NCBI GenBank assembly: GCA_902778105.1
Contig: CACYWN010000009.1
Span: 1 to 64,000 of the forward strand
Origin: an uncultured Bacteroidia bacterium
GTDB taxonomy: Bacteria > Bacteroidota > Bacteroidia > Bacteroidales > UBA932
Direction: 5' to 3'
DNA length: 64,000 nt
Below are positions 1-64,000 of the stretch, piece by piece. Both the position numbers and the translations under genes were made by a program. The notes beneath the pieces are model-generated. The model had not been told where the DNA came from. It saw nothing but the letters and a program-made list of their open reading frames with translations, and ran no database searches. The first letter of the stretch is position 1, and every line of letters starts with the position of its first letter.

Positions 1-249
1 GCCCTTGCGGAACTTGGTGCGCTCTTTCTCCTTCAGTCCGCCCACCTCGGTGCCAAGGAGTTCATAGGAACCGCTGGTCGGATTGTCCAGCAGGCCCAGA
101 ATGTTCAGCAGCGTAGATTTGCCGCAGCCGGAAGGGCCCATGATGGCGACGAACTCGCCGTCCTTGATTTCGAAGGAAACGCCGTTGAGGGCCGTGGTCT
201 CGATCTCTTCCGTGCGAAAGATCTTGGAAAGATTGGATACTGAAATCAT
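1..249 (-). CDS. ABC transporter ATP-binding protein, N-terminal part (runs off window)
   Basis: The first 83 codons read MISVSNLSKIFRTEEIE and onward, with a clear Walker A motif GPSGCGKST near residue 38 followed by LLNILGLLDNPTSG. This is the LolD/MacB type of ATPase that powers export-type or lipoprotein-release ABC transporters at the inner membrane. The rest, with signature and Walker B motifs, lies outside the window, so the transported substrate cannot be told. The ATG at 247-249 starts a typical family N-terminus. A paired palindrome lies about 100 bp upstream and may control it. Confidence 0.93.
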   Translation of the reverse strand, partial: MISVSNLSKIFRTEEIETTALNGVSFEIKDGEFVAIMGPSGCGKSTLLNILGLLDNPTSGSYELLGTEVGGLKEKERTKFRKG

Positions 250-350
250 CGTAAATGCTTTATATCAAGGCTTCCCTTTGCAAAAAATAAGCCGACGTGT
301 ATAATGCGATGATTTTCAAGCAGATACGCAATAAGTGTCTGTGTAAACAC

Positions 351-398
351 TGTAAAGGACTTTACAACGATTTAACACTTTTTGTAAAGGACTTTACA
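351..398. promoter_or_regulatory. Two identical palindromes, candidate operator pair
   Basis: TGTAAAGGACTTTACA occurs twice, at 351-366 and 383-398. Each copy is two 7-bp inverted half-sites (TGTAAAG/CTTTACA) around GA. Start-to-start spacing is 32 bp, about three helical turns. A direct repeat TTTAACACT follows each copy (371-379 and 412-420). The pair lies upstream of the ABC ATPase gene, so a dimeric repressor or activator binding twice on one DNA face is a reasonable inference; the regulator is not identifiable here. Confidence 0.6.
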
Positions 399-430
399 GT
401 TTATAAAGGGGTTTAACACTGACGGAAAGA

Positions 431-468
431 AAGAAGGTGACCAATAATCACTTATTAGTCACCTTCTT
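431..468 (-). terminator. Rho-independent-type hairpin after the DUF4314-like gene
   Basis: AAGAAGGTGAC (431-441) pairs perfectly with GTCACCTTCTT (458-468), and an inner AATAA/TTATT helix extends the stem. The hairpin begins 12 bases after the end of the gene at 480, and on the minus strand it is followed by a T-rich stretch. Confidence 0.75.
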
Positions 469-479
469 TTCCAATAGCG

Positions 480-767
480 TTACTTCACAATTTCATATTC
501 ATCGACACCAGGGATGAGGGCAAGTCCTGTCTCTTCGAGGTGAATCTGTCCGGCGGAGTCTATGAAACGCACGGTGAAGACTTTTCCTTCGAGTCGTTTT
601 GCTTGCCAGTCCATTCCGCCGGCAGTATCCATCTTTACGACCCTTATTATGGATCCTGGTCCACCTTCATGACTACGTACACAAGTGAAGCGTACAACTG
701 GAAGGCAATCTATGCTTGCTTTTTTGTACGCATCAGCAGTGTACATGTGATAGCACCGTGGCGTCAT
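480..767 (-). CDS. Small DUF4314-like protein
   Basis: A 95-residue product. Its last 55 residues resemble the DUF4314 pattern: a hydrophobic strand ending in KMD, a central V-x-FIDSAGQIHL strand, then GLALIPGVDEYEIV at the end. DUF4314 proteins are small and mostly uncharacterised, so no function is claimed. The first 35-40 residues (rich in Cys, Tyr and basic residues) do not look like the domain and overlap a run of GTAC-containing dyads at about 676-750, so the true start could be the ATG at 746 or the N-terminus may be locally acquired. The following terminator supports a real transcription unit. Confidence 0.6.
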   Translation of the reverse strand: MTPRCYHMYTADAYKKASIDCLPVVRFTCVRSHEGGPGSIIRVVKMDTAGGMDWQAKRLEGKVFTVRFIDSAGQIHLEETGLALIPGVDEYEIVK

Positions 768-927
768 AAAATGCGACCATTTTTTTGTTAAACATCACTG
801 GTCGCATATATGGTCACAGATTTGGACCGTTTTTGGATAGAAAGGCCCTGTCATCCGGCTTGGGCGATCGGTTCTGTCATAGACACGTCCGGAACTGACA
901 GGACCCCTGTAACAGCTTGACAGACAA

Positions 928-955
928 TAAAAAATCCGCCGCTGAAAAGCGCCGG
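928..955 (-). terminator. Terminator of the tRNA transcript
   Basis: On the minus strand a CGGCGCT-TTTC-AGCGGCGG type stem is followed by a run of six T residues (complement of 926-934). It lies about 70 bases beyond tRNA-Met. Confidence 0.55.
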
Positions 956-1022
956 GTATATAGAGAGGTTGTTCAGGTGCAAGGGACTTCGTACTCGTCC
1001 ACTCGCGTATGTTGTAATTCAG

Positions 1023-1096
1023 TAGCGGGAGTGGGTCACGATCCCACGACCTCCGGATTATGAATCCGACGCTCTAACCAGCTGAGCTACCCCGCC
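1023..1096 (-). tRNA. tRNA with CAT anticodon, probably elongator tRNA-Met
   Basis: A 74-nt cloverleaf: acceptor GGCGGGG/TCCCGCT (two G-U pairs), D-arm GCTCAGCTGGTTAGAGC, anticodon stem TCGGA/TCCGG with loop TTCATAA (anticodon CAT), and T-stem GTGGG/CCCAC. The CCA end is not encoded. The T-loop reads ATCGTGA rather than the usual TTCGANN, so the normal T54-A58 pair is swapped. Elongator Met is likelier than lysidine-modified Ile2, but sequence alone does not settle it. Confidence 0.93.
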
Positions 1097-1141
1097 ATAC
1101 CGTTTTCAAAATAAAAATCAGCTTCAAAAGGCTGATTTTCG

Positions 1142-1212
1142 TTGAGATAGAAGGACTCGAACCCTCACTGACAGAGCCAGAATCTGTAGTGCTACCATTA
1201 CACCATATCTCA
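1142..1212 (-). tRNA. tRNA-Gln (CTG anticodon)
   Basis: A 71-nt cloverleaf with weak-paired acceptor TGAGATA/TATCTCA, D-arm GTGTAATGGTAGCAC (a tRNA-Gln hallmark), anticodon stem ACAGA/TCTGT with loop TTCTGGC (anticodon CTG), and a T-loop with standard TTCGAGT. No encoded CCA. It is the first gene of a two-tRNA transcript followed by the CAT tRNA. Confidence 0.95.
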
Positions 1213-1231
1213 ATTTCCCAAAACGGGACTG

Positions 1232-1261
1232 CAAATTTACGGTTTTTTTCTGAATCCGCAA
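1232..1261 (-). promoter_or_regulatory. Promoter of the tRNA unit
   Basis: On the minus strand TTG (1259-1261), a 19-base spacer, then TAAATTTG (1239 down to 1232). This matches the Bacteroidetes -33/-7 consensus exactly and lies about 20 bases before tRNA-Gln. Confidence 0.8.
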
Positions 1262-1279
1262 TAGGTAGCGGCGGTTTTT

Positions 1280-1309
1280 TCGAAAAAAGATGCCCGGACC
1301 AGCCGGGCA
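1280..1309 (-). terminator. Terminator after the GMP-synthase-like gene
   Basis: TGCCCGG (1291-1297) and CCGGGCA (1303-1309) form a GC-rich stem with a 5-base loop. On the minus strand the stem is followed within two bases by TTTTTT. It ends the guaB-guaA-guaA-like operon. Confidence 0.8.
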
Positions 1310-1341
1310 CCTTGAAAATGCATCGGAGACCGCCGTTCGGA

Positions 1342-2325
1342 CTATTCCCATTCGATGGTTCCAGTGGGCTTCGGCGTCAGGTCGTACAGCACGCGGTTCA
1401 CGCCCGGGACCTCCGTCACGATGCGCTTGGTGATGTGGTGCAGCAGCGCGTAAGGGATTTCCTCGATGGTGGCGGTCATGGCGTCGCGGGTGTTCACGGC
1501 ACGGATGATGACCGGCCAGTCCCAGCTGCGTTTGTTGTCCTTCACACCCGTGGACTTGTAGTCGGGGACCACGGTGAAATACTGCCAGACCTTGCCGGCC
1601 AAGCCGTTTTTCTCAAACTCCTCGCGGAGGATGGCGTCGCTCTCGCGGAGGGCCTCCAACCGGTCGCGCGTGATGGCACCGGTGCAGCGGACGCCCAGGC
1701 CGGGGCCGGGGAACGGCTGACGGAAGACCATGTTGTCCGGGAGTCCCAACTCCTTGCCCACGACGCGGACCTCGTCCTTGAACAGGAGCTTGATGGGCTC
1801 CACGAGCTCGAACTGGAGGTCATCCGGAAGGCCGCCCACATTGTGGTGGGACTTGACGGGGCCGGATTCCACGATGTCCGGGTAGATGGTACCCTGGGCC
1901 AGGAAGCTGATGCCGTCCAGCTTGCGGGCCTCTTCCTCGAAGACGCGGATGAATTCGGAGCCGATGATCTTCCGCTTCTGCTCGGGATCGGCTACGCCGG
2001 CGAGCTTGTCCAGGAAGCGGTCCGTGGCATCGACATAGACGAGATTGGACTGGAGCTCGTCGCGGAACACGCGGACGACCTGCTCGGCCTCGCCCTTGCG
2101 GAGAAGGCCGTGGTTGACGTGGACGGAAACCAGCTGCTTGCCGACAGCCTTGATGAGGAGGGCCGCAACCACGGAGGAATCGACACCGCCCGAGAGGGCG
2201 AGCAGAACCTTCTTGTCGCCGATCTGCGCGCGCAGCGCCTGGATCTGCTCTTCGATGAATTTCTGGGCCAATGCGGGGGTCGTGATCCGCTCCATGTCCG
2301 CGGGACGAACGTTACCTGTTGTCAT
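1342..2325 (-). CDS. Second GuaA: stand-alone GMP synthetase (ATP-pyrophosphatase) subunit
   Basis: A 327-residue protein that matches the C-terminal two-thirds of GMP synthase and lacks the glutamine amidotransferase half. Visible are the PP-loop SGGVDSSV near residue 46, [32 protein letters not shown] and the C-terminal dimerisation part ending TGTIEWE. The family adenylates XMP and aminates it to GMP. The layout recalls archaeal split GMP synthases, but no separate amidotransferase gene is nearby; the neighbour at 2359-3939 is a complete two-domain GuaA. It may use free ammonia, borrow the neighbour's glutaminase, or make a different nucleotide. It starts 33 bases after guaA, so it is in the same operon. 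Met 11 (2295) is an alternative start. Confidence 0.93.
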
Positions 2326-2358
2326 TTTTCTGTAAGGGTTATGTGTTAATGATTCGTT

Positions 2359-5461
<3,103 letters not shown>

Positions 5462-6790
5462 TCAGCAACTGTATTTCCGCGGGAAGCGGAAAAGGATGGA
5501 CAGGACGGCGAAAAAACCCAACGCGAACGGATAGTAGAGGTAACCCGTGATGGAAGCGGCCGACACCCCGGAAAGGCCACTCGCCATGAGCATCTGCGCC
5601 CCGTAAGGGATGACGCCCTGGATGAGGCAGGAGAAGGTGTCCAGGATGGAGGCCGTCTTGCGCGAGTCCAGGCCGAACCTGTCGGAAATATCCCGGGCGA
5701 GCGGACCCACGGTGATGATGGCGATGGTGTTGTTCGCCGTGCAGAAGTTCACGAGGGAGACGAGCCCGGCGATAGAGAAATACGCCCCGCGCTTACCCCG
5801 GATGCGCCGGGTGAGTCCGCCGATGATGAAGTCCAGTCCGCCGTTGTAGCGGATGAGTTCCAGCATGCCGCCGGCCAGGAGGGAGACGATGATCAGCTCG
5901 CCCATGGACCCGATGCCGCCGCCGATGGATGCCATCCAGCCAATCCAGTCATAAGCGCCGGTCGCCCAGCCGAGGATCCCGTTCACCCCGATGCCGACAG
6001 CAAGTACCGTGACAACATTCACCCCTGCCAGGGCCAGACCGATGACCAGCAGATAGGGGATGAGTCCCAGCCAGTTTACCGTTTCCACGGAGGGAACCGC
6101 ATCCACCCGGAGGCCCAGCACGACATACAGGGCCGCTACCAGGATAGCCGCCGGGGCCGCAATCCACAGGTTCACGCGGAACTTGTCCCGCATGGAGCAC
6201 CCCTGGCTCTTGGTCGCCGCCACGGTGGTGTCGGAAATGAACGAAAGGTTGTCACCGAAGAAGGCGCCACCGATGACCACGGCCGTGATGAAAGGAACGC
6301 CTACGCCCGTCTCCTGGGCGATGCCCGCCGCGATGGGGACAAGGGCGACGATGGTTCCGACGCTCGTGCCGATGGCCATGGAAATGAAACAGGCAGCGAG
6401 GAAAAGTCCCGCGTAGATGAGTCTCCCAGGCAGGATTTTAAGCGTAGCATTGACTGTCGCGTCAATGGCCCCGATGTCTTTCGCCGTCGCCGCGAACGCC
6501 CCCGCCAGCACGAAAATCCAGATCATCAGGAGCACGTTCCGGTTCCCGGCGCCCCGGGAGAAGATGGCAATCTTGTCGTCCGTCTTGTCCACGCTCCGGG
6601 TGATGAGCATCGCATAGGCCGACGCGATGATGAACGCCGCCGCCACCGGGACCTTGTAGAAGTCGCGGGCGACGAGGGAGGAGACCAGATAGGTGAGCAG
6701 GAAAACCAGGAGCGGGCTCAGGGCGAGCCAGCCGTTCATCTTCCTGCCGGCGGGCTGTTTCTCTTGGAGATTATCGGTGTGAATGGCCAT
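5462..6790 (-). CDS. NhaC-type Na+/H+ antiporter
   Basis: A 442-residue polytopic membrane protein with about eleven hydrophobic segments. The central stretch with MAIGTSVGTIVALVPIA, FFGDNLSFISDTTVAAT and CSMRDKFRVN is characteristic of the NhaC/Na_H_antiporter family, which exchanges sodium for protons across the inner membrane. Some family members carry organic substrates instead, so the ion is an inference. The start at 6790 is preferred over an earlier ATG because a TATCTTTG promoter element lies between the two, at 6813-6820. Confidence 0.85.
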   Translation of the reverse strand: MAIHTDNLQEKQPAGRKMNGWLALSPLLVFLLTYLVSSLVARDFYKVPVAAAFIIASAYAMLITRSVDKTDDKIAIFSRGAGNRNVLLMIWIFVLAGAFAATAKDIGAIDATVNATLKILPGRLIYAGLFLAACFISMAIGTSVGTIVALVPIAAGIAQETGVGVPFITAVVIGGAFFGDNLSFISDTTVAATKSQGCSMRDKFRVNLWIAAPAAILVAALYVVLGLRVDAVPSVETVNWLGLIPYLLVIGLALAGVNVVTVLAVGIGVNGILGWATGAYDWIGWMASIGGGIGSMGELIIVSLLAGGMLELIRYNGGLDFIIGGLTRRIRGKRGAYFSIAGLVSLVNFCTANNTIAIITVGPLARDISDRFGLDSRKTASILDTFSCLIQGVIPYGAQMLMASGLSGVSAASITGYLYYPFALGFFAVLSILFRFPRKYSC

Positions 6791-6812
6791 CTGTCTGTTC
6801 GTTGGGGATCTG

Positions 6813-6820
6813 CAAAGATA
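6813..6820 (-). promoter_or_regulatory. -7 element of the antiporter gene
   Basis: TATCTTTG on the minus strand, 22 bases before the chosen ATG. It fixes the translation start by excluding the upstream ATG at 6922. Confidence 0.65.
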
Positions 6821-6854
6821 CGAAAAGATTCCCGGTTTCAAGAGGCCGTGTCTT

Positions 6855-7008
6855 TGTACAAGTCTCGCTTGTACAGAAAACCAACGTTCCATGCCTGCTT
6901 TCCTGTTCAAACGTCGGCCCAAGTGGGCAAAACAGGTTATATCTGCTTTCGCTTGAACACAAAAACGTCAACCCGGGAAGATTCTGTCGCACAAGTGAGA
7001 CTTGTACA
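6855..7008. promoter_or_regulatory. Cluster of TGTACAAG-type dyads between nhaC-like gene and queH
   Basis: TGTACAAG-tctcg-CTTGTACA is a perfect 8-bp inverted repeat at 6855-6875. A near copy, CACAAG-tgaga-CTTGTACA, is at 6990-7008, just ahead of the queH -7 element. Between them TGTTCAA (6904-6910) and TTGAACA (6953-6959) form another pair, and GCCCAAGTGGGC another short dyad. The region lies between divergent promoters, so it could hold operators for one regulator or a folded RNA/DNA element. Confidence 0.45.
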
Positions 7009-7019
7009 GGAATAGTTCG

Positions 7020-7027
7020 TATCTTTG
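7020..7027 (+). promoter_or_regulatory. -7 element of queH
   Basis: TATCTTTG ends 8 bases before the queH ATG, leaving essentially no 5' UTR. Confidence 0.7.
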
Positions 7028-7035
7028 CATGTCTT

Positions 7036-7611
7036 ATGAAACCGCACGTACAACTGGAAGTGCCCCTCGGGGCGGAGAAAGTGCTGCTGCATGCGTGCTG
7101 CGCGCCATGCTCCAGCGCCGTCGTGGAGTGCCTCATGGACAACGGAGTCCGACCGACCATCTTCTATTCCAATTCCAACATCTTCCCCCACGAAGAGTAC
7201 GACCACCGGCTGAACGAATGCATCCGCTATGCTCAGAAGTGGGGAATTCCTATCGTGGACGACGTCTATGACCACGACGACTGGGAGGGCTGCGCCGCCG
7301 GGCTGGAGAACGAACCGGAACGCGGCGGCCGCTGCCTGAACTGTTTCAAGTACCGGCTTTTAAGGGCGGCGAAATATGCCTCCGAGAATGGTTTTCCGGT
7401 CCTCACGACGACCCTCGCCTCCTCCCGCTGGAAGAGCCTGGAACAGGTGGACGAGGCTGGCGAATGGGCCTGCAGCCAAGTCCCCGGCGTCAACTGGTGG
7501 CCCCGGAACTGGCGCAAGGGGGGCCTGCAGGAGCGGAGGAACGAAATCATCCGCAGCGAGCGGTTTTACAACCAGCTCTACTGCGGATGCGAATACTCAC
7601 TAAAGAAATGA
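7036..7611 (+). CDS. queH: Epoxyqueuosine reductase QueH
   Basis: Catalyses the last step of queuosine synthesis in tRNA, reducing epoxyqueuosine to queuosine; the QueH (DUF208) family is the non-cobalamin alternative to QueG. The 191-residue protein has the paired cysteines typical of the family: HACCAPCSS near residue 20, RCLNCFKYRL near residue 105 and YCGCEYS near the C-terminus, which bind an iron-sulfur cluster and a second metal. The ATG follows the promoter by 8 bases, so translation is probably leaderless. Its TGA touches a hairpin repeat shared with the convergent gene. Confidence 0.95.
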   Translation: MKPHVQLEVPLGAEKVLLHACCAPCSSAVVECLMDNGVRPTIFYSNSNIFPHEEYDHRLNECIRYAQKWGIPIVDDVYDHDDWEGCAAGLENEPERGGRCLNCFKYRLLRAAKYASENGFPVLTTTLASSRWKSLEQVDEAGEWACSQVPGVNWWPRNWRKGGLQERRNEIIRSERFYNQLYCGCEYSLKK

Positions 7612-7676
7612 GATTCTTTCGCTTCGCTCGGAATGACAATAGTCTGTCATCCCGAGACCGAAGGCCGAAGGAATCT
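7611..7676. repeat. Short hairpin repeat between convergent genes
   Basis: AGATTCTTTCG (7611-7621) is complementary, with one mismatch, to CGAAGGAATCT (7666-7676). Inside are a GGAATGACA segment and its inverted partner TGTCATCC. The element starts on the last base of the queH stop and ends inside the stop codon of the opposing gene, so it fills the whole space and probably terminates both transcripts. Related copies are at 10226-10263, 23444-23470 and 51525-51594. Confidence 0.75.
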
Positions 7677-8295
7677 AGAAGTTGTAACCGACGCCGATCT
7701 TGATGTTGGAACGATGGGCGCTGGGAGCGTTGTCGCCCTTGTACTGGTTCATCATACCGTAGTCATAGCCCACGGTGACCATGTAACCACCGGCGTTGAT
7801 GCCGATACCGCCGCCCAGATAGAGGTTCATGCGGTTGTAGTTGTCGTTCTTGTAATTGTCGGAAGTGGTGCTTCCGCTGATACCCAGCACGTTACCATCA
7901 TATTTCACCGTAGAAGCGAGACCATACTGAAGCGTAGGGCCGCCAAAGATGAAGAAATTCGTGTCGCGGTTGAGGGCGATGTTGTAGTTCAGATAGGCGG
8001 GAACGTTGATGGCATGCTCCATGAAGGTACCGGAACCGGAAGCGATGGAGCCCAGGTTGGCGGTGTTCTTGCTGGTGATCATCGAATAATAGACACCAGG
8101 GGCGATGGCGAGACCACCGAAGAGAGGAACGTTGAAGGACACGCCGGCAAAAGCACCGTTGGCGTTGGAGGGATCGCCGCTTCCGACTTTGATGGAGGAA
8201 TTGAGATAACCGGCATTCACGGAAATCTGGGCGAAAGCCTGGGTTCCAAGAAGCATCAGGGATGCTGCAAGGAGGGTGGAAAGAATCTTTTTCAT
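7675..8295 (-). CDS. Outer-membrane beta-barrel (porin-like) protein
   Basis: A 206-residue protein with a clear signal peptide (MKKILSTLLAASLMLLGTQAFAQ). The mature part is alternating-residue beta strands with Gly/Asn-rich turns, for example SVNAGYLNSSIKVG, APGVYYSMI, MNLYLGGGIGINAGGYMVTVGYDYG, and the end NIKIGVGYNF with the terminal Phe usual for barrel insertion. This fits a small outer-membrane barrel of the OmpA/OmpW-like beta-brl class. No ligand can be inferred. Convergent with queH. Confidence 0.85.
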   Translation of the reverse strand: MKKILSTLLAASLMLLGTQAFAQISVNAGYLNSSIKVGSGDPSNANGAFAGVSFNVPLFGGLAIAPGVYYSMITSKNTANLGSIASGSGTFMEHAINVPAYLNYNIALNRDTNFFIFGGPTLQYGLASTVKYDGNVLGISGSTTSDNYKNDNYNRMNLYLGGGIGINAGGYMVTVGYDYGMMNQYKGDNAPSAHRSNIKIGVGYNF

Positions 8296-8577
8296 ACTTC
8301 TTTTATTAAGGTTTAAAAATTTTCCGGGAGTATCTTCCTACAAAAAACGCGCCAGTACAAAACACCCCTTCCGCACCGGTGTTTTCTGACAAAAACCTGT
8401 CTTTGTTCCAAATACTGACACAAACAAGAAAAGAATCGCCCTTCTCTGCGGCCTTGTCCTTCGTTGGCGCCCGCAAGCAGCTCAAGGCCGGCAAGAGCCT
8501 CATCGCCGGCATCCCGCTCGCGAAAATACCAATATCTTGGGATTGACCGCGGCGGGGAATCGCCGTATCTTTGCCTT

Positions 8578-8672
8578 TGGAAAAAGCCAAATAATTAGAC
8601 AAAAGTTTATAGTGTTCCTTTTATTGTTGTGTAAGCCCTCTTCCCTTGAGAAAGGCAGGAGGGTTTTGTTTT
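8578..8672 (+). ncRNA. Candidate small RNA (promoter to terminator, no ORF)
   Basis: TATCTTTG at 8566-8573, with TTGA 19 bases upstream, could start a transcript at about 8578. The hairpin CCCTC-tt-CCCTT-gag-AAAGG-ca-GGAGGG (8636-8663), followed by TTTTGTTTT, could end it. That gives roughly 95 nt without an ORF. Equally it may be an attenuated leader of the regulator gene downstream, which has its own promoter at 8687-8694. Confidence 0.35.
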
Positions 8673-8694
8673 CCGATGATATTTGCTAAATTTG
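8667..8694 (+). promoter_or_regulatory. Promoter of the hemerythrin-LuxR gene
   Basis: TTG at 8667-8669 and TAAATTTG at 8687-8694 with an 18-base spacer. The -33 box lies in the T-run of the preceding hairpin. The ATG follows 10 bases later. Confidence 0.6.
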
Positions 8695-8704
8695 CTGCGC
8701 TGAA

Positions 8705-9652
8705 ATGACGACCCCTCTGACCAACCCTTCCGAACGGCACCTGCCGTCTCCCTCCATGAAAATGGCGGAGCTGATGTCCACCAGCCCCAGCCTGCCCGGC
8801 GTACTCACGCGGATGGGCATCCCCTTCGGTTTCGGCGACGAGACCGTAGAAGAGGTATGCCGCCGGCAGGACGTCGACCCGGAAACTTTCCTGCTGATCT
8901 GCAGCGTCCACGCCTCCGACGGCAGCCTTCCCCCGAAGGACCGGATCCGGAAAGCGGACCTCAGGGATGTCCTCAAGTATCTCCGCCGATCCCACGCCTA
9001 TTATACGGAAGTGGCGATGAAAGAGCTTACCGACGCCTTGGTAGCCCTGACCGAGCCCTGCAGCGAGCGGCACAAGAGCACGATCCGGCGTTTCTTCAAC
9101 GAATACAAGGACGAGCTTTTCAAGCACCTGGAATACGAGGAGGAAACCGTGTTCCCACAGGCGGAAGCCGCCCTGCATCACGGGAATTTCGCGACCGGGG
9201 ACTATGAGGAAAACCACTCCCACGTAGAGGAGAAACTGGAAGACCTGAAGAACCTGATCATGAAATACATGCCGTCGGTATGCGGACAGCAGGAAATCTT
9301 CCGGGCACTCACGTGCATCTTCACCCTGCAGGAGGATCTGGCCAAGCATATCCTCGTGGAGGACGGCATCCTCGTCCCGATCGTCAACCGGAAGATGCAC
9401 ACCACCCTGGAAAGCAGCGTCGACATCCCTGGGGACAAAGGAGAGGAACTCTCCTCCCGCGAGAAGGAAATCCTGGTGTGCGTGGCCAAGGGCATGCTGA
9501 ACAAGGAGATTGCCGATGCGGAGAGCATCTCCATCCATACGGTCATCACCCACCGCAAGAACATTACCCGCAAGACGGGCATCAAGACGGTCGCCGGCCT
9601 GACGGTCTATGCCCTCCTGAACAACCTGATCGACATCAACACCATCGAATAA
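8705..9652 (+). CDS. Hemerythrin (HHE) domain protein with C-terminal LuxR DNA-binding domain
   Basis: A 315-residue fusion. Residues about 20-75 resemble the short N-terminal domain of RIC/ScdA proteins but lack its Cys pair. Residues about 85-230 form a four-helix hemerythrin domain with the expected di-iron ligands: SHAYY, RHKS, KHLEYEEE, ENHSHVEE and KHILVEDG. Residues about 250-310 are a LuxR-type helix-turn-helix (LSSREKEILVCVAKGMLNKEIADAESISIHTV abbreviated here to its start LSSREKEIL and end SIHTV). Such a protein could sense oxygen, nitric oxide or iron-centre damage and regulate transcription; this is inferred from architecture. It lies 2 bases before the next gene, so the two are co-transcribed, and feoAB is close by. 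Confidence 0.9.
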   Translation: MTTPLTNPSERHLPSPSMKMAELMSTSPSLPGVLTRMGIPFGFGDETVEEVCRRQDVDPETFLLICSVHASDGSLPPKDRIRKADLRDVLKYLRRSHAYYTEVAMKELTDALVALTEPCSERHKSTIRRFFNEYKDELFKHLEYEEETVFPQAEAALHHGNFATGDYEENHSHVEEKLEDLKNLIMKYMPSVCGQQEIFRALTCIFTLQEDLAKHILVEDGILVPIVNRKMHTTLESSVDIPGDKGEELSSREKEILVCVAKGMLNKEIADAESISIHTVITHRKNITRKTGIKTVAGLTVYALLNNLIDINTIE

Positions 9653-9654
9653 TC

Positions 9655-10227
9655 ATGGATTACAAGGAAGTCTTGAAGTTCTATCCGAACTTCCCCATCC
9701 ACGGGGTCAATTTCGTGGACATCATCCCTTTCCTGCAGGACAAGGACATTTTCCGGAGCCTGGTCGACGACATCGGCGCGGCCTGCGGTTCCCCGAACAT
9801 CGTCGCCCCTGAAGCGCGCGGATTCCTGTTCACCGCCCCGCTGCTGTACAGCGGCATGGCGGAGAATGTCATCCCCGTCCGGAAGAAGGGAAAACTTCCT
9901 TTCGCCGAGGGAGACCTCATCGCCGTGGACATCGTGAAGGAATACGGCAAGGACCAGGTCTTCTACCGCCTCTCCGACCTGGCGGCCTGCAAGAGAGAGG
10001 GTGACATCATCCCGATCACCTTTTTCGACGACATCCTCGCCACCGGCGGCACCGCCCGCGGCATCGTGGAAAGCCTGAACAGCCAGAAGGTTACCATTGA
10101 CGGAAAAGAGTATAAGGTGAAGGTCACCGACTTCGTTTTCCTGGTGGAGATCGACGACCTCCCCGGACGTAGCATCATCGAGGACCTCGCGCCGGTAAAG
10201 GCGCTGATCCACGTGACGGAAGGATAG
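9655..10227 (+). CDS. apt: Adenine phosphoribosyltransferase-like protein
   Basis: A 190-residue type I phosphoribosyltransferase. The PRPP loop is FFDDILATGGTA; the N-terminus (YPNFPIHGVNFVDIIPFL) and the PEARGF motif are those of adenine phosphoribosyltransferase, which salvages adenine to AMP. It is slightly longer than typical Apt and has a basic insertion (VRKKGKLPF is standard, the later SQKVTIDGKEYKVKV is extra), so another purine base is possible. Directly after the hemerythrin-LuxR gene. Its stop overlaps a hairpin repeat. Confidence 0.88.
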   Translation: MDYKEVLKFYPNFPIHGVNFVDIIPFLQDKDIFRSLVDDIGAACGSPNIVAPEARGFLFTAPLLYSGMAENVIPVRKKGKLPFAEGDLIAVDIVKEYGKDQVFYRLSDLAACKREGDIIPITFFDDILATGGTARGIVESLNSQKVTIDGKEYKVKVTDFVFLVEIDDLPGRSIIEDLAPVKALIHVTEG

Positions 10228-10263
10228 ATTCTTTCGTCGGGCTCCGCCCTCCTCAGAATGACA
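10226..10263. repeat. Half-copy of the short hairpin repeat
   Basis: AGATTCTTTCG at 10226-10236 followed by a GC-rich hairpin (GGGC-tcc-GCCC) and AGAATGACA. It fills the 25-base gap between the convergent apt and feoAB stops. The feoAB TGA is supplied by the repeat itself (TGTCATTCTGA on the minus strand). Confidence 0.65.
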
Positions 10264-12577
10264 AAAACAACCTGTACGCGATAAAGCCGAAAACCCACGC
10301 GACCAGCATCGTATACAGGGCACAGAGGATCGCCCAGCGCCATTTGCCGGTCTCATTCTTGATCGCCACGAAGGTGGCGATACAGGGGAAGTACAGCAAG
10401 ACGAAGACCATATAGGCCACCGCGGCCGCCAGCGGGATATCGCCCTTCAGCGCACTCTGGAGGGCGGTGCTGTTTTCATCGGCATCCGCGCCCTCGTCCC
10501 CGGCGTACATCACGCCCAGGGTGCTGACCACCAGCTCCTTGGCACCCACTCCGGCCAGCAGGCCCACATCCATCTTCCAGTTGAAGCCCAGGGGCTCCAG
10601 GACCGGTTCCACGGTCTTTCCGAGCAGCCCGATGTAAGAATGCTCCTGCTGATAGGCGGCACCCTGCTCCGCATTCCGCGGGAAATAGCCCAGGAACCAG
10701 ATGACGATGGAGAAGGCAAGGATGGTTGTCGCCATCTTCTCCAGGTACTGCTTGCCCTTCTCCCACGTGTGGCGCCAGATGGCCTTGCCGGTAGGGACAC
10801 GGTAAGGCGGAAGTTCCATCACGAAAGGAAGGTCGTCATCCTTGATGAAATGCCGCAGGACGCGCGCACTCAGGATGGCCAGGACAACCCCCAGCAGATA
10901 GATTCCCAGCAGGGCGGTCGCCGCATTATGCGGGAAGAACGCCCCTGCGAACAGGACGAAGATGGGAAGCCGTCCCGCACAGGACATGAACGGGATGATG
11001 GCGATGGTGATGAGGCGTGACTTCCGGCTCTCGATGGAGCGGGTGGCCATGATGGCCGGCACGTTGCATCCGAAGCCCATCACCATGGGGATGAACGACT
11101 TGCCGTGCAGGCCGATCCGGTGCATGAGCTTGTCCACGATGAAGGCTGCGCGGGCCATGTAGCCGCTGAGGACGCTGCCCACGCCGGCAATGATACCGTC
11201 CACAATGAGGTCCTTCAGCCAGCCCTCCTTCATGAACGCGCCCACGAATCCGCCGAATTTCGCGACGAGCCAGTCGATCCAGTCCATCGGGTACTGTCCG
11301 ATGGTGAAGGTCGCCCAGAACGTGACCCACAGCAGGAAGATGAAGATCGGGAAAGCCAGCCACTTGTTCGTGACGATGGCGTCGATCCGGTCGGTAATGG
11401 TCCGCCGGGGCTTTTCTTCCTGGTATTTCTCATAGGTTTCCGCCAGGGCGCCCTGGATGAAAGCGTATTTGGCATCGACAATCGCCGCCTCTGGCGTCGT
11501 GTGCAGAAGCTTGTCTATCCGCTCCTCTTCTTCCTTCCGGACCGCTTCCATCGCCTCCCGGTTCGGGAAATTCGCGACCATCGCCTCGATGTCCCGGTCC
11601 TTCTCCAAATACTTGATGGCGACGTAGCGGGTGGAATATTTCGACCGTATTTCCTCGTTCTGGAAGATCATGTCACGAAGGCGCGTGATCGCCTTCTCTA
11701 TTTCCACCCCATGATTGATATGGATGTGACGGGCAATCGCAGGGTCGGCATTCTCATACACCTTGATGACCGTATCGAACAGTTCCGGGATTCCGCGCCC
11801 GTCACGGCTCACCGTCGGACAGACGGGGATGCCCAGCAGCCGGCCCAGCTGGTCGGTATCCAGCTTGTCCCCCTTGTGCTGCAACTCGTCATACATGTTC
11901 AGGGCCATCACGGTCCGGAGGTTCATGTCGATGACCTGGGTTGTCAGGTACAGGTTCCGCTCGATGTTGGAGGCGTCCACGACGTTCACGACCACATCCG
12001 GCATAGCGTCGATGAGGTTCTTCCGGACATACAGCTCCTCTGGGGAATACGCTGACAACGAATAGGTTCCGGGCAGGTCGACCAGCGTGATGTCGTAGCC
12101 CTTGTGCTTGAAATGCCCCTCTTTCGCATCCACCGTCACGCCGGAGTAGTTGCCCACATGCTCGTGGGAACCGGACGCGATGTTGAACAGGGAGGTCTTG
12201 CCGCAGTTGGGATTGCCCACCAGGGCGACGCGGATCACATGATTCCGCTCCTCGGCCAGATGCGCGAGGGCCTTGTCCAGGCGCTCCCGCTCCGCCATAT
12301 CCTCCGGCAGCCCCTGGAGATGCTCGTCGCTCGCGAGGGCCTCGCGGGCCTCCGCTTCATTCACCACCTCGATCTGTTCCGCCTCTTCCCGGCGGAGGGA
12401 TATCCTGTATCCGATGATCTCATATTCAATCGGGTCCCTGAGCGGGGCGTTCAGGACGACCGTCACCTCCTTCCCCTGGATGAAGCCCATCTCGATGAGC
12501 CGCTTCCGGAAGGATCCGTGACCGTTGACCTTGACGATGACCGCCTTTTCCCCGGTTTGAAGATCAGAAAGCTTCAT
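10253..12577 (-). CDS. feoB: Ferrous iron transporter, FeoA-FeoB fusion
   Basis: A 774-residue fusion. FeoA-like SH3 fold at residues 1-75 (MKLSDLQTGEKAVIVKVNG, RLIEMGFIQGKEV), then the FeoB GTPase with G1 GNPNCGKTSLFN near residue 125, G3 DLPGTYSL and G4-like NMYD, then the membrane domain with two Gate motifs (PFMSCAGRLPIF and YFPCIATFVAIK). FeoB imports Fe(II) across the inner membrane; FeoA-FeoB fusions are well known in Bacteroidetes. The ATG at 12577 was chosen because the FeoA domain begins there and the promoter lies at 12605-12612. Confidence 0.96.
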   Translation of the reverse strand: MKLSDLQTGEKAVIVKVNGHGSFRKRLIEMGFIQGKEVTVVLNAPLRDPIEYEIIGYRISLRREEAEQIEVVNEAEAREALASDEHLQGLPEDMAERERLDKALAHLAEERNHVIRVALVGNPNCGKTSLFNIASGSHEHVGNYSGVTVDAKEGHFKHKGYDITLVDLPGTYSLSAYSPEELYVRKNLIDAMPDVVVNVVDASNIERNLYLTTQVIDMNLRTVMALNMYDELQHKGDKLDTDQLGRLLGIPVCPTVSRDGRGIPELFDTVIKVYENADPAIARHIHINHGVEIEKAITRLRDMIFQNEEIRSKYSTRYVAIKYLEKDRDIEAMVANFPNREAMEAVRKEEEERIDKLLHTTPEAAIVDAKYAFIQGALAETYEKYQEEKPRRTITDRIDAIVTNKWLAFPIFIFLLWVTFWATFTIGQYPMDWIDWLVAKFGGFVGAFMKEGWLKDLIVDGIIAGVGSVLSGYMARAAFIVDKLMHRIGLHGKSFIPMVMGFGCNVPAIMATRSIESRKSRLITIAIIPFMSCAGRLPIFVLFAGAFFPHNAATALLGIYLLGVVLAILSARVLRHFIKDDDLPFVMELPPYRVPTGKAIWRHTWEKGKQYLEKMATTILAFSIVIWFLGYFPRNAEQGAAYQQEHSYIGLLGKTVEPVLEPLGFNWKMDVGLLAGVGAKELVVSTLGVMYAGDEGADADENSTALQSALKGDIPLAAAVAYMVFVLLYFPCIATFVAIKNETGKWRWAILCALYTMLVAWVFGFIAYRLFLSF

Positions 12578-12604
12578 GATTCGTATTTTTGCGCTTTGAC
12601 GGCG

Positions 12605-12640
12605 CAAAGATAAGGGGATTGAACCAAAGATTCAATCCCC
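12605..12640 (-). promoter_or_regulatory. feoAB promoter embedded in the upstream gene's terminator hairpin
   Basis: On the minus strand TTG (12635-12633), a 20-base spacer and TATCTTTG (12612-12605) form a consensus promoter. The same DNA is a perfect 10-bp hairpin, GGGGATTGAA (12614-12623) with TTCAATCCCC (12631-12640), which lies between the feoAB start and the end of the GH50-like gene. Since PUL 1 runs away from feoAB on the same strand, this hairpin is upstream of feoAB only; the convergence of stem and promoter makes it a possible regulatory cruciform or operator. Confidence 0.55.
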
Positions 12641-12674
12641 AATAATAGGTATTTTCCCATTTCGGGAGAACCGC

Positions 12675-14672
12675 TTACTTCGGTGACCAGGCGTCGACAA
12701 AGTCCCTGCCCGCCCGGACCGGACGCTCATCGAACGGGGCAACCTTCCCTTCGTGGATATCGTACATCCTCTCTGCAGAGGTCCGGATCGCCTCAACCAT
12801 GCGGGGATAAGGACGGTCCGTCGCATCCAGGAGACCGGTATTGTAGTTTTCGCCGTCACCCCGGCCGAGAATCGGCTCGTCATACCAGGCAAACCAGCAC
12901 ACACCGATGAGGCCCGGATACGAGAAAGCCTTCTCCGTATAGTTCCGGTAGGCAATCGCGCGTTGTTCCGGGGAGGTCACTTTGATGACGGATTCGCCAA
13001 GGGAACGGTCCACGGAGCCGAAATGGTACTCGCCGATGATCATCGGCAGACCGGTAACCTCGGACACGCGGTCCATCGTCCGGACATTGGCCTCGATGCC
13101 GTAGTTGTTGAAGCTGTACACGTCGAAGTACTTCTTGCAGATCTCGAGGACCTCGTCGGCCGGAAGGCCGGCTCCGAAACGGATGCCAAGGTTCAGGTGC
13201 TCCGGATCGTACTTTTTCAGTGCCTTGTCCACGGTCCTGACGAACCGTTCGAAGGTTTCGTAGGCAAAGGCCTTCCGGCTTTCCGGCGTGTCGCCGAACT
13301 TGGCGATATGCTTCAGGAGAGCCTGCTTCATGGGCATGGCGTCGTCCGCTTCCAGGATATAGTCGCACAGGAGGGTCTCGCGGTTGCTCCAGGTGGGCTC
13401 GTTGCCGAGGAACCAGCCGATGAGCATCCTGTTGCCCTTGTAGCGTTCGGTGGAACGTTTCACACCTTCATCCACGATGGACTCGAAGTCCTCCCGGTAC
13501 ACGTCCGGCATGCCGTAAATGCCCGTCTGGATGCCGATGCCGCCGAGCGAAGTCATGAACGGGACCTGGCCCATATCCATCAGGGCGCGGCTGGACCAGT
13601 TGCCGATGGTGTTCATCCCCCAGGCCTTCATGCGGTTGATGTTGAGCTGGTTGGCTTTCCGTTCGGTATCTTCGGCGCCATGGCGGCGATAGAGGTTCCA
13701 GTCGGTCAGCCAGACGACATGGTCCGGCTCGCCTTCCGGGGCAGGTTGTACCCGGACCACACGGCCGAGCGTCTTCCGCAGGTCGGTGGGAGGAACGAAC
13801 CCTTCCGGAGCCTTTTCCACATACATGCCCGGAAGCGGATTGAGGACGGTTCCGCCGCCGCCCGGCTCGATGTCGGTGGAGGCATTGGACAGGAACAGGC
13901 AGCCGCCCGGGTCGACGAACCACCATTTCCCGTCGATCTTCTCGACCCGGAAATAGCCCGTAGCCTTTACCTTACGGGAGAGGAGACCGCCGTATTCGGA
14001 ATGGGTATCGTCCTGGAAAGCCGCCAGGAAGGCATCCTCTTTCGCCCATTCCGCACGGAGTTCCTCCTCGGAATGGACCTTTCCCTCAAACTCACCCAGG
14101 TTCCACTGGCCGAACTCGTCCACGACAGGCTTGTCGCCCAGATACGCATCGCCCGGGTCCTCCACGGCCAGATACACGTCGGCCAAATCGATCTTGCAGT
14201 CATTGACGGGCATGCTCATCCGGAGGCCGATGGAATCGACCCCGACCAGCTCACGCTGGGTCCCGTGCAGGCCGATGTGGGCGAAGGGGCGTTTCTTATT
14301 GAAGGTCGCCGCCATGTCGTGGGACGCGGCGGGACGCTTGCGGAAATAATCCAGCGGAATCGCCGTGCGGATCCATCCGTCGGAAGCATAGAAGGTAATG
14401 CTGGCCTCGGCGTACCCGCTGTCGGTATTCATTCCCAGATACATGTACTGGGAAGTGCTGGTGCGGGCCACCATCACCAGGTAGTTGTACCCGCTCCAGT
14501 CCGTCGGGAAATCCTTGTCGAACGCCGTCAGGGCAATCTTGCGGCCGGACATCCGTTCCTCGGGATTGAACCGGACGGTCTCGACGGGGACGGGACCCTT
14601 CTCCTTGCAGGAGGGAACAAAAAGCGCCGGCATCAGGATGAATGCCAGCGCGGCAAAATGTAATCGCTTCAT
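12675..14672 (-). CDS. GH50-like (beta-agarase-type) glycoside hydrolase lipoprotein
   Basis: A 665-residue exported lipoprotein (lipobox ...LFVPSCKEK). Residues about 30-200 look like a carbohydrate-binding beta-sandwich. From about residue 245 the sequence GYFRVEKIDGKWWFVDPGG begins a clan GH-A barrel similar to GH50 agarases, with a probable acid/base Glu in GWFLGNEPTW and a nucleophile Glu in MIIGEYHFGS. GH50 acts on beta-galactan backbones, but the family call is from motif memory and a related GH-A family is possible. Last gene of PUL 1, 8 bases after the GH16 gene. Confidence 0.72.
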   Translation of the reverse strand: MKRLHFAALAFILMPALFVPSCKEKGPVPVETVRFNPEERMSGRKIALTAFDKDFPTDWSGYNYLVMVARTSTSQYMYLGMNTDSGYAEASITFYASDGWIRTAIPLDYFRKRPAASHDMAATFNKKRPFAHIGLHGTQRELVGVDSIGLRMSMPVNDCKIDLADVYLAVEDPGDAYLGDKPVVDEFGQWNLGEFEGKVHSEEELRAEWAKEDAFLAAFQDDTHSEYGGLLSRKVKATGYFRVEKIDGKWWFVDPGGCLFLSNASTDIEPGGGGTVLNPLPGMYVEKAPEGFVPPTDLRKTLGRVVRVQPAPEGEPDHVVWLTDWNLYRRHGAEDTERKANQLNINRMKAWGMNTIGNWSSRALMDMGQVPFMTSLGGIGIQTGIYGMPDVYREDFESIVDEGVKRSTERYKGNRMLIGWFLGNEPTWSNRETLLCDYILEADDAMPMKQALLKHIAKFGDTPESRKAFAYETFERFVRTVDKALKKYDPEHLNLGIRFGAGLPADEVLEICKKYFDVYSFNNYGIEANVRTMDRVSEVTGLPMIIGEYHFGSVDRSLGESVIKVTSPEQRAIAYRNYTEKAFSYPGLIGVCWFAWYDEPILGRGDGENYNTGLLDATDRPYPRMVEAIRTSAERMYDIHEGKVAPFDERPVRAGRDFVDAWSPK

Positions 14673-14679
14673 AAGGGCT

Positions 14680-15600
14680 TTATTGATAGACTCTTACATA
14701 GTCGATGTAATAACGCTGCGGGAAGGCCGTCTGGGACGGGTCGCCGCCGTTCTGCCCGATGGCGTGGTCCAGCAGGATGTAGTCCTTGAAGTCGGGGTCG
14801 TCGTTGCTGAAGGGGTTCTGCCCTTCGGTCCGGCCCTTGTTGACCGTCTCGGAAAGGGCCACGCGGTTCAGGACTTCGCCGTCCAGGGAAAGGACGATCT
14901 CCTCCGGAGTCCAGTCCATCACCCAGACGTGGTACTTGTCCACCCAGTCGGGATCCTTGGCAAGGAACCGCTCCAACGGATGCCAGGTCGTGCGCCATTC
15001 GGCGCCCCGCTCCTTCGCCCAGGCCACGTTGGCCAGGATCGTCGGTGTGTCGTTCTCGCCCACCACGTAGTATTCCATCAGGTCCACCTCGCCGCCGGCC
15101 GGCCAGAACAGTTTGTTGCCCAGGGTCCAGATAGCGGGCCAGCAGCCCTTCGCCACGGAAATCTTGGCACGGACCACCAGTTTGCCATACTTGTAGGTGA
15201 AACTGTCGCGGGTGTTTACGGAACCCGAGGTGTACGCGGCATAGGGACGGGAATGCTTCCAGTCCTCAGCCGGAGCCTCCGGATTGTAATCCGGATTCAC
15301 GACCGTATCCCGGCGCGCTTCCAAGACCAGGGCGCCGTTCTCGACAAAGCAGTTGTCTTCCTGGTACCACTGGAGTTCCCGGTTGCGGACGAAGCCCTTT
15401 TCATAGGACCAGTCGGCCCCCGGGCGTCCATCCACGTCAAACTCGTCGTGCCAGACGAGTTTCATGCCGTCAATCTGGTCCACCTTCGCTCCCTTGGGGA
15501 GGGGATGGTAGTCGGCATATTGATTGTCGTCACCGCCCTTGCAGCCTCCCAGGAGGGAGACTGCAACGGCAGCGACGGATAAAAGGGTTGCTCTTTTCAT
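14680..15600 (-). CDS. GH16 family glycoside hydrolase lipoprotein
   Basis: A 306-residue lipoprotein (VSLLGGCKGG). The GH16 jelly-roll is shown by LVWHDEFDVDG near the start, RNRELQWYQ, WPAIWTLG and the catalytic motif GGEVDLMEYY (Glu nucleophile and Glu acid/base in E-x-D-x-M-E form). GH16 enzymes cut beta-1,3/1,4-glucans or beta-galactans; the ELQWY segment is nearest the laminarinase-type subfamily, while its GH50-like neighbour points to galactan. The start at 15600 begins the signal peptide; earlier in-frame ATGs do not. Confidence 0.9.
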   Translation of the reverse strand: MKRATLLSVAAVAVSLLGGCKGGDDNQYADYHPLPKGAKVDQIDGMKLVWHDEFDVDGRPGADWSYEKGFVRNRELQWYQEDNCFVENGALVLEARRDTVVNPDYNPEAPAEDWKHSRPYAAYTSGSVNTRDSFTYKYGKLVVRAKISVAKGCWPAIWTLGNKLFWPAGGEVDLMEYYVVGENDTPTILANVAWAKERGAEWRTTWHPLERFLAKDPDWVDKYHVWVMDWTPEEIVLSLDGEVLNRVALSETVNKGRTEGQNPFSNDDPDFKDYILLDHAIGQNGGDPSQTAFPQRYYIDYVRVYQ

Positions 15601-15622
15601 TGGGGAGGCTGAAAAGGGAGGG

Positions 15623-17221
15623 TTACTTCCAGAGATCGTGCTGGATAAGGTTCTCGTTGGCATCGATTTCCTTCTGCGGGATCGGCCAGACGTAATCCTT
15701 CTCACCACGGTAGAAGCGGTCCTCATACCAGAAACCGTACTTTTTCTTTTCGGCCATGATCTTGTTCACCTGCTCCTCGATCATGTGCCAGCGGTACATG
15801 TCGTACATGCGGACACCTTCGAAGGCAAGCTCGACACGGCGCTCGTGACGGACTACGTCACGAAGAGCGGCCTGAGTCGTGGCTTTCTCCACATCTTCCA
15901 CCTTCGGCATGCCGACACGGGCGCGGACCTGGTCCACCAGCTGGACCGCCTTGTCCAGGTTGGTGCCCTGTTCGACATAGGCCTCGGCGAGGGACAGGAG
16001 GACTTCAGCGTAACGGATGATGTAGAAGTCATCGCTGCCATCCCAGGAGTTGGATTTATCATCCGGGTTGAAGTACTTGTTCACATAGATCGTGGAATAG
16101 GAAGCGGCTGCACCGCCATAGGTATTGCCGTTATCGATGCTCTTGCCAGCCCAGCTCATGCCGGGAACCCACAGGGTGGTCTTCAGGCGCGGGTCGCGGT
16201 TCTCGTAACGGGCCGGATTCGGCTTGCCGATGTCGATGGCACCGTCCTTCCACTCACCCACGTCGTCCTTGTTCGGATACGGGGTGCCGTCCAGCTGATA
16301 GAAGGCATCCGCCAGGTCGATGGTACCGTTGAGGGCCTCCAGCGGGGTGTTCCAGTGCGCATTGAACTGGCCGCCCTCGCTCTGGCCGGGGCCGGTGTAG
16401 CGGACGGAGAAGATGATTTCCTTGCAGCCTTCGTTCGTGGAGTCGAAGAGCGTCGCATAATCATTGAAGAGCTCATAGCAGCCCAGGCCAATGATCTGCT
16501 CATAGGTCTTGGCAGCATCGGCCCACATTCCGTTATACAGGTACACGCGGCCGAGGACACCGAGTGCGGCACCCTTGGTAATGCGGCCCAGGGCCGGCGC
16601 CTCGACGGGAAGGGCATTGGCGGCCTCCGTCAGTTCGGCGATGAGCTTGGGAACAATCTCGCTCTTGGGGTTCTTGGATACCTTGGCGGTCTCCAGGGTG
16701 AGCGGTTCGGTCAGGTAAGGGACATCCTGGAAGGTGGAGGTCAGGTTGAGGTACATGAAGGAGCGGAGCACCTTCGCCTCGGCGATATACTGATTCAGCT
16801 CCTCCTGCGAAAGGCCTTCGCAGTTGCCGATGTTGGCGATGAGGGCGTTGCAGCGCTTGATCACCTCATAATAGGCGGACCAGAAACGGGATGAACAGCT
16901 GTTCGATGTGGAAGACGTGCCGTTCACGACGTCGTATCCCGGCATCCAGCCACTCCAGTTGAAGTGACCGCCGTCATCGGTCATGCAGTCGGTGTTGATC
17001 GGGCCGATGCCCCAGGGGCCACCGTTATAGACATCGACGCTCTGGAGACCGTCATAGCAGGCGGCCAGGCCGTTGAGCGCATCGGTCGGGGTTTTCCAGA
17101 AGGTGGTGGCGGACACGGCGGACAGGGAATCCCGCTGCAGGAAGTCGTCCGAGCAGGAATTCAGGGCCAGCAGCAGGAAGGCCGCTGCGGCAAACGCAAA
17201 AATCTTATGGATGTGTTTCAT
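15623..17221 (-). CDS. SusD/RagB-type nutrient-binding lipoprotein (PUL 1)
   Basis: A 532-residue lipoprotein (LALNSCSDDFLQRD) of the SusD/RagB family, which caps the SusC channel and captures glycan at the outer surface. The family traits are the N-terminal TTFWKTPTDALNGLAACYDGLQ TPR-like start, YLNLTSTFQDVPYL, and the C-terminal RHERRVELAFEGVRMYDMYRW. It lies 12 bases after the broken susC and 22 bases before the GH16 gene. Confidence 0.96.
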   Translation of the reverse strand: MKHIHKIFAFAAAAFLLLALNSCSDDFLQRDSLSAVSATTFWKTPTDALNGLAACYDGLQSVDVYNGGPWGIGPINTDCMTDDGGHFNWSGWMPGYDVVNGTSSTSNSCSSRFWSAYYEVIKRCNALIANIGNCEGLSQEELNQYIAEAKVLRSFMYLNLTSTFQDVPYLTEPLTLETAKVSKNPKSEIVPKLIAELTEAANALPVEAPALGRITKGAALGVLGRVYLYNGMWADAAKTYEQIIGLGCYELFNDYATLFDSTNEGCKEIIFSVRYTGPGQSEGGQFNAHWNTPLEALNGTIDLADAFYQLDGTPYPNKDDVGEWKDGAIDIGKPNPARYENRDPRLKTTLWVPGMSWAGKSIDNGNTYGGAAASYSTIYVNKYFNPDDKSNSWDGSDDFYIIRYAEVLLSLAEAYVEQGTNLDKAVQLVDQVRARVGMPKVEDVEKATTQAALRDVVRHERRVELAFEGVRMYDMYRWHMIEEQVNKIMAEKKKYGFWYEDRFYRGEKDYVWPIPQKEIDANENLIQHDLWK

Positions 17222-17233
17222 GTCAGCGTCGGA

Positions 17234-18589
17234 TTAGAAGTTGATATTGATACCCGCGGAGAAGGATTTGATGTTCGGGAACATCCGGTTGTCGGAGTCG
17301 CTGGAGGTCTTTTCCGCGTCGTAGCCCTTCACGCCGGTGAGGGTGAGGAGGTTCGTGCCCTGCAGATAGATGCGGACCCCGTGGAGGCCGATCTTGCGGA
17401 CAAGGTTCGGATTGAAGGTGTAGCCGAGCTCGAGGTTCTTCAGGCGGAAGTAGTCGGAACGCTGCATCCAGAAGGTGGAGTTGAGTTCGTTGTTCTCCTC
17501 GCCCATGCGGCACCAGGTGCCGTTCGGATTGGACTCGCTCACGCGGTCCAGCCAGCGGGTGGTGAGATTACCGCCGTTGGAGATGGTCGCCTGTTCCTGG
17601 TAGAAGCGGGAGATGCCGCCGATTCCCTGCCAGAACATGCTGAAGTCGAAGTTCTTCCAGCCAAGGCCGAGGTTCAGGGAGTAGGTGAGCTTCGGGAACG
17701 GGTTGCCGATGATCTGACGGTCGTTGGCGTCAATCTTGGCATTGTCGTCGATGTCCTCGTAGAGGATGTCGCCCAGCTGGGGACGCTTTTCGTTGATGGT
17801 GATCGGCTCTCCCTTGGAGTTCTTGTAATTGTCGATGTCCGCCTGGGAATGGACCAGGCCGAGGGACTTGTAACCATAGTAGGAACCGATGGCTTCCCCT
17901 TCCTGGTTGATGGTGTTGCCGCTGATGACGGGGATGCCGCCATTGTCGACGATCTTGTTGGTGACGGAGGAGAAGTTCGCCGCGACGTTCCAGCTCCAGT
18001 CACCGGCCATGTCATGGTAGGCGAGATTGAGTTCCCAACCCTTGTTGCTCACCTTACCGACGTTCTGGTAAGGAGCGGTGAGGGAGCCGAGATAGAGGCC
18101 CGGCATGGGCAGACGGAGGAGGATGTCGGAGGTGAGCTTGTCAAAGTAGTCGAACGTGACGTTCACCTTGCCGCGGAATGCGGAAGCGTCGAAACCGAGG
18201 TCGGTCACGCGGGTGGTCTCCCAGCGGATGTTCTCGTTGGCGACGGAGTTCTCGGCGAGGCCGATGGTCTTGGTGTCGCCGAAATAGTAGTTGTACTTGG
18301 CGGCCATGGTCGGCGTATAAGCGTAGTTACCGATTTCCTGGTTGCCGAGGAGGCCCCAGCTTCCCCTGAGTTTCAGGTAATTGACGGGACCGAGGGAAGG
18401 CATCCAGCTCTCGTTCGTGAGAACCCAGCCGGCGGAGACGGACGGGAAGGTCGCATAGCGGTGGCTCTTGGGCATGCGGGAGGAACCGTCGTGACGGACA
18501 TTGGCCTCGAAGAGGTAACGGTCGGCGTAGTTCCAGTTGATGCGGCCGAAGAAGGACTGCAGGGAATGCTCGCTGGCACTGTTCGACAC
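17234..18589 (-). CDS. SusC-like transporter, C-terminal part (split by in-frame stop)
   Basis: A 451-codon frame containing the last half of a TonB-dependent SusC barrel: SFFGRINWNYADRYLFEANVRHDGSS-type strand near the start, ELGYTFNP, and the terminal SAGININF. The same frame is open up to 18667, directly behind the TAA that ends the N-terminal part at 18668, so the first 26 codons before this ATG also belong to the protein. The two parts together (about 1015 codons) have normal SusC length. If the TAA is real, this half would not make a working channel on its own. Confidence 0.85.
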   Translation of the reverse strand: MSNSASEHSLQSFFGRINWNYADRYLFEANVRHDGSSRMPKSHRYATFPSVSAGWVLTNESWMPSLGPVNYLKLRGSWGLLGNQEIGNYAYTPTMAAKYNYYFGDTKTIGLAENSVANENIRWETTRVTDLGFDASAFRGKVNVTFDYFDKLTSDILLRLPMPGLYLGSLTAPYQNVGKVSNKGWELNLAYHDMAGDWSWNVAANFSSVTNKIVDNGGIPVISGNTINQEGEAIGSYYGYKSLGLVHSQADIDNYKNSKGEPITINEKRPQLGDILYEDIDDNAKIDANDRQIIGNPFPKLTYSLNLGLGWKNFDFSMFWQGIGGISRFYQEQATISNGGNLTTRWLDRVSESNPNGTWCRMGEENNELNSTFWMQRSDYFRLKNLELGYTFNPNLVRKIGLHGVRIYLQGTNLLTLTGVKGYDAEKTSSDSDNRMFPNIKSFSAGININF

Positions 18590-18667
18590 GGAAGGATTCG
18601 TGGTACCGGCATCCAGGACGTAGAGGTTGTCCGTGGCGAAGGTCTGCTTGGAGCCGCTGAAGGAATC

Positions 18668-20281
18668 TTAGTGGCTGTACTGCAGGGAATGACCGGCCAG
18701 GATGTTGAAGGTATTCTGACCCAGGGAGAAATTGTAGGTCAGGGTGTTTTCGTTCTGCCAGCCGTCAGACATCGTGCGGCTCTTGGAGAGGCTGTTGTTG
18801 GAAGAGCTGCCGGCCACCTCGGCACCCTCGGCATTGCGGCGGGTGTACTTGGGGTTGTAGCTGGACTGGTCGTTCAGGAACATCCGGTAGGCGAAACTCG
18901 TACGGAACTTCAGGCCCTTGATGATGTCCACTTCGGCGAACGGATTGATGGTCGCATAGTAGTTGGTGTGGACCTTGCGGCCCGTGTAGGCCTGCTGCAC
19001 CGGGTTCTTGAAGATGGAAGCGGACTGGTCGGTACCGTCCACGAAGCCGTAGTCGCCGCTGGAGTAAGTAACGGGAACGGTCGGACGGGTGAACCACACG
19101 AGGAGACGGGTGATGGTGTCACCGCTGTTGCCGGCGATGCCCGTCGTGGACTCGTGGATCTGGTCGGCGGAACCGGAGAGGTTCAGGCCCAGGGTGAGGA
19201 AGCCCACCTTGGTGTCCACGTTCGAACGGAAGTTGTAGCGGTCGTTACCCGTGCTGATGATGATACCCTTCTGGTTCTGATAACCCAGGGAGATCATGTA
19301 ATGGGTGTTCTTGGTGCCGCCGCGGGCGGTGAGGTTATGCTGGGTCAGGTGACCGGTCTGGAAGATCGCGTCGTTCCAGTCGGTGTTCGCGAAGTGGTCC
19401 GGATCGGTACCGTTCTTGAGCTTTTCGAGCATGTCATCGGTGTAGTACTTGCCACCCTTCTGCTCGTTGTAAAGGAGCGCCCAGTTGTAGGAATCCACGA
19501 ATTCAGGCAGGACAGTCGGCGTGTTGACCGAGTAGCTTCCGGAATAGGTGAGCGTGGGACGGTCGCTCTCGGCACCCCGCTTGGTGGTGATGAGGATGAC
19601 ACCGTTCGCAGCACGCACACCGTAGATGGCGGCGGAGGCCGCATCCTTCAGGACGGAGATGTTGTCGATGTCGGACGGCATGATCTGGGCGATCTGGGAG
19701 ACGTCGGACTCGACCCCGTCGATGAGGACCATCGGGTCGTTGTTGTCAGAGAGGGTACCGATACCGCGGACACGGATCTGCGGGGAGTCGTTACCCGGCT
19801 GGGCACCGTTACTGGTGATCGTCACGCCCGGGAGACGGCCCTGCAGGAGGGAGGCGGCATTGGCGGCCGGAATGTTCTCGATCTCACGGCTGGTCACGGA
19901 GGCGACGGAACCGGTCAGGTTGGCCTTCTTCTGGGTTCCGTAACCGACGACCACCAGCTCTTCGAGCAGGTTCGTGTCTTCCACCAGGAAAACGTTGATG
20001 ACCTCGGCATCGCCCACGGTCACTTCCTGGGTTGTGTAGCCCACGAAGGAGAACTGAAGGACGGATCCGACGGGGACGGACGGAAGGGAATACGAACCGT
20101 CCATTCCGGTCATCGTACCGAGGGACGTGCTGCCGGCGACGACCACATTCACCCCGGGAACCGGGCCTGCGGCATCTGTGACAACACCCCGCACGGCGTG
20201 GGACCGTTGCTGTGCTCCGGCAGGGAATGCCAAGAGCACCAGGCACGCAGCAAGCTGCGCGATGGCAAAGAGTCTTTTCAT
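18668..20281 (-). CDS. SusC-like TonB-dependent transporter, N-terminal part (split by in-frame stop)
   Basis: A 537-residue frame with signal peptide (LAACLVLLAFPAGAQQ), carboxypeptidase-D-like regulatory domain (residues about 25-100), the SusC signature LLEELVVVGYGTQKKANLTGSV, plug domain (VDGVESDVSQIAQIMPSDIDNISVLKDAASAAIYG region), and the first barrel strands. It ends at a TAA (18668-18670) after AGHSLQYSH, where homologues continue. The frame resumes without any shift. SusC imports the oligosaccharides captured by SusD. First gene of PUL 1; the leader is over 200 nt. Confidence 0.9.
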   Translation of the reverse strand: MKRLFAIAQLAACLVLLAFPAGAQQRSHAVRGVVTDAAGPVPGVNVVVAGSTSLGTMTGMDGSYSLPSVPVGSVLQFSFVGYTTQEVTVGDAEVINVFLVEDTNLLEELVVVGYGTQKKANLTGSVASVTSREIENIPAANAASLLQGRLPGVTITSNGAQPGNDSPQIRVRGIGTLSDNNDPMVLIDGVESDVSQIAQIMPSDIDNISVLKDAASAAIYGVRAANGVILITTKRGAESDRPTLTYSGSYSVNTPTVLPEFVDSYNWALLYNEQKGGKYYTDDMLEKLKNGTDPDHFANTDWNDAIFQTGHLTQHNLTARGGTKNTHYMISLGYQNQKGIIISTGNDRYNFRSNVDTKVGFLTLGLNLSGSADQIHESTTGIAGNSGDTITRLLVWFTRPTVPVTYSSGDYGFVDGTDQSASIFKNPVQQAYTGRKVHTNYYATINPFAEVDIIKGLKFRTSFAYRMFLNDQSSYNPKYTRRNAEGAEVAGSSSNNSLSKSRTMSDGWQNENTLTYNFSLGQNTFNILAGHSLQYSH

Positions 20282-20375
20282 ACTGTGTTGGTTTGTGTTA
20301 ATAAAGTTGGTTGTTAATGTTGTTTGTTATGGTTGATTTGTTGATTATTCGCTTGTGATTGGGGTTATAATACAG

Positions 20376-20414
20376 AAATCCTTGCCTCTCCGCAAGCGGA
20401 AAAGCAAGGATTTA
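20376..20414 (-). promoter_or_regulatory. Hairpin in the susC leader, possible attenuator
   Basis: AAATCCTTGC (20376-20385) pairs perfectly with GCAAGGATTT (20405-20414), and an inner CCGC-AA-GCGG stem fills the loop. It lies in the leader of PUL 1 about 95 bases before the susC ATG. The G9 tract (C9 on the plus strand, 20449-20457) lies further upstream in the same leader. Confidence 0.5.
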
Positions 20415-20519
20415 TCTTGTAAGTTATTGATATAGAGCTACTTTCTACCCCCCCCCCGTACAAAAATGGAGGTGGCAGAGAGAGTCTGATATGTGGCGGT
20501 TTGTTTCATGCCAAGAATG

Positions 20520-20549
20520 CAAATTTACGAAAGCCTATTGGTTTTCCAA
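20520..20549 (-). promoter_or_regulatory. Promoter of PUL 1
   Basis: On the minus strand TTG, a 19-base spacer and TAAATTTG (20527-20520) match the consensus. Transcription would start near 20513, leaving about 230 nt of leader. Confidence 0.65.
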
Positions 20550-20650
20550 TAATAATATTTCAGATTTTTAAGAATGATTCGGGGCATTGGAGAGATCCTT
20601 GTCTTGCTCCAGACGCCATTCCAGAAATACTGCTGACAGGATACCGCCTC

Positions 20651-20804
20651 TGTACGCTGCCCGAGTGTACATGCAATTGGGTTTCAGGCATAGGAATCAT
20701 GTACACTGCTTCCCGAAACAGGGTGAAACAGCGGGTTTTCCAGGAGGAGTGTACACGAAATCCTGCCAGAAAACAGGTTTGACTGCACACTGGAGCAGCG
20801 TACA
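20651..20804. repeat. Nested inverted repeats with GTAC cores
   Basis: TGTACGCTGC (20651-20660) is perfectly complementary to GCAGCGTACA (20795-20804). Inside it GTGTACATG (20665-20673) matches CATGTACAC (20698-20706), and GTGTACAC is a palindrome at 20749-20756. The spacing TGTACGC-N6-AGTGTACATG is also found at about 726-748, inside the 5' part of the DUF4314-like gene. Confidence 0.55.
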
Positions 20805-20951
20805 AAACATTCGGGCCACCCGCCAGACACGGATCTTTACCGGTGAACCGTTTTATGGCTCAAATATACATCTATTTTAAAACGATGAAGCCCCACCCGG
20901 ATTTCCCTGTTTGAACGATTACTGTTGCCACAAAGAACGATTCCTAACGTA

Positions 20952-20995
20952 AAAAGCAAGGGCAACTTCCGAGACTTTCGGATTTTGCCCTTGCT
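20952..20995 (-). terminator. Terminator of the malate dehydrogenase gene
   Basis: GCAAGGGCAA (20957-20966) and TTGCCCTTGC (20986-20995) form a perfect stem with an inner TCCGA/TCGGA helix; TTTTT follows on the minus strand. Confidence 0.85.
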
Positions 20996-21016
20996 GTAAA
21001 TTATTGAGGATTACGA

Positions 21017-22042
21017 CTATTTGACGCGCGGAAGTCTCCGGTTCCACAGATACGGGTTCATCTTGTGCCATTCGTCCACGGGCGGGATGATTCCCAGTTC
21101 AATGATCTGGTCGCGGAGATCCACCAGGTGCTCGTAAGAGGCCTTGAGGTCCGCCATCTCTTCCTTGTTGCCCTCCGGCATGGTATAATGGATGCCGGTT
21201 TCGTCCATGAACGTAGGCATGGCCATGAAGACATGGCTGTACTCGTGCGTGTCCACATAGGTTCCGGAAGGCCAGGGGAACTGCTCTCCGCCCCGCATGG
21301 CGGCTTCGATCGCCTTGATGGAAAGGTAAGCCGGACTCTGGATGGAGCTGCGTCCGCGCAGCTTGATGATCTGGGCGCCGCCCTGGATGGTTTCCTGCTT
21401 GATGGCGTCGATCCGCTCCTTGGTAAGGCCCATCCGGGAAATCGGTGTGCCGCAGATGGTCGCCTTGGACATGAACACCGCCATGGACTCACCGTGGCCG
21501 CCATAGGTGAAGGCGTTCTCGACATCCGACTGGCGGACGCCGAATTCCTTCGCGAGGTTGGTCTGCAGACGGGTGCTGTCGAGGGCCGCCAGGGAAGACA
21601 CGCGGCAGGGACGGAGACCGGAATGGATGAGTACGGTCAGGGCCGTGACGTCGGCAGGGTTGAAGATGATCATCACATGCTTCACTTCCGGGCAATACTT
21701 GCGGATATTGTCACCGAGACCGGCGGCGATTTCGCAGTTGCCTTTCAGAAGGTCTTCACGGGTCATACCCTCCTTACGGGGTGCACCACCGGAGGAGATG
21801 ATATACTTGGCGCCGGTAAAGGCTTCCTTGGGGTCCGTGGTGGCGATGAACCGCATCCGGGGGAAAGCGCTGTGCTGCATCTCCAGAAGGACGCCGTTAT
21901 TACCCGGTTCGTACACATCGTACAGGCAGATATTCGGTGTCAGACGCAGCAGGGACGCGATCATGGCCATGTTGGAACCGATCATACCGCCGGCACCGAC
22001 GATGAGGAGTTTTTCATCCGTAAGAAAATTAGCTGTTGCCAT
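21017..22042 (-). CDS. mdh: Malate dehydrogenase
   Basis: A 341-residue lactate/malate dehydrogenase family enzyme interconverting malate and oxaloacetate with NAD(H). The Rossmann motif GAGGMIGSNMA is at residues 15-25, substrate-binding Arg lie in RMRF and GMTREDLLKGN, and NPADV, LDSTRLQ and YGGHGESM (catalytic His) follow. Sequence style matches the long Bacteroidetes branch. The start at 22042 is chosen because the earlier in-frame ATG at 22105 lies upstream of the promoter's -7 element. Confidence 0.92.
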   Translation of the reverse strand: MATANFLTDEKLLIVGAGGMIGSNMAMIASLLRLTPNICLYDVYEPGNNGVLLEMQHSAFPRMRFIATTDPKEAFTGAKYIISSGGAPRKEGMTREDLLKGNCEIAAGLGDNIRKYCPEVKHVMIIFNPADVTALTVLIHSGLRPCRVSSLAALDSTRLQTNLAKEFGVRQSDVENAFTYGGHGESMAVFMSKATICGTPISRMGLTKERIDAIKQETIQGGAQIIKLRGRSSIQSPAYLSIKAIEAAMRGGEQFPWPSGTYVDTHEYSHVFMAMPTFMDETGIHYTMPEGNKEEMADLKASYEHLVDLRDQIIELGIIPPVDEWHKMNPYLWNRRLPRVK

Positions 22043-22071
22043 ATCGTATTTATGCTTTATATTTCGCGATG

Positions 22072-22079
22072 CAAAGATA
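22072..22079 (-). promoter_or_regulatory. -7 element of mdh
   Basis: TATCTTTG on the minus strand, 29 bases before the ATG, in an AT-rich stretch shared with the divergent promoter at 22092-22121. Confidence 0.65.
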
Positions 22080-22091
22080 CAAATTAATTTA

Positions 22092-22121
22092 TTTGAATTT
22101 GACAAAAAACGATTATCTTTG
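22092..22121 (+). promoter_or_regulatory. Promoter of the structured leader and PPTase gene
   Basis: TTTG at 22092-22095, an 18-base spacer and TATCTTTG at 22114-22121 match the consensus. Transcription would start near 22127. Confidence 0.7.
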
Positions 22122-22127
22122 TGAAGT

Positions 22128-22270
22128 TAATTGGTAACAAGCCATATGGAGCCTCCCAGTCCTGTCTCAACACTCTTAGGGGTCGTCAGTTCTGACGAAC
22201 CTCCGTTGCGACGCACCTACATACTGGAGCACCCGGACCCGGCAGGGTCCCGGGCGCGGTTTCCGTATCC
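22128..22270 (+). ncRNA. Structured RNA, 6S-like or long leader of the PPTase gene
   Basis: The 160 bases between a strong promoter and the ATG at 22289 fold well. A closing helix pairs ATATGGAGCC (22144-22153) with 22258-22268 (one bulge, two G-U pairs). Inside are TCGTCAG-TT-CTGACGA (22183-22198) and a GC-rich hairpin CCCGGACCC-ggca-GGGTCCCGGG (22232-22254). There is no ORF and no T-run terminator before the gene. A closed, rod-like RNA read through into a downstream gene recalls 6S RNA, but no 6S consensus was recognised, so a cis-regulatory leader is equally possible. Confidence 0.45.
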
Positions 22271-22288
22271 TGTTCAAATCAACGCATA

Positions 22289-22924
22289 ATGGGACTTTAT
22301 CTTAAGAAGAAGCTTGACAATGAAGCGGAGATCGCCGTCTGGCAGATCACCGAAACCGAAGAGGAGCTGAAGGAACTCAGCGCCACCCCCAGCGACGAGA
22401 TGGAGGAGATCTCGTTCATCCGCAGCGAATCCCTGCGGAAGCAGCGCCTGGCCGTACGTGCCCTCCTCAATACCCTGTTCGACGAGAAGGTCTACCTCAG
22501 TCACCACGACAACGGCAAGCCTTACCTGGAGAACAACCCCGTGAACATCTCCATCACCCATACCGAAAAGTATGTGGCCGTGATCCTGCACGAGGAAGAG
22601 AACGTGGGCATCGACATCGAATCCCTGGACCGCGACTTCTCCGCCGTGGAGAAGAAAGCCCTCTCCGAAGACGAGATCGATGACCTCGAGGATGAGAAGC
22701 GCAACGAGCAGCTCGCCATCTACTGGTGCGCGAAGGAGGCCGTTTTCAAGCTCCTGAGCCGCTACAACGTGGATTTCGCCGAGCAGATCGAGATCGAGCG
22801 CTTCCGCCCCCGCGGCGAAGGAGAACTGGAAGCCACCTTCACCAGCAAGAACGAAGAAGATGAATTCGACCTGGAATACATCACCTTCGACCGGCACGTC
22901 CTCGTGTGGGTCGTCGGCGAATAG
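22289..22924 (+). CDS. 4'-phosphopantetheinyl transferase (Sfp type)
   Basis: Transfers phosphopantetheine from CoA to a carrier-protein serine (acyl carrier or peptidyl carrier proteins). The 211-residue protein has the family's Mg-binding and CoA-binding motifs: VNISITHTEKYVAV, VGIDIESLDR and the hallmark WCAKEAVFKL. Length and charge fit the Sfp/HetI group rather than the small AcpS. Its 3' end abuts the convergent nrdG gene with no gap. Confidence 0.92.
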   Translation: MGLYLKKKLDNEAEIAVWQITETEEELKELSATPSDEMEEISFIRSESLRKQRLAVRALLNTLFDEKVYLSHHDNGKPYLENNPVNISITHTEKYVAVILHEEENVGIDIESLDRDFSAVEKKALSEDEIDDLEDEKRNEQLAIYWCAKEAVFKLLSRYNVDFAEQIEIERFRPRGEGELEATFTSKNEEDEFDLEYITFDRHVLVWVVGE

Positions 22925-23431
22925 CTACCGCAGCGGTTCCAGCGGTACCGTCCCGGGGATGTAGTCATCCTCGGGTTTTTCATGCAGGTAGATGATCCGC
23001 TGGTTGGGACTGCCGCGGAAAAGAAGTTCCGTGTCCCGCTGTTCCAGGATGAACGGGCCGTCCACGAGGACATCCAGCCAGGGAAGCATCCGGGCCATCT
23101 CCGGATCGGCCTGAATCTCCTCCAGGGTAAACCCGGTCCAGCACCAGATGGTCTTCCGGGTCTCCTGCTTGATGCGGCGGGCCAATTCCGTAAAAGCCTC
23201 GGCCTGGTAGAAGGGATCACCGCCGGAAAAACTCACGTTGGACATGGAATCGGCCTTGATGAGGTCCAGGATCTCATCGACCTCCATCCACTCCCCCGCG
23301 TTGAAATCCCACGACTGCGGATTATGGCATCCCTTGCACGCATGCCTGCAACCCGCACAGTAGATGGACGTCCGTAACCCCGGTCCGTCCGCCATCGTCT
23401 GCTCCAATATCTTGAGTACTCTGATTCTCAT
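22925..23431 (-). CDS. nrdG: Anaerobic ribonucleotide reductase activating protein
   Basis: A 168-residue radical-SAM activase that makes the glycyl radical of NrdD. The cluster motif is GCRHACKGCHNPQSW (C-x3-C-x2-C), followed by SFSGGDPFYQ, the SAM-binding GGD motif, and VDGPFI. Length is typical. It lies downstream of nrdD on the same strand, the normal pairing, but about 165 bases away because of repeat elements in between. Confidence 0.95.
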   Translation of the reverse strand: MRIRVLKILEQTMADGPGLRTSIYCAGCRHACKGCHNPQSWDFNAGEWMEVDEILDLIKADSMSNVSFSGGDPFYQAEAFTELARRIKQETRKTIWCWTGFTLEEIQADPEMARMLPWLDVLVDGPFILEQRDTELLFRGSPNQRIIYLHEKPEDDYIPGTVPLEPLR

Positions 23432-23443
23432 GGTCTTGTTCTG

Positions 23444-23470
23444 GATTCTTTCGCTTCACTCAGCATGACA
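23444..23470. repeat. Short hairpin repeat, half-copy
   Basis: GATTCTTTCGCTTC...AGCATGACA, matching the left half of the element at 7611-7676. It directly precedes the long-armed element. Confidence 0.6.
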
Positions 23471-23474
23471 TGGG

Positions 23475-23587
23475 CGAAAGAAGGGTATCCTTTTTCAAAC
23501 CTGTGCCACCCTCGGCATCATAAGAGGGAGGGGCCCTTTAGGGAGGGGTCGCGAAGCGACGGTTTGAAAAAGGATACCCTTCTTTCG
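23475..23587. repeat. Long-armed hairpin element, copy 1
   Basis: A perfect 27-bp inverted repeat (23475-23501 with 23561-23587) encloses a 59-base core. The core has a TGCC-accctc-GGCA hairpin, two AGGGAGGGG runs separated by CCCTTTA (four G-runs at 23526-23548, a possible G-quadruplex), and GTCGC-gaa-GCGAC. The same core in reverse orientation, with totally different arms, is at 35213-35332. Lies between nrdD and nrdG. Confidence 0.85.
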
Positions 23588-23596
23588 GACTGCTGA

Positions 23597-25582
23597 TTAC
23601 TCGTGGATCACCCGATCCTTGAGCTCCGCGAGCTTGCCGGAGTTCCAGCGGTTGGTGGTGCCGACGAGGTAGCCGGTGATGCGCTGCAGGGTGTCGATGT
23701 GGTGACCGTGGCAGTGGGGGCACTCGTGAAGGTCCTTCTCGGCATTCTCGAAGCCGCAGTCCAGGCAGCGGTTGCGGTTGTGGTTCACGGAGCCGTAGCC
23801 GATGTCGTACTTGTCCATCAGGTCCACGATCTGCATGATCGCCTCCGGATTGTGGGTGGCGTCACCGTCGATTTCCACGTAGAAGATGTGGCCGGCGTTT
23901 TCGTACTTGTGGTACGGGCCCTCGATCTTCGCCTTGTGCTCCGGGGTGCACTTGTAGTACACCGGGATGTGGCTGGAGTTCGTGTAGTAGTCCTTGTCGG
24001 TGATGCCCGGAAGGATGCCGAAGGTCTTCTTGTCACGCTTGGTGAACTTGCCGGAGAGGCCTTCCGCCGGCGTGGCGAGGAAGGTGAAGTTGTGCTGGTA
24101 GGTCTCGGCGAAACCGTTGATCTTCTCCGCCATGTGGGAGATGATCCGCAGGCCCAGTTCCTGAGCCTCTTCGCTCTCGCCGTGGTGCTTGCCGACCAGG
24201 GCGATCAGGCACTCCGCGAGACCGATGAAGCCGATGGAGAGGGTTCCCTGGTTGATGACGGATTCGATGGAGTCGTTCTCGTCCAGCTTCTCGCTGCCCA
24301 GCCAGAGGCCGTTCATCAGGAGCGGGAACTGCTTCTTGAGGGCGGTCTTCTGGAAATCGAAGCGCTCGTTCAGCTGGCGGGCGGCGATATCGAGCGCCCA
24401 GTCCAGTTTCTGGAAGAACTTCTGGATCCGCAGGTTCTTGTCCTGCTCCTCCTGCATGGCCTCGATGCCCAGCTTCACGATGTTGATCGTGGTGAAGGAC
24501 AGGTTGCCGCGGCCGATGGAGGTCTTGGGACCGAACTTGTTGCCGTACACGCGGGTGCGGCAGCCCATCGTGGCGACCTCGTGCTCGAAGCGGCGCGGAT
24601 CGTCCGCCTTCCAGGCGTCATCCTGGTTGTAGGAAGCATCCAGGTTCAGGAAGTTCGGGAAGAACCGGCGGGCGCTCACCTTACAGGCGAAGCGGTACAG
24701 GTCGTAGTTGCGGTCGCCCGGAAGGTAGCTGACACCTCTCTTCTTCTTCCAGATCTGGATCGGGAAGATGGCGGTGGAACCGTTGCCTACGCCCTCGTAG
24801 GTGGTGTTCAGGATCTCGCGGATGATGCAGCGGCCTTCGGCGGAAGTGTCCGTTCCGTAGTTGATGGAGGAGAACACGACCTGGTTGCCGCCGCGGCTGT
24901 GGATGGTGTTCATGTTGTGCACGAACGCCTCCATGGCCTGGTGGACGCGGCCCACGGTCTGGTTGATGGCGTGCTGGAGGGCGCGGTCGCGGCCCTGCAG
25001 GCCGATGAGGTCATGCTTGAGATAGTCGTCGATCTCCGCCTTCTTGAGTTCGCTGTAGTCGGTGTTGAACAGGTCGCTGACCTGGTCCACCTCCTCCTCG
25101 AAGGTCTTGCGGACGAACGGGGCGAGATAGAAGTCGAAAGCCGGGATGGCCTGGCCGCCGTGCATTTCGTTCTGCACCGTCTCCATGGAGATGCAGGCGA
25201 GGACCGACGCCGTCTCGATGCGCTTGGCCGGACGGGACTCGCCATGGCCGGCTTTCAGGCCGTACTCCAGGATCTTGTCCAGGGGGTGCTGGATGCAGGT
25301 GAGGGACTTCGTGGGATAGTAGTCCTTGTCGTGGATGTGGATGTAGTTCTTGGCGACCGCCTCGCGGACCGGGTCGGACAGCAGGCACTCGTCCACGTAG
25401 CTCTTCGTGGCCTCGGAGGCGAACTTCATCATCATGCCCGCCGGCGTATCGGCGTTCATGTTCGCATTCTCGCGGGTGATGTCGTTCACCTGGGCGTCGA
25501 TGATGGTCTGGAAGATCTCGTTGGTCTTCGCCTTGCGGGCCATGTTCCGCTTGTTGCGGTAGCGGATGTACTCCTTCGCCAC
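23597..25582 (-). CDS. nrdD: Anaerobic ribonucleoside-triphosphate reductase, main part (frameshifted gene)
   Basis: A class III ribonucleotide reductase that reduces NTPs to dNTPs anaerobically. This frame carries the catalytic barrel (NMNADTPAGMMMKFASE, YIHIHDKDYYPTKSLTCIQHPL, FSSINYGTDTSAEGR), a C-terminal zinc site (CLDCGF...CPHCH) and the glycyl-radical motif (WNSGKLAELKDRVIHE). The N-terminal ATP-cone is in another frame (25486-25812). The frames join if one C is added to a C5/C4-rich run at 25591-25600, giving MNSPPPRQEVAKEYI, which is the expected linker. So this is one gene with a single-base deletion or a homopolymer error. Confidence 0.93.
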   Translation of the reverse strand: MAKEYIRYRNKRNMARKAKTNEIFQTIIDAQVNDITRENANMNADTPAGMMMKFASEATKSYVDECLLSDPVREAVAKNYIHIHDKDYYPTKSLTCIQHPLDKILEYGLKAGHGESRPAKRIETASVLACISMETVQNEMHGGQAIPAFDFYLAPFVRKTFEEEVDQVSDLFNTDYSELKKAEIDDYLKHDLIGLQGRDRALQHAINQTVGRVHQAMEAFVHNMNTIHSRGGNQVVFSSINYGTDTSAEGRCIIREILNTTYEGVGNGSTAIFPIQIWKKKRGVSYLPGDRNYDLYRFACKVSARRFFPNFLNLDASYNQDDAWKADDPRRFEHEVATMGCRTRVYGNKFGPKTSIGRGNLSFTTINIVKLGIEAMQEEQDKNLRIQKFFQKLDWALDIAARQLNERFDFQKTALKKQFPLLMNGLWLGSEKLDENDSIESVINQGTLSIGFIGLAECLIALVGKHHGESEEAQELGLRIISHMAEKINGFAETYQHNFTFLATPAEGLSGKFTKRDKKTFGILPGITDKDYYTNSSHIPVYYKCTPEHKAKIEGPYHKYENAGHIFYVEIDGDATHNPEAIMQIVDLMDKYDIGYGSVNHNRNRCLDCGFENAEKDLHECPHCHGHHIDTLQRITGYLVGTTNRWNSGKLAELKDRVIHE

Positions 25583-25812
25583 TTCCTGGCGGGGCGGGGG
25601 CTGTTCATCAGCAGGTTTTCAACGACATCCTGGATTTCCTCCACGGTCATCTCCTCCTTTTCGAGGGTGGAGATGGCATGGGCGATCTGGGCTGCGAGGA
25701 CGATATCCTCGCCGTTCTCGGTCACGTCCATCGCCTTGAGGATGGCGGCGACGATCTTCTGGTTGTTGAAATCAACGCGTCTTCCGTCGCGTTTCAGTAC
25801 ACGCTTTACCAT
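25486..25812 (-). CDS. nrdD: NrdD ATP-cone part, N-terminal fragment of frameshifted nrdD
   Basis: The first 70 residues (MVKRVLKRDGRRVDFNNQKI, VLAAQIAHAISTLEKEEMTVEEIQDVVENLLMNS) are an ATP-cone, the allosteric dATP/ATP-binding domain of ribonucleotide reductases. After residue 70 the frame turns into Arg/Ser/Thr-rich out-of-frame sequence, so the real part ends near 25600. As written the protein is truncated and the catalytic part would need its own start at 25582. Confidence 0.85.
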   Translation of the reverse strand: MVKRVLKRDGRRVDFNNQKIVAAILKAMDVTENGEDIVLAAQIAHAISTLEKEEMTVEEIQDVVENLLMNSPRPARKWRRSTSATATSGTWPARRRPTRSSRPSSTPR

Positions 25813-26119
25813 AGTGATAGTGTCAGTTGTCGGCAGCGCCGGCGCCCTTTTCAGCGAGCCGGATGCCTCAGGTTTATGTTTCTACTTTTTCTGTTTCGGT
25901 CAGAGTCCCGGTGTGGAGGCCGGGACTGCAAAGACAAAGATAAGTCATTCCCTGCAAATTTACTCCCATTATCCCGGAAAAAGTTATTAACAAATGCTTT
26001 AAAAAGCTGTTAATTTACTGACTTTAAGCGTTATACAGAAATATTTAATTTAGAATTCTTCAAATTTGGAACTTTGTTGTTACTTCCGGACCGGAGTTTT
26101 CAACAAGCCGCGGAAAAGC
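25813..26119. other. Intergenic region upstream of nrdD
   Basis: 307 bases with no gene. Minus-strand -7 elements TATCTTTG (25935-25942) and TAAATTTG (25955-25962) give nrdD a leader of about 120 nt. That leader contains the hairpin AGTCCCGG-N8-CCGGGACT (25904-25927). Nearer EnvC it is AT-rich; no riboswitch or NrdR-box consensus was recognised. Confidence 0.55.
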
Positions 26120-27328
26120 CTATTTCAGCCACTTTTCCGGGTCCTGCGGCATCCGTTCCTTCCAGAGCTGGAAATGGAGCTGGTCCTCGCCGGAGATGGT
26201 GTCCACGACCCCGAGGGCCTGGCCTGTCTTCACCTTGTCGCCCGCCTTGACCGAAACGGACTTCAGCTTGCAGTAGAAGGTGAAATAGGAGCCGTGCCGG
26301 ACCAGGACGCACTGGTTGTAGCCGGGGATGACGACGATCTGGGCGACGGTCCCGTCAAAGACGGCCCGGGCCTGGGTCCCCCGTGCGACAGCGAGGGTGA
26401 CGCCGTTGTTGAACGGCAGCTTCACATTCCTGTAGACGGGATGGTAATGCTGGCCGTAGGATTCGACGACCGTACCCTCGACGGGCCAGGGCAGCCGGCC
26501 GCGGTTGGAGGCGAAATTCTTGGAGAGCGCCTCGTCCACCGTCGTGGACGTGCTCTTGCCGCCGGACGACGCGGCTTTTCCGGTCTCGGTGGATTTCTTG
26601 TTGTTCTTGGCGGTCGCCTTGCGGATGATCTCGGCGATTTCCCGGTTCAGGGCCTCCACCTCGCGGTTCTTCTTCTGGAGTTCCTGCTGATATTTCTTCC
26701 GGTCCTTCTGCAACTGGGCGACGAGTCCGGCCGATTCACTCTCCTCGCTGCGAAGGCTCTCCACGTCGGACTGCCGCTGCGACCGGAGCACTTCCGCATC
26801 CGACCGCAGGGAGGACAGACGCTGTTTCTCCACTTCCAGGGAGGCCTGGGTCTCCTGGATGCGCTGGGCCTGGGTCGACATTTCCCTGGAGAACCCGCGC
26901 AGATAGCCGAAACGGCGGACGGCCTGTCCCAGGTTCTCGCTGGAGAGGATATACATGTACCAGATCCGGCTGTCGCGGTTCTTGTAGGCGCTCCGGACCA
27001 GCCGGTCATAATACAGGGACAGGGTGTCGTGGCGGGCCTGCAGGCGGTCGATCTCCTGCTGGCGGACCCGCATGGAATCGTCCAGGGCGCGGATTTCACG
27101 GTCGCTTTCGGCAATCAGTTCCTGCCGCGCCGCAATCTTCCGACGGACCAGTTCCAGGTCCGTCAAGGCCCGGTTGCTGGAACGGGAATTGTCCTTGAGC
27201 CGGCGGTTGATCTCTGCGATTTCCTTCTCCAGTTTCGCTTTCCGGCTCTCCTGGGAACGGGTATCCTGCGCCGATGCCGCCGCCGCGGCGAGCAGCAGGA
27301 GCAGGACGATATGAAGGACTTTCCTCAT
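26120..27328 (-). CDS. EnvC-like murein hydrolase activator (coiled coil plus degenerate LytM domain)
   Basis: A 402-residue periplasmic protein: signal peptide (VLHIVLLLLLAAAAASAQ), a long coiled coil at residues about 25-250, a Ser/Thr/Lys linker, and a C-terminal M23/LytM domain. In the domain the usual metal ligand motif H-x-G-x-D is replaced by FNNGVTLAV and H-x-H by QLHFQL, so it is probably inactive as a peptidase and works, like E. coli EnvC, by activating an amidase at division sites. Overlaps the TPR gene by 4 bases. Confidence 0.9.
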   Translation of the reverse strand: MRKVLHIVLLLLLAAAAASAQDTRSQESRKAKLEKEIAEINRRLKDNSRSSNRALTDLELVRRKIAARQELIAESDREIRALDDSMRVRQQEIDRLQARHDTLSLYYDRLVRSAYKNRDSRIWYMYILSSENLGQAVRRFGYLRGFSREMSTQAQRIQETQASLEVEKQRLSSLRSDAEVLRSQRQSDVESLRSEESESAGLVAQLQKDRKKYQQELQKKNREVEALNREIAEIIRKATAKNNKKSTETGKAASSGGKSTSTTVDEALSKNFASNRGRLPWPVEGTVVESYGQHYHPVYRNVKLPFNNGVTLAVARGTQARAVFDGTVAQIVVIPGYNQCVLVRHGSYFTFYCKLKSVSVKAGDKVKTGQALGVVDTISGEDQLHFQLWKERMPQDPEKWLK

Positions 27329-29037
27329 CTACCGATGGCTTTCAGCCGCTCGGCGACCCGGGTGTCCAGGTCGGGAACCTCGCCTCCCGTATTCCTGGCC
27401 TTGGCCTGGCCCCAATAGACCTGGGCCAGGTCGTACTCGCCAAGGGCATAGAGGACCTCGGCGTAATGGTCCAGCATCACGGCGCTGTCCTTGCCGCCGT
27501 ACAGCATGGCGTGCTTGAAGAAAGGCTTCGCCTCCAGGTCCTTCCCCATCAGGTGCAGGATCCAGGCGAACGTGTCCAGGTAGGTGGCGTTATCCGGCTC
27601 GGCCTCCACCGTTTTCTTGGACATCGCATAGGCCTTCTTGAGTTTCTTGCCCTCCTCGCTCAGGTAATAGGCGTAATTGTTCAGGACCGGCGCATAGTTT
27701 GGATCCATCTTGAGGACCTTGTCATAGGCCTTGTAGGCCGACTTGGAGTCGCCCTTCAAGTGATACATGTCCCCGATCTGGGCCCAGGAACTCTTCACGA
27801 GTTCGGTGTTTTTGGGCTCGCGGGCGGCCATGTACCGGCAGTTCTTGATGATGGAGTCGTAATCCTTGAGATTGTAGTCCGCCAGGTTCAGGTATTCCAT
27901 GAAGCCCAGCTCCTGGAAACGGTTGAACGCGTCGATGCTGCGGTCCCGCACCTCTTCCCACTGCTCCGCCATCATCAGGATCTGGATGCAGCTGGCGGTC
28001 TGGGTCAGGCTGGAAGGATACAGGTCGGCCGACGTGCGGAAGCAGTCGATGCCCTGCTCCATACGTCCCGTGGCGTAATAGTAACCGCCTGCCGTGGACA
28101 GGACCGTACTGTCGGAGGGGTGCCGCTGACGCAGGTGCTCCACCATCGCATCAAACCCGTCCCGGTGCAGCGTAATCAACTTCGGATCCAGGCTGCGCGT
28201 GAGGTTGGCCACGTACATTCCCTTGGCCTCCACGGGCACATTGTCATTGTCGATGAAACTGTCGATGACGGCAAAATACTCGGGATAGCGGCGCGTCGTC
28301 CGGTAGACCTCGGACTTTCCAAGCAAGGCGGGGACATAGTCGCCCTGGGTCTGGAGCGCCTCCTCGTAGCACGCGAGGGCCAGGGAGTCGTTATATTCGG
28401 AAAGGTAATAGTCCCCCATCATGGACAGGACGGAGGGAGAGGTGAAGCGGTCGTTGAAATCCTCCAGCGCAGCGATGGCTTCCTCGCCCTTTCCCTGCTG
28501 GCGGAGGATGTCATAGCGGGTGCGGGCGATCTGCTCGCCGGGGCCCGAAAGCCTTTCGATGTCGTCCAGGGCCTTGAGCGCCTCGTCGAGTTTCTCCTGC
28601 CGGAGGTACAGGTTCAGGAGGTCGTACTGGACCTCCGTCTTGTCGGGAAACTCGGAAAGGATGCTCTCCAGCATCTGGACGACCATTTCGTCCTCGCCCA
28701 TGGCGCGGTAAAGGTCGGCCAGGCGCCGCTTGTACCAATAGTTGTGCGGGTCCAGTTCCACGGCCTTCCGGAGGTGGGTCACGGCGGCGTCGGCATGGTC
28801 CAGCATCGCCTCGCTCAGTCCCAGGTAATAATGGACGGCATCGTTGTCGGGAGCGGCCTTGGAAAGGGTCCCGAGCAGGGTCCGCGCTTCGGCGTAGGAA
28901 CGGTTATTATAGAGGGCGACGGCGTCCACCAGCTGGTTTTCAACGCTTTGTGCGGAGGCGAAAAAGGCTGGCAGAAGCAGCAGCCCCACAAGGATGATCC
29001 TTCTCATCATGCTCATTTGCTTTGCAATCTTCTCCAT
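27325..29037 (-). CDS. Exported tetratricopeptide-repeat protein
   Basis: 570 residues: signal peptide (RRIILVGLLLLPAFFASAQ) and many TPR helices, for example AVALYNNRSYAEARTLLGTLSKAAPDN, AVHYYLGLSEAMLDHADAAVTHLRKAVELDP, and YLDTFAWILHLMGKDLEAKPFFKHAM. Probably a periplasmic scaffold. It is translationally coupled (ATGA overlap) to the EnvC-like gene, suggesting a joint role in envelope or division. The ATG at 29037 lies 9 bases after a TATTTTTG element; internal ATGs at 29016 and 29010 are alternatives. Confidence 0.88.
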   Translation of the reverse strand: MEKIAKQMSMMRRIILVGLLLLPAFFASAQSVENQLVDAVALYNNRSYAEARTLLGTLSKAAPDNDAVHYYLGLSEAMLDHADAAVTHLRKAVELDPHNYWYKRRLADLYRAMGEDEMVVQMLESILSEFPDKTEVQYDLLNLYLRQEKLDEALKALDDIERLSGPGEQIARTRYDILRQQGKGEEAIAALEDFNDRFTSPSVLSMMGDYYLSEYNDSLALACYEEALQTQGDYVPALLGKSEVYRTTRRYPEYFAVIDSFIDNDNVPVEAKGMYVANLTRSLDPKLITLHRDGFDAMVEHLRQRHPSDSTVLSTAGGYYYATGRMEQGIDCFRTSADLYPSSLTQTASCIQILMMAEQWEEVRDRSIDAFNRFQELGFMEYLNLADYNLKDYDSIIKNCRYMAAREPKNTELVKSSWAQIGDMYHLKGDSKSAYKAYDKVLKMDPNYAPVLNNYAYYLSEEGKKLKKAYAMSKKTVEAEPDNATYLDTFAWILHLMGKDLEAKPFFKHAMLYGGKDSAVMLDHYAEVLYALGEYDLAQVYWGQAKARNTGGEVPDLDTRVAERLKAIGR

Positions 29038-29046
29038 GTCCGTTTA

Positions 29047-29054
29047 CAAAAATA
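29047..29054 (-). promoter_or_regulatory. -7 element of the TPR-EnvC operon
   Basis: TATTTTTG on the minus strand, 9 bases before the ATG at 29037. It lies between divergent genes. Confidence 0.5.
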
Positions 29055-29090
29055 ATACAAAATCACGGAATTTTTACGAAATTTGTGTTG

Positions 29091-29711
29091 ATGAACTTTT
29101 TTCCAGGGCGGATGAAACATTTATTCGGCAAATTGCATCTAATAACCTGGACAACATCGGATGACCCTCCTGCGGGTGGCAGTGCCCTGGAACGACTGAT
29201 CCCGGCCTGCCGGAGCGGAGACAGGACCGCACAGAAACGCCTGTTCGACGCGCTCGCACCCAAGATGATGGCACTCTGCCTCCGCTACGTCGGAGACCGG
29301 CCCACGGCCGAAGACGTGCTCCAGGAGGGATTCATTTCGTTGTTTTCCAGGCTCGACAGCTATTCGGGGGCGGGATCCTTCGAAGGCTGGGCCCGAAGGA
29401 TCTTTGTCAACACTGCCCTGATGCATCTCCGCAAGACCGATGCCCTCAAACTCAGCGACGACATCGGCGAAGCCCGCGGCCTCTTCTCGGAGGAGGCCAC
29501 CCCGGTCCAGAAAATCGGCTACCGGGAACTGACGGGGCTGATTGCGAAACTGCCCCCCGATGCCCGCACCATTTTCAACATGTTCGTCATCGAAGGCTAT
29601 TCGCACAAGGAAATCGCGCAGACGCTGGGCCTCAACGAGGCCACGACGCGTTCCAAGCTCCAACGGGCGAGGATCAGGCTGCAGGAAATGATCAAAGGAC
29701 TTGAAAAATGA
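29091..29711 (+). CDS. ECF-type RNA polymerase sigma factor
   Basis: A 206-residue sigma-70 family protein with only regions 2 and 4. Region 2: LFDALAPKMMALCLRYVGDRPTAEDVLQEGFISLF and SFEGWARRIFVNTALMHLRK. Region 4: LPPDARTIFNMFVIEGYSHKEIAQTLGLNEATTRSKLQRAR. The ATG at 29091 was chosen over 29022, which precedes a non-conserved stretch; 29112 is also possible. It overlaps the next gene by 4 bases (ATGA), so the pair is a unit, and the partner is probably its membrane-bound controller. Confidence 0.92.
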   Translation: MNFFPGRMKHLFGKLHLITWTTSDDPPAGGSALERLIPACRSGDRTAQKRLFDALAPKMMALCLRYVGDRPTAEDVLQEGFISLFSRLDSYSGAGSFEGWARRIFVNTALMHLRKTDALKLSDDIGEARGLFSEEATPVQKIGYRELTGLIAKLPPDARTIFNMFVIEGYSHKEIAQTLGLNEATTRSKLQRARIRLQEMIKGLEK

Positions 29712-30916
29712 AAGAGAACGAGTTTGACATATATGTAAGGAACCTGATGGACGGGGCGGAGGAATCCGTTTCCCCGGACCTGTGGAAAGGGGTGGAAGCC
29801 GGCCTGGACCGGACTGCCCGGAAGCGTGTGGTTCCTGTCTGGGTCTGGCGGAGCCTGGCGGGAGCCGGCATCGCCGCCGCCGTGGCAGCCGCCGTCGTGC
29901 TCCTGACCCCCGGAAAGAACCTTTCTAACCAACCAACCATACAACCCGTCGCCCAGGCGACAGACGACGAACCTCTTCCGGTCGAAACCGGGCCGGAAGA
30001 GGGAACCGTCATCCCCATGGCGCAGCAGGTCACCCGCCTGAAGGGGCGCAGCGCCTATGTGCCCGAAAGCGACACCCCCATCATCACCTCCCCGGAGGAA
30101 ATCCTGACGACCGAAGCCGTCGTCGACGAGCCCGAGCGCAAGCCGGACGCGATCATCGGCCTTCCCAAACAGCATACGGAAGCCTCCTTCACCTCCGACG
30201 AGGAAGCTTTCCGGCAGCTGGCCTTCGAAGAGCACAGGATCCGCCAGCGCGGTCACTTCTCGATGAGCGTCCTGGGGGACATCCAGTCCAACATGCGTCC
30301 GGACAGCCCGGGCGCCAAGACCCGCCGGGCACCCGGCTTCTTCGTGATGCCCGCCCCCACCCAGACCGGAATCTACCGCGAGGGCAACGAGTACAGCTTC
30401 GGCCTGCCGGTCTCCGGCGGCCTGAGCCTCCGCTATGACTTCAACCAGCGCTGGGGCATCGGTACCGGCATCCAGTATACGAATCTCAGCCGCTCCTTCC
30501 TGGGGGACTACCACGTCGTTGAGAACGGCGCTTTCACGAAGCAGCTCTTCGATACCGACATCACCAACCAGCAGCACTACGTCGGCGTTCCGCTGAACCT
30601 GTATTTCAACATCGTCAACACCGGCAACTGGAACTTCCACGTAATGACCGGCGGTACGGCCGAAATGCTGGTGGACAACCATTTCCTCATCCACGACAGC
30701 GAGGGTGACATCCACCTCCACCAGAAGGTGGACCGTCCCCAGTTCTCCGTGGGCGTGGGCGTGGGCGTCGAATTCAAGTTCACGCCGAACGTGGGCATCT
30801 ACTTCGACCCTACGCTCCGTTACTATTTCGACAACGGCCAGCCGCGCTCCATCCGGACCATCCAACCGCTCCGCATGGACTTCGAAGCGGGCCTCCGCTT
30901 CTCGCTGGGACAGTAA
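29708..30916 (+). CDS. Membrane protein with anti-sigma-like N-terminus and beta-barrel-like C-terminus
   Basis: 402 residues. The first 45 are charged and cytoplasmic in style (MKENEFDIYVRNLMDGAEESVSPDLWKGVEAGL), then one membrane segment (WRSLAGAGIAAAVAAAVVLL), a long acidic/Pro-rich linker, and from about residue 180 a domain of alternating beta strands like an outer-membrane porin (GLSLRYDFNQRWGIGTGIQYTNL, YVGVPLNLYFNIVNTGNWNFHVMTGG, GVGVGVEFKFTPNVGIYFDPTLRYYF). Fused to an inner-membrane anchor such a barrel cannot sit in the outer membrane in the usual way. It may be the sigma factor's regulator; no function is established. Confidence 0.82.
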   Translation: MKENEFDIYVRNLMDGAEESVSPDLWKGVEAGLDRTARKRVVPVWVWRSLAGAGIAAAVAAAVVLLTPGKNLSNQPTIQPVAQATDDEPLPVETGPEEGTVIPMAQQVTRLKGRSAYVPESDTPIITSPEEILTTEAVVDEPERKPDAIIGLPKQHTEASFTSDEEAFRQLAFEEHRIRQRGHFSMSVLGDIQSNMRPDSPGAKTRRAPGFFVMPAPTQTGIYREGNEYSFGLPVSGGLSLRYDFNQRWGIGTGIQYTNLSRSFLGDYHVVENGAFTKQLFDTDITNQQHYVGVPLNLYFNIVNTGNWNFHVMTGGTAEMLVDNHFLIHDSEGDIHLHQKVDRPQFSVGVGVGVEFKFTPNVGIYFDPTLRYYFDNGQPRSIRTIQPLRMDFEAGLRFSLGQ

Positions 30917-30938
30917 AAAACGTTAATTTGACCCCTGA

Positions 30939-30975
30939 AACAACACAAGTTATCAACAGCTTGTGTTGTTTTTTC
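30939..30975 (+). terminator. Terminator after the sigma factor operon
   Basis: AACAACACAAG (30939-30949) and CTTGTGTTGTT (30960-30970) form a perfect 11-bp stem followed by TTTTTT. The right arm contains TTG at 30966-30968, which is 18 bases before the TACCTTGG (30987-30994) of the next gene, so terminator and promoter overlap. Confidence 0.88.
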
Positions 30976-31006
30976 ATTTTCCTCTCTACCTTGGCGGAAA
31001 AAAGCC

Positions 31007-32212
31007 ATGCGAAAACCTGCTTTCTTTCTGCTCTGTTTCCTCCTGTCATCCTGCATCCGGGACACGCTGTTTCCCGGGACGCCCCGGTTCTCCCACGAAA
31101 ACGGCCGGCCGGGTCACGGGACCGACAGTACGGACATCATCCCGCCCGGCCCTCACGTCTATCTGACCGCCGTCCGTTTTCCGGACGGATTCGCCTGGGA
31201 GGAGGACACCTGCGCCGTGGACGGGCCGGTATGGATCGACCTGTACCGGGACGGCAGACTCGTCCGGAGCATCCCTGCCGGCTCCTCCATCCACGCCGAC
31301 ATGCACCGGTTCCGGAACGGCCGTCTGTACACCGACTTCTCTTCGGGGGAAGAGACGGTGGTCTGCCAGGACGGACTCGAACTGTTCCGGTTTTCCGGCC
31401 GGGAAGCGCTCCGGGGATTCCTGGTCCGGGAGGACGGCGTCCACACCCTGGGCCAGGACCGCGACGGGAACGGATTCACCTACCGGATTGACGGAAGGGC
31501 TGTTTTCCGGAGCGAAGCGGGGCTTGTCTGCGGCGACCCCTGTACCCCGGGACGGCCGGGCGGAGCCCTGACGGAAGAGGACGAATGGGTATTCTATGCC
31601 TATGGGGTCGGGGTGGACGGAGCGACGGAATATTATATCCTTCGGAACGGGGAGCTGTACAAGACCCTTCCCAAAGGGTCGGGAGGAACCGTCCGGGATA
31701 TCCAGGTCATCCACGGAAATGTGTACCGGATCCGGAACCAGACCCGGGTGACCGTTCTCGAATCCGACGAGAAGACCTCCACACTCCCGGTCCAAGGAAG
31801 GGATATGCTGGTCCGGGGACGGATCGTTCCGCTGGAAAAGGACGTGCTGGTCCTCGGAGCCGTCGCCTCTCCGGACGGAACCCGGCGATGTTTCCTGTTC
31901 TCGGAAAAGGGGAACGCGTATCCGACCGACGGGAAGACAGATATTACCGAGCTGGTGGCCGACGGGGGCGTCGCTGCCTGGATGACGGTCGATGCCGCCG
32001 GACAGCCGCTCCGGCTGGAGCGCAGCGACGGGAATGGAAAGTCCCTTCCGGGGAATGTACGGCTGATTTCCGGCCATTGCATGCTGCTCCGGGAGGGACA
32101 TGCCTACCTGGCCCTGACCGGCCGGAACGGGAAAGCCAACCGCCTGTGGGTGGACGGAGAGGAGACGGAGATTCCGTTCAACGGCTATTTCACTTCCGTA
32201 ACGGTGGAATAA
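31007..32212 (+). CDS. Lipoprotein of unknown function, propeller-like
   Basis: 401 residues with a lipoprotein signal (FFLLCFLLSSCIRD). The mature part has repeated short beta motifs of the form YYILRNGELYKTL, FTYRIDGRAVFRS, CFLFSEKGNAYPT, suggesting a beta-propeller-like fold of about 40-50 residue blades. No family was recognised and no function is proposed. The ATG lies 12 bases after a TACCTTGG element. The end of the gene carries the promoter of ispE. Confidence 0.75.
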   Translation: MRKPAFFLLCFLLSSCIRDTLFPGTPRFSHENGRPGHGTDSTDIIPPGPHVYLTAVRFPDGFAWEEDTCAVDGPVWIDLYRDGRLVRSIPAGSSIHADMHRFRNGRLYTDFSSGEETVVCQDGLELFRFSGREALRGFLVREDGVHTLGQDRDGNGFTYRIDGRAVFRSEAGLVCGDPCTPGRPGGALTEEDEWVFYAYGVGVDGATEYYILRNGELYKTLPKGSGGTVRDIQVIHGNVYRIRNQTRVTVLESDEKTSTLPVQGRDMLVRGRIVPLEKDVLVLGAVASPDGTRRCFLFSEKGNAYPTDGKTDITELVADGGVAAWMTVDAAGQPLRLERSDGNGKSLPGNVRLISGHCMLLREGHAYLALTGRNGKANRLWVDGEETEIPFNGYFTSVTVE

Positions 32213-32216
32213 TTGC

Positions 32217-32224
32217 TATCTTTG
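32217..32224 (+). promoter_or_regulatory. -7 element of ispE
   Basis: TATCTTTG begins 4 bases after the previous stop and ends 4 bases before the ispE ATG; the transcript must be leaderless. Confidence 0.65.
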
Positions 32225-32228
32225 CGGC

Positions 32229-33065
32229 ATGATCTGCCGCCCGAACGTCAAACTCAACCTCGGCCTCCACGTACTCCGCCGCCGCCCGGACGGCTACCAC
32301 GACCTGGAGACCCTCTTCCTGCCCTGCCCGGCGTACCACGACACGCTGGAAATCATCACCGGAGACGATTTCAGCCGGACTTCCGCCCGGCTGCAGTCCG
32401 GGTATTCCGGCGGACAGGTGGCCCAGGGCATCTCCCCTGACGGGAAATTGATGGTAACCATTGCCCGGAAAGCAGGCGTGGACTGGAATCCGATGGACGA
32501 CCTGACGGCCCGGGCCTATTTCCTGCTGGCGGAGCGGCACAAGCTGCCCCCGATGAAAATCTATCTGGAAAAAACCTCACCCGTGGGGGCGGGACTCGGC
32601 GGCGGATCGGCCGATGCGGCTTTCGCCCTCCGGATGATGGCGGATCTCGCCGGGCTGGACCTTCCGGACGAGGAACTCGCCACACTTGCCGCCCGCCTGG
32701 GAAGCGACTGCGCCTTTTTCATCTATAACCGGCCGATGCTCGGCACCGGACGGGGCGAAGTGCTCGAGCCCCTGGATGTGGACCTGTCCGGTTACCGGCT
32801 GGAAGTGACGGTTCCTGAGGGTATCGCCGTCTCCACGGCCGACGCCTACCGGGGAATCGTTCCCCGGCAGCCGGCCTGCCCGCTCCGCGAAGTCCTCGCC
32901 CAACCGGTCGAAACGTGGAAGGACCTTCTCGTGAACGATTTCGAGACGACGGTTTTCGCCCGACACCCCCGCCTGGCGGAAATCAAGCAGTCCCTCTACG
33001 AAGGAGGTGCCGTCTATGCCTCGATGTCCGGAAGCGGTTCGGCGCTTTACGCCTTTTATCGATAA
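32229..33065 (+). CDS. ispE: 4-diphosphocytidyl-2-C-methyl-D-erythritol kinase
   Basis: Phosphorylates CDP-methylerythritol in the MEP pathway to isoprenoids. The 278-residue GHMP-kinase has the N-terminal motif CRPNVKLNLGLHVLRRRPDGYHDLET, the ATP loop SPVGAGLGGGSADAAFALR near residue 117 and the C-terminal GGAVYASMSGSGSALYAF. Length is standard. Start fixed by the adjacent -7 element. A terminator follows at 33075. Confidence 0.96.
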   Translation: MICRPNVKLNLGLHVLRRRPDGYHDLETLFLPCPAYHDTLEIITGDDFSRTSARLQSGYSGGQVAQGISPDGKLMVTIARKAGVDWNPMDDLTARAYFLLAERHKLPPMKIYLEKTSPVGAGLGGGSADAAFALRMMADLAGLDLPDEELATLAARLGSDCAFFIYNRPMLGTGRGEVLEPLDVDLSGYRLEVTVPEGIAVSTADAYRGIVPRQPACPLREVLAQPVETWKDLLVNDFETTVFARHPRLAEIKQSLYEGGAVYASMSGSGSALYAFYR

Positions 33066-33074
33066 AAAATTCAC

Positions 33075-33108
33075 AAACGGTCTTCCACGCATCCGGGAGG
33101 CCGTTTTT
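33075..33108 (+). terminator. Terminator after ispE
   Basis: AAACGG-t-CTTCC and GGgAGG-CCGTTT pair around an 8-base loop, followed by a T-run. Confidence 0.7.
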
Positions 33109-33175
33109 CATCATCCTGATAAGAGAAAGCAAGAAAAAATTCCGCCACATTTTGCGGTTTCTTGCCCTCCACGGA

Positions 33176-33207
33176 ACCGTTTTTCCGTAGGTTTACCGAA
33201 AAACGGT
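33176..33207 (+). promoter_or_regulatory. Hairpin directly before the comM start codon
   Basis: ACCGTTTTTC (33176-33185) and GAAAAACGGT (33198-33207) are a perfect 10-bp inverted repeat; the ATG follows one base later. The 12-base loop holds TAGGTTTA, a weak -7-like element. It may be an operator or a start-site-masking RNA hairpin. Confidence 0.45.
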
Positions 33208-33208
33208 C

Positions 33209-34774
33209 ATGCTGGTTTATATACATGGAGCGAAATGCGTCGGGATCGAAGCGGTTCCGGTGACGGTGGAAGTGGACATCACCCTGGGTATCGGGATCCA
33301 TCTGGTAGGACTCGCCGACGCGGCGGTGAAAGAAAGCCTTCTCAGGACGGTGACTGCCCTGCAGGCCAAAGGATTCCGCATCCCCGGAAAGAAGATCGTC
33401 ATCAACCTGGCCCCTGCGGACCTCCACAAGCAGGGCAGCGGATATGACCTCCCCATCGCCCTGGGCATCATCGCCGCTTCCGGGCAACGGGAACTCCCCG
33501 GATTGGACAAGTATCTGATCATGGGAGAATTGGGACTGGACGGAAGCATCCGCTACGTGGCGGGAACGCTGCCCATGGTGGAGTCTGCGGTCCGCCGCGG
33601 ATACCGGGGCGCCATCCTGCCGGAGCGGTCGGCCCTGGAGGCGGTCGATTTCCAGGAGACCCTGGTCTTCGGGGTACGGACCCTGGACGACGTGTTCCGC
33701 ATCCTGGAAGAGAAGGAAGACCCGTCGGACCTGCTCATTTGGAACACGGAATGCTATGCCAGGGCCTTGCGCGAGGAGCAGGAGCGGCCCGCTACGGCCG
33801 ATTACATGGACTTCGCCGACATCCTGGGGCAGGAGAATGCGAAAAGGGCCGTGGAAATAGCAGCTGCGGGCTCTCACAACCTGATTTTCATCGGTAGTCC
33901 GGGCAGCGGGAAGAGTTCGATGGCGAAGGCGGTGGCGGGCATCCTGCCGCCGATGACCAAGGAAGAGTCGGCCGTGACTTCCAAGATCTGGTCGGTCGCA
34001 GGCAAGGCGACGGGCCGCCTGGGCCTGATGCGCCAGCGTCCTTTCCGTGCCCCGCACATCTCCGCGTCCAAGGCAGCCATCCTGGGCGGCGGCAGCGGGG
34101 AGAACATCCAGCCCGGTGAGGTGAGCCTCGCTTCGGGAGGCGTCCTCTTTGCCGATGAATTCTGCGAGGCGCCCAAATCCACCCTGGAAGCCCTCAGGGG
34201 CCCGTTGGAAGACCGGAAAGTCACCATCTCCCGTCTCAAGGCGAAGATTGTCTATCCCGCTTCCTTCATGCTCATCGCCGCTTCCAACCCCTGCCCCTGC
34301 GGCTACTATGGCGAAGGCGACCGATGCACCTGCACCGTCGGCGCCCGTGCGGCCTATCTCGCGAAGCTGAGCGGGCCCGTCATGGACAGGATCGACCTGC
34401 AGGCCTGGATCAAGCCGGTGCCCACCTCCGTGCTCGTCGAAGGACGCAAGGGAGAACCTTCCGCCGCCATTGCGGAACGGGTCCGGAAAGCCCGCGACAT
34501 CCAGCGGGAGCGGTTCCGGGGCACGGGCATCTTCACCAATGCGGAAATGTCCCCGAAGCAGCTGGAACGCTTCTGTCCCCTTTCCGGCGACTGCAAGGCC
34601 ACCCTGGAGAAGCTGATCGACCGCCTGGGCCTGTCGGCGCGGGCCTACACCCGGATCATCAAGATCGCCCGGACCATCGCCGACCTCGCCGGCCTTCCCG
34701 ACATCCTCCCCGCCCATCTGCTCGAAGCCGCCGGCTACCGCTTCCTGGACAGAAGAAACATTCTGGATTTATAA
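33209..34774 (+). CDS. comM: ComM/YifB-type Mg-chelatase-like AAA+ ATPase
   Basis: 521 residues with the three-part ComM layout: an N-terminal S5-like domain (VDITLGIGIHLVGLADAAVKES, NLAPADLHKQGSGYDLPIALGI), an AAA+ core with Walker A IGSPGSGKSSMAK near residue 230 and LFADEF Walker B, a Cys-rich NPCPCGYYG...CTC segment, and a C-terminal helical domain. ComM homologues are hexameric helicases that drive branch migration during natural transformation. No competence genes are adjacent. Confidence 0.94.
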   Translation: MLVYIHGAKCVGIEAVPVTVEVDITLGIGIHLVGLADAAVKESLLRTVTALQAKGFRIPGKKIVINLAPADLHKQGSGYDLPIALGIIAASGQRELPGLDKYLIMGELGLDGSIRYVAGTLPMVESAVRRGYRGAILPERSALEAVDFQETLVFGVRTLDDVFRILEEKEDPSDLLIWNTECYARALREEQERPATADYMDFADILGQENAKRAVEIAAAGSHNLIFIGSPGSGKSSMAKAVAGILPPMTKEESAVTSKIWSVAGKATGRLGLMRQRPFRAPHISASKAAILGGGSGENIQPGEVSLASGGVLFADEFCEAPKSTLEALRGPLEDRKVTISRLKAKIVYPASFMLIAASNPCPCGYYGEGDRCTCTVGARAAYLAKLSGPVMDRIDLQAWIKPVPTSVLVEGRKGEPSAAIAERVRKARDIQRERFRGTGIFTNAEMSPKQLERFCPLSGDCKATLEKLIDRLGLSARAYTRIIKIARTIADLAGLPDILPAHLLEAAGYRFLDRRNILDL

Positions 34775-34782
34775 ATAATGAT

Positions 34783-34790
34783 TATCTTTG
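34783..34790 (+). promoter_or_regulatory. -7 element of tsaE
   Basis: TATCTTTG ends 6 bases before the tsaE ATG at 34797; the in-frame TTG at 34788 lies inside the element and is not the start. Confidence 0.65.
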
Positions 34791-34796
34791 CAGGCG

Positions 34797-35231
34797 ATGA
34801 CACACCAAATCCACATCCGCGACCTGCAGGACCTGGACCGGGCCGCGGGAGAATTCCTCGAGGCCATCGGGGACAACAAGCTCATCGCCTTCTATGCACC
34901 GATGGGCGCGGGCAAGACGACCTTCACGACCGCGGTCTGCAAGCGGCTCGGCGTCAGCGAGGACGCCGTCAGCTCTCCCACCTTCGCCATCGTCAACGAA
35001 TACCGCACCGGCTCGGGCGAGCCGATGTATCATTTTGATTTCTACCGGATCGAAAGGCTCGAAGAGGCCTACGACATCGGCCTCTACGACTATCTGGACA
35101 GCGGCAGCCTGTGCCTCATGGAATGGCCCGAAAACATCGAGGAACTTCTTCCCGAGCAGACCCTGAAGGTCCATATCCGGGTCAACCCCGACAACAGCCG
35201 GACGCTTTCCTGGGAGGACGGGAGGCAGTGA
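34797..35231 (+). CDS. tsaE: tRNA threonylcarbamoyladenosine biosynthesis ATPase TsaE
   Basis: A 144-residue P-loop ATPase that supports TsaB/TsaD in making the t6A base of ANN-decoding tRNAs. Walker A is APMGAGKTTF near residue 38; SSPTFAIVNEY and the YHFDFYRI and CLMEWPENIEELLP motifs are diagnostic. Normal length. The last six codons and the stop are part of the left arm of the hairpin element at 35213-35332. Confidence 0.95.
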   Translation: MTHQIHIRDLQDLDRAAGEFLEAIGDNKLIAFYAPMGAGKTTFTTAVCKRLGVSEDAVSSPTFAIVNEYRTGSGEPMYHFDFYRIERLEEAYDIGLYDYLDSGSLCLMEWPENIEELLPEQTLKVHIRVNPDNSRTLSWEDGRQ

Positions 35232-35332
35232 CCTCCAGAATCGTCGCTACGCGACCCCTCCCATAAATGGGCCCCTCCCTCTTATGTGCCGAGGGTGGCA
35301 CAGATTCTGGAGGTCACAGCCTCCCGTCCTCC
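35213..35332. repeat. Long-armed hairpin element, copy 2
   Basis: Arms of 30 bp (35213-35242 and 35303-35332) with one mismatch enclose a 60-base core that is the reverse complement of the core at 23502-23560, with a few paired changes (GTCGC-tac-GCGAC here, -gaa- there; CCCattTATGGG here, CCCttTAGGG there). The arms are unrelated to those of copy 1. The left arm includes the last 18 coding bases of tsaE plus its stop; the right arm ends inside the stop codon of the convergent CotH gene. It should terminate both genes. Confidence 0.85.
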
Positions 35333-36951
35333 TATAAATTCCGAGGTATGACCTCCAGCCGCTCCTGATAGATCTTTTTCAGGCGGGCGACGGCGTCATG
35401 GAAGGTCATGTTCTCATCGCCGTTGATGATATGCCCCCCGTTCATGGAGGCGTCTCCGGCCGGATTCCACATCGCGAAGTTCAGCTGGGCGGAGGCGGCG
35501 AGGCGCCGTTCGCTTTCATCCATGAAGTCCGGGATGGTCCGCAGCTGCGGCAGGAGTTCCTCGAACCGCTCTTTCAGCCGGGCCTTGAACGCCGGGTCCT
35601 TCATCAGCTGCTCATACCAGATGGCCTTCCCATTGACCAGCCCCGTACGGGCGCGGGGCGACGTGTTGTAGGAGAGGACGCCCCAGTCGAAGTCCCAGCA
35701 TGGACCGGCCACGAGTTTTCCACCCCGGTCCTTGTGCATGAAGACGCTGCCCGGGTTGCCCAGCTCGTGGTTGCCCATCACTTCGAAAACGATCCAGTAA
35801 TCGATGAAGGAATCCTCGTCCAGAAAGGCCCTCCAGCCCTTCTCCGGATCCTGGAAATCAGCGCCGTACAAGGCATTGGCCGCATCGGAGACATATTGCT
35901 TGATATAGGTGAACTGCTGGGTGGTGAGGTCGTCCTCATCGGGGTATTTGACCCCGAAGGGAATGCCGTTTCCCCACTGGCCATTATGTCCATGCGGATC
36001 GGTCCACTGATATTTGTTGTCGTAATGGAAGTCCAGTTCCAGCAGGTAGCCGCCCGTGACGGCGTTGCCGGTATTGTCCTGCGGGGTCATCTCGGTGATG
36101 TCCACCCGGTAATTGTCCACCCGGACCTGCTCGATCAGCAGGTAGGAGCCCTGGTGCTTCCCGTTCAGGACCAGTTCCACCGGCACGCAGCCGGGCGTCC
36201 AGGCGAGCGAGGTCATCGACGCCACCTTCATCGACACGAGATTCCGCATCAGGGTGCGGTCCATGAAATTGGCCAGCAGCACCCAGCGCTTGTGCCTGTG
36301 CATCCCGAAAATGGACTGCTTCTCCTCCAGTTTGATGAGATAAGGCTTCTTGGGCCATTCCCAGGTCGTGTTGCCGCGGCCGCGGATCTGGCAGGCGACC
36401 GGATCCAGGCCGGGCAGCCCTTCCACGCCGCGGATCCGGATTTCCGCCGGGACGAAATCGGTCTTGGACTTCACCGCCCGGCCGTTCTCCGTCTGGACAT
36501 AGACCACGGGAAGGCCGGTCTTGACCGTTCCGGCCGGATCGTTTTCCGAGAGGATCCGGATGGCGGGAGACTGTACATAATACGTGTTTCCCGAGGCCGG
36601 ATCCCGCTGGACGACGGCGATATGGACGTCCCGCTCATAGCTTTCGCCCAGTCCGGCATCCTGGATGACGGCCCGGTATGAGCCCTTCACCTCCCCGGGG
36701 GTGATTCCCTTGACGAAGAATTCGACCGGTTCCTTTCCGCCGGCAAGCAGCAGCTTGACTTCCCCCACGGGAGCATCCTTGTCTTCCACCCAGAACGGGA
36801 CGTCCACACTTTCCCCAAAGGGAAGGACCAGTGAGGTAGCCCCCACGCCGACCGAGCGCACGACCGGTTCGTTTCCTGAAGGATCCTCCTTCTCGGAACA
36901 GGCCAGGCAGACAAGGGCGGCGAGGACGACGGCACGCAGGAACTTTCTCAT
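35332..36951 (-). CDS. CotH-family lipoprotein (PUL 2)
   Basis: 539 residues, lipoprotein signal (VLAALVCLACSEKED). After an N-terminal Ig-like region, the CotH domain shows ACQIRGRGNTTWEWPKKPYLIKLE, HKRWVLLANFMDRTLMRN, VELVLNGKHQGSYLLIEQVRVD and GPCWDFDWG. CotH proteins are atypical protein kinases in spore coats, and Bacteroidales members are often found with glycan-utilisation genes, where their substrate is unknown. Last gene of PUL 2, 6 bases after GH30. Confidence 0.88.
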   Translation of the reverse strand: MRKFLRAVVLAALVCLACSEKEDPSGNEPVVRSVGVGATSLVLPFGESVDVPFWVEDKDAPVGEVKLLLAGGKEPVEFFVKGITPGEVKGSYRAVIQDAGLGESYERDVHIAVVQRDPASGNTYYVQSPAIRILSENDPAGTVKTGLPVVYVQTENGRAVKSKTDFVPAEIRIRGVEGLPGLDPVACQIRGRGNTTWEWPKKPYLIKLEEKQSIFGMHRHKRWVLLANFMDRTLMRNLVSMKVASMTSLAWTPGCVPVELVLNGKHQGSYLLIEQVRVDNYRVDITEMTPQDNTGNAVTGGYLLELDFHYDNKYQWTDPHGHNGQWGNGIPFGVKYPDEDDLTTQQFTYIKQYVSDAANALYGADFQDPEKGWRAFLDEDSFIDYWIVFEVMGNHELGNPGSVFMHKDRGGKLVAGPCWDFDWGVLSYNTSPRARTGLVNGKAIWYEQLMKDPAFKARLKERFEELLPQLRTIPDFMDESERRLAASAQLNFAMWNPAGDASMNGGHIINGDENMTFHDAVARLKKIYQERLEVIPRNL

Positions 36952-36957
36952 CGGGAT

Positions 36958-38412
36958 TTATTCTTTCCAGGTCAGGGAAACCAGGCTCCTCCCGGGGAAC
37001 TTGCAAGGGACGGAATACTTTTCCGTCACGAAGTTGATCCGGGCTTCCGCATTTCCTTCATTCAGGGCGATGATGGCGTACGAGCCGTCCGGATTCCGGT
37101 ACCACTGGTACGTCACCCCATCGGCCTTGTATCCTTCCGTTCCCAAGCGGACGGCGCCCGGCGCAAGCACCTTCGAACAGTGAGCCACGTTGAAATAGTG
37201 GGAATTCCGCGTCACCCCCTTCAGGGAATGGTCCTTGGCCGACAGGGTCAGCGCACCGAAACAGGTGCCGCACCCGCCGGGACGGAAAGGCTTGTTGTCA
37301 CTGTCCAGCATCAGGTTCCACAGGGTGACCCCCTTTCCGAAACGGCCCAGGGTTCCCAGGAAAATGTCCCGGAAGTCGTTGATCAGGCAACTCCCATACT
37401 GGTAGCTCCAGGAGCCGATGGAGGCTTCTGTGAAGAAGATATCCTTGTCGGGAAAACGGGAATGCACCCGGTCCAGGGTGGTCACGCTGCCGCCGTAATT
37501 GTGCCAGGCGGAGCCGGCGACATACCGGGCGGCTTCGGGATCCTCCAGGATATGGAGCGGATAGTCCGCCGCGTCGTAGTTGTGGTCGTACAGGAGGATC
37601 TTCGTCCGGAGACCGGCCGCTTCGAACGCCGGTCCCACCGCTTCCTTGATGAAGTCGCGCTGCTCCTTCCAGTCCATGTACAGGGACATCGAGTTGCCCC
37701 GGTTCAGCGGCTCATTCTGCAGGGTCACCGCGTAAATGGGATACCCGCGGGACTCCATCTCCCGGATCCAACGGACGAAATAATCCGCATAGTCCTTGTA
37801 ATACAGCGGATTGAGCCGGCCGCCGGTCCATTCGTCATAGGGAGTTTCCAAGTCGTCCGCCACTTTCATCCAGCGGGGACAACTCCACGGGGAACCGATG
37901 AAACGGACCTGGGGATTGATCTTCACGATCTCGTCCAGGACCGGGAAGAGCCACTCCTCGTCCAGCGGATGGACGGCGAAATTCTCCATCCCGGCCTCGT
38001 CGCACCAGGTATATTCGTCCATCGAGAAATCGGAGCCGCCGATGCAGATCCGGGCCATGGAAGACCCGATTCCCTTCTCCCGGCTGAAAATCTCCTCCAG
38101 GAGGGTCGTCCGGTCCTCCTTCGGCATCAGCAACAGGTTGTAGCAGCTGGCGTGAGTGATGGCGAAGCCGAATCCGTCCACGCTCTGGTAGGTATCCCCG
38201 CTGAGGGTCGCCTTGTAGAAAACGGCGTCGGAAGGCTGCCCCAGCTTGACCTTCCCTTCTTCCAGCTGTTTTCCGGACACATCGGTCACGTAGACCGTCG
38301 CTGACGGACCCTCCTGCTCCGGTGCTGGAGGGACAGGGTCGGTGCCGGATTCGTGGCAGGAACAGGAGATGACCGCCGCAAGGGCGGAAAGGAAAAAGGG
38401 ATGGTGTCTCAT
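36958..38412 (-). CDS. GH30-family glycoside hydrolase lipoprotein (PUL 2)
   Basis: 484 residues with lipoprotein signal (LAAVISCSCHES). The GH30 barrel starts SVDGFGFAITHASCYNLL; the acid/base Glu is in YAVTLQNEPLN and the nucleophile Glu in KDIFFTEASIGSW; a beta-sandwich follows to the end. In Bacteroidetes glucan loci GH30 enzymes are usually endo-beta-1,6-glucanases or glucosylceramidase-like. With the GH16 and GH3 beside it, action on beta-1,6 branches of a beta-1,3-glucan is the likeliest role. Confidence 0.9.
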   Translation of the reverse strand: MRHHPFFLSALAAVISCSCHESGTDPVPPAPEQEGPSATVYVTDVSGKQLEEGKVKLGQPSDAVFYKATLSGDTYQSVDGFGFAITHASCYNLLLMPKEDRTTLLEEIFSREKGIGSSMARICIGGSDFSMDEYTWCDEAGMENFAVHPLDEEWLFPVLDEIVKINPQVRFIGSPWSCPRWMKVADDLETPYDEWTGGRLNPLYYKDYADYFVRWIREMESRGYPIYAVTLQNEPLNRGNSMSLYMDWKEQRDFIKEAVGPAFEAAGLRTKILLYDHNYDAADYPLHILEDPEAARYVAGSAWHNYGGSVTTLDRVHSRFPDKDIFFTEASIGSWSYQYGSCLINDFRDIFLGTLGRFGKGVTLWNLMLDSDNKPFRPGGCGTCFGALTLSAKDHSLKGVTRNSHYFNVAHCSKVLAPGAVRLGTEGYKADGVTYQWYRNPDGSYAIIALNEGNAEARINFVTEKYSVPCKFPGRSLVSLTWKE

Positions 38413-38414
38413 AC

Positions 38415-40661
38415 TTACTTCACGTTGAATGCAACGCCCGTACCGGAAGCGCTGTCACCGGCCACCCAGAGCTGGAATTCACCCGGCTCCACCTTCTTCA
38501 CGCCGTCCAGGCCCACGAAAGCGAGTTCCTGCACCGGAATGCTTACCTTCAAGGCCCGGTTTTCGCCCGGGGCGAGGGTGACACGCTCGAAATGTTTCAG
38601 TTCCTTCACCGGGCGGGTGATGGAACCGACCAGGTCCCGGACGTACACCTGCACGACCTCCGTGCCGGCACGGGTGCCGGTATTGGAAAGCGTGAAAGAG
38701 ACCGTCACGGTTCCGTCCGTCGCATACGTCTCCCGGTCCAGGGCGATGTCGGAATAGGCGAAAGTCGTGTAGCTGAGGCCATAGCCGAAGGGGAACAGCG
38801 GATAGGCGCCGTAATCCAGGTAATAGGACGTGTTGCCCAGCGATGTCTGGCCGGCTTCCAGGGGGATGTCGTCGAGGAGGGTTTCCCCGTTATAGGGACG
38901 CCCTGTCATGTTATGGCTGTAATAGAGCGGCGCCTGCCCCACCGTGCGGAGGAAAGTGACCGGCGTCTTGCCGGACGGAACCGCGTCCCCCAGCAGCAGG
39001 TTCGCCAGCGCCGGGCCGCCCATCGTTCCGGGATGGAACGCATAGAGCATCGCAGCGCAGTTGGGAAGGTCGCGTTCGATGGTCAGCGGACGACCCGCCA
39101 TCACAGTCGCCACCACCGGCTTGCCGGTCGCCTTCAGGGCGGCGAGCAGTTCACTCTGGGAGCCCTTCAGGTTCAGGTCGGCGAGGGAGTGGGCCTCTCC
39201 CGAAAGGATAGCCTCCTCTCCCAGGAAGACGAGGATGACATCGGAGCGGCGCGCGGCTGCAACCACATCGTCGAAGCGGTCCCGCCGCTCCCGGCTGTAC
39301 GCAAGTCCCGGGACATAGGTGACCTTGCCCGGGAAGCGCTCCTGCAGGGCTCGCAGCGGAGTGACGGTATGGCCTGCCTCCCCGTCGAACGCCCAGGTTC
39401 CGAGCTGGTCGTGCGGGGCATCGGCCAGCGGGCCCGTCACCAGGATATTCCGGACAGCGGCCGGATCCAGCGGGAGGACCCCGTCGTTCTTGAGCAGGAT
39501 GGCAGACTCTTCCGCGGTCTTCTGTGCAGCGGCCAGGTGATCCGGCGCGTACTGGACGGCCTGACCGGCCTCCACATCCACGTAAGGGTTCTCGAAAAGG
39601 CCCAGCAGGATTTTCACCCGCAGGATGTTGCGGACAGCCTGGTCGATGTCCGATTCCCTGACGGCGCCGCTGCGGACCAGTTCCTCCAGGTGGGACAGAT
39701 AGCCATAGGTCATCATGTCCATGTCGACACCGGCCTCCATAGCCTTCCGGGCCACGTCCTTCCGGTCTTCACCGAAACCATGGCTGATCATCTCGCCCAT
39801 GGAATTCCAGTCGGTGACAACCAGGCCGTCGAAGCCCCATTCCCCCCGGAGGACATCCTTCACGAGGAACGCGTTGCCCGTGGAAGGGACGCCGTCATTG
39901 TCGTTGAACGAGGTCATCAGCGTCATCGCACCGGCCTTCACGGCCGCCTCGAAGGGCGGCAGGTAGACATTGCGCAGCTGGCGCTCCGTCAGGAAGGTGC
40001 TGTTGTAGTCCCGGCCGCCTTCCGCGGCGCCGTAACCGGCGAAATGCTTGATGCAGGCAGCTATGGACGTGGCGTCCGACAGGTCGCCCTGATAGCCCCG
40101 GACCATGGCCTCCGCCATCCGGGTGTCCAGGTAAGTATCCTCACCGCTTCCTTCCGCCATCCGGCCCCAGCGCGGGTCCCGCGCAATATCCAGCATCGGG
40201 GAGAAGGTCCAGCGGACCCCCTGCCCGGTCGCCTCAACGGAGGCCACCCGGGCTCCCGCCTCCACCAGTTCCGGGTCGAAGGTCGACGCCAGACCCAGCG
40301 GAATGGGGAAAATGGTGTGGAATCCATGGATGACGTCCCGGGCCACCAGCAGCGGAATCCCGAGCCGGGACTCTTCCACGCTGATGCGCTGGAACTCATT
40401 GACCTTCACGGGATCCACCTCGTTCAGGATGGAGCCGACCTGGCCTTTGCGGAGGGCGTCGGCATAGTTGGCCACCTCCCCGCCGGCGGAGACCTGGTTC
40501 ATCTGGCCGATCTTCTCGGCAAGGGTCATCCGGGACAGGAGCTGGTCCACGCGGCGCTCCACCTCGGACGTCGTTCCCACGGTGGAGGGCTTGCGTTCGG
40601 TCGTACAGGAAACAGACACCGCCAACAGCGACGCCAGGAAAAGGATGGGGATAGGTTTCAT
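38415..40661 (-). CDS. GH3-family beta-glucosidase lipoprotein (PUL 2)
   Basis: 748 residues with a lipoprotein signal (LLAVSVSCTTE). Barrel domain with LLSRMTLAEKIGQMNQ, KHFAGYGAAEGGRDY and the nucleophile Asp in GFDGLVVTDWNSMGE; then the alpha/beta sandwich, and a C-terminal fibronectin III-like domain (VSFTLSNTGTRAGTEVVQVYVRD). This is the BglX-type layout; it should release glucose from short beta-glucans in the periplasm. Three bases from the GH30 gene and four from GH16. Confidence 0.95.
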   Translation of the reverse strand: MKPIPILFLASLLAVSVSCTTERKPSTVGTTSEVERRVDQLLSRMTLAEKIGQMNQVSAGGEVANYADALRKGQVGSILNEVDPVKVNEFQRISVEESRLGIPLLVARDVIHGFHTIFPIPLGLASTFDPELVEAGARVASVEATGQGVRWTFSPMLDIARDPRWGRMAEGSGEDTYLDTRMAEAMVRGYQGDLSDATSIAACIKHFAGYGAAEGGRDYNSTFLTERQLRNVYLPPFEAAVKAGAMTLMTSFNDNDGVPSTGNAFLVKDVLRGEWGFDGLVVTDWNSMGEMISHGFGEDRKDVARKAMEAGVDMDMMTYGYLSHLEELVRSGAVRESDIDQAVRNILRVKILLGLFENPYVDVEAGQAVQYAPDHLAAAQKTAEESAILLKNDGVLPLDPAAVRNILVTGPLADAPHDQLGTWAFDGEAGHTVTPLRALQERFPGKVTYVPGLAYSRERRDRFDDVVAAARRSDVILVFLGEEAILSGEAHSLADLNLKGSQSELLAALKATGKPVVATVMAGRPLTIERDLPNCAAMLYAFHPGTMGGPALANLLLGDAVPSGKTPVTFLRTVGQAPLYYSHNMTGRPYNGETLLDDIPLEAGQTSLGNTSYYLDYGAYPLFPFGYGLSYTTFAYSDIALDRETYATDGTVTVSFTLSNTGTRAGTEVVQVYVRDLVGSITRPVKELKHFERVTLAPGENRALKVSIPVQELAFVGLDGVKKVEPGEFQLWVAGDSASGTGVAFNVK

Positions 40662-40664
40662 CGA

Positions 40665-41786
40665 TTATTTATGCTTGAAAACGCGGACGTAGTCCACTTC
40701 ATAGGTAGCCGGGAGAGCGCTCGAGTCCGTTGTGCCTCCCATATTGCCGCCCCAGGCCATGTTGAACTTGAGGTAGAAGGGGGCATCGAACGGCCAGGTG
40801 TCATACCCTTTCCCTTCATTCCTGAAGGTCAGGTGCAACTTTCCGTCGACATAGAACTTCATTTCGGAGGCCGTCCATTCCAGCGCATACACGTGGAACT
40901 CGGTGGCCGCATTGCTCACGGGCTGGACGTGGGTCTTCTGCGTCCCCTTCGGCCAGTTGTAGGCATTGCAGTGGATGCTGGAGGAACTCTTGTCCTTTCC
41001 CTGGGTGCTGATGGCGTACTCCATGATGTCGATTTCGCCGTCGCCGGGCCAGGTCTTGAAATTCTTGGGCATCATCCAGAAGGCCGGCCAGCTTCCCTTC
41101 ACGTCGGAAACCTTGATCCGGGCCTCGAACCAGCCGTACTGCCAGGCGCGCTGGGTGTTCATCCGGATGGAGTTGATCTCGGTACCGATCCGCCGGGTCT
41201 GGATCTTCAGCGTGCCGTCGGAGATGAAGGCAAGGTCGACCCCGTCCTTGGACCCGGCCACATAGACCTGGTCCTCGTTATTGCCCCAGCCGCCGCCTCC
41301 GGTCTCGTACCACCAGTCCTCGAGGGACGGTTTCCCGTCGTCCTCGAACTCCTCGTGCCAGTCCAGGACATAGCCCTCCGGAGCCACGACCTCCCCCGGA
41401 TCCGGCGGCAGGTCATCCTCGCTGAATCCCTGTTTGACCGGAACTTCCAGCGTCTGGGGGCCGTACCGCAAGGTCACGGTGGTTTCCCGCACCTTGCCGG
41501 TCCGGTTGGTGGCCAGTGCCACCTTCACCTCCGAAGTGCCCTTGATGCCACCCGAAGGACTCACCGTGCACCAGTCCTTGTCGGCGGACGATACGCCCCA
41601 GTCCCCCGTCGCGGTGACGGACAGGACCACGGTCTGGGCCTCATAGGATGCATTCACGCTGGAGGGGGTCACCGTCAGCGTGACGCTGGAGGAAGGGACA
41701 GGATCGGTCCCGCAGCCGCAGGAAAAGATAAAAAGGGTTGCCGCGCAGAGCGGCAGCAACCCTTTGATATTCGAGGCCAGACGCAT
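40665..41786 (-). CDS. BACON-GH16 laminarinase-like lipoprotein (PUL 2)
   Basis: 373 residues. Lipobox ATLFIFSCGCG; residues about 35-115 are a BACON/Ig-like domain (VTPSSVNASYEAQTVVLSVTATGDWGVSS); residues about 135-373 are GH16 with LDWHEEFEDDG, GWGNNEDQVY, GSWPAFWMMP and the catalytic GDGEIDIMEY. It should be a surface endo-beta-1,3-glucanase. The ATG shares one base with the stop of the preceding gene (TAATG). Confidence 0.93.
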   Translation of the reverse strand: MRLASNIKGLLPLCAATLFIFSCGCGTDPVPSSSVTLTVTPSSVNASYEAQTVVLSVTATGDWGVSSADKDWCTVSPSGGIKGTSEVKVALATNRTGKVRETTVTLRYGPQTLEVPVKQGFSEDDLPPDPGEVVAPEGYVLDWHEEFEDDGKPSLEDWWYETGGGGWGNNEDQVYVAGSKDGVDLAFISDGTLKIQTRRIGTEINSIRMNTQRAWQYGWFEARIKVSDVKGSWPAFWMMPKNFKTWPGDGEIDIMEYAISTQGKDKSSSSIHCNAYNWPKGTQKTHVQPVSNAATEFHVYALEWTASEMKFYVDGKLHLTFRNEGKGYDTWPFDAPFYLKFNMAWGGNMGGTTDSSALPATYEVDYVRVFKHK

Positions 41787-44257
41787 TACTTGACGCGCTT
41801 GAAAACGTACTGCCAGGCGATGGAGCCGCCGTTGTTGCCGGTCGCCGTGTAGGTCATCAGGACCAGCTGGTCGGCCGTGCAGGACTTGACATAGAGCCAG
41901 GGCTCGTCCTCGAAGGCGTTGTTCGGGATGTAGGAGAAGAGGCCGCCGTCGGCGAGCTTGATCACGTCGAGGTCGTTCTCTTCGTCGAGGGTGAAGTCCC
42001 AGGTCGTCTTCTCGTTCGTGTAAAGGAAGTCGTCGCCGTAGGGAGAGTCGCCCTTGCGGTCGTTCAGGAAGGTCACGTCCTTGTTCATGTAGGAGAAACC
42101 GTCCACCGGGTCCAGGGTGTACTTGCCGTCGGCCGTGAAGGTGATGGTGTCGTCGTACATGTGGGCGTTGTCCTTGCAGTGCGCCTCACCGTTCCACCAG
42201 CCCAGGGGGTTGCCCAGGTCGGGGCCGCAGCCGAAATGGCCGTTCTGGTCCGGATCCCAGGCCCAGGTGCCGACGAGCGCCGCATCCAGCGAACCGGGTT
42301 CGCCACCGCCGCCCTGGCCTTCCTTGGGACGGAAGATCATCTGCCAGCAGATACCGTCGAACTTGGCGACCACGACCAGCTTGTCCTTGGTGAGCTCCTT
42401 GATGTAGAGCTTCGTGGGCGCTTCCAGGACGGCCTTGTTCGGAACATAGCCGAAGAAGATGCCGGCCGGGAGCTCGATGTAGTCGCCGTCGTCGTCGCTG
42501 TCCAGCGTGTAAGTCGCCTCCTGCGGATCGGCGGGAGCGTCATAGTCGCTGTTCTGGCCGCCATCCCACAGCTCGTGGTGATAGTTGGACTCCCAGTTGC
42601 AGTAGACCACGCCGTCGGCGCCGGGGTTGAAGGTGTACTTGCCGTCGGCGAAGAAGGTGAGTTCGTCATCCTTCACGCCGTAGGCGTCCTTCTCGTGGGG
42701 GCCGCCGCTCCACCACTCGGTGGGGTTGCCGAGGCTGCCGCCGCAACCCATGTAGCCCGCGGACTCGTTGTCATAGACCCACGTCTTGCTGGTGACGCCG
42801 AAGAGGGGATCCTCGGCGACGGGCGCGCCGTCGCGGGGCTTGAAGATCAGCTGCCAGCAGATGCCGTTGAACTTGGCGACGAGGACCATCTTCGTCTCCG
42901 TCAGTTCGGTGACGTACAGGCGGGTGGGTTCGCTCAGGATGGCCTTGTTGGCCACATAGCTGAAGAAGATGCCGGCCGGAAGCTCGATGTAGTCGCCGTC
43001 GGCGTCGGAGCCGAGGGTGTAGGTCGAGGTCTGGACCTCGGCGGGGGCGTCATAGTCGCTGTTCTGGCCGCCGTCCCACAGCTCGTGGTGATAGTCGGAC
43101 TCCCAGTTGCAGTAGACCACGCCGTCGGCGCCCGGGTCGAACACGTACTTGCCGTCCTTGAAGAAGGTCAGGACATCGTCGGTCACGCCCTTGTCATCCT
43201 TCTCGTGCGGAGCGGCGCTCCACCACTCGAGCGGATTGCCGAGGCTGCCGCCGCAACCCATGTAGCCCGCGGACTCGTTGTCCAGGACCCAGGCCTTGCT
43301 CTCCTTGCCGAAGAGCGGGTCGTCGGCGCCGGCGATGGAACCTTCCGGAACGAACTCGTAGTAGAAGGAGATGCCGTCCGCGTTGGTCGGAGTCGAGGCG
43401 GTCGCCATGAACTGCAGCTTCTTCTTCATCGCGCTGGTCTTGGTCTCCAGGATCTGGTAGCGCGGCTCGTCCACGAGGGACTTGTGCACGACATAGGACA
43501 GGATGCTGCCCGGGTCGAGCACGAGGAAGATCTCCTCGATGCCGGCGTCGTTCCAGTTGTTCTCGAAGGTGAACTTCGTGGTCTTCTTCTCGGCCGGGAA
43601 GAGGTAGTCGTCGTCCAGGATCTCGTGACCCGCGGGATACTCGGCGTCCTTCTTGGCATAGGCCTGGCCGTCGACCGGATCGAAGGTGTAGGTACCGTCG
43701 GAGGCGAAGGTCATCAGATCGTCATAGAGGAAGCCCTTCTTGCCGTTGGGCTCGACCTGCCACCAGCCCTTCGGGTCGCCGACGGGACCGCAGGCGATGT
43801 GCCCGGCCTCGGCGCTGTTCCAGATCCAAGTCTGGGAAGCGTTGTTGGAGATGGCCTTGACGTACGGAGCCGGATCGAACGGATCGCGGTAGGTGTTGTC
43901 CAGGGTGAAGGTCTTCACCAGGGAGCCCTGGGAAAGGCCGTTGGCGTTGTAGGCCTTCACTTCCACGGTGTATTCACCCGCGTCGCGGAAACGGAGGGAC
44001 ACGTTGTTGTCGGTGTAGGAGTACTTCTTGGAAGCCTTTCCGTCGATCTTCTGGTCGCCGAAGATCCACACGGGGACGACGCCCTTGTTGTTCATCACGA
44101 AGGTGACGTAGTTGGTCTCCTGGTCCACGCTGATGGTCACGTCCAGGTCGGAGGCCTGGGGCAGGCCGGCCTGGCTGGGGACCGGAAACTCAGGGGTGCA
44201 GGCGGCAGCGGAAACAGCCAGCGCCGCGATTGCGAAATATTGCCAGATTGTTTTCAT
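41786..44257 (-). CDS. Surface glycan-binding lipoprotein with four tandem repeats (PUL 2)
   Basis: 823 residues in the position where PULs carry a SusE/SusF- or SGBP-type protein. Lipobox VSAAACTPE; a PKD-like domain at about 35-120; then four repeats of about 170 residues (about 131-306, 313-482, 483-652, 655-823). Repeats 2 and 3 are nearly the same (NESAGYMGCGGSLGNP, PGADGVVYCNWES, YHHELWDGGQNSDYDAPA, GDYIELPAGIFF). Conserved Trp, Gly and Cys suggest a carbohydrate-binding fold. The role is inferred from context. Confidence 0.82.
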   Translation of the reverse strand: MKTIWQYFAIAALAVSAAACTPEFPVPSQAGLPQASDLDVTISVDQETNYVTFVMNNKGVVPVWIFGDQKIDGKASKKYSYTDNNVSLRFRDAGEYTVEVKAYNANGLSQGSLVKTFTLDNTYRDPFDPAPYVKAISNNASQTWIWNSAEAGHIACGPVGDPKGWWQVEPNGKKGFLYDDLMTFASDGTYTFDPVDGQAYAKKDAEYPAGHEILDDDYLFPAEKKTTKFTFENNWNDAGIEEIFLVLDPGSILSYVVHKSLVDEPRYQILETKTSAMKKKLQFMATASTPTNADGISFYYEFVPEGSIAGADDPLFGKESKAWVLDNESAGYMGCGGSLGNPLEWWSAAPHEKDDKGVTDDVLTFFKDGKYVFDPGADGVVYCNWESDYHHELWDGGQNSDYDAPAEVQTSTYTLGSDADGDYIELPAGIFFSYVANKAILSEPTRLYVTELTETKMVLVAKFNGICWQLIFKPRDGAPVAEDPLFGVTSKTWVYDNESAGYMGCGGSLGNPTEWWSGGPHEKDAYGVKDDELTFFADGKYTFNPGADGVVYCNWESNYHHELWDGGQNSDYDAPADPQEATYTLDSDDDGDYIELPAGIFFGYVPNKAVLEAPTKLYIKELTKDKLVVVAKFDGICWQMIFRPKEGQGGGGEPGSLDAALVGTWAWDPDQNGHFGCGPDLGNPLGWWNGEAHCKDNAHMYDDTITFTADGKYTLDPVDGFSYMNKDVTFLNDRKGDSPYGDDFLYTNEKTTWDFTLDEENDLDVIKLADGGLFSYIPNNAFEDEPWLYVKSCTADQLVLMTYTATGNNGGSIAWQYVFKRVK
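42302..43321. repeat. Tandem 510-bp coding duplication
   Basis: Within the surface lipoprotein gene, 42302-42811 and 42812-43321 are in-frame tandem copies with period 510 bp (170 codons). Long stretches are identical or differ at single bases, for example the segments starting at 42541 and 43051. Confidence 0.85.
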
Positions 44258-44269
44258 GGTTGCCGGGGA

Positions 44270-45865
44270 TTAATAGTTGTTCTGCTCGAGGCTCGGATCC
44301 TTGTCGATCTCGCTCTGCGGGATGGGCCAGTACTTCTTGTTCTCAGTCCAGTCGTTCTGGCGGTACTCGTGGTTGGCCGCCTTGAGGACGGTCGGAGCCA
44401 GGCCGCTGCGGACCAGGTCCCAGTAGCGCTTGCCCTCGCCCACGAACTCCTTGTGACGCTCCTGGATGATATCCTCACGGGATACGCCGGTGTCATGGCA
44501 GTGGGCACGGTCGCGGACCTGCTGGAGGTAGGCGCTGCCGTCCTGTCCCAGGAGGACGGAAAGTTCAGCGGCGTTCAGGAGGGTCTCGGCGTAGCGGTAG
44601 ATGCGCTCGTTGTTGCCGTAGTTGAGGTTGTCGGAGGCCTTGTAACCGTGGTTGCCGCCTTCCCGGGCGATGTACTTGCGGTTCCAGAAGCCGGTATCCT
44701 GCCAGCGCTCCACATAGTAGGCGGCACCGGCCTTGTCCAGTTCTTTTTTCTCATCTTCGGTCTTTCCCTTCTTGATGGCCGTAGGATAGAGATCCATATT
44801 CACACCGTTCTTCTCGAAGAGCGTCTTGGCATACGCATCGAAATTCAGGATGCCGCCGTCCCTGCGGATATCGTCATCGTCGTACATGTCGTAGGCGCTC
44901 TTGGCGATCGTGCCGAAGCCCCAGCCTTCATGGTAGTCGGGCACGTTCTTCGGGGCGGGGATGCCGGTGAGGATGGAGTTCACCTGGCCGCCGGTGGCGA
45001 TGGAGCTGCTCCAGTCGCGGACACCGCCTTCGGAGATGTAGTTGATTTCCCAGATGGACTCGGAGCACCACTCGCCGCTCTCCTCCCAGATGCCGGCGAA
45101 GTCGGACATGAGGGAATACTGGCCGCTGGAGATGATCTCCTTCATGTAGTTCAGGGCGGTCTGGTAGCGGGACTGGTCGTTCTGGTACAGGACAGCCTCG
45201 GTGTACAGCATGTAGGCCATGGCCTTGGTCACGCGGCCTTCGTCACCGACTTTCGCCTTCATGGGAAGGACGTCCATGCCGATCGCATCCTCAAGGAGCT
45301 TGATGAAGTTCGCATACACCTCGTCGTGGCCCAGCTGCGGAGCGATGTACGGGGCCTCCAGAAGTTCCTCCCAGTAAGGGATGTTGCCCCAGAGCTTCCA
45401 CAGCATGTTGTAGTAGTAGGCCATGAGGACCTTGGCCTCGGCCACGTAGAGCTTCTTGGTCTCTTCGGAAACACCCTCGGCACCGTCCACGTACTTGATG
45501 AGCGTGGCGGCACGGTTGATGCCGGAGTAGTTGACCGTCCAGATCTGGTTGGGCTGATCGGTGGAAGTGGCCGTGTAGTAGTGTGTCTTCACGATGATCG
45601 GCTGGTCGCCTTCGTTGGAGCCGCCGGCGTACACGTCGTCACCCATCACATCGAAGATCAGGTGCAGGTTGTCATACTGGCCGAACGCATAGTCGTACCA
45701 CTCGAGGGGGTCGTAGGCGGCCACCAGGCACTGGAACAGGCGTTCCGGCGTATTGAAATACTCGTCCAGCGGTTCGGAGCTGTTGTGCCGGGGATTGATG
45801 AAATCCTTGGAGCAGGCGGTCAGCAGGACGGCGAGGGCACTGAGTGCAAAAACTATCTTTTTCAT
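44270..45865 (-). CDS. SusD/RagB-type nutrient-binding lipoprotein (PUL 2)
   Basis: 531 residues. Lipobox LAVLLTACSKDFINP; the N-terminus has YFNTPERLFQCLVAAYDPLEWYDYAF; the TPR core has KVLMAYYYNMLWKLWGNIPYWEEL; the C-terminus has DIIQERHKEFVGEGKRYWDLVRSG and YWPIPQSEIDKDP. These are standard SusD features for capturing glycan and covering the SusC channel. Twelve bases after susC and 12 before the repeat lipoprotein. Confidence 0.96.
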   Translation of the reverse strand: MKKIVFALSALAVLLTACSKDFINPRHNSSEPLDEYFNTPERLFQCLVAAYDPLEWYDYAFGQYDNLHLIFDVMGDDVYAGGSNEGDQPIIVKTHYYTATSTDQPNQIWTVNYSGINRAATLIKYVDGAEGVSEETKKLYVAEAKVLMAYYYNMLWKLWGNIPYWEELLEAPYIAPQLGHDEVYANFIKLLEDAIGMDVLPMKAKVGDEGRVTKAMAYMLYTEAVLYQNDQSRYQTALNYMKEIISSGQYSLMSDFAGIWEESGEWCSESIWEINYISEGGVRDWSSSIATGGQVNSILTGIPAPKNVPDYHEGWGFGTIAKSAYDMYDDDDIRRDGGILNFDAYAKTLFEKNGVNMDLYPTAIKKGKTEDEKKELDKAGAAYYVERWQDTGFWNRKYIAREGGNHGYKASDNLNYGNNERIYRYAETLLNAAELSVLLGQDGSAYLQQVRDRAHCHDTGVSREDIIQERHKEFVGEGKRYWDLVRSGLAPTVLKAANHEYRQNDWTENKKYWPIPQSEIDKDPSLEQNNY

Positions 45866-45877
45866 TTCCGTAGTCTG

Positions 45878-48800
45878 TTAGAAAGTTACATTGACACCGA
45901 AGGTGACGGTCCTGCTCTGGGGATAGACACCGCGGTCCACGCCGACTTCACGGAAGCCGCCGGACACCTCCGGATCGCAACCGGAGTACTTGGTGAGCGT
46001 GAAAGCGTTCTCCACCTGACCATACACTCTCAGGCGGGAGATGAAGGCCTTCTTGGTGAGGTTCGCAGGCAGGGTGTAGCCCAGCTGGATATTGCGGGCG
46101 CGAAGGAACGAGGCGTCCTCCATCCAGTAGTCGGAAACGCGGTAGTTCTCGTTCGCGGAATCGAAGGCGAAACGGGGATACTTGTTGGTGGAACCTTCGC
46201 CGGTCCAGCGGTTGAGGATGGTCTTGGGAAGGTTGATGTAGTACAGGTCGGTACGGCGGGTGACGTTGAGCGTCTGGGCGCCGAGCTGGCCCTGGAGGAG
46301 CATGCTGAAGTCGAAGCCCTTCCAGTCCATGGTGAGCGTGAGACCGAAGGTCCAGTCCGGAATACCCTTGCCCAGTTTGGTGCGGTCGTCGTCGTTGATG
46401 ACCCCGTCCGGAACGCCATCGGGGCCGCTGATGTCCTTCCAGCGGAAGTCGCCGGGCTGCGCGTTGGGCTGGATCAGGTTGCCCTCCGCATTCACATAGC
46501 TGTTGATCTCGTCCCAGTTCTGGAACACGCCGTCGGTCTTCCAGCCCCAGAAGTACGGGAACACTTCGCCCACTTCGCCGCGGGTCAGGGTTCCGATCTT
46601 GTGGCTGGAGGTGGTGATGTAGGAAGCGTCGTCGGCCAGCTTGGTGAGCTTGTTCACGTTATAGGAAGCGTTGGCCTTGATGCCGTAGTTGAAGTCTCCG
46701 ATGGCGCTGCGCCAGCCGAGGTCGATCTCGACGCCGGAGTTGCGCATCGTACCCACGTTGCCGGTAGGGGCGGAATCGCCCGCATAGGTCGGGACCTGCA
46801 TTTCCATCAGCATGCCGGAGGCATCCTTGATGTAGTAGTCCACGGTGGCGGTGAACCGGTTGCCCCACAGGCCCAGGTCCACGCCGAAGTCCGTCTGGAT
46901 GGACTGTTCCCACTTGGCGTTCGGATTCGCGAGGCCGGAGGCCTTCACGCCGATGTTGATGCTCTCGGTGCCGTTGGCGCCGGAACCGAAGACATAGTTG
47001 TTGCCCGACTGGGAATACACGGCATACAGGAAATCGCCCAGGTTGTCCTTACCGTTGATGCCCCAGGAAGCACGGAGCTTGGCCATGGAGACCACGGGAT
47101 TGTACTTGAGGAATTCCTCGTTCTTGATGTTCCATCCCAGGGATGCGGACGGGAAGGTACCCCACTTGTTGTTGGGGCCGAAGTGCGAGGAGGCATCCCG
47201 GCGGACGGTCGCCTGCGCGAGGAAACGCTCGTCGTAGTTGTAGGAGACGCGGCCGAAGTAGGAGAGGATGCTGTAAGGAATGGAATTCCAGCGGCCCCAG
47301 CCGTTGCGGTCGCCGTCCTTCTGCTGGCCGAGGGTGTTGTCCACGCTGATCTTCCAGGGGTCGTCCGGATACTGGAGACCCATGGAGGATGCGCCTACAT
47401 AGGAAGAGGAAGACATGTAGGCGGACTGGCCCAGGACCACGTTCAGGGTATGCTTGCCGAACACCTTGTCGTACGTCAGGGTGTTCTCCACCTGGTAGCT
47501 GTAGTAACGGTTCATGGTCTGGGACGCGGAGGAACCGTAATTGATCTTGGAAACGGTGGATTCATTGCCGTTCTTGTCATACACCTTGGTTTCCGTGACG
47601 GTATCCAGGCTGTAGCTCTTGGAGGTCAGGAAGTACTGGGGCGTATAGCTGTTCCCATAGACGTAGGACAGGTCCAGGGTGACGGCGTTGCGGAATTTCA
47701 GTCCGTCGATGAGCTGGAGTTCGGTGGTCAGGCCGCCGACGATCTTGTCGGTGCTGCTGTCGCCGTGCGGACGGTCCAGCATGGCGATCGGGTTCGCCTG
47801 CTCGTTATAGGTGCCGCCGTCGGCGATGAAGTAGGCTACGCCTTCGCTGTTCCGGATGATATAGGGATAGCCGGCGGGATAGAGCGACTGGTAGCGGGCC
47901 TCCTCGGCGGCATCGGCATAGATGGGATCCAGCGGGGACATGCCCAGGGCGGACCCCAGCGGGGAGGCATACTCGGAGTTGGCCGAAATGCCGGCCGACT
48001 TGATATGGGCGAAGGAAACCTGGTTGCTGACGGTGAGCTTGTTGAGCCAGTTGCGGGATGCGGACTCGTCGAACAGGGTGATGCCCACATTCTCGCGCAG
48101 GGTCATCCTGTCATAGAACGACTGGCCGAACCGTCCGCCGATGGTACCTTTCGTGGACAGGTAGCCACCGGAAACGCTGTAATTGACGCGCTTGCTGCCG
48201 CCGGACACATTGATGTCATGCTTGACAACGGGGGCGTTTTTGTCGAAAATGGCGCCCACCCAGTCGGTTCCTTCTCCCAGGGCATAAGGGTCTTCATAGA
48301 TGGGGGCGCTGCCGGCATTGAGCATGCCCTCATTCATCATGATGGCATATTCCGTAGCATTGAGCACGGCCGGCTTGCGCCAGGGATTCTGCATGCCGTA
48401 GGAGAAGTTGTAGGTTACGACGGTCTTGCCCTCCGCGCCGGACTTGGTGGTCACGAGGACCACGCCGTCGGCCGCACGGGCGCCGTACACGGCCGCGGAA
48501 GCGGCATCCTTGAGGACATCGATACGCTCGATGTCGTTCGGGTTGATGTAGTCGATGCTGCCGGCCGGCATGCCGTCCACGATATACAGCGGGGACGCAT
48601 GGTTGATGGAGCCGACACCGCGGACGATCACCGTGGAACTGGCCCCCGGGGCACCGGAATTCTGGGTAACCTGTACACCGGAAGTCATGCCCTGGAGCAT
48701 GTTGTCCAGGCGGGTCTGGGACTGGACCTTCAGGTCATCGGACGTCACCGAGGAGATGGAGGCGGTCACCACGGACTTTTTCTGTACACCGTAGCCGATG

Positions 48801-49111
48801 ACCACGGTTTCTTCGAGCATCTCGGCGTCGTCTTCCAGGACGACCACCACATTCTGTGCTCCGTTGTTGACGATTACCTGGGACACGTAGCCGATGCAGG
48901 AAATCTCCACATTGGCACCGGTCCGGGTGGTAAGGGCGAAATCTCCGTCCACGCCCGTCACGGTACCATTGCTGGTACCCTGCTCGACGACGAATGCTCC
49001 GACAATCGGCTCTTTGGCATTGTCCAGCACGACACCCTTCAAGGTGACGTTCTGGGCCATTGCCGCCAGGCTCAATCCCAATGCTAGGATCAGGGAAGCA
49101 AATTTTTTCAT
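45878..49111 (-). CDS. SusC-like TonB-dependent outer-membrane transporter (PUL 2)
   Basis: 1077 residues. Signal peptide (SLILALGLSLAAMAQ), carboxypeptidase-D-like domain (VTLKGVVLDNAKEPIVGAFV), SusC signature MLEETVVIGYGVQKKSVVTASISSV, plug (IVDGMPAGSIDYINPNDIERIDVLKDAASAAVYGARAADGV region), then a 22-strand-type barrel ending RTVTFGVNVTF. Imports oligosaccharides with SusD. Unlike the PUL 1 copy it is intact. The ATG at 49111 begins the signal peptide; the -7 element at 49178-49185 excludes the upstream ATG at 49180. Confidence 0.96.
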   Translation of the reverse strand: MKKFASLILALGLSLAAMAQNVTLKGVVLDNAKEPIVGAFVVEQGTSNGTVTGVDGDFALTTRTGANVEISCIGYVSQVIVNNGAQNVVVVLEDDAEMLEETVVIGYGVQKKSVVTASISSVTSDDLKVQSQTRLDNMLQGMTSGVQVTQNSGAPGASSTVIVRGVGSINHASPLYIVDGMPAGSIDYINPNDIERIDVLKDAASAAVYGARAADGVVLVTTKSGAEGKTVVTYNFSYGMQNPWRKPAVLNATEYAIMMNEGMLNAGSAPIYEDPYALGEGTDWVGAIFDKNAPVVKHDINVSGGSKRVNYSVSGGYLSTKGTIGGRFGQSFYDRMTLRENVGITLFDESASRNWLNKLTVSNQVSFAHIKSAGISANSEYASPLGSALGMSPLDPIYADAAEEARYQSLYPAGYPYIIRNSEGVAYFIADGGTYNEQANPIAMLDRPHGDSSTDKIVGGLTTELQLIDGLKFRNAVTLDLSYVYGNSYTPQYFLTSKSYSLDTVTETKVYDKNGNESTVSKINYGSSASQTMNRYYSYQVENTLTYDKVFGKHTLNVVLGQSAYMSSSSYVGASSMGLQYPDDPWKISVDNTLGQQKDGDRNGWGRWNSIPYSILSYFGRVSYNYDERFLAQATVRRDASSHFGPNNKWGTFPSASLGWNIKNEEFLKYNPVVSMAKLRASWGINGKDNLGDFLYAVYSQSGNNYVFGSGANGTESINIGVKASGLANPNAKWEQSIQTDFGVDLGLWGNRFTATVDYYIKDASGMLMEMQVPTYAGDSAPTGNVGTMRNSGVEIDLGWRSAIGDFNYGIKANASYNVNKLTKLADDASYITTSSHKIGTLTRGEVGEVFPYFWGWKTDGVFQNWDEINSYVNAEGNLIQPNAQPGDFRWKDISGPDGVPDGVINDDDRTKLGKGIPDWTFGLTLTMDWKGFDFSMLLQGQLGAQTLNVTRRTDLYYINLPKTILNRWTGEGSTNKYPRFAFDSANENYRVSDYWMEDASFLRARNIQLGYTLPANLTKKAFISRLRVYGQVENAFTLTKYSGCDPEVSGGFREVGVDRGVYPQSRTVTFGVNVTF

Positions 49112-49177
49112 ACGCGATTGGTTTGGTTGTGCGTTGGTTATTGGTAAATGAGTTGTGTTCTGACTCAAGGTCCAGCG

Positions 49178-49185
49178 CAAAATTA
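49178..49185 (-). promoter_or_regulatory. -7 element of PUL 2
   Basis: TAATTTTG on the minus strand, 66 bases before the susC ATG. No clear -33 TTG at standard spacing, consistent with dependence on an activator. Confidence 0.55.
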
Positions 49186-49287
49186 CACGCCATAACCACG
49201 CATCGCGCGAATCATGAAATAAAAGTATTGCAAAGTAGTGGCTATCTTGTTATAAGACAGCTAATTAAAAGATTTTAATAGGTAAAA

Positions 49288-49323
49288 AAAGTAGTGGAAC
49301 GAGAACCGTTTGTCCACTACTTT
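49288..49323 (-). terminator. Terminator of the DUF6377 regulator gene
   Basis: AAAGTAGTGGA (49288-49298) and TCCACTACTTT (49313-49323) pair perfectly; T-rich sequence follows on the minus strand. The stem includes the regulator's stop codon. Confidence 0.8.
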
Positions 49324-50951
49324 CCGATCAATTTTACCCTTTCCTCGAACTTGTCACGGTCTCCGAGGGCCGCATTCTTGACCGAAACCTTATAGTTATA
49401 TATGGTACTTACGGAGTAATCCAGCATCGTGGCGATCTTCTTGGAATCGTCCACGCCGAGGCGTATCAGGGCGAAAATCCGGAGCTCCGTCGTAAGCCGC
49501 CCCTGGGGCGGATTCATGCGCGCCCCTTCCTGCAGCAGCGCATTGAACTGCTCCACGAAGTCCGGATACAGGGCGAGGAACGTTTCGTCGAACTTCCGGT
49601 AGAACTCCTCGCGCGCCTTTTCGGACCGCTCGGAAATGGCCAGTTCCCGGAAAAGCTGGTCCGACTTGCCCTGCTTCAGCAGATTCCGGAACCGGTTGTC
49701 CTGGGAGCGCAACAGGGCCACCTGCTCCGAAAGGCCCTGCAGGAAGTCGACGATATATGCTTCCTTCACCTTGTCGGCCTTGGAGATACGGCGGTTCAGG
49801 ACGCTGAGTTCCTCGTTGGCGGCGGCCAGTTGCACATTGCTGGTTTCCAGGGCCTTCTGCATGCGGGAAAGCTTCCGGGAACGGACGATCAGGAAATAGG
49901 TGATCAGGGAAAGGCCCAGCACCAGGACGGCCAGCAGGATGGCGGAGACCATAGAAGCCTTGTTCTGCCGGTCCTGGCGGACGGCATAGGCGTCTTCCAC
50001 TTCCATCAGGAAACGGGAGATCTGCCAGGGACGGAGTTTCGCATTGTACAGCACTGCATCCTCCTGGGCCACCCGGAGATAGCGGAAAGAGCGGTCCACA
50101 TCCACGGAAAGGATGTTCTGGGCCACCATCGTCAGGGAAGCATAGTCCTTTACCGCATTGACAATGTCGCACTCCGCGGAGCGGATGAGCCAGGCCATCC
50201 GTTCGGTGGGGTTGCCTTTCAGGTTCTCGATTTCCGACTGGAAGAAGGCATAGATGGCATAATCCCGGTCCTCCGGCTTCACCGTCGAAAGCAGCAGGCG
50301 GCTTACGCTGTCAGCGGAGGCAAGCCGTCCTTTCTCCATGTACTCGTCCCGCAGGACGGAGCGCCAGCGGCCGGAATCCTTGGGAAGCAGTCCGTACAGA
50401 CGGGGGCGGAACGAAGAATCCGGCGGGATGGACAGTTGCTCCACCATTCCGGAATTACCCGCCAGGTCCTTGCTGTAATCATACAGGGCCCAGATATACT
50501 CTGCCATCAGGGACTCGGAGAAGGCGGTCGTATCCAGGCCGCCATAAAGGAGCTGGGACGCTTCCAGGTAGCTGCCAGCCTTGGCATACAGGTGTCCGAG
50601 CTGGACGGAGGCCTCATTGTACAGGTCCGGATCCTTCAGGACATCCCGGGCCAGTTCCTGGCAATGCTTCAGATAGACCTGGGTGGAGTCGAAACTGAAA
50701 GCGAAGAACTCGGCGGCGATGTTCATTTCCAGTTCATACCGGCGGAGCGGGTCCGCCGTTGAGCGCGCAAGCTTGCACAGGGCGTCCATCTGGTCCTTCT
50801 TCCGGGCCGTATGGACATCCCGGGCACCCAGATATCCGTCCAACTCCGTCAGGAGACGTCCCGTTTCCCGGTCCAGCCGGGAAGCAGGACTGCAGGCGGC
50901 CACCCCCAGGGTTACCGCAAGCAAAATCCCTATGCGCCAAACATTTCGCAC
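49317..50951 (-). CDS. Membrane-bound DUF6377-type transcriptional regulator of PUL 2
   Basis: 545 residues. A signal/lipoprotein-like N-terminus (RIGILLAVTLGVAACSPAS), a periplasmic TPR-like sensor (residues about 30-320), one membrane helix (AILLAVLVLGLSLITYFLIV), a coiled coil, and a cytoplasmic DUF6377 region with FDETFLALYPDFVEQFNALL and the HTH-like RIFALIRLGVDDSKKIATMLDYSVSTIYNYKV. This single-chain sensor layout is that of SusR-like activators. Directly upstream of PUL 2 on the same strand. The start is taken as GTG at 50951, just after TATCTTCA (50956-50963); a TTG at 50966 lies inside that element. Confidence 0.9.
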   Translation of the reverse strand: MRNVWRIGILLAVTLGVAACSPASRLDRETGRLLTELDGYLGARDVHTARKKDQMDALCKLARSTADPLRRYELEMNIAAEFFAFSFDSTQVYLKHCQELARDVLKDPDLYNEASVQLGHLYAKAGSYLEASQLLYGGLDTTAFSESLMAEYIWALYDYSKDLAGNSGMVEQLSIPPDSSFRPRLYGLLPKDSGRWRSVLRDEYMEKGRLASADSVSRLLLSTVKPEDRDYAIYAFFQSEIENLKGNPTERMAWLIRSAECDIVNAVKDYASLTMVAQNILSVDVDRSFRYLRVAQEDAVLYNAKLRPWQISRFLMEVEDAYAVRQDRQNKASMVSAILLAVLVLGLSLITYFLIVRSRKLSRMQKALETSNVQLAAANEELSVLNRRISKADKVKEAYIVDFLQGLSEQVALLRSQDNRFRNLLKQGKSDQLFRELAISERSEKAREEFYRKFDETFLALYPDFVEQFNALLQEGARMNPPQGRLTTELRIFALIRLGVDDSKKIATMLDYSVSTIYNYKVSVKNAALGDRDKFEERVKLIGK

Positions 50952-50978
50952 GCCCTGAAGATACAAACTTTCTCCGAA

Positions 50979-51614
50979 TTACAAACTACGGATGGCCCTT
51001 TCCACTTCCTCCTCCCTTCCCGCGGGAATGACCGGAGAGAGGAAAGACAACATCTGGAGTACGCGGGCCTCCTGCACCGGGACGCCCCGGGTACGCATGT
51101 AGAACAGGGCGTCCTCGTCCAGACGACCGGTCGTGGCCCCGTGGGAACACTTCACGTCATCGGCATAGATTTCCAGCTGCGGGGTCGTCTCCACATGGGC
51201 CTGGTCCGAGAAAAGGATATTGTGGTTTTCCTGGTAAGCCTCGGTCTGCTGGGCGTCCGGCGCCACGATGATCCGGCCGTCGAAGGTCACCCGGGACGAG
51301 CCGCCCGCTATGCCGTTGAACAGCTGGTGCGACACGCATCCGCCGGAGCGGTGATGCATCAGGATGCGGAATCGCACCCGTTCATCGCCACCGCACAGGT
51401 ACAGCCCCTTCAGGGTCACTTCCGCCCCTTCGCCGACGAGGTCGATGGCCACGTCGATATCCCGGGACTCTCCCGGCAGGACGACGAAGGTCAGATCCAG
51501 CTTTTCCCCTGCCTGGACCGTATAAGATTCCTTCGCTCCGCCCGGAATGACAGACTTGTCATCCTGAGGAGGGCGCAGCCCGACGAAAGGATCTCTGTAA
51601 TTACCGTACCCCAT
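50979..51614 (-). CDS. sufD: Shortened SufD-like Fe-S assembly protein
   Basis: 211 residues against about 430 for a normal SufD. What is present is the C-terminal beta-helix core and tail: LDLTFVVLPGESRDIDVAIDL, FDGRIIVAPDAQQTEAYQENHNILFSD, PQLEIYADDVKCSHGATTGRLDEDALFYMRTRGV. The conserved Cys and His in KCSHGAT are kept. The N-terminal half is missing, and residues about 6-33 are encoded by a copy of the short intergenic hairpin repeat (51525-51594). It follows sufC by 2 bases. Either a reduced but working SufD or a decaying gene. Confidence 0.85.
   Translation of the reverse strand: MGYGNYRDPFVGLRPPQDDKSVIPGGAKESYTVQAGEKLDLTFVVLPGESRDIDVAIDLVGEGAEVTLKGLYLCGGDERVRFRILMHHRSGGCVSHQLFNGIAGGSSRVTFDGRIIVAPDAQQTEAYQENHNILFSDQAHVETTPQLEIYADDVKCSHGATTGRLDEDALFYMRTRGVPVQEARVLQMLSFLSPVIPAGREEEVERAIRSL
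51525..51594. repeat. Short hairpin repeat inside the 5' coding part of sufD
   Basis: AGATTCCTTCG (51525-51535) pairs with CGAAAGGATCT (51584-51594), one mismatch; inside are GGAATGACA and TGTCATCC as at 7611-7676. It is read in frame on the minus strand as part of sufD. Confidence 0.75.
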
Positions 51615-51616
51615 CG

Positions 51617-52360
51617 CTAAAACTGGTCAAACCCCGCCTTCTCAATGGCCTCGATGACCTCCCGTCCGCCCGTATGGACGATGCGGCCGGCCTTGAGGAC
51701 GTGCACCACGTCCGGCTGCACATACTCGAGAAGTTTCTGGTAATGGGTGATGATGATGGCCGATTTTTCCGGAGAACGCAGGGCATTCACCCCGTCCGCC
51801 ACGATCTTCAGGGCATCCACGTCCAGGCCGGAATCCGTCTCGTCCAGGATGGACAGGGTGGGATCCAGCATGGCCATCTGGAAAATTTCGTTGCGCTTCT
51901 TTTCGCCGCCGGAGAAGCCCACGTTGACCTCCCGCTTGGCGAATTCCGGCTTCATCTGCACGAAGGCCATCTTCTCCTTGAGGAGCTTCAGGAACTCGGG
52001 GGTCTTCATTTCCGGCAGCCCGGCCGCTTTCCGACGGGCCTGGACGGCAGCCTTCATGAAGGCGGTGATGGTCACCCCCGGAATCTCCACCGGGTATTGG
52101 AAACTCAGGAAGATGCCGGCCCAGCTGCGCTCTTCGGGCGCCATCGCCAGCAGGTCTTTTCCATCATACAGGACGGACCCTTCCGTCACTTCATAATCGG
52201 CCCGGCCGGTAAGCACCGCGTTCAGGGTGGACTTTCCGGCGCCGTTCGGGCCCATCACCGCGTGGATCTCGCCCCGCCTCAAGGTCAGGTCGATGCCCTT
52301 CAGGATCTCCTTGTCGCCGATCCGGGCGTGCAGGTTGCGTATTTCGAGTAGTTTATCCAT
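51617..52360 (-). CDS. sufC: Fe-S assembly ATPase SufC
   Basis: 247 residues of an ABC-type ATPase that works with SufB and SufD in Fe-S cluster assembly. Walker A is GPNGAGKSTLNAVL; the SufC-specific signature FSGGEKKRNEIFQMAMLDPTLSILDETDSGLD contains the ABC signature and Walker B (given here only as SGGEKKRNEIF and ILDETDSGLD). The start overlaps the pnuC-like gene by 8 bases. Confidence 0.96.
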   Translation of the reverse strand: MDKLLEIRNLHARIGDKEILKGIDLTLRRGEIHAVMGPNGAGKSTLNAVLTGRADYEVTEGSVLYDGKDLLAMAPEERSWAGIFLSFQYPVEIPGVTITAFMKAAVQARRKAAGLPEMKTPEFLKLLKEKMAFVQMKPEFAKREVNVGFSGGEKKRNEIFQMAMLDPTLSILDETDSGLDVDALKIVADGVNALRSPEKSAIIITHYQKLLEYVQPDVVHVLKAGRIVHTGGREVIEAIEKAGFDQF

Positions 52361-52985
52361 TCTTTCTGTAAAGTTTCATCCAGGAAGCCAGCGACCAGAG
52401 GCCGTTCACCAGGTACAGGGCGCAGACGATGGGCATGAACACGTGGCCCACACTGACGTGCAGGATGATCTGCGTGACGTTCACGATGAGCCAGGCAATC
52501 CAGCAGTCCCACTTCTTGAGGGCCGACAGGAACTGTGCTGTGAGGATGAGCACCGTCACGCAGCAGTCCAGGTAGGGGGCCGGATTGGCGGGGAAGAGCG
52601 ATTTCATCACCCAGCCCCAAACCAGGGCGATAACGAGGACCGCCGCCACGGCAAAGCCCCGCTGCCGCCAGGAGAGCATGCTGACCTTCAGCTTGTTCGC
52701 GTCCTCCGTCGAGCGTTCCTCCTCCTTTGGATGCGTCCAGCGCCAATGCCCGTACACATTGATGGCGAGCGAGATCGGCTGCAACAGCAGGTTCGCGTAC
52801 AGGTTCCGTGACCAGAACAGGAAAAACAGGGCCGCCGTATACAGGTAACCTACCCAGAAGTTGTACTTCGAATTCCGGCCGGCGAGGAACACGCAGGTCA
52901 GCCCCAGCAGCGAGCTGAGGAAATCCAACAGGAGCACTGGCTTGCCGCCGAGCGTAAACAAAACAATGTCAGTCCATTCCATCAT
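52353..52985 (-). CDS. pnuC: PnuC-like nicotinamide riboside transporter
   Basis: 210 residues with about seven membrane helices, for example [37 protein letters not shown] and [32 protein letters not shown]. The NVYGHWRW segment and the [13 protein letters not shown] helix are typical of PnuC, a facilitator for nicotinamide riboside or related vitamins (PnuT relatives move thiamine). It lies between sufB and sufC with overlaps at both ends (4 and 8 bases), so it is translated as part of the suf operon. Confidence 0.88.
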
Positions 52986-54430
52986 CCTACCGATCCTTCA
53001 AGCGATACCTGTAAGAGTTTCTGTGCCTCCACCGCGAACTCCATCGGGAGGCGGGAGAGGACCTCCCGGGCATAGCCGTTGACAATCAAGCCCACCGCCT
53101 CCTCCGGGCCGATGCCCCGCTGGTTGCAGTAAAAGAGCTGGTCTTCACTGATTTTCGAAGTCGTGGCCTCATGCTCGACGACGGCCGTGGGATTGTCCGA
53201 GCGGATGACCGGGAAGGTATGGGCTCCGCACCTGGAGCCGATCAGGAGGCTGTCGCACTGGGAATAGTTGCGGGCGTTCTGCGCCCCGGCGTTCATCCGC
53301 ACGAGGCCACGGTAGCTGTTCTGGCTGCGCCCCGCGGAAATGCCCTTCGACACAATCCGGCTCTTGGTGTTCCGGCCGATATGGACCATCTTCGTTCCCG
53401 TATCGGCCTGCTGGTAGTTGTTCGTGACCGCAACGGAGTAGAACTCGGAGGCGGAATTGTCTCCCTTCAAAATGGTGGACGGGTACTTCCAGGTGATGGC
53501 GGAACCCGTTTCCACCTGCGTCCAGCTCAGATGCGCCCCGCTCCCCTTGCAGATACCGCGCTTGGTGACGAGGTTCAGGATGCCGCCCTTGCCGTCGGCA
53601 TCGCCGGGATACCAGTTCTGGACGGTGGAATACTTGACATCGGCATCCTTCTCCACGATGATTTCCACCACGGCGGCGTGAAGCTGCTGCTCATCGCGCA
53701 TCGGCGCGGTGCAGCCTTCCATATAACTCACGTACGAGCCTTCGTCGGCCACGATAAGCGTACGCTCGAACTGGCCGGTCCCGCGCGCATTGATCCGGAA
53801 ATAGCTCGAAAGGTCCATCGGGCAGCGAACGCCCTTGGGAATATAGCAGAACGAGCCGTCGGAGAATACGGCGCTGTTCAGGGCCGCGAAATAGTTGTCG
53901 CCGGAAGGGACCACGGTGGCGAGATACTTCCGCACCAGGTCTGGATGCTCCTTCACCGCCTCGGAGAACGAGCAGAAGATGATGCCCTTCTCCGCCAGGG
54001 TCTTCCGGAAGGTTGTCGTGACTGATACTGAGTCAAATACTGCATCGACGGCCACCACTCCCGCGAGTACGTCGCGTTCCTTCAGGGGAATACCCAGCTT
54101 TTCGAAAGTTTCCGCCAGTTTCGGGTCGATCTCCTTGGGCCGGTCCTTGTCCTTCTTGGGCGCCGCATAGTAGATGATGTCCTGGAAATCGATCGCCGGA
54201 AGGTCCAGGTGGGGCCACGTGGGCATCTCCATTCCCTGCCACTTCCGGAAGGCGTCCAGCCGGAACTCCAGCAGCCAGTCCGGTTCCTCCTTGAGGCGGG
54301 AAATCGTACGGATGATGTCCTCGTTCAGCCCTTTAGGGACGAACTCCTGCTCCACGTCCGTCACGAACCCCTCCTTGTATTCTCCGGAGGTGAATTCCTG
54401 TATGATGGTATTTTCGTCGTTTCGGTCCAT
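52982..54430 (-). CDS. sufB: Fe-S cluster assembly scaffold SufB
   Basis: 482 residues of normal length. Hallmarks are [83 protein letters not shown], and [20 protein letters not shown] (scaffold Cys). The start is ATG 54430, 6 bases after TATCTTTG at 54437-54444; the in-frame ATG at 54439 falls inside the promoter element and is excluded. First gene of sufB-pnuC-sufC-sufD. No sufS cysteine desulfurase follows. Confidence 0.96.
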
Positions 54431-54436
54431 AGGGTA

Positions 54437-54444
54437 CAAAGATA
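54437..54444 (-). promoter_or_regulatory. -7 element of the suf operon
   Basis: TATCTTTG on the minus strand ending 6 bases before the sufB ATG. The divergent element TATCTTTA for the next gene is at 54478-54485. Confidence 0.7.
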
Positions 54445-54477
54445 CGGCATCTTTTTCGGGATTTCAACCAAAAATCG

Positions 54478-54485
54478 TATCTTTA
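54478..54485 (+). promoter_or_regulatory. -7 element of the large surface lipoprotein gene
   Basis: TATCTTTA, one base off consensus, 8 bases before the ATG at 54494. Confidence 0.5.
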
Positions 54486-54493
54486 CATGCTGA

Positions 54494-57058
54494 ATGACCA
54501 CACGCATGCACCTGCATCCCATCCATCGGTTCCGGATTGCCCTCTGTCTGTTTTTAGGGCTGGCTTCCTGTGAGCCTTCTTCCCCGAAACTGGATGAAAT
54601 CCAGCGCCAGCTGGCGGCCCACGAGCAGGAAATCCAGGCTTTGAAGGCTGCCGTTGCCCGCATCAACCAGGACATCGCATCCCTCCAGTCCCTCCTGCAG
54701 GAAATCCAGGCGGGAGGTTACGTTTCCTCCGTCTCGGCGGAAGGGGAAGGTGACGTGGCGACCGGATACATCCTTTCTTTCAGCAACGGGCACGGAATCC
54801 GGCTCAGAACGGCTGCCGCCACGGACGGGACGGCCCCCTCCGTCAGCATCCGGGAAGTGGCCGACGGGCAGTTTTATTGGACCCTCAACGGAGACTGGCT
54901 CCGGGACAAGGACGGATCCAGGGTCCCGGCTAACGGGGAAGAGGGCACCCCGCTCCTGAAAGCCGACGATGGCACCTGGTCCGTTTCCCTGGACAGCGGG
55001 CGTACATGGGCCCCTGTTCCCGTGTCCTCCGCCGCTGGCATCTCCTTCCGCAGCGTCGACACATCCAACCCGGACTATGTCCTCATCACCCTGTCCGACG
55101 GAACGGTGCTCCAGCTTCCCACCTGGGCGGCCTTTGTCAGGCTGCGGAACCAGGTCAACCAGCTGAACACCAACCTCACCTCCCTCCAGGCCATCGTCCG
55201 CGCCCTGCAGGACCAGGACTATCTCCTCTCCTGCAGTCCGTTCATGGAAAACGGGGAGCAGGTGGGCTGGCTCCTGAGCTTTGCCAAAAGCGGGCTGGTC
55301 GTCCTGTACTCCGGAGCCGACGGGGAAGATGGCGTGACACCCCGTTTCAAGATTGAAGACGCCTACTGGTGGATTTCCTACGATGACGGGCAGACCTGGA
55401 CCCGGATGGACAAGGCGGTCGGAGAGGACGGGGACCGCTACATCAGCGACATGGATTTATCGGATGAGGCTTTCCTGACCCTGACCCTCTCCGACGGATC
55501 GGTCCTTTCCATCCCCCGTTTCCGTCCTTCCGATCTGGTCCTGGACCTCCCGGAAGGGGATGTCGCCATCCAGGCCGGCGAGACCCTTCCCGTCCGTTAT
55601 ACCGTTTCCGGCCCTTCTCCGGAGAGAATCACCGTCACGGCAGCCTCGGACGGCCATTATCTGGCACGGGTGGAGAAGCAGTCCGATACGGAAGGCTGGA
55701 TCCTCGTCACGGCACCGAATCCTTTCATGGACGGCTATGTCATCGCCCTGCTGGATGACGGGGACGGCTATTCGTCGATGCGCGTCATCCAGTTCTGCCA
55801 GCGGGAAATGACCCTTACCGAGGGCCCCGTTTACCGGATGGATGCCGATGGCGGGACCATCACCATCCCCTGGGCCGGCAACTATGCTTTCACGGCCGAC
55901 ACGGAAGCCCCCTGGATCCACCCGGTCCGGACGCGGGCCGCTTTCAGCGGCGAAATCGTCCTGTCCGTCGATCCGAATCCCACGGAGGCTCCCCGGACGG
56001 GTATCGTCCGGCTCCACCCGGAAGAGAATCCGGCGTACACGGCCCTGGAACTGGTCATCCGGGAAGCCACCGCCTCCGTTCAGCCGCTGGAATCCCTGGC
56101 GATGACCATGACCGTCCGTCCCTCGTTTGCCAATGACTTTACCGTCGTCCTTCCTTTCCGGGGAGAGGCCCGCTGTTCCGTCGATTGGGGAGACGGCCAT
56201 GTCGACCACTTCGATGATGATCTCGGGGAGGCCTGGATCCAGCACGCCTATTCCATTTCCGAGCCGGCGGACTATGTGGTTTCCGTCTCGGGAACGGCGG
56301 AACGGATGGATGCGCGGGAAATCCCGCAGAAAGCCGGTATCGTTTCCGTGGAGCACTGGGGCAATCTCGGCGTCCAATCCGTAGACCATGCCTTCGCCCA
56401 ACTCACCAGCCTCCGGTCGGTGTGCGCCGATACGGACGGTTTCTTTTCGCAGATTACCGACTGCGCCAGCCTGTTTGAAGGATGTGTCTCGCTGGACAAC
56501 CTGCCCGGCGGCCTCTTCCGGAGCGGAACGGACATCCGGTCCTTCGAGAATGCCTTCTCCGGCTGCAGCGGACTTACATCCGTATCGGCCGACCTGCTGG
56601 AAGGATGCGGAAACGCCACCGAATTCTCCAACATGTTCCTCCGGTGCAGCAACTTAGAGGCGCTGCCGGAAGGGCTTTTCCGTCCCTGCCCCAAGGCCCG
56701 GCGCTTCTTCCAGACATTCCATCTGAGCGGCCTGACGGACATTCCGGAGAACCTCTTCGCCCCGTGCCCGGACATCGAAGACCTGGAAGCCGCCTTCCGG
56801 GAATGCGTCAACCTGACCTCCCTCCCCGCCGGCCTGTTCGACCACAACCGACGCATCCGGATCTTCGCCCTCACCTTCTGGGGCTGCTGGGATCTCCGCG
56901 GAGAATCCCCCTACACGCTTGTGGACGGGCAGAAGGTCCACCTGTATGAGCGTTCCGCCCATCCCGACCATTTCGTCGCACCCGTCCGGTACGAGGAGTG
57001 TTTCAACATGGAAGGGTTGGAGGACAGCGAGGCCATACGGGAGGCGGGGTGGTGGTAG
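54494..57058 (+). CDS. Large surface lipoprotein: coiled coil, DUF4988-like, BACON-like and BspA-like repeats
   Basis: 854 residues. Lipobox CLFLGLASCEPS; coiled coil at about 32-72; two DUF4988-like blocks to about residue 350 (FYWTLNGDWLRDKDGSRVP, WWISYDDGQTWTRMDKAVGEDGD); a BACON-like domain at about 440-535; a PKD-like domain (CSVDWGDGHVDHFDDD); then BspA-like leucine-rich repeats of the F-x2-C-x2-L-x2-LP-x-GLF type from about residue 630. Such proteins are displayed on the cell surface and bind host or glycan ligands. Met 5 (54506) is an alternative start. Confidence 0.85.
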   Translation: MTTRMHLHPIHRFRIALCLFLGLASCEPSSPKLDEIQRQLAAHEQEIQALKAAVARINQDIASLQSLLQEIQAGGYVSSVSAEGEGDVATGYILSFSNGHGIRLRTAAATDGTAPSVSIREVADGQFYWTLNGDWLRDKDGSRVPANGEEGTPLLKADDGTWSVSLDSGRTWAPVPVSSAAGISFRSVDTSNPDYVLITLSDGTVLQLPTWAAFVRLRNQVNQLNTNLTSLQAIVRALQDQDYLLSCSPFMENGEQVGWLLSFAKSGLVVLYSGADGEDGVTPRFKIEDAYWWISYDDGQTWTRMDKAVGEDGDRYISDMDLSDEAFLTLTLSDGSVLSIPRFRPSDLVLDLPEGDVAIQAGETLPVRYTVSGPSPERITVTAASDGHYLARVEKQSDTEGWILVTAPNPFMDGYVIALLDDGDGYSSMRVIQFCQREMTLTEGPVYRMDADGGTITIPWAGNYAFTADTEAPWIHPVRTRAAFSGEIVLSVDPNPTEAPRTGIVRLHPEENPAYTALELVIREATASVQPLESLAMTMTVRPSFANDFTVVLPFRGEARCSVDWGDGHVDHFDDDLGEAWIQHAYSISEPADYVVSVSGTAERMDAREIPQKAGIVSVEHWGNLGVQSVDHAFAQLTSLRSVCADTDGFFSQITDCASLFEGCVSLDNLPGGLFRSGTDIRSFENAFSGCSGLTSVSADLLEGCGNATEFSNMFLRCSNLEALPEGLFRPCPKARRFFQTFHLSGLTDIPENLFAPCPDIEDLEAAFRECVNLTSLPAGLFDHNRRIRIFALTFWGCWDLRGESPYTLVDGQKVHLYERSAHPDHFVAPVRYEECFNMEGLEDSEAIREAGWW

Positions 57059-57097
57059 GAGCGTTTGCCCGTAGAATGGAAGCGCCTCATCGAATGA

Positions 57098-57149
57098 CAG
57101 TTACGCAAAAACGTCCGGGATGTTTCGCCCAGTCGTTTTTGTGTAACTG
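57098..57149 (+). terminator. Long hairpin after the surface lipoprotein gene
   Basis: CAGTTACGCAAAAACG (57098-57113) pairs with CGTTTTTGTGTAACTG (57134-57149) with one mismatch. Outer segments TGACA/TGTCA and TGGAAGC/GCTTCCA (about 57078-57172) extend the dyad with bulges. It may terminate transcription, but there is no simple T-run after the outer stem. Confidence 0.55.
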
Positions 57150-57314
57150 CCTAATTGTCAGAAGCTTCCATTTCACAGAGCTTTTGTCGCCAGTAGCTTT
57201 ATCGCAGCCGGATGAAAGGAGTCTTGGCGAAATGAACCTAAATGAACAAAACCCACATCGTTCAGAACCCGTACATTTGATGACAATGTCCATTTACACG
57301 TTCTTACTAAAGAA

Positions 57315-58634
57315 ATGAAAAAGCTTGCTATTTACGCAATCACCTGCCTAATCTGCCTATGCTGTTCCGTCACGATGCTTTTGGGACAGAATTCGAAACC
57401 CCTTCCCGAGTGGCTTGATGGAACATGGCTCGCCGCCGGGGAAGTGTACCAGATTCTGGGTCCGTCTGTAAGAATCCTGACGGACGAAGGGACTACTGTC
57501 ACCCGCGGGACCCTTACCATCGATGCAAACTTGCGGCTCATCATTGACGGCAACCGAAGCTCAGTGATGCTTTTGCCTCAAGAAAAGACTCTTGTCTACT
57601 ACACCAATCCGAGTTTTCATTTCCCTAAATACGAGGACCTCCAACTGCCAGAAGAGAAGGCCTCTATCATAGGGACTTGGGTGTACGATTGGGGCGAAGA
57701 AGATTCATACAGTGTCACTTTTACGGACAAGACAATCACCATCAAGGACAACGGCCGGATTGTGAATTCCGGGAAGTTTTTTCTTGATGGCGTATTCGTC
57801 AATGTCTATTGGGATAGACCGAATGACTCTGGACAGGATTCTTTTATGTTCGACGGGAGCCTGTGCATAGAAGGGGGCGATTGTCTGGTCAAAAAAGAGG
57901 AGAGAAAGAGCTTCAACCCAAAAGACTATGATTGGGTAAAAGGGGAATGGTTTGGAAAGGGCGAGCCTTACAACTACCTCTATGCCACCCGTGTAATCAT
58001 TACCGATTTCTACTGGCAAATTGCCAATAATGAGGATGCGGAACCGGCACAGCGGGTTTTACAAACGGAAAAAAGACCCTACACAATAAAACTCCATCAC
58101 AGTTCTATGGGCAGCGCTTTTGGACCTGTCATCTGTGATTCCGAGGAGGAAGACATTATCTGGATATCCGACGACAAACAGACACTCTGGGTCGAAGCCT
58201 CCCAATATGAGTCTTATCCATTGCAACGAGTCCAGCAATCCCTGTCACCATCAGTGCACAATGACATGTCCGACGGAGTTAACGGAGATCTCTCTTTCAG
58301 CAGGGATGACGCCCCCGTCCCCTTCCAACTCGCCGAGGTCAAGCCCTCCTTCAACGGCGGTGACGCCAATGAATTCTCAAAATGGGTCAACTCCCAACTC
58401 ATTTATCCCGAAACTGCCAAGAAAAACGGCATCCAGGGGCGGGTGAAAACCCAGTTTATCATTGACAGCGACGGGAGTGTCATCAATGTCAAGGTTCTTA
58501 ATGGCGTCGATCCCTCTCTCGACGCAGAAGCCGTCCGGGTCATTTCCGGTTCTCCGAAGTGGAAACCCGGAGAGGCAGATGGTAAACCCGTGCGCGTTTC
58601 TTATACCTTCCCGGTCATATTCCAACTGCGATAA
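57315..58634 (+). CDS. Exported protein with C-terminal TonB domain
   Basis: 439 residues. A signal peptide (ITCLICLCCSVTMLLGQ), about 300 residues of beta-rich sequence with repeated GTW-x-AxGE / GEWFGKGEP motifs, and a TonB-C domain at the end (FSKWVNSQLIYPETAKKNGIQGRVKTQFIIDSDGSV, GVDPSLDAEAVRVISGSPKWKPGEADGKPV). Unlike true TonB it has a cleavable signal and no Pro-rich membrane-anchored arm, so it cannot link to ExbB/ExbD in the standard way. Function unknown. Confidence 0.85.
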   Translation: MKKLAIYAITCLICLCCSVTMLLGQNSKPLPEWLDGTWLAAGEVYQILGPSVRILTDEGTTVTRGTLTIDANLRLIIDGNRSSVMLLPQEKTLVYYTNPSFHFPKYEDLQLPEEKASIIGTWVYDWGEEDSYSVTFTDKTITIKDNGRIVNSGKFFLDGVFVNVYWDRPNDSGQDSFMFDGSLCIEGGDCLVKKEERKSFNPKDYDWVKGEWFGKGEPYNYLYATRVIITDFYWQIANNEDAEPAQRVLQTEKRPYTIKLHHSSMGSAFGPVICDSEEEDIIWISDDKQTLWVEASQYESYPLQRVQQSLSPSVHNDMSDGVNGDLSFSRDDAPVPFQLAEVKPSFNGGDANEFSKWVNSQLIYPETAKKNGIQGRVKTQFIIDSDGSVINVKVLNGVDPSLDAEAVRVISGSPKWKPGEADGKPVRVSYTFPVIFQLR

Positions 58635-58650
58635 TTCATTCTCCAACAAC

Positions 58651-58794
58651 ATGGAACAGAATACCCCTAACACAGCTACACACGCCTACATGGCACCCGC
58701 CTTCCGGATTCTTATCCTCTCTTCCGAGATTAATTTCCTCGCCAGCAACACCGAGCCCATTATCGATGACGGAGAAGAGCACGGCTGGGATTAG
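58651..58794 (+). CDS. Small conserved-type peptide (47 residues)
   Basis: MEQNTPNTATHAYMAPAF start, then RILILSSEINFLASNTEPIIDDGEEHGWD. It fits the style of short Bacteroidales ORFs found next to cell-surface lipoprotein genes: a Tyr-Met-x-Pro start, a hydrophobic beta segment, an FLASN turn and an acidic end with GWD. It lies between the TonB-C gene and the fimbrillin-like lipoprotein and has no signal peptide. Role unknown. Confidence 0.6.
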   Translation: MEQNTPNTATHAYMAPAFRILILSSEINFLASNTEPIIDDGEEHGWD

Positions 58795-58815
58795 TATATC
58801 GCAAGAAACCACATA

Positions 58816-61677
58816 ATGACCATGAAACAGATTCTGCTTCGTACCTGCCTGGCAGCCGGACTGGCCAGCCTGGCCCTTTCCTGTTCCCTGCAGGAATCCG
58901 ACATCCTGGACGCTTTCTCCCCGGGAGACCGCTTCTACGCCCGGATCGAATCCTCCGACGGACCGGACACCAAAGTATATGCCGACGACAAACTCCGGGT
59001 CCTCTGGGATGCGGAAGACCATATCTCGATTTTCAACAAATACACATATAACCAGGAATACCGTTTCGCCGGAAAGACCGGTGACAATTCCGGTGCATTC
59101 AAGATCGTCCCCAACGACGACTTCGTCACGGGAAACGAACTGGACCTGGTCTACGCGGTATACCCATACCAGGAATCCACCAGCATCGACAATGACGGGG
59201 TGCTGACCGTCACCCTGCCGGCCACCCAGGCCTACCGGGAAAATTCATTTGGCCGGGGAGCCAACACGATGGTCTCCTGTACGGCGAACAACCAGTTGTT
59301 GTTCAAGAATATCGGTGGCTACCTGAGTCTGAAACTGTACGGAGAAAACGTTTCCGTCTCTTCCATTTCCATCAAAGGCAACAAGGGAGAGCCGCTTGCC
59401 GGAGAGGCGGTTGTGGTCTCGACGACGAATGCCGTCCCGACACTCACGATGTCCCCGCAGGCAACGACAGAGATTACCTTGCGCATGGACGAACCGGTCA
59501 AACTCGGGACAACAGCCGAGGACGCAACCGTTTTCTGGCTGGTCATCCCCCCTGTCACCTTTGAAGAAGGCTTTACGCTGACGGTCGCCAACAGCGCCGG
59601 TGACACCTTTGTGAAATCCACGACCAAACCGTTCAGCCTCTCGAGAAACACGCTGTCCAGAATGTCCGCATTGAAGGTTGACCTCAAAGACACCGCGGAC
59701 CCTGTCGAATCCACCTTGGCGGAAATCGCGGATTGTGCCGACGGAACCCTTGTCAAGACCGGCCCTGTCAAGGTCATGGCCGAGAGCACCTTGGGCGTTA
59801 TCATTGCCGATGAAACAGGATTGTCCTTCCTCTTCTCCAGAACACCCCTGAACGCATTTGTAGGGGACATGATCCGGCTTGTCGCCCATAAGTCAACCTA
59901 CCGCAGCCTCCCGGAGTTGCAGGAAATCCAATCCCTGGAAGTCCTGTCGACGGGGAATGCCGTTTCCTATCCCGCCCCGGAGGATATCTCGTCACGGGCA
60001 GACTTCGGTGATCCTTTCTTCACTCAGTTCCGGTATGTTTCGTTTGAAGGCAATCTGCGCTCCTGGCAAACCGGGAATTACGGGGTAAGTTATTTCATCC
60101 AGCATACGGAGGACCCGTCCCTTCCCGACTTCTATCTGTTCTATCCTTCCGATTATCAGAATCCCGAAGGCTATTACCAGGGAGACCACGTCCAGGCAAC
60201 CGGTTATTTCGCCGGTTTCAACGGAGACATCAACAACCTGTGCATCATTATCACGTCCATGACCGTTACTCACAAAGACATGGATGAATCCTTGATCCCT
60301 CACAACCAGATATGGTATACTACGGACAATGGAAACATCTTCAACAAGAGTGACGATTGTCATTTTTATAACAACGACGGAGAGGAATTGAGTTTTACCC
60401 AAACATGGGATGGCACAAAATGGATAATGACATTCTCCGACGATATCAGCTATTGGGAAGGAGACTGGTTCTACGTAACGAGTTCCGATTCCCGCCTCGT
60501 GTCCCTGGGCGTCCCTTCAAGTTTGGATCCGGAGAGGATGACAAAAGCCGGATTCTATCAGAAATCATTTTCCGGAGACTATGTTTCCACCATCGAGCGT
60601 TTCTATGGCCAGTATGAAGGAATTGCGGATCAAGGACATCTGTTCTTGACCGGAAAAGACTTGTACATGCTAAGCGGCATCGCATCTGCTTACGAGGGTA
60701 CGCTTTCCATTCCTGAAGGTACTACTGAGATTGGAGGCTATGCTTTTGTTGGAAGTAAAGCCAAAATAATCATTCTTCCTTCAACAATTAAATTGATCGA
60801 TGATTTTGCGTTTGAGAACTGCTATGATATAACCGACCTCTATTGTTATGCAGAAATCTGCCCACAGTTTAACCATAGCAGCAGTATCTGGACATATGTG
60901 CAAGGCACATCGGGTGTTTTACACTATCCCGCCGAAAGTGATTACGCTCAATTCCCCGTGCCGTGGGGATGGTCAAAAGTGGCAGACTTGCCGAATTGGG
61001 ACGGCTTCCGGCTGAAGGCCACCTCCGACAACACGGTTTTGGTGCTGACCCATAATTCTTTGGACAAGTACCCCGGCAGGGATCTGTTTTACTCCTTCAA
61101 TACCCTTGATTGGGTGAAGTGGGAATATAACACCGAGGTCACTTTGAATCTGAACCAAAACCTCTACCTGAAAGGAAACGTGATTTTTGGCGACACCTGC
61201 AGAATCGAGGCCAAGAGCGGCACTGCCTATGGTAGCGGATATATCTGTTCCCTGTTTGACAACGGCACTGACTATGCTTCTACCACCATTCCTGCGCAGG
61301 CCCTGCAGGATGTCTTTGTCAAAGATGGCGGAATAACCGGAGAATTAAGGTTCCCGGATGTAGTCAAGGAAATTGGAACAAAGAGGTTGTATAATTACAC
61401 ATGCCACGGTCCCTGGTGGACCTCGGTCATTCTTCCAAGCGAACTTGAACTCATCGGTGGAACTTGCTTCGAAGGAAACAGGATGACGGAGATTACCATT
61501 CCGAAAACGGTGAAGTACATCGGAGATGCCGCCTACAATGGCTGCCACCTATTGTCTACTGTGTACTTTACCGGAACAGTCGCAGAGTGGGAAGCCATTG
61601 AAAAGGGTGATTACAGGTGGGAGGATGGGCCTCCTGCGACAACCGTAACCTGTACGGATGGCGAGGCCGCATTCTAG
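58816..61677 (+). CDS. Fimbrillin-like lipoprotein with OB-fold-like and leucine-rich-repeat regions
   Basis: 953 residues. Lipobox LASLALSCSLQE. Residues about 30-290 have the two-domain fimbrillin-like style (VYADDKLRVLWDAEDHISIFN, VYAVYPYQESTS, LLFKNIGGYLSLKLYG). About 295-460 resembles an exported OB-fold (DUF5689/YtkA-like) region. From about residue 610 BspA-type repeats appear (GTLSIPEGTTEIGGYAFVGSKAKIIILPSTIKLIDDFAFENC in part, EITIPKTVKYIGDAAYNGC). A surface adhesin is likely. Codon use is more AT-rich after about 60700, so the repeat region may have been acquired separately. Confidence 0.82.
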   Translation: MTMKQILLRTCLAAGLASLALSCSLQESDILDAFSPGDRFYARIESSDGPDTKVYADDKLRVLWDAEDHISIFNKYTYNQEYRFAGKTGDNSGAFKIVPNDDFVTGNELDLVYAVYPYQESTSIDNDGVLTVTLPATQAYRENSFGRGANTMVSCTANNQLLFKNIGGYLSLKLYGENVSVSSISIKGNKGEPLAGEAVVVSTTNAVPTLTMSPQATTEITLRMDEPVKLGTTAEDATVFWLVIPPVTFEEGFTLTVANSAGDTFVKSTTKPFSLSRNTLSRMSALKVDLKDTADPVESTLAEIADCADGTLVKTGPVKVMAESTLGVIIADETGLSFLFSRTPLNAFVGDMIRLVAHKSTYRSLPELQEIQSLEVLSTGNAVSYPAPEDISSRADFGDPFFTQFRYVSFEGNLRSWQTGNYGVSYFIQHTEDPSLPDFYLFYPSDYQNPEGYYQGDHVQATGYFAGFNGDINNLCIIITSMTVTHKDMDESLIPHNQIWYTTDNGNIFNKSDDCHFYNNDGEELSFTQTWDGTKWIMTFSDDISYWEGDWFYVTSSDSRLVSLGVPSSLDPERMTKAGFYQKSFSGDYVSTIERFYGQYEGIADQGHLFLTGKDLYMLSGIASAYEGTLSIPEGTTEIGGYAFVGSKAKIIILPSTIKLIDDFAFENCYDITDLYCYAEICPQFNHSSSIWTYVQGTSGVLHYPAESDYAQFPVPWGWSKVADLPNWDGFRLKATSDNTVLVLTHNSLDKYPGRDLFYSFNTLDWVKWEYNTEVTLNLNQNLYLKGNVIFGDTCRIEAKSGTAYGSGYICSLFDNGTDYASTTIPAQALQDVFVKDGGITGELRFPDVVKEIGTKRLYNYTCHGPWWTSVILPSELELIGGTCFEGNRMTEITIPKTVKYIGDAAYNGCHLLSTVYFTGTVAEWEAIEKGDYRWEDGPPATTVTCTDGEAAF

Positions 61678-61716
61678 GTTCAAGTCCTCAGTATGGTACA
61701 TTGAATACAATTACCA

Positions 61717-61766
61717 GGAAGATGTTCCAAAACCCCTCCGGATTTCGGAACATCTTCCTATCTTTG
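61717..61766 (+). promoter_or_regulatory. Hairpin joined directly to a -7 element
   Basis: GGAAGATGTTCC (61717-61728) and GGAACATCTTCC (61747-61758) form a perfect 12-bp stem. The next base starts TATCTTTG (61759-61766), which ends 5 bases before the ATG at 61772. The hairpin can end the previous transcript and occupies the spacer/-33 zone of the next promoter. Confidence 0.65.
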
Positions 61767-61771
61767 CCCTT

Positions 61772-62146
61772 ATGAAACCTAGACTCCTCCTGATTGTTGC
61801 ACTGAGCCTGCTTCTCTCCTGCACTCGCACCCCCGCGCCGGAGCCTTTCCTGACGCCGGAATTCGAGCAGGTGCTTTTGGACGAGCATGTTCCGGGAGAG
61901 GTGACCATCACCTGCCGGATGAGCTCGATGGAGCAGATTACCGAGTACGGGATGTATTATACCGCCGATTTGGAGCAGCCGGAGGAGAAGTGGCGGGGAG
62001 TGTCCGGAACCAGGGTGGGAGAGGATTCCTTCGCTGTTGCACTGAAGGATCTCGCGCCGGGGGCGACCTACGCCTACCGGCTGTACATCGGCAACGGACG
62101 GACACGGACCTCATCGGCCCGGAATTATTACACGGTACCCGAATAA
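61772..62146 (+). CDS. Small lipoprotein with fibronectin III-like domain
   Basis: 124 residues. Lipobox LSLLLSCTRTP; the rest forms one FN3-like sandwich (GEVTITCRMSSMEQITEYGMYYTAD, FAVALKDLAPGATYAYRLYIGNGRTRTSSARNYYT). Its role cannot be told. Its stop directly abuts the ATG of the next gene (TAAATG), so the two are translated together. Confidence 0.8.
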   Translation: MKPRLLLIVALSLLLSCTRTPAPEPFLTPEFEQVLLDEHVPGEVTITCRMSSMEQITEYGMYYTADLEQPEEKWRGVSGTRVGEDSFAVALKDLAPGATYAYRLYIGNGRTRTSSARNYYTVPE

Positions 62147-62722
62147 ATGGAAAACAAGACCATCCCCGAGCTCCAGAGCCTGCTGGATGCCGTGGAGAAG
62201 AAATACGGACGCCCCATCGCGGCCCACAACGATTTCAACACCCTGTCGGTGGTGCTGGACCACGAATGCCACGAAATCCTTTCCTCCTCCACGCTCAAGC
62301 GGCTCTGGGGGTACGTGTCCCTCAGGACGACACCCCGGAAATCCACCCTGGATATCCTGTCCAAATACGTGGGATACAAGAACTTCAGCGATTTCCGGAC
62401 CTCCCGTCTCGGAAAGTTGGACGATACCTCCGGATACCTGGAGACCTCTTACCTGCCCGCCGATGAGATTCCGGACGGCGGTATCCTCCGCATCGGATGG
62501 GAACCTGACCGACTCTTGCTGATCCGGCGGATCGGACCCATCCTATTCGAAGTCGTCGAAAGCCACAACTCCAAATTGAAGGTCGGAGACCGCTTCGAAG
62601 CCTCCTGCTTTTTCAAAGGCCTGCCGTTGATTCTGCCAACAGTTTACCGGAGCGGAGAAAAACTCCCCTCCTTCATCGCCGGAAAGGAAAAAGGGTTGAA
62701 CCTGTTGCAGATTGAGCCTTAG
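62147..62722 (+). CDS. Unrecognised protein with HTH-like N-terminus
   Basis: 191 residues, no signal peptide. The first 85 residues are helical and contain SSSTLKRLWGYVS followed by RKSTLDILSKYVGYKNFSDF, which looks like a helix-turn-helix-type DNA-binding unit seen in Bacteroidales hypothetical proteins. The last 100 are beta-rich (GILRIGWEPDRLLLIRRIG, LKVGDRFEASCFFKGLPLILP). It follows a lipoprotein gene without a gap and overlaps the convergent kinase gene by 4 bases at the stop codons. A regulatory role is a guess. Confidence 0.7.
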   Translation: MENKTIPELQSLLDAVEKKYGRPIAAHNDFNTLSVVLDHECHEILSSSTLKRLWGYVSLRTTPRKSTLDILSKYVGYKNFSDFRTSRLGKLDDTSGYLETSYLPADEIPDGGILRIGWEPDRLLLIRRIGPILFEVVESHNSKLKVGDRFEASCFFKGLPLILPTVYRSGEKLPSFIAGKEKGLNLLQIEP

Positions 62723-63711
62723 AGCGTCTTCTCGAACAGGTCGGTCGCCTGCTGGAAAATCCGTTCCAGATCCTCTTCCTCCCGCTTGGGGGGAGAGGAT
62801 TTTTCGATGTGTTCCGGCGGCGCTTTCACGGGAGGAGTCTGGATGAAAACCGTGTCCCTGACAGAAGCCGGAGCAGGAACGGAGACGGGCGCCGGCGCCG
62901 AAGGAACCGGACGGAAAAACAGAAACAGGGCGGCAATAGCCAGGATGACAAGCAGGGACGCCAGAATCAACCAGACGCCCGTTCTGCGTCGGAGGGATTC
63001 CCGCACTTCCCGGGCGGAACGATACCTTTCGGAAGGGTCCCTCCGGAGGCATTTTGCAATGACAGGCCGATGCCTTCCTGTCATTTCCCTCAGGACGCAC
63101 CCCAGGGAATAGAGGTCACTCCGAACATCTCCTGGATGCCCCTCCAATACCTCGGGAGCCACGAAGCGGCGCGTCCCGGCAGGGACCTTGAGGACCACGG
63201 AATCCACACTGTCCGCCAACCCGAAATCAATCAGTTTAAGGTGCATTCCGTCATGGGTAACCATGATGTTGGAGGGTTTCAGGTCGCGATGGACAATCTG
63301 GTGGTGATGGATATATTCCAGGGCCTCACAGAGTTCTCCCGCCCATTGCTGGAAGGTCCGTTCATCCGGACGGCCTTTCTTCAGATGCTCCTCCAGGGTC
63401 ATCCCGTCAATCCACTCCATTTCGATGCACGGTCCCAGATCCGGGAAAACCGTATAGGCATACGTCTCACAGACATTCGCATGGCGGAGGGAATACCCGG
63501 TTTCGAATTCCTTCCTGAGCATCGTTTCGTGGAGAAGGTTTCCGCGCCACTGGGGTTTCAGACACTTGTAGACCCGGAAACGCCCGGCCCGCTCACCCCG
63601 GTACAACTCGAAAAAGCCATCCTCGGAAGCGCTGAGGAGGGTGAATGTTCCGATATCGGGCTGGCCATAGCCGGAAACCGGTCCGAAGAAGCCGGAGTTG
63701 TTGTCGTCCAT
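62719..63711 (-). CDS. Hanks-type serine/threonine protein kinase with one membrane helix
   Basis: 330 residues. Kinase domain at about 20-235: Lys in RVYKCLK, IEMEWIDGMTLEEHL hinge, catalytic HRDLKPSNIM, metal-binding DFGLAD, and the APE-like FVAPEVLEG. The glycine-rich loop is degenerate (LSASEDGFFELY). Then one membrane segment (GVWLILASLLVILAIAALFLFF) and a Pro-rich extracytoplasmic tail. It probably phosphorylates cytoplasmic proteins in answer to an envelope signal. The ATG is 4 bases after its -7 element. Confidence 0.93.
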   Translation of the reverse strand: MDDNNSGFFGPVSGYGQPDIGTFTLLSASEDGFFELYRGERAGRFRVYKCLKPQWRGNLLHETMLRKEFETGYSLRHANVCETYAYTVFPDLGPCIEMEWIDGMTLEEHLKKGRPDERTFQQWAGELCEALEYIHHHQIVHRDLKPSNIMVTHDGMHLKLIDFGLADSVDSVVLKVPAGTRRFVAPEVLEGHPGDVRSDLYSLGCVLREMTGRHRPVIAKCLRRDPSERYRSAREVRESLRRRTGVWLILASLLVILAIAALFLFFRPVPSAPAPVSVPAPASVRDTVFIQTPPVKAPPEHIEKSSPPKREEEDLERIFQQATDLFEKTL

Positions 63712-63715
63712 CTTT

Positions 63716-63743
63716 CAAAGATAACGCCTTTTTCGTAACTTTG
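63716..63743. promoter_or_regulatory. Compact divergent promoter pair
   Basis: TATCTTTG on the minus strand (63723-63716) serves the kinase and TAACTTTG on the plus strand (63736-63743) serves the next gene. Only 12 bases separate the two -7 elements, so their -33 regions overlap each other's core. Confidence 0.65.
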
Positions 63744-63750
63744 CAATGCG

Positions 63751-64000
63751 ATGAAACGGCTCCTGCGGATGGTCCTTACCGGGATTCTGGTCCTGTCGGC
63801 ACAGGTTTATTCCCGTGCGAAAACCGCCTGCCCCGAGGACGGGACTCCCTGGGAGGACCTCCTGGACCGCTACGAACTCATCTGCCGCCAATGTCTGGAC
63901 CTTCAGAAGCGGAAAGACGCCGGGGAGGATATCCCTTCCCGGAAACTCCTTGTCCTAGTGGACGAATTGGAACAGCTCCGGGAAGAACTCCGGGGCGTAA
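63751..64000 (+). CDS. Exported protein, N-terminal part (runs off window)
   Basis: 83 codons are visible: a signal peptide (MVLTGILVLSAQVYS), then a helical, charged region (LLDRYELICRQCLDLQKRKDAG, LLVLVDELEQLREELRG) that could be a coiled coil. No family recognised. The ATG lies 7 bases after TAACTTTG; an out-of-frame ATG at 63746 precedes it. Divergent from the kinase and perhaps linked to it. Confidence 0.7.
   Translation, partial: MKRLLRMVLTGILVLSAQVYSRAKTACPEDGTPWEDLLDRYELICRQCLDLQKRKDAGEDIPSRKLLVLVDELEQLREELRGV

Follow-up and report, generated by a model that had tools for sequence, protein, structure and literature searches.

The DNA analysed here is a stretch of 64,000 nucleotides (the window), in which two copies of a hairpin element were located. 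In copy 1, on the plus strand, a 27-nt left arm (positions 23475 to 23501) is the perfect reverse complement of a 27-nt right arm (23561 to 23587), and the two enclose a core of 59 nt (23502 to 23560). Copy 2 lies on the minus strand and, in the orientation of its core, consists of a 30-nt left arm (35303 to 35332), a 60-nt core (35243 to 35302) and a 30-nt right arm (35213 to 35242), with one T/T mismatch between the arms. This left arm starts with the final stop-codon base of a CotH-like open reading frame (35332 to 36951, minus strand), and the right arm includes the final codons and stop of a tsaE-like open reading frame (34788 to 35231). The coordinates and a pattern search bear out an earlier note on this DNA, which had described two copies with a core of about 60 bp, enclosed by self-complementary arms of 27 bp (perfect) and 30 bp (one mismatch). 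In the window, the core pattern has two occurrences where 0.01 are expected, and covariance model R1 matches copy 1 at 23488 to 23574. Folded as single-stranded DNA, copy 1 reaches −42.2 kcal/mol (z = −11.49) and copy 2 −48.6 kcal/mol (z = −10.05); no equally good fold arose among 200 shuffles of the window copies.

A dispersed family with an RNA-like core

The window hairpins are members of a dispersed family of small elements in gut Bacteroidales, with a unit length of about 110 to 200 bp and a core of 58 to 136 nt. Their own genome holds about 30 copies (15 by core pattern, 30 by covariance model). By the covariance model, 23 of 59 genomes of the bacterial family and 2 of 99 genomes of the order contain the element, the own genome being counted in both and all genomes being metagenome-assembled or draft assemblies. 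A search of the own and related genomes with the core, as the earlier note had suggested, returned many more copies, mostly with self-complementary arms that differ between copies. Searches by core pattern are neutral with respect to arm pairing, whereas model R1 favours it; because pattern searches select conserved cores, core conservation is overstated. A filter on the left core motif left out three hits (L019, L076, and L084). Neither the two window copies nor elements at eight other loci matched Rfam at gathering score; PhotoRC-I, MIR8622, and Vax2os1_2 overlap elements far below their gathering scores. No match was obtained among viral contigs searched with one exact core pattern, or among phages and plasmids searched with copy 1. 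The element itself was not found described in the open-licence literature, the best matches being judged by title and start of abstract.

The core has an RNA-like fold, and its covariation is clear across 35 copies, comprising 32 with an arm score of at least 19 and a core of at most 72 nt plus three other core forms; since copies were chosen by arm score, arm pairing is pre-selected in this set. Copy 1 follows the same plan, with a P2 hairpin (loop ACCCTC), the pseudoknot partner GAGGG, P3 (CCC/GGG), and P4 (GTCGC/GCGAC). The pseudoknot CCCTC:GAGGG becomes CCCGT:ACGGG in 1 of the 35 counted sequences, and further matching combinations are visible by eye in additional copies. The compensating changes that the earlier note had seen in the small hairpins are thin between the window copies alone, where the CCC/GGG hairpin has one A-T pair more in copy 2 than in copy 1 and the GTCGC/GCGAC hairpin is altered in its loop alone, but they are clear across the 35 copies. 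On the reverse strand the main core form begins with CGTC; by eye, the other forms differ.

Arms are paired but differ from copy to copy

Arms are mostly 25 to 30 bp, self-complementary, and different from copy to copy. Among 159 distinct copies (after removal of duplicates and of copies lying 45 bases or less from a contig end), 53 have perfect arms and 134 have arms of at least 18 bp with at most two mismatches. In the 148 of these with an arm score of at least 15, pairing stays at or above 0.82 out to arm position 25 and is at chance level (about 0.3) from position 30. The earlier note had described the ends as local and the arm sequences as unrelated. This holds for the 15 pattern-found copies of the own genome, whose left arms have a mean identity of 0.50 (maximum, 0.77; shuffled arms, 0.30), and arm consensus is weak outside arm-sharing subfamilies. 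It does not hold throughout: conserved arms in other copies, which the earlier note had named as counter-evidence, do occur in part, being common to subfamilies in G016, G310/G347, and G350 and to IS1182-linked copies of the own genome, in a comparison that took in 3 of 16 G333 loci. As some subfamilies share arms, the arms of a copy can at the outset be the ends of the element itself. The subfamily in G350 combines near-identical cores with outer arms that vary in length and sequence; at seven of its sites, relatives supplied 47 segments, of which 44 are without the family core and the remaining three, all from the L426 site, hold family elements with other arms or cores.

A source of the arms elsewhere in the genome was rejected, as all 15 own-genome arms match only their own copy below an E value of 0.9. 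The same is true of 11 of 12 G350 arms; the arm of L433 also matches two other element copies.

Most arm mismatches, read on the core strand, are G.T (91, versus 19 A.C), which suggests that single-strand pairing matters as well. By rough open reading frame calling, G.T to A.C counts are 45:7 where flanking genes run against the core strand and 31:6 where they run along it; since the bias is alike for both directions, the core strand need not be transcribed locally.

Orthologous sites without the core

At 14 of the 15 own-genome loci, 86 core-less orthologous segments were collected, and 85 of them are without an exact arm match of at least 11 nt, in a test that misses decayed arms; control arms reached exact matches of at most 10 nt. 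The single matching segment (L321) proved to be an occupied copy with a longer core, mis-tagged as core-less. By eye, five of the 86 segments hold decayed arm remnants (L264, L246, L274, L286, and L291), and core-less short hairpins and arm remnants (L264, L246, L286, and L291) are what palindrome instability would give. For the most part, the core-less sites inspected are simple gene junctions in which no palindrome is present.

In the cases checked by eye, only the outer 3 to 7 nt of an arm belong to the native flank (TCCTCC in copy 2, TACAG at L430, and likewise at L010 and L200). The TCCTCC of copy 2, at the outer end of its right arm and part of the tsaE-like open reading frame, is also present in two core-less relatives, with TCTTCC in four others. 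The G069 site of L006 was considered as a native half-arm and rejected; the sequence is absent from outgroups L300 to L302 and is therefore interpreted as a remnant. Candidate target site duplications seen by eye are ATGAATAG/ATGGATAG at L200 and CTCAT at L010, with none evident at L015. Copies also lie in frame within genes at L001 and L003, where 9 of 9 orthologous sequences at each locus are open in one frame and have lengths equal modulo 3; a third locus, L007, is not consistent.

These sites weigh against a proposal of the earlier note, that the arms are made from flanking DNA by inverted duplication at insertion. The overlap of outer arm bases with native flank (copy 2, L010, L200, and L430), a one-arm state at L286, which is either a remnant or a pre-insertion state, and the variable outer arms of G350 would suit it; with 85 of 86 core-less segments lacking an 11-nt exact arm match and the 86th an occupied copy, we find it hardly credible. 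Insertion into, or replacement of, pre-existing hairpins, in the manner of IS1272 of the IS1182 family, is likewise highly improbable. Two IS1182-family copies in the own genome do carry a related hairpin near each end (one transposase was tested for this assignment, the other copy being 86% identical to it), and in the passages of PMC5678879 that describe them, IS1272 targets include inverted repeats, which the element replaces. In contrast, core-less orthologous sites here are without intact arms, and most show no inverted repeat to be replaced.

Paired arm changes and inverted cores between orthologues

Orthologous occupied sites were compared among 163 copies with an arm score of at least 15 and 130 bases on each side, pairs with flanks at least 99.5% identical being dropped. 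The core is inverted in 47 of the resulting 126 pairs, which overlap and are not independent, and in 5 of 12 at flank identity of at least 90%; the core of copy 2 is inverted in its relative G069, between arms 97% identical. The lower the flank identity, the lower the arm identity (rho = 0.62). In 51 of the 126 pairs (flank identity at least 80%, arm identity at least 62%, no gaps), 184 paired arm changes kept Watson-Crick pairing, versus 64 single and 4 other double changes. Restoration of pairing, which the earlier note had attributed to strong selection as its other option, is thus supported as an outcome. Of the paired changes, 106 fall in the 21 pairs with an inverted core, and adjacent double changes number 52 against 32.9 expected if scattered. 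The inverted cores and the clustering of double changes indicate that arms are copied onto each other, beside any selection.

Because the genomes are drafts, the orientation of a core that sits between perfect arms could be an assembly error. A modest argument against such errors comes from two in-frame loci: their 11 copies all read open in the assembled orientation, whereas flipping the core would introduce a stop into 4 of them.

Discussion

We propose, with a probability of about 0.58, that these are short non-autonomous hairpin mobile elements whose arms co-evolve after insertion by template switching. Each copy would be inserted as one unit of arm, structured core, and arm, the arms being the element's own inverted ends rather than copies of the target, and transposition would depend on an enzyme acting in trans. 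During replication, the polymerase may switch template between the inverted arms and copy one onto the other, so homogenising them, and a switch between strands would leave the core inverted. Locus by locus, arms could in this way drift to unrelated sequences yet stay self-complementary; base pairing within the core strand, whether as RNA or as single-stranded DNA, would add a filter under which G.T survives more readily than A.C.

The paired, clustered arm changes and spacer inversion seen here fit an inverted repeat maintained by template switching. At quasipalindrome loci, template switching makes the two arms alike and flips the spacer (PMC8604942, in the parts concerned with these loci), and the sections of PMC8794818 on stem evolution describe paired stem changes and hold that template switching can create and maintain RNA hairpins; paired change together with loop inversion is there called extremely rare, with 6 cases, and would be the strongest support for the process. 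Against this likeness, the spacers inverted in the cases that these parts of both sources present are of 2 to 8 bases, whereas a conserved fold of 58 to 136 nt is inverted here. Template switching alone also leaves unexplained the 91:19 excess of G.T over A.C and the strong conservation of the core, and the different outer arms around near-identical cores in G350 are fast for drift after insertion. A quite unlikely alternative is that each transposition rewrites both arms together: a heavily changed arm would be synthesised first and its partner copied from it by fold-back priming, giving each new copy self-complementary arms of its own around an unchanged core. Element ends would then be defined by self-complementarity, not sequence.

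Selection alone, with a folded core-strand RNA whose arms are kept paired by ordinary compensatory substitutions, would account for the covarying core, the matched pseudoknot combinations, and the G.T excess, which is 25:2 in same-orientation orthologues. We nevertheless regard it as unlikely, since the G.T bias is indifferent to the direction of flanking genes, inverted cores are ill-suited to a strand-specific local role, and double changes cluster. The differing core orientation would also be expected if the core were a cassette exchanged or inverted by a recombinase, with the palindromic arms as its attachment site, and similar arms do hold different core forms (L056/L189, arms 96% and cores 41% identical; L031/L110, 86% and 46%). 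Such core-form changes could instead be internal indels, and no enzyme was found, Y1 transposases being the only candidate family tested, so that we consider a cassette very improbable. The Y1 transposase PF01797 is present in 21 of 22 genomes (17 above the cut-off), whether or not the element is, and was rejected as a partner because its occurrence is uncorrelated with the element across these genomes.

With over a hundred natural replicates, the family allows paired changes of the arms to be scored together with inversion of a long asymmetric core. It thereby bears on a standing question about the evolution of RNA and palindromes, namely how long perfect stems and paired substitutions arise. 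It would also provide a route by which a mobile element may lose recognisable ends and escape homology annotation.

Rickettsia palindromic elements, about 100 to 150 bp in size, are likewise dispersed palindromes able to sit inside genes. They belong to another bacterial group, were compared by description rather than sequence, and lose repeat identity over time (PMC6649704, in its passages on them), whereas here pairing is kept and arms are locus-specific. The same source, where it treats Nematomorpha mitochondrial coding palindromes, reports perfect inverted repeats in coding sequence, up to 284 bp long and with no shared core described there, and discusses repeat conversion by template switching (PMC6649704). 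Like REP and MITE elements, those studied here are short, occur in many copies, and lie both inside genes and at their junctions. Copies of a classical MITE have end sequences in common, while the terminal inverted repeats here are shared in subfamilies only. REPs differ in size, at 20 to 40 bp with a GTAG or CGTC tag against a unit of about 110 to 200 bp; G.T pairs are also noted in REP stems in the portion of PMC3733652 that deals with them.

Results

The two hairpin copies in the window, described in an earlier note as a shared core of about 60 bp enclosed by long inverted repeats unrelated between copies, were borne out on re-examination. Copy 1 (23475-23587, + strand) is intergenic, between ORFs that we take to be nrdD-like and nrdG-like, with its core on the strand opposite to both. 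Copy 2 (35213-35332, − strand) lies between convergent ORFs, presumably tsaE-like and CotH-like, and its arms include the end of the former and the final base of the latter. The nrdD-nrdG junction (23432-23596; segments L205-L232) is variable, as relatives carry different repeats or no insert.

Searches of the 2.66-Mb genome returned 15 sites with the core pattern (≤3 mismatches) and 30 with a covariance model (E ≤ 0.1). All 15 pattern-found sites follow a common plan, a conserved core of 59 to 110 nt enclosed by mutually pairing arms, the weakest pairing being 4 mismatches in 21 (L014). Across the genus sample, the core pattern (1 mismatch) was present in 20 of 61 genomes, own genome counted, while the reversed pattern gave 1 match in total. 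Under stricter filters, by which weak matches were lost, the model matched 23/59 genomes and 10/25 genera of the bacterial family and 2/99 genomes of the order, again with the own genome counted. Bacteroidales assemblies, many with ruminant names, were among the matches listed in a named-genome scan. Phages and plasmids gave no match to copy 1, and viral contigs none to one exact core pattern. Numbers throughout are limited by pattern-based sampling, draft assemblies, overlapping orthologous pairs and a hand-made ORF caller.

The fold was scored as 31 nested and 5 pseudoknot pairs over 35 chosen copies, 32 of which were selected on arm pairing; 90.8% of cells were paired, and sliding the partners as a control lowered pairing below 48%. 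Changes on both sides were found in 23 of the 36 pairs, including all 14 arm pairs. Counted pseudoknot variation comes from a single sequence, and further forms, viewed by eye, match as well. Longer core forms (L031, L056, L085, L014, L058, and L321) have additional hairpins between P2 and P3 and sometimes occupy the same locus, between similar arms, as the short form. A truncated 28-nt core at L143:4415 is enclosed by 28-bp arms that are still perfect.

Among 159 distinct copies, 148 had an arm score of at least 15, 134 had at most 2 mismatches across at least 18 bp of arm, and 53 had perfect arms. Within the 148, pairing was ≥0.82 up to position 25 and at chance level by position 30, with a position-wise consensus that was present but weak. 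Mean identity of paralogous left arms in the own genome was 0.50, compared to 0.30 for shuffled arms. Mismatches comprised 91 G.T versus 19 A.C, and 33 versus 11 when one copy was taken per arm cluster (P = 0.0013; 52 clusters, 101 copies in one). This bias was seen with flanking genes both antisense (45:7) and sense (31:6) to the core and so goes with the core strand itself. Several contigs of genome G048 (L063; L061, L062, L064-L066) terminate within or beside a copy, and the arms of L063 reach ~60 to 70 nt; an assembly effect is possible.

By a simple ORF test with a hand-made caller, 58 of the 159 copies lie within long ORFs. The coding position was verified at L001 and L003, at each of which 9/9 orthologous sequences are open in the same frame, element present or absent; L007 gave no consistent picture. 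At the L001 and L003 loci, unrelated short repeats (L306, L297, L254, L309, and L307) occupy, in an open frame, the position taken by the element in other species.

When the 15 own sites were read in the closest relative, G069, the core was inverted at four (L001, L003, L005, and L009) and in the same orientation at three (L007, L011, and L014), L007 being interrupted by a contig end and L014 having a different core form. A core-less hairpin (L002), another hairpin (L004) and a remnant (L006) were found at one site each, and five sites were empty (L008, L010, L012, L013, and L015). The G069 counterpart of copy 1 is a second kind of hairpin (L204:663, nrdD-nrdG gap); this kind, also present at L162:285, combines perfect 22- to 24-bp arms, which differ between the two, with a common short loop, TCCG-A(6-7)-GTC.

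Flank queries against relatives, followed by comparison by eye and script, yielded 86 core-less orthologous segments from 14 of the 15 own loci, 28 of them from the copy-1 locus. An exact arm match of at least 11 nt occurred only in L321, which was rejected as a core-less segment, being a long-core copy missed by the filter; control arms from other loci gave exact matches of ≤10. Decayed arm remnants beyond the reach of exact matching were seen by eye as a 12-bp hairpin without core (L264), a palindrome without loop (L246), one arm alone (L286) and partly preserved units (L274 and L291). Start/stop overlaps form the native site at several core-less loci, and L104, sister of L200, is a clean empty site.

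Core orientation was the same in 79 and inverted in 47 of 126 orthologous occupied pairs (7 and 5 at flank identity ≥90%). Arm and flank identity fell together (rho 0.62), and inverted pairs had lower arm identity at flank identity ≥82% (P = 0.02), both among pairs that are not independent. Across 51 usable pairs, 184 arm pairs showed two-sided change and were still Watson-Crick, with 4 other two-sided and 64 one-sided changes; one-sided changes in same-orientation pairs were 25 G.T, 2 A.C and 13 other. Adjacent double changes numbered 52 versus 32.9 under random placement. Assembly of these draft genomes could itself have flipped cores; flipping the core at in-frame copies would add a stop in 4/11, which opposes this explanation only modestly.

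Discussion

We favor a model in which template switching would operate on a mobile hairpin, supplemented by a filter that would depend on single-strand pairing of the core strand. PMC8604942 describes arm homogenization and spacer inversion in yeast repeats with spacers of 2 to 5 bp. Template switching is favored because both outcomes also occur in the Bacteroidales element, where 21 inverted pairs hold 106 paired changes; paired change with loop inversion is given as the strongest support, with six reported, in PMC8794818. Fast outer-arm turnover in genome G350 is not well accounted for by template switching. Different arms surround near-identical cores there, and, for seven of these sites, the family core is absent in 44 of 47 segments from relatives, the remaining 3, all of the L426 site, containing members of the family whose arms or cores differ. 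An alternative therefore stays alive, though we consider it unlikely, in which arms are rewritten as a pair at each transposition, one synthesized with changes and the other copied by fold-back priming.

Common arms were found in 11/20 fetched copies of genome G016, with small differences, and in 5/20 of G350; thus, arms can be inherited. In the own genome, one arm pair is common to L521, L522 and the stand-alone L524, and another to L517 and L518; arms of L512 and L514 there are mostly common by eye. Each of two IS1182-family copies on contigs C32 and C40 has a related hairpin close to either end (L517, L518, L521, and L522), and the transposase of one matches NF033551 (360 bits). The stand-alone L524, whose arms are those found at one of these copies, is ~0.7 kb distant. 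A weak REP-associated (Y1) transposase-like ORF (L523:359-1255; 31 bits, under the 80-bit cut-off) adjoins a family hairpin (about 1501-1601) and an ORF that we take to be mutS-like.
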